This document shows, piece by piece, positions 1-22,278 of a DNA stretch of 22,278 nucleotides. The first letter of the stretch is position 1. Every line of letters starts with the position of its first letter. A program made the translations under genes and the position numbers. The stretch is from positions 1 to 22,278 of the IMG/VR virus record IMGVR_UViG_3300047481_001769. One strand, 5' to 3'. The notes under the pieces were generated by a model. That model did not search any database and had not been told where the DNA came from. It saw nothing but the letters and a program-made list of their open reading frames with translations. This stretch comes from a virus.

Positions 1-18
1 TAATTCTTGCGCTTTCAT
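1..18 (-). CDS. Start of a truncated gene (first six codons)
   Basis: An ATG at 18-16 is followed by five in-frame codons (MKAQEL) before the window ends. A copy of the intergenic TATTTATA motif lies at 49-56, 30 bases upstream, and the 60-base gap after the recombinase gene holds no other start with a comparable upstream signal. The product cannot be identified from six residues. It is called because motif, spacing and strand match the other genes here. Confidence 0.45.
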
Positions 19-48
19 TGTATTTTTGATTATTAACTTTTTGTTTAT

Positions 49-56
49 TATAAATA
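49..56 (-). promoter_or_regulatory. Intergenic TATTTATA motif upstream of the leftmost gene
   Basis: The minus strand reads CTATTTATAATAAACA here, almost identical to the sequence upstream of the coiled-coil gene at 16388-16395. It contains TATAAT, a possible -10 box. It is one of six copies found only in gaps just upstream of start codons, so a phage promoter element is the likely role. Confidence 0.45.
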
Positions 57-78
57 GTCTAACAACAATAAAACACTA

Positions 79-1221
79 TTAGTCCTCAATATTTTCATCC
101 AATGTAACACTATCTGGGTCGATTTCACCGTCTGTGCGATACTTCATAATATATATGTCGTAAATCTGCTTGAGGCAATAATCTCGGAGTTCTGCATTCT
201 CTCTGATAAGAGATCGCCAATCTTTTGCTTGGAACTTATGAATCTCACCAGTAGTTTCATTAACAATTTGATACCAAGCTCCTGATCCACTAACTCTGCC
301 ATAATTCTTGAGCAACTTCAACCAGCTATTAACATCATCAATACCCGAGTCAAAGTATACGTCAAACTCAGCTTTCTTAAATGGAGGACCCATACGATTC
401 TTAATCACTTGAGCTTCTGTTTGTACTCCAATAATCTGCTCAGTTGCACCTGATCCACTTTTGAGTTTTCCAATTGGTTTCAAGCGAATTCGACAGCTTG
501 CATGAAATCCCAATGCTTTACCACCAGAAGTTGTGTACTTATCTCCAAACATTACACCCATCTTTTCACGAAGTTGTGATGCACAAAGTAATAACACACG
601 CTGTTTACCGATTGTATTAGTAATCTTACGCATTGCCTTTGACATTAGGATTGCTTTGGAAGTTGCCCAACCGTCTTTATCGAAGTCTGCATCCTGTTCA
701 ATCTTGGTAGTTGCAGCTGATACTGAGTCTACAACGATTGTAACTAGTCGATCTTTGGAGGTTTTACGAATACTCTCGATGATGTTTTCAATGGCTTCAA
801 ATATATCCTCAATTGTCTCAAGTGGAATATAAAGCATATTATTTACATCAACTCCGATTGCACGCAAGAATTCCTCACTTAATGCATTTTCTGTATCAAT
901 GTATACGGCTAGACCACCCTTCTTTTGTGTATTTGCAAGTGCGTGAGCCATAATAAGACTCTTGCCTGATGCCTCCATTCCTTGCAGCTCAACAATACGG
1001 CCGACGGGGAATCCCCCGTCAGGCCTGTTTGATATAGCAATGTCAAGCAATGTTGATCCAGTTGATACCCACTCAGTTAAATCTGTTGGTGTTTCTTCTG
1101 CACCTAGAAAATGTACGGCTTTGAAATCTTTAAACTTCTTATTTAAGTTTTCTGCTAGAGCCGTAGCTAGTTCGTCACGTCCTGATATTTCATCAGGTAC
1201 GCCTGCTGCTTTTTTTGCCAT
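79..1221 (-). CDS. uvsX: RecA/UvsX-type recombinase
   Basis: ATP-dependent strand-exchange recombinase, expected to coat single-stranded phage DNA and drive recombination-dependent replication and repair. The 380-residue protein carries a RecA-type Walker A (GMEASGKS, residues 81-88), a catalytic-type Glu in IDTENAL (E111) and a hydrophobic Walker B strand ending at D165. Its DNA-binding loop 2 region, MGVMFGDKYTTSGGKALGF (221-239), closely follows bacterial RecA, and Gln216 sits at the RecA allosteric sensor position. Walker A is closer to cellular RecA than to T4 UvsX, so RecA is an equally fair name. The gene starts six bases after the gp32-like stop, so the two are probably co-transcribed and act on the same DNA. 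No clear Shine-Dalgarno precedes the ATG. The family is certain; the symbol is by function and context. Confidence 0.93.
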   Translation of the reverse strand: MAKKAAGVPDEISGRDELATALAENLNKKFKDFKAVHFLGAEETPTDLTEWVSTGSTLLDIAISNRPDGGFPVGRIVELQGMEASGKSLIMAHALANTQKKGGLAVYIDTENALSEEFLRAIGVDVNNMLYIPLETIEDIFEAIENIIESIRKTSKDRLVTIVVDSVSAATTKIEQDADFDKDGWATSKAILMSKAMRKITNTIGKQRVLLLCASQLREKMGVMFGDKYTTSGGKALGFHASCRIRLKPIGKLKSGSGATEQIIGVQTEAQVIKNRMGPPFKKAEFDVYFDSGIDDVNSWLKLLKNYGRVSGSGAWYQIVNETTGEIHKFQAKDWRSLIRENAELRDYCLKQIYDIYIMKYRTDGEIDPDSVTLDENIED

Positions 1222-1227
1222 GCTCGA

Positions 1228-2037
1228 TTACTTCTTAAATAATTCGTCGAATGCTGATGTTACGTCTTCTACTTTTGTAGCCGTTTTAGCAGTTTTGATA
1301 CTTGATGGATTATTCATTGATTCTAAGAAATCATCCTTTGGAGCTCCTGCTGATGCATCTGATTCAGGGTCTAGCCATTTTTCTAAGGCTTGTTTCATCT
1401 CATCGTATGAAATCTCACCAACGATATCTTCTACGTTTTTCTGACCATTTACAATTGACTCTGCGATTGCTTTGTCGGCTGTTGCTGGTGTTACGTTTGG
1501 TTTCACACGCACTGTAAATGATGGGAATGACTTGCCATTACCTTCTTCTGCTGGAATGTGCTCTACTGTGATGTCACGTCCATTCATAAGGTCTGTAATA
1601 TCGCCGTAGTCAGGATCTGAGATAATACCTAAAAGCTCCTGATAGATTTGTTTTCCGAATGACCAAAAGCGAACACCCTTGTCTTCTTCACCACGTACGA
1701 TTACTGGTGCATATACTCGGAATTTAGGTTCGATCTTCTTACCAAGCTTCCAATCATCCTTATCTCCAGTCTTTTTAAGCTTTTCAGCGAATTCTAAGAT
1801 TGGGTCAGGACGTCCAAAGGATGTCGGTGATACCATTGTGCGCTTACCAATCTCGTAGTGAAATGAAAGCTCAATAAAAGGATTGCTTTTGTCAAAAGCG
1901 TACGGTACGATACGAATTACGCTTTTACCTACTGGTGGTTTCCACATAGAGTCGCTGCTCTTTGAACCACCTCCGTTGTTTGCGGATTGTTGAATCTGCG
2001 AGAGTCTCGCTTTGATTTGATCTAAGTTAATTGCCAT
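1228..2037 (-). CDS. Single-stranded DNA-binding protein, T4 gp32-like
   Basis: Probable replication and recombination SSB that protects single strands and helps load the recombinase encoded next to it. The 269-residue protein begins with a short basic/Gln-rich arm. A middle section follows (about 32-175) with the gp32-type pattern: WKPPVGKSVIRIVPY, a paired aromatic stretch (FHYEIGKRTMVSP), and FRVYAPVIVRGEEDKGVRFWSFGKQIY, whose core shows the conserved VRFWSFGK. The C-terminal tail is acidic and ends VTSAFDELFKK, like the protein-interaction tail of gp32. I find no cysteine, so the zinc-binding subdomain of T4 gp32 is missing. It is followed after six bases by the recombinase, which fits a gp32-uvsX replication cassette. 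The leader is AT-rich without a Shine-Dalgarno sequence. Confidence 0.82.
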   Translation of the reverse strand: MAINLDQIKARLSQIQQSANNGGGSKSSDSMWKPPVGKSVIRIVPYAFDKSNPFIELSFHYEIGKRTMVSPTSFGRPDPILEFAEKLKKTGDKDDWKLGKKIEPKFRVYAPVIVRGEEDKGVRFWSFGKQIYQELLGIISDPDYGDITDLMNGRDITVEHIPAEEGNGKSFPSFTVRVKPNVTPATADKAIAESIVNGQKNVEDIVGEISYDEMKQALEKWLDPESDASAGAPKDDFLESMNNPSSIKTAKTATKVEDVTSAFDELFKK

Positions 2038-2053
2038 ATGAATTGATTTTTAG

Positions 2054-2065
2054 TTACTATAGTAA
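2054..2065. promoter_or_regulatory. Perfect 12-base palindrome upstream of the SSB gene
   Basis: TTACTATAGTAA is a perfect inverted repeat lying 16 bases upstream of the SSB start. It could be an operator, part of a promoter (minus strand TATTTACTATAGTAAC resembles the TATTTAT motif), or chance in an AT-rich gap. Position is the only support for function. Confidence 0.25.
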
Positions 2066-2085
2066 ATAAAAACCGATCAGACAAC

Positions 2086-2463
2086 TCAGATTGTTAACTC
2101 TTTAATTTTAATTATTTTATAAGAATCGAACCCATCTGACAATAACAAACTGTTCATATAATTTGCCCACTCTACCCTGAAAGATTTGTCCAGTATACCA
2201 TTGTTTAGGACTTTAATTAGGCTGTTAAGAGCATTTATACTGTAGAACGTATTGGTGTCTTTTTTTCGGTTTATTGATATTGTGTCTTTTAGTCTTTTTT
2301 CGTTTGTAAATACATTGTAGATGCACACGATGCATCTTGGAGTATCAATATAGGAATAACATTTCAGATTTGCAACATCGTTGTTGTAAATTTTATGAAC
2401 ACTACCTATACATGTAGGTAATTGATCTATATACGTAAATGTGCACAACAATTGTGGCTTCAT
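2086..2463 (-). CDS. Small protein of unknown function in the replication cluster
   Basis: A 125-residue protein that I do not recognise. The ATG at 2463 is chosen; a TTG lies one codon upstream. The N-terminal half alternates short beta-like stretches (LLCTFTYI, CIVCIYNVF) with several cysteines. The middle has a motif that looks conserved, DTISINRKKDTNTFYSINAL, followed by an amphipathic helix and a segment WANYMNSLLL. No signal peptide or membrane segment is visible. It lies between the DNA polymerase and the gp32-like gene, with its own upstream TATTTATG motif. A role in replication or its control is suggested only by position, and its size recalls small phage regulators without any sequence match I can see. 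Confidence 0.75.
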   Translation of the reverse strand: MKPQLLCTFTYIDQLPTCIGSVHKIYNNDVANLKCYSYIDTPRCIVCIYNVFTNEKRLKDTISINRKKDTNTFYSINALNSLIKVLNNGILDKSFRVEWANYMNSLLLSDGFDSYKIIKIKELTI

Positions 2464-2478
2464 CAATATTCTATTTCA

Positions 2479-2486
2479 CATAAATA
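2479..2486 (-). promoter_or_regulatory. Intergenic TATTTATG motif
   Basis: The minus strand reads GCATATTTATGTGAAATA, 15 bases before the ATG of the 125-residue gene. The left flank GCATATTTAT matches that upstream of the tape measure gene. It is a variant of the recurrent intergenic motif; a promoter role is inferred. Confidence 0.4.
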
Positions 2487-2513
2487 TGCTAAGATGATGC
2501 CAAACGTATAAGT

Positions 2514-3818
2514 CTATAGTGCTCTCAATGCATTATAGGTAGGTCCTACCTTGATTTTTATTGGATATTTGTTAGTGTCAATAACCTTATTTATACCTTC
2601 AATACATTTACTGTGATCTTTTTTATCCAAATCAAACAAAATACTATCATAAACATACAATATAGGTAATATTGATGTATCTTTAAATAGTGTAAGAAAC
2701 TCATCTAAATAGTAAACATTGTTCTCAGTCTCTAGTGCTTGTATGAAATAGTTGAATACCTTTTGCGGAGCAAACATTTCTTCTCTATCCATACGCAACT
2801 TTCTTCCACTCGGAAGCTCTACATAACCACTCTTTTTGTAGAATGAGTAAAGTGATTTGGTCAGATCGTCAATTCTCTTGAAAAAGTCAATATCGAGATA
2901 TTTTTTATCTACACCACCATAAATCTGTCTGAATGTATTTTCTTTACTTTGCTTTACAAGATCCTCTGTTGTAGGTTGTCCTTGGAAATATAGAGTGCTT
3001 AGGTGTTCGTATAAGCTTCCTGTTACATCATAATCTATTAGATCGCATATTATTCGCGGGTGATATGATTCAAAGTCTATTTCTAATAACATACCATCCT
3101 CATAGCGTGTAACAAAGCAGTCTCGTGAACCATCATCCTTATTTATTGCAGCTAGATTAACACCACCATACGTGTTACTTGGCCGGCCAGTAGAAGTAAA
3201 GAGGTTGTATTTGCCATAGCAGTACTCACCCACTTGTGCATGAGTCTTGCCATAAAATGCATTAAATAGCTGACTGTTTATCTTTAGGCCATTTTTCTCA
3301 ATATTATGAAAGACCTCTTGCGCTTTATTGTAATATTCTATACCTTCAACTGGTTCATTTAATGCGTATAGATACTTTGTAAATAACTCATATCCAATTT
3401 CTTCTAGCTTGTGAATTGGTATTATCTTATTAATAAGTAAGCAATTAGCATATTTCCGCTTGTAATAATTAATAAGTGAGTTCTCTGTTTGCTCAGGCAG
3501 CTTGTTTATTGTCAAATACGAAACTACATCAGCATCAGGAATGTTACTTACGTCATATCCATTGTATTGAAATAAGTGCTTATTGTATACTACATTATTA
3601 GAAGTGAGTATTTCAGTAATCGTTGATTTTGTATAGATTGCATCCGGATGGTTTATAGCTATGGTGTAGGTATTCTCTGATTCTATATCAATGAGAACTA
3701 CAGCTGTTAGATTGCTTTCAATACTATGTAGTCTATTATCTAATCCGAACGGGATAATAAAATAGGATCTAGTGCTTGGAAATAGTTTATTGTATAATTC
3801 CTCCGAGTCTATAATCAT
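2514..3818 (-). CDS. Family A DNA polymerase with degenerate exonuclease region
   Basis: A DNA polymerase of the Pol I family, probably the phage replicative or accessory polymerase. At 434 residues it is far shorter than Pol I (about 930) and shorter than most phage family A enzymes. Polymerase motifs are in order: TSTGRPSN (208-215, as TATGRLS of Pol I), motif A IDFESYHPRII with Asp248, motif B KENTFRQIYGG (292-302) with the Lys, Phe, Tyr-Gly spacing of the O helix, and motif C YVYDSILF with Asp391. Both catalytic Asp residues are present, while the usual His-Asp-Glu of motif C is Tyr-Asp-Ser. The first 130 residues resemble the fold pattern of a 3'-5' exonuclease (YTIAINHPDA; VVYNKHLFQYNGYD) but lack the acidic residues expected there, so proofreading is probably absent or supplied by another protein. 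It ends 17 bases after the 197-residue gene. Confidence 0.87.
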   Translation of the reverse strand: MIIDSEELYNKLFPSTRSYFIIPFGLDNRLHSIESNLTAVVLIDIESENTYTIAINHPDAIYTKSTITEILTSNNVVYNKHLFQYNGYDVSNIPDADVVSYLTINKLPEQTENSLINYYKRKYANCLLINKIIPIHKLEEIGYELFTKYLYALNEPVEGIEYYNKAQEVFHNIEKNGLKINSQLFNAFYGKTHAQVGEYCYGKYNLFTSTGRPSNTYGGVNLAAINKDDGSRDCFVTRYEDGMLLEIDFESYHPRIICDLIDYDVTGSLYEHLSTLYFQGQPTTEDLVKQSKENTFRQIYGGVDKKYLDIDFFKRIDDLTKSLYSFYKKSGYVELPSGRKLRMDREEMFAPQKVFNYFIQALETENNVYYLDEFLTLFKDTSILPILYVYDSILFDLDKKDHSKCIEGINKVIDTNKYPIKIKVGPTYNALRAL

Positions 3819-3835
3819 ATTTAACTATATGATAT

Positions 3836-4429
3836 TTATCTCGGTCTAGCAAACTCTATATAGTTTTTTATTATGAAGCTTATATTTGGTATAACTTGTG
3901 CTGCACGTTCCACTTGAAGTGCGTTATATTCATAGATACCCATCTCCAATATCATACCTTTGTCATCGTATCTATTATTTAAAGGTCCCGTCAACTTCCA
4001 GGTTATTGTAGCTAGATTATATAAACCGCCATTAATTTGATTAGGTTTATTATACTTTTGAGCTTGTAGTATGTCGATTTCCATTGGATATCTATCAGAT
4101 CCAAAAGCTTTTTCAACGAAGTATCTTAAAGAGTAACCAGCTTTATAATCTAGAAGCTCTGGTCTAATTATATATGGCTTTGGCTCTACGTAGTCGGTTA
4201 CTAAGTTCTCAAATTCTTTAAGCTTATCATACAAATATAATTCTTGATCGGGATAGAATTTGGTTAATTTTTGTGATGTTCGTGTCTGTCTTGGTTCTGT
4301 ATATGGTTCGTTGTTCACTAGATGGTATTCACCTATGTAGTTATTACCATCTAAAGAATACTCAAATCCCTTAGTATATAAATACGTATCTGCTCTACTT
4401 ATGCCAGCTAATGGATTTATCTTTCTCAT
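3836..4429 (-). CDS. Probable structural protein of unknown function
   Basis: A 197-residue protein without a family I can name. It begins MRKINPLAGISRADTYLYTK and continues with a beta-rich section (FEYSLDGNNYIGEYHLVNNEPYTEPRQTR, residues about 22-50) that reads like a small barrel with many aromatic residues. A mixed region rich in Tyr, Asn and Pro follows, and the protein ends with an amphipathic segment. No signal peptide or membrane helix is seen. It starts five bases after the stop of the putative hub gene and follows a run of baseplate genes, so a baseplate or tail-associated role is the best inference. The polymerase gene follows 17 bases later, so the boundary between tail and replication modules falls here. 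Confidence 0.75.
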   Translation of the reverse strand: MRKINPLAGISRADTYLYTKGFEYSLDGNNYIGEYHLVNNEPYTEPRQTRTSQKLTKFYPDQELYLYDKLKEFENLVTDYVEPKPYIIRPELLDYKAGYSLRYFVEKAFGSDRYPMEIDILQAQKYNKPNQINGGLYNLATITWKLTGPLNNRYDDKGMILEMGIYEYNALQVERAAQVIPNISFIIKNYIEFARPR

Positions 4430-4434
4430 TGTAA

Positions 4435-6345
4435 TTATTTAGATTTATACCTTGCTACAGTATTAACAGTAGTTTTCCAATCGTTGTTGTCGGATATTTC
4501 ATGTTCAACAGTAGTAACTTGAAATTTCCAAACATTTCTAATTCCTTCTGGTATTCGTGGGTGATTTACATACTGTCCAAATTTAAAACCACCAATACCA
4601 TCTAATGTAAAGCTAAATTCAAAAGGCAATATAGTATCACATTGTGCTTCTGTGTTTAATGTTGCTAATATTTCACTCCTTGCAGTTTCCAATGCAGTTA
4701 CACCATCCTCCGTAATTTCATCTTGTACTTTTTTCAGAGCTTCATTAAATTTTGTAACTGGATCTGCTTTTTCTTCACATTTCATGTCCTTATTTTCAAA
4801 AGTACATGGTATACTAGCACCCTTAGTCTTTGTTGTAGCTGCTTTTGGTTCTGCACGGTTTTTTGCTTTATTTTGTCTAAATGCTGTGAATTTACCTATA
4901 CATGGATCGGAATTACCTTGATTTGGAACGTAAGCATATAGTGCCATTGATTTCATACTATCTGTTAGCTTTGTTTCCAGTTTAATATCTCTAGTTATAC
5001 TAGTTTGTCCACTTTTTGTGGGTTCTATAGTTACTGTTGATGTTGTTTCTGCAGTTGCCGTATCTAGTATTTGTATTACTGGAATTTTATCGCCTTCACA
5101 CTTACCTGTTGCATCTAAAATTTCTAAACTCCAAAAATTGCCTAATTTACTATTGATTGTTGTGTGTATTGTTTGCAATAATCTTTGTAGAGATAATCCC
5201 TTTTCACCGTCGCTCTGTGATGACATCTCTTTCAAGACCTTCATTAGATAAACTGTGTTTATCATCACGTTATCTAGTATCAAAAACTCACCGCTAATAG
5301 CTGATGGAGGGCTACCTACTTTGACTCCTTGTATTAACTTGTTACTGTAGGTACCACCTGGCACATAGCAAATTCGAATATCGGATGAGAAAACATACTC
5401 TATATTTTTTGTTTTTAACTTAACTCCCGTTGTATCTACTTTACCAAAAACCTCTGGAAGAGCAAATTTATTTATCATAGTATGAAGAGCTCTTACGGAT
5501 ATAAAGTTCTCTTCAACATTCGTGCCCGTAACACCAGCTAACCAAGCCATAAAATTCGTTGCCTCTTCACCAAAAGATGTCCTCTGTGCACCTTCGTAAG
5601 CTATGCGACAAAAATTATTACTCGACAGACCCAGTGATGCTATTAACGCTTTTGCTGCTTCCGGTGTAGCTAGAGTATTTAATACTGACTGCATTAAGTT
5701 TGTATTGTTTAATGGTACCTTACTGTCGCCTACTTTTGCTGTACATTCACAATTATTATTGGTACTATCCATCTTAGTCTCAGCTACAAAATTTGCTGCA
5801 GATATAATCTCGATTGTAATATCCCAACCATTATCCTCATTTAAAGAGTAGTTATAATTCGCTACCTTTCCTTGAAATCCATCATAACAGGCCTCACTGC
5901 TAGCTTTATCAAAAATCTTACAATAAGCTTCTGAATCAGTATATACCGCTGTTACTGGTGTGGTTCCTGGACTACCAGCTGCATTTACACTCCAGCCAAA
6001 TTGAACTCGCGCACTCATTCCAGGTAGAAAGTAGCATTTTGCTATTTCATTGAGTTGATCGTCTGTCCAAGCTTGTAATTCCAATGTACACTTTCGAGTT
6101 GTTCCAAGTTCTCCTTGTTTTGTGACTTTTACACTTTTAACGTTTGGTTGAGGTCTTTCATAATTTGCTGTATAGATGTAATTGCCATTCGAAGCAATTG
6201 GACCTCTAGCACAAGTATCAGCCATACTCATAACGTGCACCCACGCTGCTTTGGATGCATTCCACAAATTAACGGATGTTTTAGCTCTGTTAGCTAATTC
6301 TGTTGTTAGCGAACCTGGTACGGTTGCGTTCTCAAAAATACTCAT
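4435..6345 (-). CDS. Putative baseplate hub or large baseplate structural protein
   Basis: A 636-residue protein in the place where T4-like clusters carry hub proteins. Residues about 69-119 form a recognisable block (VKSVKVTKQGELG, then TLELQAWTDDQLNEIAKCYF and RVQFGWS). I associate this pattern with hub-type virion proteins of phages of this kind: a beta domain followed by a helix and a strand ending in GWS. The centre and end are Thr/Asn-rich and beta-like, with a charged helical insert near 520-560 (DPVTKFNEALKKVQDEITEDG). It has 14 cysteines, unusually many for a cytoplasmically assembled virion protein. Its start overlaps the gp53-like stop by four bases (ATGA), implying translational coupling. 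GAGG lies five bases before the ATG, one of the few possible Shine-Dalgarno matches here. Hub identity is an inference from that block and gene order. Confidence 0.7.
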   Translation of the reverse strand: MSIFENATVPGSLTTELANRAKTSVNLWNASKAAWVHVMSMADTCARGPIASNGNYIYTANYERPQPNVKSVKVTKQGELGTTRKCTLELQAWTDDQLNEIAKCYFLPGMSARVQFGWSVNAAGSPGTTPVTAVYTDSEAYCKIFDKASSEACYDGFQGKVANYNYSLNEDNGWDITIEIISAANFVAETKMDSTNNNCECTAKVGDSKVPLNNTNLMQSVLNTLATPEAAKALIASLGLSSNNFCRIAYEGAQRTSFGEEATNFMAWLAGVTGTNVEENFISVRALHTMINKFALPEVFGKVDTTGVKLKTKNIEYVFSSDIRICYVPGGTYSNKLIQGVKVGSPPSAISGEFLILDNVMINTVYLMKVLKEMSSQSDGEKGLSLQRLLQTIHTTINSKLGNFWSLEILDATGKCEGDKIPVIQILDTATAETTSTVTIEPTKSGQTSITRDIKLETKLTDSMKSMALYAYVPNQGNSDPCIGKFTAFRQNKAKNRAEPKAATTKTKGASIPCTFENKDMKCEEKADPVTKFNEALKKVQDEITEDGVTALETARSEILATLNTEAQCDTILPFEFSFTLDGIGGFKFGQYVNHPRIPEGIRNVWKFQVTTVEHEISDNNDWKTTVNTVARYKSK

Positions 6346-6647
6346 ATAACCTCATTAAGCCTTGTATATTCTTCTAGTATTGAATCTACATCTCTTGGTA
6401 TAAATATCTTCAATCCAGACTCGAGAGCCATTGAACCCTTTGATATTTTATTAGCGTGTGCAATAATCCACCAATACTTAACCGATCCATAGTACTTATA
6501 GGATAGTTGATCTAGCCGATCTGATGAATCTGTTAATACGTAGATATCTCCTGGTTTAGGTGTTATTGTTGGATAAAGTGTTGATCTAACTACGCTTACC
6601 TTTCCTGCTTTTTTTGATGGAATATTATTATATCTTGCTACTGCCAT
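6342..6647 (-). CDS. Baseplate wedge protein, gp53-like (LysM-type fold)
   Basis: A 101-residue protein matching the short gp53-type baseplate proteins of contractile tails. The core is LysM-like: DRLDQLSYKYYGSVKYWWIIAHAN (43-66), then a glycine turn and GLKIFIPRD (78-86), i.e. helix-loop-helix followed by the closing strand with an I-P pair. In T4, gp53 ties baseplate wedges around the hub. T4 gp53 is longer (about 196 residues); short versions made of little more than this fold are common in distant relatives. The gene lies directly after the repeat-bearing baseplate gene and overlaps the putative hub gene by four bases. A LysM cell-wall-binding role is an alternative, but position and absence of any signal peptide favour baseplate. 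Confidence 0.82.
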   Translation of the reverse strand: MAVARYNNIPSKKAGKVSVVRSTLYPTITPKPGDIYVLTDSSDRLDQLSYKYYGSVKYWWIIAHANKISKGSMALESGLKIFIPRDVDSILEEYTRLNEVI

Positions 6648-6648
6648 A

Positions 6649-8706
6649 TTATATACTTACGAAAGTACCGTTAGAATTAAAAGTTGCACCATTGTTATCT
6701 GCTAGCATGAATAGTTCCATAGAGACATCTAGTATATCTGTGCCTTGGTATCCACTATTAATTCGCCACGAATATTCTGATGGGTTTGTGTCTACTTTAA
6801 GAGATGTTGCAATGCAGGGTGCATTTGTTATATAATCTCCCACAGTCACCTTTAAAACTGGACCGATGATGTATGGGTTGCCACTATACTTACCAACTGA
6901 ACTAGCTCTAATTAAACTTTGTATTTTACTATACATTGTTTTCATATTGGTTGCATTAGTTGCCGCCATTTTAAATCCTATTGATACAGTTCTAGTTACG
7001 CTGCTGAATACTTTTTGTATATCTTGTCTACCTACATATTTTACATCAGTATATGTTGGTGCCCAATTATCTGAAAATGCTGTTAAGTAGGGTTTAAATG
7101 TAATTGTTGTACCATCACGAATGGAGGATATACTAAATTTTATGTATCCTTGCTCAATATTATTATCTTGAGCACTTCTACTTTTACCTGCGTTATCGTT
7201 ACCTTGTTGTATTTCTCGCTGTCTTTGTCGATAAAATCCAGATAATCCAGCTCTAGTATTAGCTATTTCTAGGTAATTTTCAAGAGTGTTATTATTTTGT
7301 GGTAGTGCATCTAGACCATTAACAGTTACTCGATCCTCTTTATATCTTGTATTTGGTGAGTCAGTTAGGTCTGTTTGATCTTGGGTGTCAAACTGAGGTG
7401 TGAAGTTCGCGGATGGTGATGTAGATGTTGTTGGTATTGTTGATATACTATTATTAACTAATTGGATTGGTATAAAGGTTGTTGCAAAATTAGTTAATAT
7501 TGATATAGTCGAACCATGCTTTACTTCTGGTAATGTTCTTGCTAGTAGTCTATCTAATTCATATCCAAGTATGTTTAAATTTGCTTCACCGTGAACCTCT
7601 TTTGGTTTCAAAAAAGCTTTTAGTATACTGTTGATTGACGAGGTTGTGTCTGGAGTTGTAGATCCTTGATCTGGTATAAATTCTACTTGCGATAAAGTTG
7701 TTGTTCCTTGCTCAGGCGTAAATTCAGGTATTGTTATTGTTGTAGAACCTTGATTAATTATTGCAGTTATAAGCTGAGGTACTATGATTGAAACGAGGTT
7801 ACCTGCTAGATCTAGTGTTACTCCTTGTCCTATTAGAACCTGATCAGCGCTTATTGGATTTGTAACTGTTATTTGCGCATCTTGATTTGGAATAAATCCA
7901 TAGGGAGTGATAGTTACGCTACCTTGATTTGGTAAAAAGCTAAATGATAGTGATCCAATAAAAGAAGTGGTTACATTGTTCATTGTAACAGTTCCTTGAT
8001 TTGGAATAAAGTTGAATAAACTAACTATAATATCTCCTTGATTTGGTATAAAGCTATATGGGGTTATAGTAATTGTTCCTTGATTTGGAGTAAATGAAAA
8101 ATTAGTTATTGTAATACTTCCCTGGTTTGGAATAAATAAAAGCGACTGTATTACAATGCTTCCTTGATTTGGACTAAAGCTATATCTTATATCGGGTAAT
8201 ATCCCTATATAGAAATCAGATAGAAAGAATTGAGGTAAGCCAGTTGTACTACCAGCAACTCTCGATTGGTTTAATCTATCCTCTAACGATATTACGCTAG
8301 GGAAGGACTTATTTACTATGCCAGGTACAGTTGTAAATCCTGGTGATAGAATTGGTAATATTGTTGGTAGATTTTGTCTTAAAAGGTTTGACTGTCTTAA
8401 AACAAAATAATCCGTTTTGGCTTTTTCTAAATCCAAGGATAGTTGATCTGCTGTATCGTATCGTATTGGTCTTACTGGTGAGATTTCGATTTGACCTTGG
8501 TTTGGATTAAATTCAATAGTTTTTAGTATAGCGCTTTCACCTTGATTTATTTTTACACTACTCAATATTGGTGTTGTTAATCCTTGTTCAATTTTTGGAT
8601 CAGATGGTATAGGTGTAGTCGATCCTTGATTTATTTTAGGATCGAAGGGAATTATATCAATAGATTGTTCTTCTATTTTTAATCTTGTTTGGAATAATCT
8701 AGCCAT
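6649..8706 (-). CDS. Baseplate/tail-tip structural protein with NQG repeats
   Basis: A 685-residue protein in two parts. Residues about 22-350 are dominated by fourteen copies of a short motif built around P-N-Q-G or I-N-Q-G. Five lie in exact 14-residue tandem (pattern F-x-P-N-Q-G-x-I-x-I-x-x-x-x), alternating turn and beta strand. Residues about 505-685 form a globular domain (IKFSISSIRDGTTITFKPYL; VKYVGRQDIQKVFSSVTRTV; then GPVLKVTVGDYI) of a type I associate with virion proteins that cap or start the tail tube. T4 has gp48 and gp54 in the corresponding place just after the tape measure gene. The start codon lies one base after the tape measure stop. Function as a baseplate or tube-initiator component is inferred from the C-terminal domain and neighbours; the repeats look like an insertion on the surface. 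Confidence 0.72.
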   Translation of the reverse strand: MARLFQTRLKIEEQSIDIIPFDPKINQGSTTPIPSDPKIEQGLTTPILSSVKINQGESAILKTIEFNPNQGQIEISPVRPIRYDTADQLSLDLEKAKTDYFVLRQSNLLRQNLPTILPILSPGFTTVPGIVNKSFPSVISLEDRLNQSRVAGSTTGLPQFFLSDFYIGILPDIRYSFSPNQGSIVIQSLLFIPNQGSITITNFSFTPNQGTITITPYSFIPNQGDIIVSLFNFIPNQGTVTMNNVTTSFIGSLSFSFLPNQGSVTITPYGFIPNQDAQITVTNPISADQVLIGQGVTLDLAGNLVSIIVPQLITAIINQGSTTITIPEFTPEQGTTTLSQVEFIPDQGSTTPDTTSSINSILKAFLKPKEVHGEANLNILGYELDRLLARTLPEVKHGSTISILTNFATTFIPIQLVNNSISTIPTTSTSPSANFTPQFDTQDQTDLTDSPNTRYKEDRVTVNGLDALPQNNNTLENYLEIANTRAGLSGFYRQRQREIQQGNDNAGKSRSAQDNNIEQGYIKFSISSIRDGTTITFKPYLTAFSDNWAPTYTDVKYVGRQDIQKVFSSVTRTVSIGFKMAATNATNMKTMYSKIQSLIRASSVGKYSGNPYIIGPVLKVTVGDYITNAPCIATSLKVDTNPSEYSWRINSGYQGTDILDVSMELFMLADNNGATFNSNGTFVSI
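7975..8178 (-). repeat. Tandem 42-base repeat coding 14-residue NQG units
   Basis: Five consecutive units, each starting F-(S/I/T)-P-N-Q-G, are spaced exactly 14 residues apart (the fifth is partial). More degenerate single copies (INQG, IEQG, PEQG, PDQG) are scattered from about 7660 to 8640. On the plus strand the recurring string is ccttgatttgg. The repeat is within a coding frame and is conserved more as protein than as DNA. Confidence 0.9.
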
Positions 8707-8707
8707 T

Positions 8708-11263
8708 TTATCTTATTGCTGTTCCGTTTATGTTTAATCGTATTGCATCTCCCACTTTTCTACCATCCAATGTAACAGCTGCTGGTGTACTTACTACTGA
8801 TATAAGCTGATCTAGCTTCTGTACTACCACATCCATTTTACTTTCTTCCTCAGCTCCACCACCACCAAGAATATCACCCAATCCACTAAGTGCTGGAGCA
8901 ACTACTGCTAATGCTGTTAATGCACCTAGTATAGGTAATGCCGCAAATCCCGCTGCTGCTATCATATATAATCCAGCTCCAATACCTATAAAAGCTAATG
9001 GTAATGCTAGTAAATTTTCAAATGGTATATCCTTCAGACTTGTCACCAGAGTCGATAATCCCAGTGCAGCAATCCCAATTCCAGCACCCATTAAGAGGAA
9101 TGCTGCTCCTAATGCAAGTAATGGAACTGCAACAGCTGAACCGACGGCTCCTAGAGCACCTATAGCTGGTATCATTGCGTATATAATCGCAACGAAGCCT
9201 CCCATCACAACAACTAAAGATCCAACCGCACCGAGTATTTGTTCGCCAGTTAGATCTTTGAAGGATTTAACTAACTCCGCCATTCCTAATGCAGCAATTG
9301 CAATACCACCGCCAATCATAAGAACTGCCGCACCAAATGCTAACATACCTAAGGCTCCTGCAGAAGCGGCTTGCGCTACTGCCATAATACCACCTGCAGC
9401 TGGACCTGATGTTGCAGCTACGGTAGCGTTCGATGCTGATAAAGTGGTGTTTGCAGCTGCATCAGCTCCTTTTGCGGTAATTCCTAACCACCTAGCTATT
9501 GTATTTGCAATTGTAGCTGCTGTATTTGCTGCTTTTCCTGCTGTTTCTCTTAGCCATCCAACAATGCTTGAATTTACAATTGCGCTACCAATCCCCGTAA
9601 CAATATTCCAAGCGCCTCGAGCGACAGAGTTTGCTGTAGTTGCTATTGTATTTGCTGCTGTTGCTGCCGTACTTCTTATTCGTGTAAATATTCCAGTATT
9701 TTCTGCAGCTGTATTTTCACCGCGTAAAATTGTGTTTGTTTTTATCTGAGCTCCGTATACAAGCATTGTTGGTATTGCCTGTAGTACTCCTATTGCAAAG
9801 TCTTTAATTGGTGCACCCCACTTATCAAGAAAGCCCCCACCCATTGCTAACACCGAGTCTAGTGACTCACCATTAGCTAATGCTTCTTTTTGAGCTTCAT
9901 TAAACTTACCTTGATTTTTCACTAATTTACCCATATCTGCAACAGACATGCCCATACTTTCAGCTAATGCTTTCTTTTGTATGAGATTCATTCTATTGAA
10001 CTCAGCTTCACCACCGAGTTGAGATAACATATTCTGGGTAGCTCCCATTAAGTCACCTTGAATTGCTAATTCTCTGGCTTTATCAAAGTTTATCTCTCTA
10101 CCCAATAATACAGATGCTTCCATCTGCTTGTTTATTGAATTTTCGAACTCAAGTAAGCTTTCAGCAGCTGCTGCAATCTTGCCAACTTCAACACCCATCT
10201 TAGCTGCACCTACAGCTGCGCGGATGAAGTTTTGACCACCATCAGCTGAGAATTTTGCTATTTCCTCACTGCTATTTGCCATAGAATCGAACACCTTACC
10301 TGGTGCTACATTGGCTGCTCGAGCTAGATTTCCAGCAAATTGTGCGGTTTCTACAGATGTTTTTTGTGTTGCGCCAGGTAATTGTTGCAAAGATGCTTGT
10401 AGTTTACCTGCAACTTGAGCTGAGGTTCCGGTAGTTGCTGCTAAGGCTGCCATATCATCAGCTGCCTCTCCACTTGCTGCACTTAGGTCTCCTAACTCTG
10501 CTTGAGCTGCTCTAAGTGCATCTCCTGTCTTAAATCCAAATAAGACAGACTTTAGAGTTACAGTATCAATAGTACTTCCAAGAGATTGTGTTATTGTCTG
10601 GCCTTCTTCGCGGAATTTATCAAACTCTTGACGAAGACTTTGCATTCCTTTAATCAGAAGTTTTATACCTTCGGTAGCTATAAGTGTTTTTGCGAGTTTT
10701 GGATCGGTCATTATAAGCTTTATCCTATCCATTTTTTGCTTTGTTGCTTCTAAAGCACCAAGATAGTCTTTTTGTTTTTCGTTTCTAATTTGAGCTAACT
10801 TTAAATCATCTATTTTTTGCTTAGCTTGTCTCTTTGCTTGCTCCATCAAGCTTTGATCATACTTCCCTTCAAGTGCTGCAGATTCTAATCTTCGGATAAT
10901 TTGATTTCTTTGCTCTCTACTTAATCCTTGATTGATGCCTTCGTGTATAGCCCGCTGTCGTGCAAGTTTCATGTATATCTCATCCTCAAGACTACTCTGC
11001 TGATTTGCAATATTAATAGCGTCTTGCCCACCAGCTGCTAGTTGGGCATCAAGTTGTTTTATTTTATTCTGTATGCTACTTAGCGGTTTAGCTAGTCTAG
11101 TTTCAACATCTAAATCGTCAAATAGTGAATTTATATTTGATTTAATCCCACTAGTATCTATTTTACCTAAGCCTTCCTTGAGGCCTTTTTTAATTGCTTC
11201 TGTTATACTAGCTTGTAACTGTCTTCCAAAGTCGTTAAAATCAAATGTTGGTGCTGTGGCCAT
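8708..11263 (-). CDS. Tail tape measure protein
   Basis: An 851-residue tape measure protein, which sets tail length and is thought to be ejected ahead of the DNA. The first ~220 residues are charged, Gln/Lys-rich and helical, with coiled-coil character. The middle (about 225-490) is Ala/Gly/Ser-rich helical (for example GLGSTIDTV-like and AQVAGKLQASLQQL segments). Residues about 625-800 hold several long hydrophobic stretches (GMLAFGAAVLMIGGGIAIAALGM; ALGAAFLLMGAGIGIAALGL) able to cross membranes. The end, VVQKLDQLISVVS then LDGRKVGDAI, is typical of tape measures from this phage group. At about 0.15 nm per residue the tail would be near 130 nm. It has its own upstream terminator and TATTTATA motif, so it opens the baseplate operon. 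Confidence 0.93.
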   Translation of the reverse strand: MATAPTFDFNDFGRQLQASITEAIKKGLKEGLGKIDTSGIKSNINSLFDDLDVETRLAKPLSSIQNKIKQLDAQLAAGGQDAINIANQQSSLEDEIYMKLARQRAIHEGINQGLSREQRNQIIRRLESAALEGKYDQSLMEQAKRQAKQKIDDLKLAQIRNEKQKDYLGALEATKQKMDRIKLIMTDPKLAKTLIATEGIKLLIKGMQSLRQEFDKFREEGQTITQSLGSTIDTVTLKSVLFGFKTGDALRAAQAELGDLSAASGEAADDMAALAATTGTSAQVAGKLQASLQQLPGATQKTSVETAQFAGNLARAANVAPGKVFDSMANSSEEIAKFSADGGQNFIRAAVGAAKMGVEVGKIAAAAESLLEFENSINKQMEASVLLGREINFDKARELAIQGDLMGATQNMLSQLGGEAEFNRMNLIQKKALAESMGMSVADMGKLVKNQGKFNEAQKEALANGESLDSVLAMGGGFLDKWGAPIKDFAIGVLQAIPTMLVYGAQIKTNTILRGENTAAENTGIFTRIRSTAATAANTIATTANSVARGAWNIVTGIGSAIVNSSIVGWLRETAGKAANTAATIANTIARWLGITAKGADAAANTTLSASNATVAATSGPAAGGIMAVAQAASAGALGMLAFGAAVLMIGGGIAIAALGMAELVKSFKDLTGEQILGAVGSLVVVMGGFVAIIYAMIPAIGALGAVGSAVAVPLLALGAAFLLMGAGIGIAALGLSTLVTSLKDIPFENLLALPLAFIGIGAGLYMIAAAGFAALPILGALTALAVVAPALSGLGDILGGGGAEEESKMDVVVQKLDQLISVVSTPAAVTLDGRKVGDAIRLNINGTAIR

Positions 11264-11280
11264 TTACATTTTTATATACA

Positions 11281-11288
11281 TATAAATA
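11281..11288 (-). promoter_or_regulatory. Intergenic TATTTATA motif before the tape measure gene
   Basis: The minus strand reads GCATATTTATATGTATATAAAAATG, 17 bases before the tape measure ATG and immediately downstream of a hairpin terminator. Terminator followed by this motif is what a new transcription start would look like. Confidence 0.5.
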
Positions 11289-11293
11289 TGCAC

Positions 11294-11321
11294 AAAAAAA
11301 GGAGTCCGTTATGAACTCCTT
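11294..11321 (-). terminator. Rho-independent terminator after the membrane protein gene
   Basis: On the minus strand AAGGAGT (11321-11315) pairs perfectly with ACTCCTT (11305-11299) around a nine-base loop and runs into seven T (11300-11294). It lies 25 bases beyond the stop of the membrane protein gene and upstream of the tape measure gene, separating the two transcription units. Confidence 0.8.
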
Positions 11322-11345
11322 GTGAAAACTGCAAGTGACTATGTT

Positions 11346-11858
11346 TTATAATGATAGTAATCTATACCAAACAAGTAAAAAGGCTGCGAAACCATATAAA
11401 TTCCAAATTAGTGATTGATTGACTGTTGGATTCCAGGCTACTGAAGTAGTTGTTACAGTATTTCTCTTTACTGGATCGTATCGCATGATAGTACCGCTAA
11501 ATAGGGTGGCTTCAATATGGTATATTGTTGTATCAAGAAGAGATCCTACAAATGATCCCATAATCAGTAGACCTAATCCAAAAATAAATCCCGCTTTAGC
11601 TAAGTTAGTAGAAGTTCCAATATCATACATAAGTTGACTAAATCCTTCCGATATACTAATTCCTAGTACCTCAGCACCTAATTTAAACACCACCAAACCA
11701 AAAGCTCCCAACATTAAACACATTATCATAGTTACAAACCACTTAATTGGGTAGTATAGCCAGCGGTGATTATGTCTTAGATAAGCAAGTATCAATCCAA
11801 CAATAATTACCTGTAGAATAAATACTATTGTCTTTGCGAGGTTGTCTAAAAAGTTCAT
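11346..11858 (-). CDS. Four-helix membrane protein of unknown function
   Basis: A 170-residue integral membrane protein. Hydrophobic segments are visible at about 9-27 (TIVFILQVIIVGLILAYL), 39-60 (WFVTMIMCLMLGAFGLVVF), 87-110 (AKAGFIFGLGLLIMGSFVG) and 150-168 (LIWNLYGFAAFLLVWY). They are joined by short loops, the longest being a polar stretch with VKRNTVTTTS. No cleavable signal peptide is evident. It is unusual to find a membrane protein between the chaperone pair and the tape measure gene. It is bounded by hairpins on both sides (11938-11973 and 11294-11321), so it is probably transcribed on its own. A holin-like, superinfection or host-membrane role is possible, but nothing in the sequence identifies one. 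No Shine-Dalgarno is present. Confidence 0.78.
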   Translation of the reverse strand: MNFLDNLAKTIVFILQVIIVGLILAYLRHNHRWLYYPIKWFVTMIMCLMLGAFGLVVFKLGAEVLGISISEGFSQLMYDIGTSTNLAKAGFIFGLGLLIMGSFVGSLLDTTIYHIEATLFSGTIMRYDPVKRNTVTTTSVAWNPTVNQSLIWNLYGFAAFLLVWYRLLSL

Positions 11859-11937
11859 AGTTGTTGTATTTGAATGTTATATCTAAAGATCATACCTTTT
11901 TTTCAAAAAAACAACTTTGGTAGGTAAATAAACATAA

Positions 11938-11973
11938 TGATACCCAACAAGTTACCTAACCCATTGAGTATCA
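11938..11973 (-). terminator. Hairpin after the chaperone genes, probable terminator
   Basis: On the minus strand TGATACTCAA pairs with TTGGGTATCA, a ten-base-pair stem if one G-U pair is allowed, around a 16-base loop. The sequence after it is only moderately T-rich (TTATGTTTATTTACC). It sits three bases beyond the stop of the downstream chaperone frame. Termination is likely but weaker than at the other two sites; an RNA-processing or stability element is an alternative. Confidence 0.5.
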
Positions 11974-11975
11974 CT

Positions 11976-12224
11976 CTATCTTTTTTTAGATGCGTTTTTG
12001 TATGCTGCCTCTTCGGCTTCTCGCTCTTTTTTCTTTACATCCGCCAACTTTAGGTAGTAATATCTTCTTAACCAAACTGGTAGATTGTAAAGTTCCTTAA
12101 AGGTAAAGCCCATTTTCCCATAATACATCAGATCAAAGATCTGGTCGAAGATAAGGGGTCGATAATCAGACCCCAGGCCAAAAAAAGGACACGTCGATCG
12201 GTACCTGTATTTTTTCATTCTCAT
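11976..12224 (-). CDS. Downstream frame of tail assembly chaperone (gp51-like), probably made by frameshift
   Basis: This frame overlaps the end of the gp26-like gene and continues 67 codons past the T-run at 12186-12180. Its post-overlap part is protein-like: GLGSDYRPLIFDQIFDLMYY, then LYNLPVWLRRYYYLKL and a Lys/Glu/Ala-rich helical tail. The part inside the overlap (MRMKKYRYRSTCPFF) looks like an accidental translation. In-frame starts are ATG at 12224 and 12218 and TTG at 12263, none with a convincing ribosome site. The best reading is that ribosomes translating the gp26-like gene slip at TTTTTTT and make a fusion of about 341 residues. T4 has gp26 and gp51 as neighbours upstream of its tape measure gene, and many tailed phages make a frameshifted chaperone here. 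If instead separately started, the ATG at 12224 is likeliest. Confidence 0.7.
   Translation of the reverse strand: MRMKKYRYRSTCPFFGLGSDYRPLIFDQIFDLMYYGKMGFTFKELYNLPVWLRRYYYLKLADVKKKEREAEEAAYKNASKKR
12155..12186 (-). promoter_or_regulatory. Candidate programmed frameshift site: T7 run plus hairpin
   Basis: Minus strand order: gp26-frame codons TTT TTT TGG form a run of seven T at 12186-12180. A five-base spacer follows (12179-12175), then a hairpin with GGGGTC (12174-12169) pairing perfectly with GACCCC (12160-12155). The loop is eight bases and contains the gp26-frame stop TGA (12168-12166). The downstream frame requires a +1 (or -2) shift; Phe tRNA on TTT can re-pair perfectly in either case. 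Slippery run, spacer and stem are seen directly; frameshifting is inferred. Confidence 0.65.
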
Positions 12225-13002
12225 GTCCGCAGTGTGGGCATGTGTAATTGAAAGTTGTGTCAATATCAGGTGTGATCTCCTTTAAGTATTTACGTAATGC
12301 AAAAGAGTCTGCAGCTAACATATTATTGACGAATGTAGATGTTACTGCATCTGGATTGCCATCTACTGCGATGATCACATATTTTAACCTAGTTGTTAGT
12401 TCTGGATCAACTTTGGTTAGGGAGCTCATTTTTTTCAGACCTTTTAACTCCTCTTCGATTGCTTTTTCATCACCGTGTGTGAGGAATTTTAGAGTTAGTA
12501 CCTTTTTAGATGCCGGTAGTGTGAAGTTAAACGCATTCTGACCTTTCGTGAAGGTATTAAAATCTACATCCTTAGATTCAAAAGAGGTTAGATCAATTGT
12601 GTGTTTTGATTTCTCACCACAAGCTGGACAAGCTACTTCTACATCATAGTCTTTTCCGTAACCAAGTACTCTTGCTGCGATAAAGAGTGCATTTTTGTCA
12701 ATAACCAATAGATCGTTGTAATTAAACTTATCTACAATTAATGCTTGTAATAACTTATCGATTACTACTCCTTGTTTAATTAGGTTTTGAGATGTGAGTA
12801 TATCCTCTTCTTTAGCGGTCATATACTTCATTTCAATCTTACCTGATGCAAGAGGATGTCCTTCTGGGTAAAACATACCTTTACTTGGTAGTTCAATTAC
12901 TTCTGTTGGTACGTCTGGTGTTGATTCTTTTGCTACATTCTGGTAATTCCCAGTGATCATAGCTTTTAATTGTTCATCTGAAACTTCTGTTACTTTTGAC
13001 AT
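12166..13002 (-). CDS. T4 gp26-like baseplate hub assembly protein / tail assembly chaperone
   Basis: A 278-residue member of the T4 gp26-type family. The N-terminal part has the family pattern VIELPSKGMFYPEGHPLASGK (35-55) and YMTAKEEDILTSQNLIKQG, followed by a helical part ending in FIAARVLGYGKDYDVEV. Two CxxC knuckles, CPACG (125-129) and CPHCG (255-259), probably bind one zinc and close the domain. The protein ends VPIDVSFFWPGV. T4 gp26 is needed for hub assembly. Here the gene sits between tail tube and tape measure, the position of the tail assembly chaperone (G-type) gene, and its end carries a slippery T-run allowing read-on into the next frame. It starts its own unit, after a strong terminator and a TATTTATA motif. 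Family assignment is firm; the chaperone role is inferred. Confidence 0.88.
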   Translation of the reverse strand: MSKVTEVSDEQLKAMITGNYQNVAKESTPDVPTEVIELPSKGMFYPEGHPLASGKIEMKYMTAKEEDILTSQNLIKQGVVIDKLLQALIVDKFNYNDLLVIDKNALFIAARVLGYGKDYDVEVACPACGEKSKHTIDLTSFESKDVDFNTFTKGQNAFNFTLPASKKVLTLKFLTHGDEKAIEEELKGLKKMSSLTKVDPELTTRLKYVIIAVDGNPDAVTSTFVNNMLAADSFALRKYLKEITPDIDTTFNYTCPHCGHENEKIQVPIDVSFFWPGV

Positions 13003-13017
13003 AGTGTATAACTTTAT

Positions 13018-13025
13018 TATAAATA
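13018..13025 (-). promoter_or_regulatory. Intergenic TATTTATA motif before the gp26-like gene
   Basis: The minus strand reads CTATATTTATAATAAAG, 15 bases before the gp26-like ATG and directly downstream of a strong terminator. It includes TATAAT. Its position between terminator and start supports a promoter role. Confidence 0.5.
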
Positions 13026-13030
13026 TAGAG

Positions 13031-13067
13031 AAAAAAGAAAACCAGCTCTTTCGAGACTGGCTTTCTT
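13031..13067 (-). terminator. Strong rho-independent terminator after the tail tube gene
   Basis: On the minus strand AAGAAAGCCAG pairs with CTGGTTTTCTT over eleven base pairs (one G-U). The stem continues after a bulged base as CTC-GAAA-GAG, a stable GNRA tetraloop, and is followed by TTTTTTC. It lies 16 bases beyond the tail tube stop and ends the sheath-tube transcript, so the abundant tube and sheath mRNA is separated from the scarcer assembly proteins. Confidence 0.85.
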
Positions 13068-13083
13068 CAGGTGTAATTTACTA

Positions 13084-13575
13084 TTAGTATTCTAGTACTG
13101 CGTAATCAATTGCAAGTGTGAGTTGTAATTCAATTTGAGTTTCTGTTGCCCAATCCATATCACCAAAATTTGATGTTTTAATGAATGCACCCCAGAGTTT
13201 CCATCTCTCAACTTCATCACCTACTGGACCAAGTACGTCGATTGTTAGGTTACGCTTGTAGAATTGAGCATATCCATCACGTCCGGTTGTTGATTCGTGA
13301 GCTGTACGTACCCACTCCATTACCTTTTGCGCACCAGATGGTACAATTGGATCGTAGAGTGTCATTGTAATATCCCCCCATTTACAAATACCTTTGAACT
13401 TTTGTTGTACGTTGATGTGGTTTAATACCACTTCACCACACTCCATCTGAGGTCTGTTTACTTTTTTAACTATGAATGCTGGAATACCACCAGTGTCACG
13501 AAGAATGAACCTATTTTGAACTTTAGGTTCAAACGGGGTGAACATTGAGTCTGTTTGTGGAATTAATGTTGCCAT
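13084..13575 (-). CDS. Tail tube protein, T4 gp19-like
   Basis: Major tail tube subunit, which stacks as hexameric rings to form the DNA channel inside the sheath. At 163 residues it has the same length as T4 gp19. The order of elements fits: an N-terminal arm with FEPKVQNRFILR, the strand pair PAFIVKKVNRPQ, and the central DITMTLYDPIVPSGAQKVMEW block (residues about 69-89). The polar RDGYAQFYKRNLTIDVLGPVGDEVERWKLWGAF segment follows, then a last strand IELQLTLAIDYAVL. It follows the sheath gene by 22 bases and precedes a strong terminator, as expected for two very highly expressed structural genes. The start is the only reasonable ATG; the leader AAGAAATAAAGACAC has no good Shine-Dalgarno. 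Confidence 0.95.
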   Translation of the reverse strand: MATLIPQTDSMFTPFEPKVQNRFILRDTGGIPAFIVKKVNRPQMECGEVVLNHINVQQKFKGICKWGDITMTLYDPIVPSGAQKVMEWVRTAHESTTGRDGYAQFYKRNLTIDVLGPVGDEVERWKLWGAFIKTSNFGDMDWATETQIELQLTLAIDYAVLEY

Positions 13576-13597
13576 GTGTCTTTATTTCTTATATATA

Positions 13598-16039
13598 TTA
13601 AGCATTATCAAAAGTTGCTCCGGTAGACAAGATATTAAAGTCGATTACGATGAATTCAGCTGTTTTTGCAGGTTGGATAAATATCTGGCCGTAAAGGATG
13701 TTGCGATCGATTACATCTGGTGTATTATTAGTTTCATCCATTACAATTCTGAAAGCGTAAAGACCTTGTCTTTGTTGTACAGTTGTAAGGTAAGGTTCAA
13801 CTATGTTGATAAAGCGCTGACGTGTTTGTGTCGTATTGTTTTCAAATACCAAGTAGCGAGTAGAGCTTGCAATAAACTTCTTGAGAGCAATTAACAATCT
13901 ACGTACGTTAATTCTGTCAAGTGCAGACGGTCTAGTTTGCATTGTTTTCTGACCCCATACGCAAATTCCTTGTGCTGGGAATGTTGCAATTGGATTGATT
14001 CTATTCTCGTAGAGGTTATCTCTTTGTGTGAAGCTTAATTTGGTTTCGATATCAATTGCTGATGAAATTCCACCTCTATTTAAACCTGCAGGGGCAAACC
14101 ACTCAAATGCTACGTTATCATTATAAGCAAGTACTCCTGGGATTACTACTGATGGTGGTACCCATACTGGCTTGTTTCTATCAGTATCGAGGATTTTAAC
14201 CCATGGCCAGTAAGTTGCTACGTAGTTGCTATCGATTCCTGAATTAGCTACTGCTGCTACTGCTGAACCTAGAGTAGATCCCTGTACTACTGGATCTGCA
14301 AGTACAAATGTATCACCACGATCTTCTGCTACTTCAATTGCTTTGTTTATGATTACTGCGTGGTCTGCGATAGTTGCACCTGGTGTTACCATTAAGTTTA
14401 TGTCATACTGGTCACCATTTCCGAGTACGTTGAGAGCTTTTACGTAAGCATCTGCACCTGGTTGTCCTTGTGTTGAACAATCAAATCCAAATAAATTAGT
14501 ACTTAAAATATTGCTACCAACTTTTCTTGGGATTGCTGGATCCATACCGTCAAATCCACCTTGGAATGGTACGTTAAATTTAAGTATATACTGAACATCT
14601 AATCCTTTGAATGTTGATGTTAATATACTTGCACCACCTGTAAATGATGAGTTAGAGTCTACTTTAGATGCACTTGGGTGAACTGTACAGTCATCAAGGT
14701 TAAAGTTTGTATTTGCAATTACTGATGATCCAGATGGAATCGGTTTCAAGAAGTTTGCATTGTCGCTTGAACCAAAATTCCAACCATAGTAAGCTTTTCT
14801 ATTATATAATCCGTTAATTGTTGGACTAGATTTAATGTACGAAGCTGTTGGTAGTGTGTATGGTATAGCTGCATTAGATCCAATTGGTTGATAAAGACCT
14901 TGATAACCAAATGGCTTTAATGCTGGTGAGATACCACCATCTGCTACTGCTGAATCGATTTCTATATACACATATTTAGATATATTATCATAATCACCTC
15001 TTTGAGATAATTCACCAGATGTTGCATCTACTGTATAGTACTTAGTACCAATTTTTCTACCGATGTAATTAGCTGAGTTTGGATCTAGTGAACAGTTTGA
15101 ATATGATTCAAGTACTACCGGTCTTTGATCTGTATCATTAAAATCGCGAATTACTACCGTGAATAATCCATAATCGCTAGCTGGATCATCTCCTGGTAGA
15201 ATGTTGTTTATGATTGATATTTTATATGCTGTGTTTGTATCTGTTCCATCTCCCAAAGTTACAAAGCGGAATAATTGTACTGGATCCTGACCTGCTACTA
15301 ATTGTGATGTAATATATGGTGTTGCAGCTGGTCCGTATGATCCCCAGTAATTTGCTGTACCTGAACCTCCTTGAGATCCTGATAATACTAGTCCATCGTC
15401 ATTATTCCACGATGCAGAATAAACAGATATTGAGCCTGATACACCCTCTGCTGATGATAAGAAATCTTTGCAGTAAACATATAAGAATGCATTCTTAGGT
15501 GATTTTACCGAGGTAGTAAATACTTTATCAAATGATATATTGCTTGTATATAATGTAGATGCTGATACAGTTTGTGCACTCACTCCACTACCACTTATTG
15601 TTAATCCAATTGAACCGGAAGCGCTGATTGAACCTGCGTTTAGTCCAGTTACTAGTGTAGCAGATAAATCTTTTTGATCGCTAGCACCTACTTTAGCACT
15701 TGGAACTAAGACACCAACTATCCTACTTACTGATTCAGTTGTATGCACAAGGTAAAATGCTCCTGGTCGATACCCTTTAATTTGCAATACCCTAACTATC
15801 GTAACAGTTGCGGCATTACGTAAGTACGTTCTTACCGTATATGGTACATAAGTTTCTTCACTTAACCCACCAAATCTAGCGGTAAAGTCATCAAAGCTGT
15901 TTACAATTGTAGGAACGAAAGCAGGACCTTTTGAAGTTGGTCCTATAATTGCTGCTCCTATATTTGCAATACCAGCTGGTAGAAATGATAGGTCTTTCTC
16001 GTTCGTAAAGACCCCCGGTGATACTAATCTTTCAGCCAT
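13598..16039 (-). CDS. Contractile tail sheath protein, T4 gp18-like
   Basis: Tail sheath subunit that contracts to drive the tube through the host envelope. Of its 813 residues the N-terminus (LVSPGVFTNEKDLSF, then AAIIGPTSKGPAFVPTIV, FDDFTARFGG and VRTYLRNAATVTIVRVL within the first 85) is the classic sheath signature. The C-terminal 170 residues match the conserved sheath core: ENRINPIATFPAQGICVWGQ, LDRINVRRLLIALKKFI, and GQIFIQPAKTAEFIVIDF. It is about 150 residues longer than T4 gp18 (659). The extra length is in a Ser/Gly/Thr-rich middle (about 90-480) likely to form surface domains. The tail tube gene follows 22 bases later. The leader has a TATTTATT motif 22 bases before the ATG and no Shine-Dalgarno. 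Confidence 0.96.
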   Translation of the reverse strand: MAERLVSPGVFTNEKDLSFLPAGIANIGAAIIGPTSKGPAFVPTIVNSFDDFTARFGGLSEETYVPYTVRTYLRNAATVTIVRVLQIKGYRPGAFYLVHTTESVSRIVGVLVPSAKVGASDQKDLSATLVTGLNAGSISASGSIGLTISGSGVSAQTVSASTLYTSNISFDKVFTTSVKSPKNAFLYVYCKDFLSSAEGVSGSISVYSASWNNDDGLVLSGSQGGSGTANYWGSYGPAATPYITSQLVAGQDPVQLFRFVTLGDGTDTNTAYKISIINNILPGDDPASDYGLFTVVIRDFNDTDQRPVVLESYSNCSLDPNSANYIGRKIGTKYYTVDATSGELSQRGDYDNISKYVYIEIDSAVADGGISPALKPFGYQGLYQPIGSNAAIPYTLPTASYIKSSPTINGLYNRKAYYGWNFGSSDNANFLKPIPSGSSVIANTNFNLDDCTVHPSASKVDSNSSFTGGASILTSTFKGLDVQYILKFNVPFQGGFDGMDPAIPRKVGSNILSTNLFGFDCSTQGQPGADAYVKALNVLGNGDQYDINLMVTPGATIADHAVIINKAIEVAEDRGDTFVLADPVVQGSTLGSAVAAVANSGIDSNYVATYWPWVKILDTDRNKPVWVPPSVVIPGVLAYNDNVAFEWFAPAGLNRGGISSAIDIETKLSFTQRDNLYENRINPIATFPAQGICVWGQKTMQTRPSALDRINVRRLLIALKKFIASSTRYLVFENNTTQTRQRFINIVEPYLTTVQQRQGLYAFRIVMDETNNTPDVIDRNILYGQIFIQPAKTAEFIVIDFNILSTGATFDNA

Positions 16040-16061
16040 GTTGTGTATATTTTATTTTGAT

Positions 16062-16069
16062 AATAAATA
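16062..16069 (-). promoter_or_regulatory. Intergenic TATTTATT motif before the sheath gene
   Basis: The minus strand reads GATATTTATTATCAAAATAAA, ending 22 bases before the sheath ATG. It is a one-base variant of the recurrent motif. A promoter here would give the sheath-tube pair its own high-level transcript. Confidence 0.4.
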
Positions 16070-16090
16070 TCACAACGTATAACCAAACCG

Positions 16091-16372
16091 TTAATTTTTT
16101 GCTTCATTAGGTGTAAATAAACCAGATTCTAGATCCAGTGAACCTACCCCATACTTATCACTTAGTGATTTAGCAAAGTCCTTTTCTTCTTGATTAACGT
16201 TGAATATTTGTTCGTTTAGTTGTGATTCTTGATCAGCTAATGTTTGTAGATAGTCTTCTGCACTTTTTTTAGCCAATCTTAGTTGCACTGATTGAATGCC
16301 TAAAACTTGATATTTGTCTTGAAGTTCCTTAATTTTTTGGATTTCTTCGTCTGTAAATTTTTGTTGTTCCAT
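16091..16372 (-). CDS. Small coiled-coil protein of unknown function
   Basis: A 93-residue, highly charged protein. Residues 5-75 read as a near-continuous helix with coiled-coil heptads (EEIQKIKELQDKYQVLG; QLRLAKKSAEDYLQTLADQ; LNEQIFNVNQEEKDFAKSL). A short ordered tail DKYGVGSLDLESGLFTP closes it. That tail, a YG-x-G-x-x-D-x-x-x-G-x-F-x-P pattern, is one I associate with small uncharacterised proteins of T4-like phages, but I know of no established function. It has no cysteine, signal peptide or membrane segment. It lies between the adhesin pair and the sheath gene with its own upstream TATTTATA motif. A structural adaptor or assembly factor is plausible but unproven. Confidence 0.82.
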   Translation of the reverse strand: MEQQKFTDEEIQKIKELQDKYQVLGIQSVQLRLAKKSAEDYLQTLADQESQLNEQIFNVNQEEKDFAKSLSDKYGVGSLDLESGLFTPNEAKN

Positions 16373-16387
16373 AACTTGATTGTTTAT

Positions 16388-16395
16388 TATAAATA
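16388..16395 (-). promoter_or_regulatory. Intergenic TATTTATA motif before the coiled-coil gene
   Basis: The minus strand reads ACTATTTATAATAAACAATC, 15 bases before the ATG. Fifteen consecutive bases (CTATTTATAATAAAC) are the same as at 49-56 at the other end of the window, which is strong evidence for a shared signal. Confidence 0.5.
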
Positions 16396-16405
16396 GTATT
16401 GTTTT

Positions 16406-17965
16406 CTATATAACAAAGGTATATCCTATTGTTCCTGGCCTAGATCCAGTGGCCCAGTTAACTGTATCTGTTAATGCTGCTCCAAAACTCCATATTGTTT
16501 GACCTTGGGATGAATCTATACGAGTACCATTAACGTATATAAGTTGTTGTTGTGCACCATAATCTAATGTCCACAGCGATCTTGTAGTTGCATTATCTGA
16601 GGTCATTAATATTCGAGCTGCTGCTGTTGCAGTTAAGCTTGCATTAGTTGTAGTTCTATAACTAGCTCCAGTACTACTGTTTCCTAGTGTTATTGTTCTA
16701 CTTGTATTTGAACAGATTAAGTTTGCACAAGTCCAGCCTGCTGAGCCGGTGAATACTGTATTTCCTGTTGCTGCTAGGGTTAAATTATTTTGAATTGTAT
16801 TTAATGTATTTTGAGTAGTTGTTGATGCTCCTGGAATAGTTAGATTCCAGAAAGTCATGCCGTTTATGGTTACGGATGTGTTGTTTGGGATAGTAAATGT
16901 AGATGTACTAGGAACTATAGTTCCTGCGGTGTATGTTAAAGTTCTTCCGGCTGCACCCCATGTTACTGTACCACCGGCAGGAAAAGTTACTGTTGCTCCT
17001 CCGCTTTTATTTATAGTTAAGTTATTTTGAATAGAGCCTGCCGCTATAGATGCGTTAGCTGATCCACTCATTTCTATCGTTGCGGTTCCAGTTAATCCGT
17101 GAGTTGGAGTAATATTTCCACCAACAAAAACTGTAAATGCCCCGTTTATCGCACCAGCTACAAATGCATTAACTGCTAAACCTCCACTTATGTTCATATT
17201 TGAATTAAGTGTTATTGCTTGACCGCCAGCAGCTAAAAAAGCTAAACTATTAAACGTAATTCCTGACACATTATTATATACAACACCTAAACCACCATTG
17301 TTCACTATTCCAGTTGAGATATAACTACCAGTAACGTAGGTAAATGTACACGTAGACAGAGCTAATCCAGCTTGGGTTATAGTTCCTGCTGAACTGCTTA
17401 TTAAGATTGTTGAACCAGCAATTGTATTTCCTGTATAATTACCTGATAATGTTCCTGTTCCTCTGAGTAAGAAAGTAACATTGGTGGCACCCAATCCACC
17501 GGCTACTGTTAAACCTCCACCAAGACTTGCAGTAAATCCACCCCCAGTAATAGTTTGTGCATTAAGATTTTGACTAATAGTACCATTAATTATCCAATTA
17601 CTACCTAAAGTATGTACTGTACCGCCGCCTCCATTTAATGTTAGTGGTGCATCCAATGTAACTCCATTTGATATGAGAGTTCCATTTCCTGTTTTTGAAA
17701 TACCTCCACTTCCAGTAATAGCCATTCCTGAATTTAATGTGAGATTACCTACAACGGTTAGAGTGTTGGCTAAACTCATTGTACCTAAGTAGGCTGAGCA
17801 ACTAAGTAGTGAACATGCGGCACCTGCTGTAATAGTACAGTCTTTACTACCACTCACTCCAGCACCAGTAAATAATGCTGTCGTAGTGGATGTTGGAGCT
17901 ACAGTATCCCAATTAGCGTTATTATTCCAGTTATTATTTAATCCTAATCCAGTCCAAATCGGCAT
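16406..17965 (-). CDS. Adhesin-like beta-structured protein, second copy of a pair
   Basis: A 519-residue protein rich in Gly, Ser, Thr, Asn and Ala, with repeated strand-turn patterns (NLTLNSGMAITGSGGISKTGNG and similar) that suggest a beta-helix or beta-solenoid. The N-terminus has spaced Trp-Asn motifs (MPIWTGLGLNNNWNNNANWD). The last ~117 residues, from TFTGSAGWTCANLIC to the end, form a distinct domain closely matching the end of the preceding gene. The shared core includes LIYVNGTRIDSSQGQTIWSF. Such a layout suits a host-surface-binding tail or decoration protein with a common C-terminal cap or receptor domain. No enzyme motif or signal peptide is seen. It starts 21 bases after the related gene's stop, consistent with tandem duplication. 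The exact function is not known. Confidence 0.75.
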   Translation of the reverse strand: MPIWTGLGLNNNWNNNANWDTVAPTSTTTALFTGAGVSGSKDCTITAGAACSLLSCSAYLGTMSLANTLTVVGNLTLNSGMAITGSGGISKTGNGTLISNGVTLDAPLTLNGGGGTVHTLGSNWIINGTISQNLNAQTITGGGFTASLGGGLTVAGGLGATNVTFLLRGTGTLSGNYTGNTIAGSTILISSSAGTITQAGLALSTCTFTYVTGSYISTGIVNNGGLGVVYNNVSGITFNSLAFLAAGGQAITLNSNMNISGGLAVNAFVAGAINGAFTVFVGGNITPTHGLTGTATIEMSGSANASIAAGSIQNNLTINKSGGATVTFPAGGTVTWGAAGRTLTYTAGTIVPSTSTFTIPNNTSVTINGMTFWNLTIPGASTTTQNTLNTIQNNLTLAATGNTVFTGSAGWTCANLICSNTSRTITLGNSSTGASYRTTTNASLTATAAARILMTSDNATTRSLWTLDYGAQQQLIYVNGTRIDSSQGQTIWSFGAALTDTVNWATGSRPGTIGYTFVI

Positions 17966-17986
17966 ATCTTTAAATATCTTTTTTAA

Positions 17987-19672
17987 TTAACATACAAATG
18001 TATTTGCTACTGTTAAAGGTCGACTTCCAGTACCCCAATTAGTAGTACCGTTTAAAGTTCCTCCAAAACTCCAAATAGTTTGACCTTGAGATGAATCAAT
18101 TCTTGTTCCGTTTACATATATTAAAGATTGAATAGCTCCATTATCTAATGTCCAAATTGATTGAGTTGTTGGATTATTTGATGTCATTGCAATTCCAGCT
18201 GCAGCAGTGCCTCCAGTCAATGCTGCGTTATCAGTTGTTCTATAGGAGGCGCCTGAAGAGCTATTAGCTAATGTTAAAGTTCTACCTGCTGTTGTACATA
18301 TTAAATTTGCACAAGTCCAGCCTGCTGAACCGGTAAATGTTGTATTCAATGATGCTCCAAAGGTTATGCTAGAAGATATTAGTAGTGGTGATAGTAGTGT
18401 TATAGTGTTGGCTGAATTGGCAGCTCCAGCTGAGACTAGGTTACCCCATAGTATTGTATTTGTGTTGAATCTTGGAGTTGTATTAATGCCAGTAGCACCC
18501 ACTGTTATAGTTGATCCGGACGCTATTATCGTACCTCCTGTGGAATTATTTAATATTTCAACTTGAGTTCCATTAAGAATCGTAATTGCCGATGGTGCTA
18601 CTGTTATTGATCCACCAGTTAATTTAAACTCTAAAGAAGCACTAGTTACCATATTATTAAAATTAGTTAGTGTTCTTCCGGATGCTGAGCCAGTAATAGT
18701 TAAATGTACGCTATTTAAGTTAATACCTCCTGCAGTGTTTATATTCACATTTCCATATGCATTTATTCTAGATCCGTTTACAGATACTGTTGTAATGCTA
18801 TTGTTGCTATAAGAAAAGGATCGACTAATATTCAGACTAGATGATAGTATCATAATTCGATTTCCTCCAAATAGATCACACCTATTCCACATCATACCTG
18901 CTGTATCAAGTGTAACAGTGCCAGCAGTAAGTTGAAGATTGTGATTATTAGTAAAAGTAACTCCACTTGCCGTTACATATGTAATCTTTCCAGAAGCATA
19001 TACTATAGCAGTATCAAAATTAACACGGCCAGATCCACTTATAATTAAGTTGTTTGAAAAAGTACCAAATGTACTTGCAAAAAATGATGCAGTTTGTCCT
19101 GCTTGTGGATTAATGTACATTGTTGATGTTCCTGCGGTAATATTTTGAAAATAGGATACACCTCTCAACATAATATCTCCTCCATTAAATATTACAGCTG
19201 GACCACCGTTGCTGTATGTCGTTGTTATATTGTTTTTTATAATTAGAGTATCTGCTAGGTTTAAAGTTAGGTTTGGGCCAAAGGAAATATAAGATAAACT
19301 ATGTATCGATTTTCCACTTGATGTAATAGCGCAAGTTGTATTAGTAGGAAATGTAATAGCTGCAGATCCAGTTACATCCGACATTGATGGTGATAATGCT
19401 AAACTTCTACTCACTGTAAGTGAACCAGCACCAGTCGTACCAACTGTAAATAAGCCGGTGTAATTAGAAGTGCCGCCATTAGTAAAGTCTATGCGATCAG
19501 CAGCTGCTGCTACAGTTGTTATAGTGCAGTTTGCACTAGCTGCTTCAAAAAACACATCATCTGCTATACCTGGAACAGTTGTTACATTTGTGTAGGTTGG
19601 TGATGGAGTTGAACTCCAACTAGCCGTGAGATTCCAGTTGGTTCCAGTATTTCTAAAATAATAGGTGGCCAT
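17987..19672 (-). CDS. Adhesin-like beta-structured protein, first copy of a pair
   Basis: A 561-residue protein of the same design as its downstream neighbour. The N-terminus is Trp-rich (YYFRNTGTNWNLTASWSS). A long Ser/Thr/Gly/Asn-rich body with strand-turn repeats gives a beta-solenoid-like pattern, and a C-terminal domain from TFTGSAGWTCANLIC onward ends NTFVC. By hand count about 86 of 117 C-terminal positions match the neighbour, while the bodies are much more diverged. This fits a receptor-binding or capsid/tail surface protein whose end domain is kept constant. Its ATG overlaps the stop of the 80-residue gene by one base, so the two are translationally coupled. No Shine-Dalgarno or signal peptide is visible. 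Confidence 0.75.
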   Translation of the reverse strand: MATYYFRNTGTNWNLTASWSSTPSPTYTNVTTVPGIADDVFFEAASANCTITTVAAAADRIDFTNGGTSNYTGLFTVGTTGAGSLTVSRSLALSPSMSDVTGSAAITFPTNTTCAITSSGKSIHSLSYISFGPNLTLNLADTLIIKNNITTTYSNGGPAVIFNGGDIMLRGVSYFQNITAGTSTMYINPQAGQTASFFASTFGTFSNNLIISGSGRVNFDTAIVYASGKITYVTASGVTFTNNHNLQLTAGTVTLDTAGMMWNRCDLFGGNRIMILSSSLNISRSFSYSNNSITTVSVNGSRINAYGNVNINTAGGINLNSVHLTITGSASGRTLTNFNNMVTSASLEFKLTGGSITVAPSAITILNGTQVEILNNSTGGTIIASGSTITVGATGINTTPRFNTNTILWGNLVSAGAANSANTITLLSPLLISSSITFGASLNTTFTGSAGWTCANLICTTAGRTLTLANSSSGASYRTTDNAALTGGTAAAGIAMTSNNPTTQSIWTLDNGAIQSLIYVNGTRIDSSQGQTIWSFGGTLNGTTNWGTGSRPLTVANTFVC

Positions 19673-19914
19673 TACTCAATAGGCATTTCTTCGTTAATAG
19701 GTAATGTTGGAATTAAACTAGCAATTGTATTAGCAGCATTAATCCTTGCTATTTCAGAGGAAGCTCTATTAATAATATTTTGTTCTATTTCTTCTGTAGA
19801 TTGAGGCATAAAATGAGGTACCTCTGCTGTAACAATAGTAGTATCGAAATTATATTCAACTACTGTAATTAATGTTTCACCTGCTTGTCTTGTTGAAGTG
19901 ATTTTGTACGTCAT
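19672..19914 (-). CDS. Small protein of unknown function in the fibre cluster
   Basis: An 80-residue protein I do not recognise. It opens with a beta-like stretch (YKITSTRQAGETLITVVEYNFDTTIVTAEVPHF, about 3-35) and continues with an amphipathic helix (STEEIEQNIINRASSEIARIN), ending in a short Pro/Glu tail. It sits four bases after the fibre-like gene and overlaps the next adhesin-like gene by one base (TAATG). Tight coupling on both sides suggests it is made together with them, for example as an attachment or assembly partner. Nothing else in the sequence points to a function. Confidence 0.72.
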   Translation of the reverse strand: MTYKITSTRQAGETLITVVEYNFDTTIVTAEVPHFMPQSTEEIEQNIINRASSEIARINAANTIASLIPTLPINEEMPIE

Positions 19915-19918
19915 AACT

Positions 19919-22246
19919 TTATGATCTTAATGTTGTTAGTGAAAGATATAATCTTGTTATTGAAGTGGCACTGACTACTGTGAATCCAAACACATCTCCT
20001 TGATTGAAGGATGTAGTCCAACCAGTTAATGTTGATGATGCTGCTTTTTGTGCTGCAGACATTGTGATTGGTGCAGAACCAGTGATTGTAGTTTGAGTTG
20101 GGAATGATGCAAATGTAGATTTTCTAACATCGATATTGCAAGTACCAGTTACATCCGCTAAAAGTTCCCAGTCTATTATAGTACCATCATAAGGCATAGT
20201 TACATATCCTCTTTGACCAACCGCTATTACACCGCCGTTTCCATCTATTGTAACACCAAAACTTCCACTTCTTAGGTTTGGTTTGATTGTTGCAGCTTGT
20301 GTACCGCTACCAGGACCAGCTAATACGTCACCTGTTAATTGAGTGATACCTCCGCCCGGACCACCTCCTCCTCCGATTGCAGAGGATGCTGTGAAAAACA
20401 ATTGGCCTGATGCTGTATTGTATGTTAATACATGGCCTGATCCGCCACCCTCTGTTGAACCAGTATTATATATACTTCCAGTTATCGTTAATCTAGCTGT
20501 AGTGGGATTATAATCCACATTATAATTAGCAAAATAATATCTACCATCATTGGGATCATATGAAGTTATAGGAAACCAAATATCATTAATAACATCGTAA
20601 TTTGAAACACCTCTCTCATTTATACTTTTTTGTCCGGTTGGACCTAATATACCATTCCACGATAAATCACCCTGGTAAACACTTCCATTATTAAGTATAA
20701 CTAAATTACCATTATAAAAAAGGTTTGCAGAAGCTCCTAAGAAACCGTTATTATTATATTGTATTTGACCATCAGAACCTGTAGCTCTTAGAGATGAAAT
20801 AAATGAAGCTGTTAATGCTAAGCTAGAAGTTTGAGCTCTCGATGCACTAGTTGCAAAGCTTGAAGATAATGCAAATGAACTGCTTAAGCTATATGAGCTT
20901 GATAGAGCATAACTTGATGATAAAGAATATGAAGAGGAAATAGCTTGAGAGGCTGAATATGCCCAAGATGAAGTTCCAAATAAACTACCCGTAAAAGACG
21001 TTGCTTCTAAACTTCCTGTTAATCCATAACTTCCGGTTAGTTGTTTTGAATTAATCCATAGCGAACCGCTATGAACTAATAAATCCCCATTACTATACGT
21101 TGTAGTTTTTACATCATGTAACTCGGTTAATTCATAACCATTCATCACATCAACATATATGATACCATCAGGGCTCTGTGTAATAACTTTTCCTAATCTA
21201 ACTTCGTGTAATGGAGCATCAGGAACTTGATTTGAAAAAGTACCACTAGAAGATAAATATAATTGAGTTCCTGGTGTATATGCGTTTGTGTTTATTCCTC
21301 GCAACATACCACTAGTTACAACATATCCTGTTTTAGTACCTCCTGTATGTACTATATCTTGGGCTACAAATCCTAAAGTAGTAGCAGATAGTTGATCTGA
21401 TTCAAAACTTGCTGTTACTACTGACGGTCTTGTGCCTTGAGATCCACTAATATAAACTATTGTACCTTTTGTTAAAGTAAATGTATTTGGATTATAAACT
21501 CGAACAACTTGTTGATGTCCTACCTCAATATAAAAATCATTAACATCTGTATCTACATTTATTGTTTTAGTATCATCAATCCAATGGATTCTACCTTCTT
21601 GGTGTGGTGGATGTGCTGCTGTATCTAGTATTGTGAAATCCACATAATCAATCTTTGATATGTAAGATTGAGTTGCAAGCAATGAACCAGTTAGAATAAC
21701 TGATGTACCGTTAAATTGATAGTTAGATTCACCTTGAATTGTATTTGCAACCCCAGTGGCTGTTAGAATGTAATTATCGGTATTATTGTTTATTGTAACT
21801 CCACTACCACCTCCAAACGCACTTGAAGCTGTGTAATATAATTGTCCACTTGCTGTGTCAATGGTTACTACATTTAATTGATTTGATGTAGTTAAAGCTG
21901 GTAAATTAAAGCTGCCTGTAATTATTACAGAGCCACTGATTGTCTGACTACCAATAAATATATTAGATCCAGTAGTTGCAAAAGCGCTTGTATCTACTCC
22001 ACTAATAACTACCCAATTTGAAGTAGTATCCCAATCAGCAGAACTTGTGGTTTGTCCTTTGTATGCGTAAAATTGTTGAGATGAGCTTGCAAATACTAAT
22101 TGTCCAATATTTCGTTTAAAAGAAGGAATACTTCCAGTTTCCGATATATCTCCTAATGGATATGAATTTCCCCTGAGTTCAGTTATATCAACTAGTGGAT
22201 AATTTGAATTATTATTTTTTAATATATCGGGAAAAAATAAAGGCAT
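19919..22246 (-). CDS. Tail fibre-like structural protein
   Basis: A 775-residue protein with a modular tail-fibre layout. The N-terminal ~85 residues (ending FYAYKGQTTSSADWDTTSNW) would be the virion attachment part. Next come a block ending TASGQLYYTASSAFGGGSG, a beta region, and a domain around 240-380 (KGTIVYISGSQGTRPSVV; TPGTQLYLSSSGTFS; GKVITQSPDGIIYVDV), a type frequent in phage fibres. A ten-unit hexad repeat (SYSLSS, SYALSS and variants) follows, then a second TASGQLFFTASSAIGGGGG linker. The last ~100 residues (IDWELLADVTGTCNIDVRKS; LTGWTTSFNQGDVFGFTV) resemble the beta-sandwich end domains of phage surface proteins. A host-recognition fibre is likely. The ATG lies one base after an upstream stop; no Shine-Dalgarno. 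Confidence 0.82.
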   Translation of the reverse strand: MPLFFPDILKNNNSNYPLVDITELRGNSYPLGDISETGSIPSFKRNIGQLVFASSSQQFYAYKGQTTSSADWDTTSNWVVISGVDTSAFATTGSNIFIGSQTISGSVIITGSFNLPALTTSNQLNVVTIDTASGQLYYTASSAFGGGSGVTINNNTDNYILTATGVANTIQGESNYQFNGTSVILTGSLLATQSYISKIDYVDFTILDTAAHPPHQEGRIHWIDDTKTINVDTDVNDFYIEVGHQQVVRVYNPNTFTLTKGTIVYISGSQGTRPSVVTASFESDQLSATTLGFVAQDIVHTGGTKTGYVVTSGMLRGINTNAYTPGTQLYLSSSGTFSNQVPDAPLHEVRLGKVITQSPDGIIYVDVMNGYELTELHDVKTTTYSNGDLLVHSGSLWINSKQLTGSYGLTGSLEATSFTGSLFGTSSWAYSASQAISSSYSLSSSYALSSSYSLSSSFALSSSFATSASRAQTSSLALTASFISSLRATGSDGQIQYNNNGFLGASANLFYNGNLVILNNGSVYQGDLSWNGILGPTGQKSINERGVSNYDVINDIWFPITSYDPNDGRYYFANYNVDYNPTTARLTITGSIYNTGSTEGGGSGHVLTYNTASGQLFFTASSAIGGGGGPGGGITQLTGDVLAGPGSGTQAATIKPNLRSGSFGVTIDGNGGVIAVGQRGYVTMPYDGTIIDWELLADVTGTCNIDVRKSTFASFPTQTTITGSAPITMSAAQKAASSTLTGWTTSFNQGDVFGFTVVSATSITRLYLSLTTLRS
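20789..20968 (-). repeat. Ten hexapeptide repeats in the fibre protein
   Basis: Exactly 180 bases encode ten units of six residues with Ser at position 1 and small or hydrophobic residues alternating, from SWAYSA through SYSLSS, SYALSS and SFALSS to SFISSL. The strict six-residue period suggests a trimeric fibrous shaft or linker between the two globular parts. The DNA copies are similar but not identical. Confidence 0.88.
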
Positions 22247-22247
22247 A

Positions 22248-22277
22248 TTATGATATTGTTAAAACTACTCCACTAGC
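22248..22277 (-). CDS. C-terminal end of an upstream gene (truncated by the window)
   Basis: Of the three minus-strand frames, two hit stops within the first bases. The third runs open from the window edge to a TAA at 22250-22248, one base before the fibre ATG, coding ASGVVLTIS. Such tight stop-start spacing matches the other genes in this cluster, so this is probably the last nine codons of another structural gene. The product cannot be identified. Confidence 0.4.
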   Translation of the reverse strand, partial: ASGVVLTIS

Positions 22278-22278
22278 G

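Follow-up and report, generated by a model that had tools for sequence, protein, structure and literature searches.

Results

The gp26-like gene described here very likely encodes a tail assembly chaperone (TAC) in two forms through a programmed +1 frameshift, and phage T4 gp26 and gp51 would be the same pair of proteins, made from duplicated genes. With slightly less assurance, gp26/gp51 can be considered the G/GT-type TAC of T4-like myoviruses in general, most lineages using a −1 or +1 shift and T4 holding duplicated short-only and long-only copies. The TAC function and the binding partners are inferred by analogy, as no protein or ribosome data are available.

The gp26-like gene among the tail genes

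The window, that is the whole stretch of 22,278 nucleotides analysed, belongs to an uncultured virus and carries tail genes on its minus strand. The features needed for the following analysis are:

16039-13598, minus strand: sheath
13575-13084, minus strand: tail tube protein (phrog_4542, E 4e-25), directly upstream of the gp26-like gene
13002-12166, minus strand: gp26-like zero-frame gene, short form of 278 amino acids, with two zinc-ribbon motifs
12186-12180, minus strand: T7 slip site, with P-site codon TTT at 12183-12181 and zero-frame A-site codon TGG at 12180-12178
12155-12174, minus strand: 3' hairpin GGGGTC-TGATTATC-GACCCC, candidate stimulator, with the zero-frame stop in its loop
12179-11979, minus strand: +1-frame extension of 67 codons, first codon GGC, resembling the gp51 C-terminus and related to at least 61 loci
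11263-8708, minus strand: probable tape measure protein (TMP), downstream, similar to a protein annotated as TMP in Flavobacterium phage immuto (E 3e-14 and 1e-10)

The gp26-like product matches PF12322 (T4_baseplate) with an E of 2.4e-17 and 63.8 bits, for a curated cut-off of 24.5, and phrog_150 'baseplate hub' with an E of 6.4e-20, the latter family being found in 51 out of 51 relatives. The extension alone has no match in Pfam or PHROGs. A tube gene lies upstream of the gp26-like gene in 53 of 69 representatives and a TMP homologue downstream in 41 of 49, which bears out the slot, flanked by the tail tube and tape measure genes, that the original prediction had assigned to it.

Between the extension and the tape measure gene, a hydrophobic, membrane-like ORF of 170 amino acids (11346-11858, minus strand) has no homologue in the 49 relatives with enough downstream sequence and looks like a recent insertion. 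Elsewhere on the same strand, the adjacent large ORFs 16406-17965 and 17987-19672 show near-repeated C-termini (SAGWTCANLIC...SYRTT...LIYVNGTRIDSSQGQTIWSFG) and apparently encode duplicated, perhaps fibre-like, proteins. The first half of the 685-amino-acid protein encoded at 6649-8706 (minus strand) is rich in short repeats of PNQG type, and the protein is without family match in Pfam and PHROGs.

A conserved slip site and frame junction

The minus-strand gp26-like ORF ends with TCC (12189-12187) TTT TTT (12186-12181) TGG CCT GGG GTC TGA (12168-12166), and a second frame, offset by +1 or −2, is open across this stop down to its own TAG at 11978-11976. The stop after the T run and the other open frame, both claimed beforehand, were re-read in the sequence and are correct. 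With a +1 slip at the second TTT, the fused product would read SFF followed by GLGSDYRPLIFDQIFDLMYYGKMGFTFKELYNLPVWLRRYYYLKLADVKKK... and have 341 amino acids.

IMG/VR was scanned twice and the best 80 loci of each scan were taken, resulting in at least 140 loci and 112 distinct junctions, which are not a random sample. Among the matches listed, the slip site is kept in 111 of the 112 distinct junctions, down to 35% identity; the T run, the short overlap and the frame offset are thus conserved in the alignment of related loci that had been proposed as a check. TTT TTT TGG CCT itself is found in 101 of these 112 (again among the matches listed) and ten more are close variants, namely four TTT CTT TGG CCT, two TTT TTT TAT CCT and single instances of TTT TTT TAC CCT, TTT TTT TTC CCT, TTT TTT TGG CCC and CTT TTT TGG CCT; in one locus (L072) the slip site is absent. 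Since independent metagenomes share the junction, it is not an assembly error. In a further locus (L026, 4770-4823) the slip site is followed by a +1 extension of only 18 codons, which is broken or replaced.

Codon usage was compared in 75 representative gp26-like genes of less than 85% identity. Both Phe codons of the slip site are TTT in 147 out of 147 cases, compared to 537 of 681 (79%) elsewhere in the same genes, for a chance of ~ 1e-15 if the sequences were independent, although independence is not full. Furthermore, the CCT codon after the slip is present in 74 of the 75, and just two T7 starts are observed among the remaining 58,107 sense-strand bases of these genes while nearly all representatives have one at the slip site. 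Differences between related extensions fall on +1-frame codon positions 1, 2 and 3 in proportions of 26, 17 and 57%, a pattern by which the extension is judged to evolve as a +1-frame protein. Given the rarity of T7 elsewhere and this bias to third positions, the junction is not due to chance.

No upstream start position for the extension is conserved across relatives. In 34 of 71 complete representatives the +1 frame contains no ATG, GTG or TTG between the point where it opens and extension codon 5, in 29 there is none through extension codon 14, and in 30 the frame opens merely 3-5 codons ahead of the slip. A conserved independent start of the downstream frame, which would have refuted the original prediction, was looked for, and in roughly half of the relatives no start is possible at all; in those representatives fusion is therefore the only simple expression route for the extension.

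The 3' hairpin has 7 bp, is located ten bases downstream of the first position of the P-site codon and includes the stop codon. Its covariation score is 0.294 compared to 0.206 ± 0.020 in shuffles, a value reached by none of 500, and covariation is at most 0.173 when the hairpin position is slid. Moreover, one locus (L010) displays a change from GGGUCUG/CAGGCCC to GCCUCUA/UAGAGGC. One subclade, whose slip site continues GAC, lacks the hairpin, and the window hairpin by itself is not unusual compared to shuffling (z −0.73), so that only the comparative test revealed support for it. Its stimulation of frameshifting is inferred.

The features expected of a programmed +1 site are present, namely a conserved slip codon able to re-pair at +1, coding selection in the new frame downstream and no independent start. 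Considering that the slip site is kept, that the extension is under +1-frame selection, that starts are lacking and that the hairpin covaries, we conclude that, as far as sequence comparison can tell, the T7 run is a site of programmed ribosomal frameshifting; a +1 shift is most likely, −2 is not excluded, and no trans-frame product has been shown. Most ribosomes would complete the 278-amino-acid short form, and some would be held up while tRNA-Phe occupies the second UUU, with the slow UGG in the A site and the hairpin ahead. The stalled tRNA-Phe would then slip one base to the next UUU, giving the 341-amino-acid long form with a helical C-terminal extension.

The choice of +1 over −2, like the shift efficiency, is inferred. 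A −2 ribosomal shift at the same site, giving SFFF-GLGS, would have an identical frame offset, and the T7 run permits perfect re-pairing after it too; phage Mu is an example of such frameshifting. However, TTT CTT TGG occurs in four loci (L043, L046, L050 and L066) and in cultured immuto (L144), and it presents the bacterial prfB +1 motif CUU U, at which we know of no comparable −2 precedent, so that +1 tRNA slippage is favoured. In addition, SP-15, SagM and phiLo have TTT C, on which a +1 step would bring the tRNA to its cognate UUC. Hence, −2 frameshifting is an unlikely explanation, albeit the one of the alternatives that survives best.

The junction in other lineages and in T4

The gp26-type gene has a similar ending in other phages, with +1 frames in Microcystis phage Mel-JY01, immuto, RM378, SP-15, LIS04, SagM-GXN1 and phiLo, and −1 frames, with T TTT TTC or T TTT TTT as the slip site, in S-RIM8, P-SSM2, S-PM2, Aeromonas 65.2, Aeh1, SRB7757, Moby, Vibrio K575, Sinorhizobium phiN3, PA5oct, Atu_ph07 and XacN1, jumbo phages being included. 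In a separate scan, 77 out of 77 distinct cyanophage-type junctions display T TTT TTC, then one codon, then the stop, with a −1 offset; this −1 frame is the GenBank-annotated 'gp51' of cyanophages, listed as an independent gene. In Ackermannviridae, D507, Cygsa01 and LR756511 there is a TAATG/TAATT overlap with no clear slip site, hence re-initiation may have replaced the shift in those lineages. Such junctions are seen in L250, L254, L257 and L158, which cover Ackermannviridae and some Vibrio and Pseudomonas phages, and PhiSH19 has no ATG whatever at the overlap. The gp26-like gene of Thermus phage phiLo (L150, 4465-5211) carries a GenBank 'DNA methylase' label, which is possibly a misannotation.

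T4 genes 26 and 51 are divergent, and their products share PF12322 and phrog_150; of the 282 profile positions, gp26 covers 14-235 and gp51 13-280, and comparison of the gp26 and gp51 profiles gives P 4e-16. Gene 26 runs into gene 25 and the extension is absent from it. T4 holds two copies of the body while thirteen other genomes hold one each, a single body copy going with the frameshift, a second SRB7757 match being the extension itself and not counted. On the evidence of these alignments, T4 gp26 is the body and gp51 the body plus extension, and the two are paralogues.

The window extension is related to the cyanophage extension (profile P 1.2e-6), itself related to the C-terminus of T4 gp51 (P 3.5e-8), with negative reversed controls. 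The direct profile match between the window extension and the T4 gp51 C-terminus is not significant, and the link is transitive through the cyanophages, of which the P-SSM2 and S-PM2 extensions match phrog_150 positions 237-281 directly. By this transitive link the extension corresponds to gp51, as initially suggested, with the correction that T4 gp51 is more than the extension, being a full-length gp26 paralogue with the extension in frame; therefore, T4 most likely replaced frameshifting by gene duplication.

In a tree of 36 bodies, T4-type gp26 and gp51 are sister groups (94/91) placed within the half that otherwise uses −1 shifts or overlaps (99/96), and they adjoin Aeh1, 65.2 and K575 with weak support (84/43). 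Based on this tree and on the copy numbers, duplication in an ancestor that used frameshifting is the most likely origin of the T4 pair.

Predicted structure and likeness to tail assembly chaperones

Tail assembly chaperones include lambda gpG/gpGT, HK97 gp14 and P2 E/E'. AlphaFold2 modelled the gp26-like body with a pLDDT of 91.4 and T4-type gp51, a natural in-frame long form, with a pLDDT of 86; in the latter model the extension is predicted to form helices 207-221, 226-230 and 234-248. When 534 Foldseek PDB candidates were re-aligned to the body, 2OB9, the HK97 TAC, came first with Z 5.3 over 80 residues and 5IR0 second with Z 4.8, the next value dropping to 2.9. 5IR0 is the TAC of PLE1 and has been compared with 2OB9 (PMC12987554). 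By Foldseek alone, 2OB9 is not significant (E 1.7) and, Z values of about 5 being modest, the fold match is support and not proof. For the T4-type gp51 model, the only PDB matches were weak and C1QBP-like, without any TAC among them, and the PDB sequence search with the fused profile gave no match.

If the analogy with lambda gpG/gpGT holds, the tape measure protein would be coated by many copies of the short form, and tail tube subunits would be recruited through the extension of the long form; in T4, two duplicated genes would supply the same pair as gp26 (the body alone) and gp51 (the body with the extension). The anticipated resemblance of a gp26/gp51-type pair to G/GT is supported by the short/long architecture and by the slot between tube and TMP, the products themselves being inferred.

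It could also be that the frameshift is real while gp26 and gp51 are structural parts of the hub and the T4 counterpart of G/GT lies elsewhere, for example in gp27/gp28. Indeed, in Citrobacter phage Moon (L258, 11607-13245) gp27/gp28, immediately ahead of gene 29, are annotated as a joined 'tape measure chaperone' with a 'GT-like' frameshift, and some genetic work put gp26 in the hub (PMC3004832). However, gp27 is a hub family protein (phrog_1135), and the slip-site short/long architecture, the tube-TMP slot and the modest match to a TAC fold all belong to the gp26 family; gp51, for its part, is required but reported missing from the particle (PMC3004832), which is what a TAC should show. Such a scheme is consequently improbable compared to a gp26/gp51 TAC.

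Other routes to the extension

RNA polymerase slippage on the T7 run, producing mixed mRNAs with the frames joined at transcription, could be suspected from a homopolymer run within an AT-rich genome (36% GC), but it is very improbable since the run is naturally broken to T3-C-T3 in immuto and four loci, and since the near-invariant TGG, the short stop distance and the covarying 3' hairpin are unexplained by runs alone. Equally hard to defend is a separate small protein never fused to the body and expressed from its own start by re-initiation after the overlap: LR756511, Cygsa01, D507 and ZQ1 do have an in-frame ATG within the TAATG overlap, and many cyanophage loci an ATG 1-4 codons past the stop, yet the opening of the frame in the window clade is often only 3-5 codons ahead of the slip and 29 of the 71 representatives are startless far into the extension, T4 gp51 has the extension fused in frame, and invariant slip sites would have no reason.

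Discussion

T4 gp26 and gp51 were previously listed as 'hub assembly chaperones', in a context where results on T4 hub assembly roles were called 'rather contradictory' and gp51 'of unknown function' (PMC3004832), and a 2016 review described G-T frameshifting as conserved among long-tailed phages 'except T4' (PMC5009743). No earlier statement of gp26/gp51 as a TAC pair, or of a cyanophage gp26/gp51 frameshift, was found in the open literature. The hub assembly chaperone listing was thus already known, and what is new is the identification with the tail assembly chaperone. If true, T4 is no longer an exception among long-tailed phages, as it makes the same two forms from duplicated genes 26 and 51, and gp26/gp51 acquire a testable role in chaperoning the tape measure protein gp29. 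Many phages in culture, such as cyanophages, Aeh1, immuto, PA5oct and SP-15, are predicted to make an unannotated frameshift product, and 'baseplate hub' labels would be corrected for a very common gene family. At one junction, different lineages would use +1, −1, overlap and duplication.

Comparison with known systems

Like the lambda gpG/gpGT-type TACs, the window gene is predicted to have a short and a frameshift-extended form and is located between tube and tape measure genes, and the particle contains neither lambda gpG and gpGT nor, as reported, T4 gp51. In contrast, the window protein has no detectable sequence similarity to lambda-type TACs, has a zinc-ribbon body and belongs to large contractile-tail phages, and its shift is most likely +1, at UUU_U before an A-site UGG, whereas the usual one is −1. 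The HK97 TAC is, with a modest Z, the closest fold to the window N-terminal domain among the solved structures compared. In the bacterial prfB +1 frameshift, whose site is discussed in the PRFect paper (PMC10885494), the P-site tRNA likewise slips on CUU U / UUU U, but the A site is UGA instead of the sense codon UGG and an upstream Shine-Dalgarno sequence is found (PMC10885494) in place of the downstream hairpin. In the gp26/gp51 of cyanophages (Kyanoviridae), the frames also overlap at the end of the same gene and the extension is homologous, with a −1 shift at T TTT TTC rather than +1. Finally, T4 gp26/gp51 are of the same PF12322/phrog_150 family as the window gene, but as two divergent genes and not one recoded gene.
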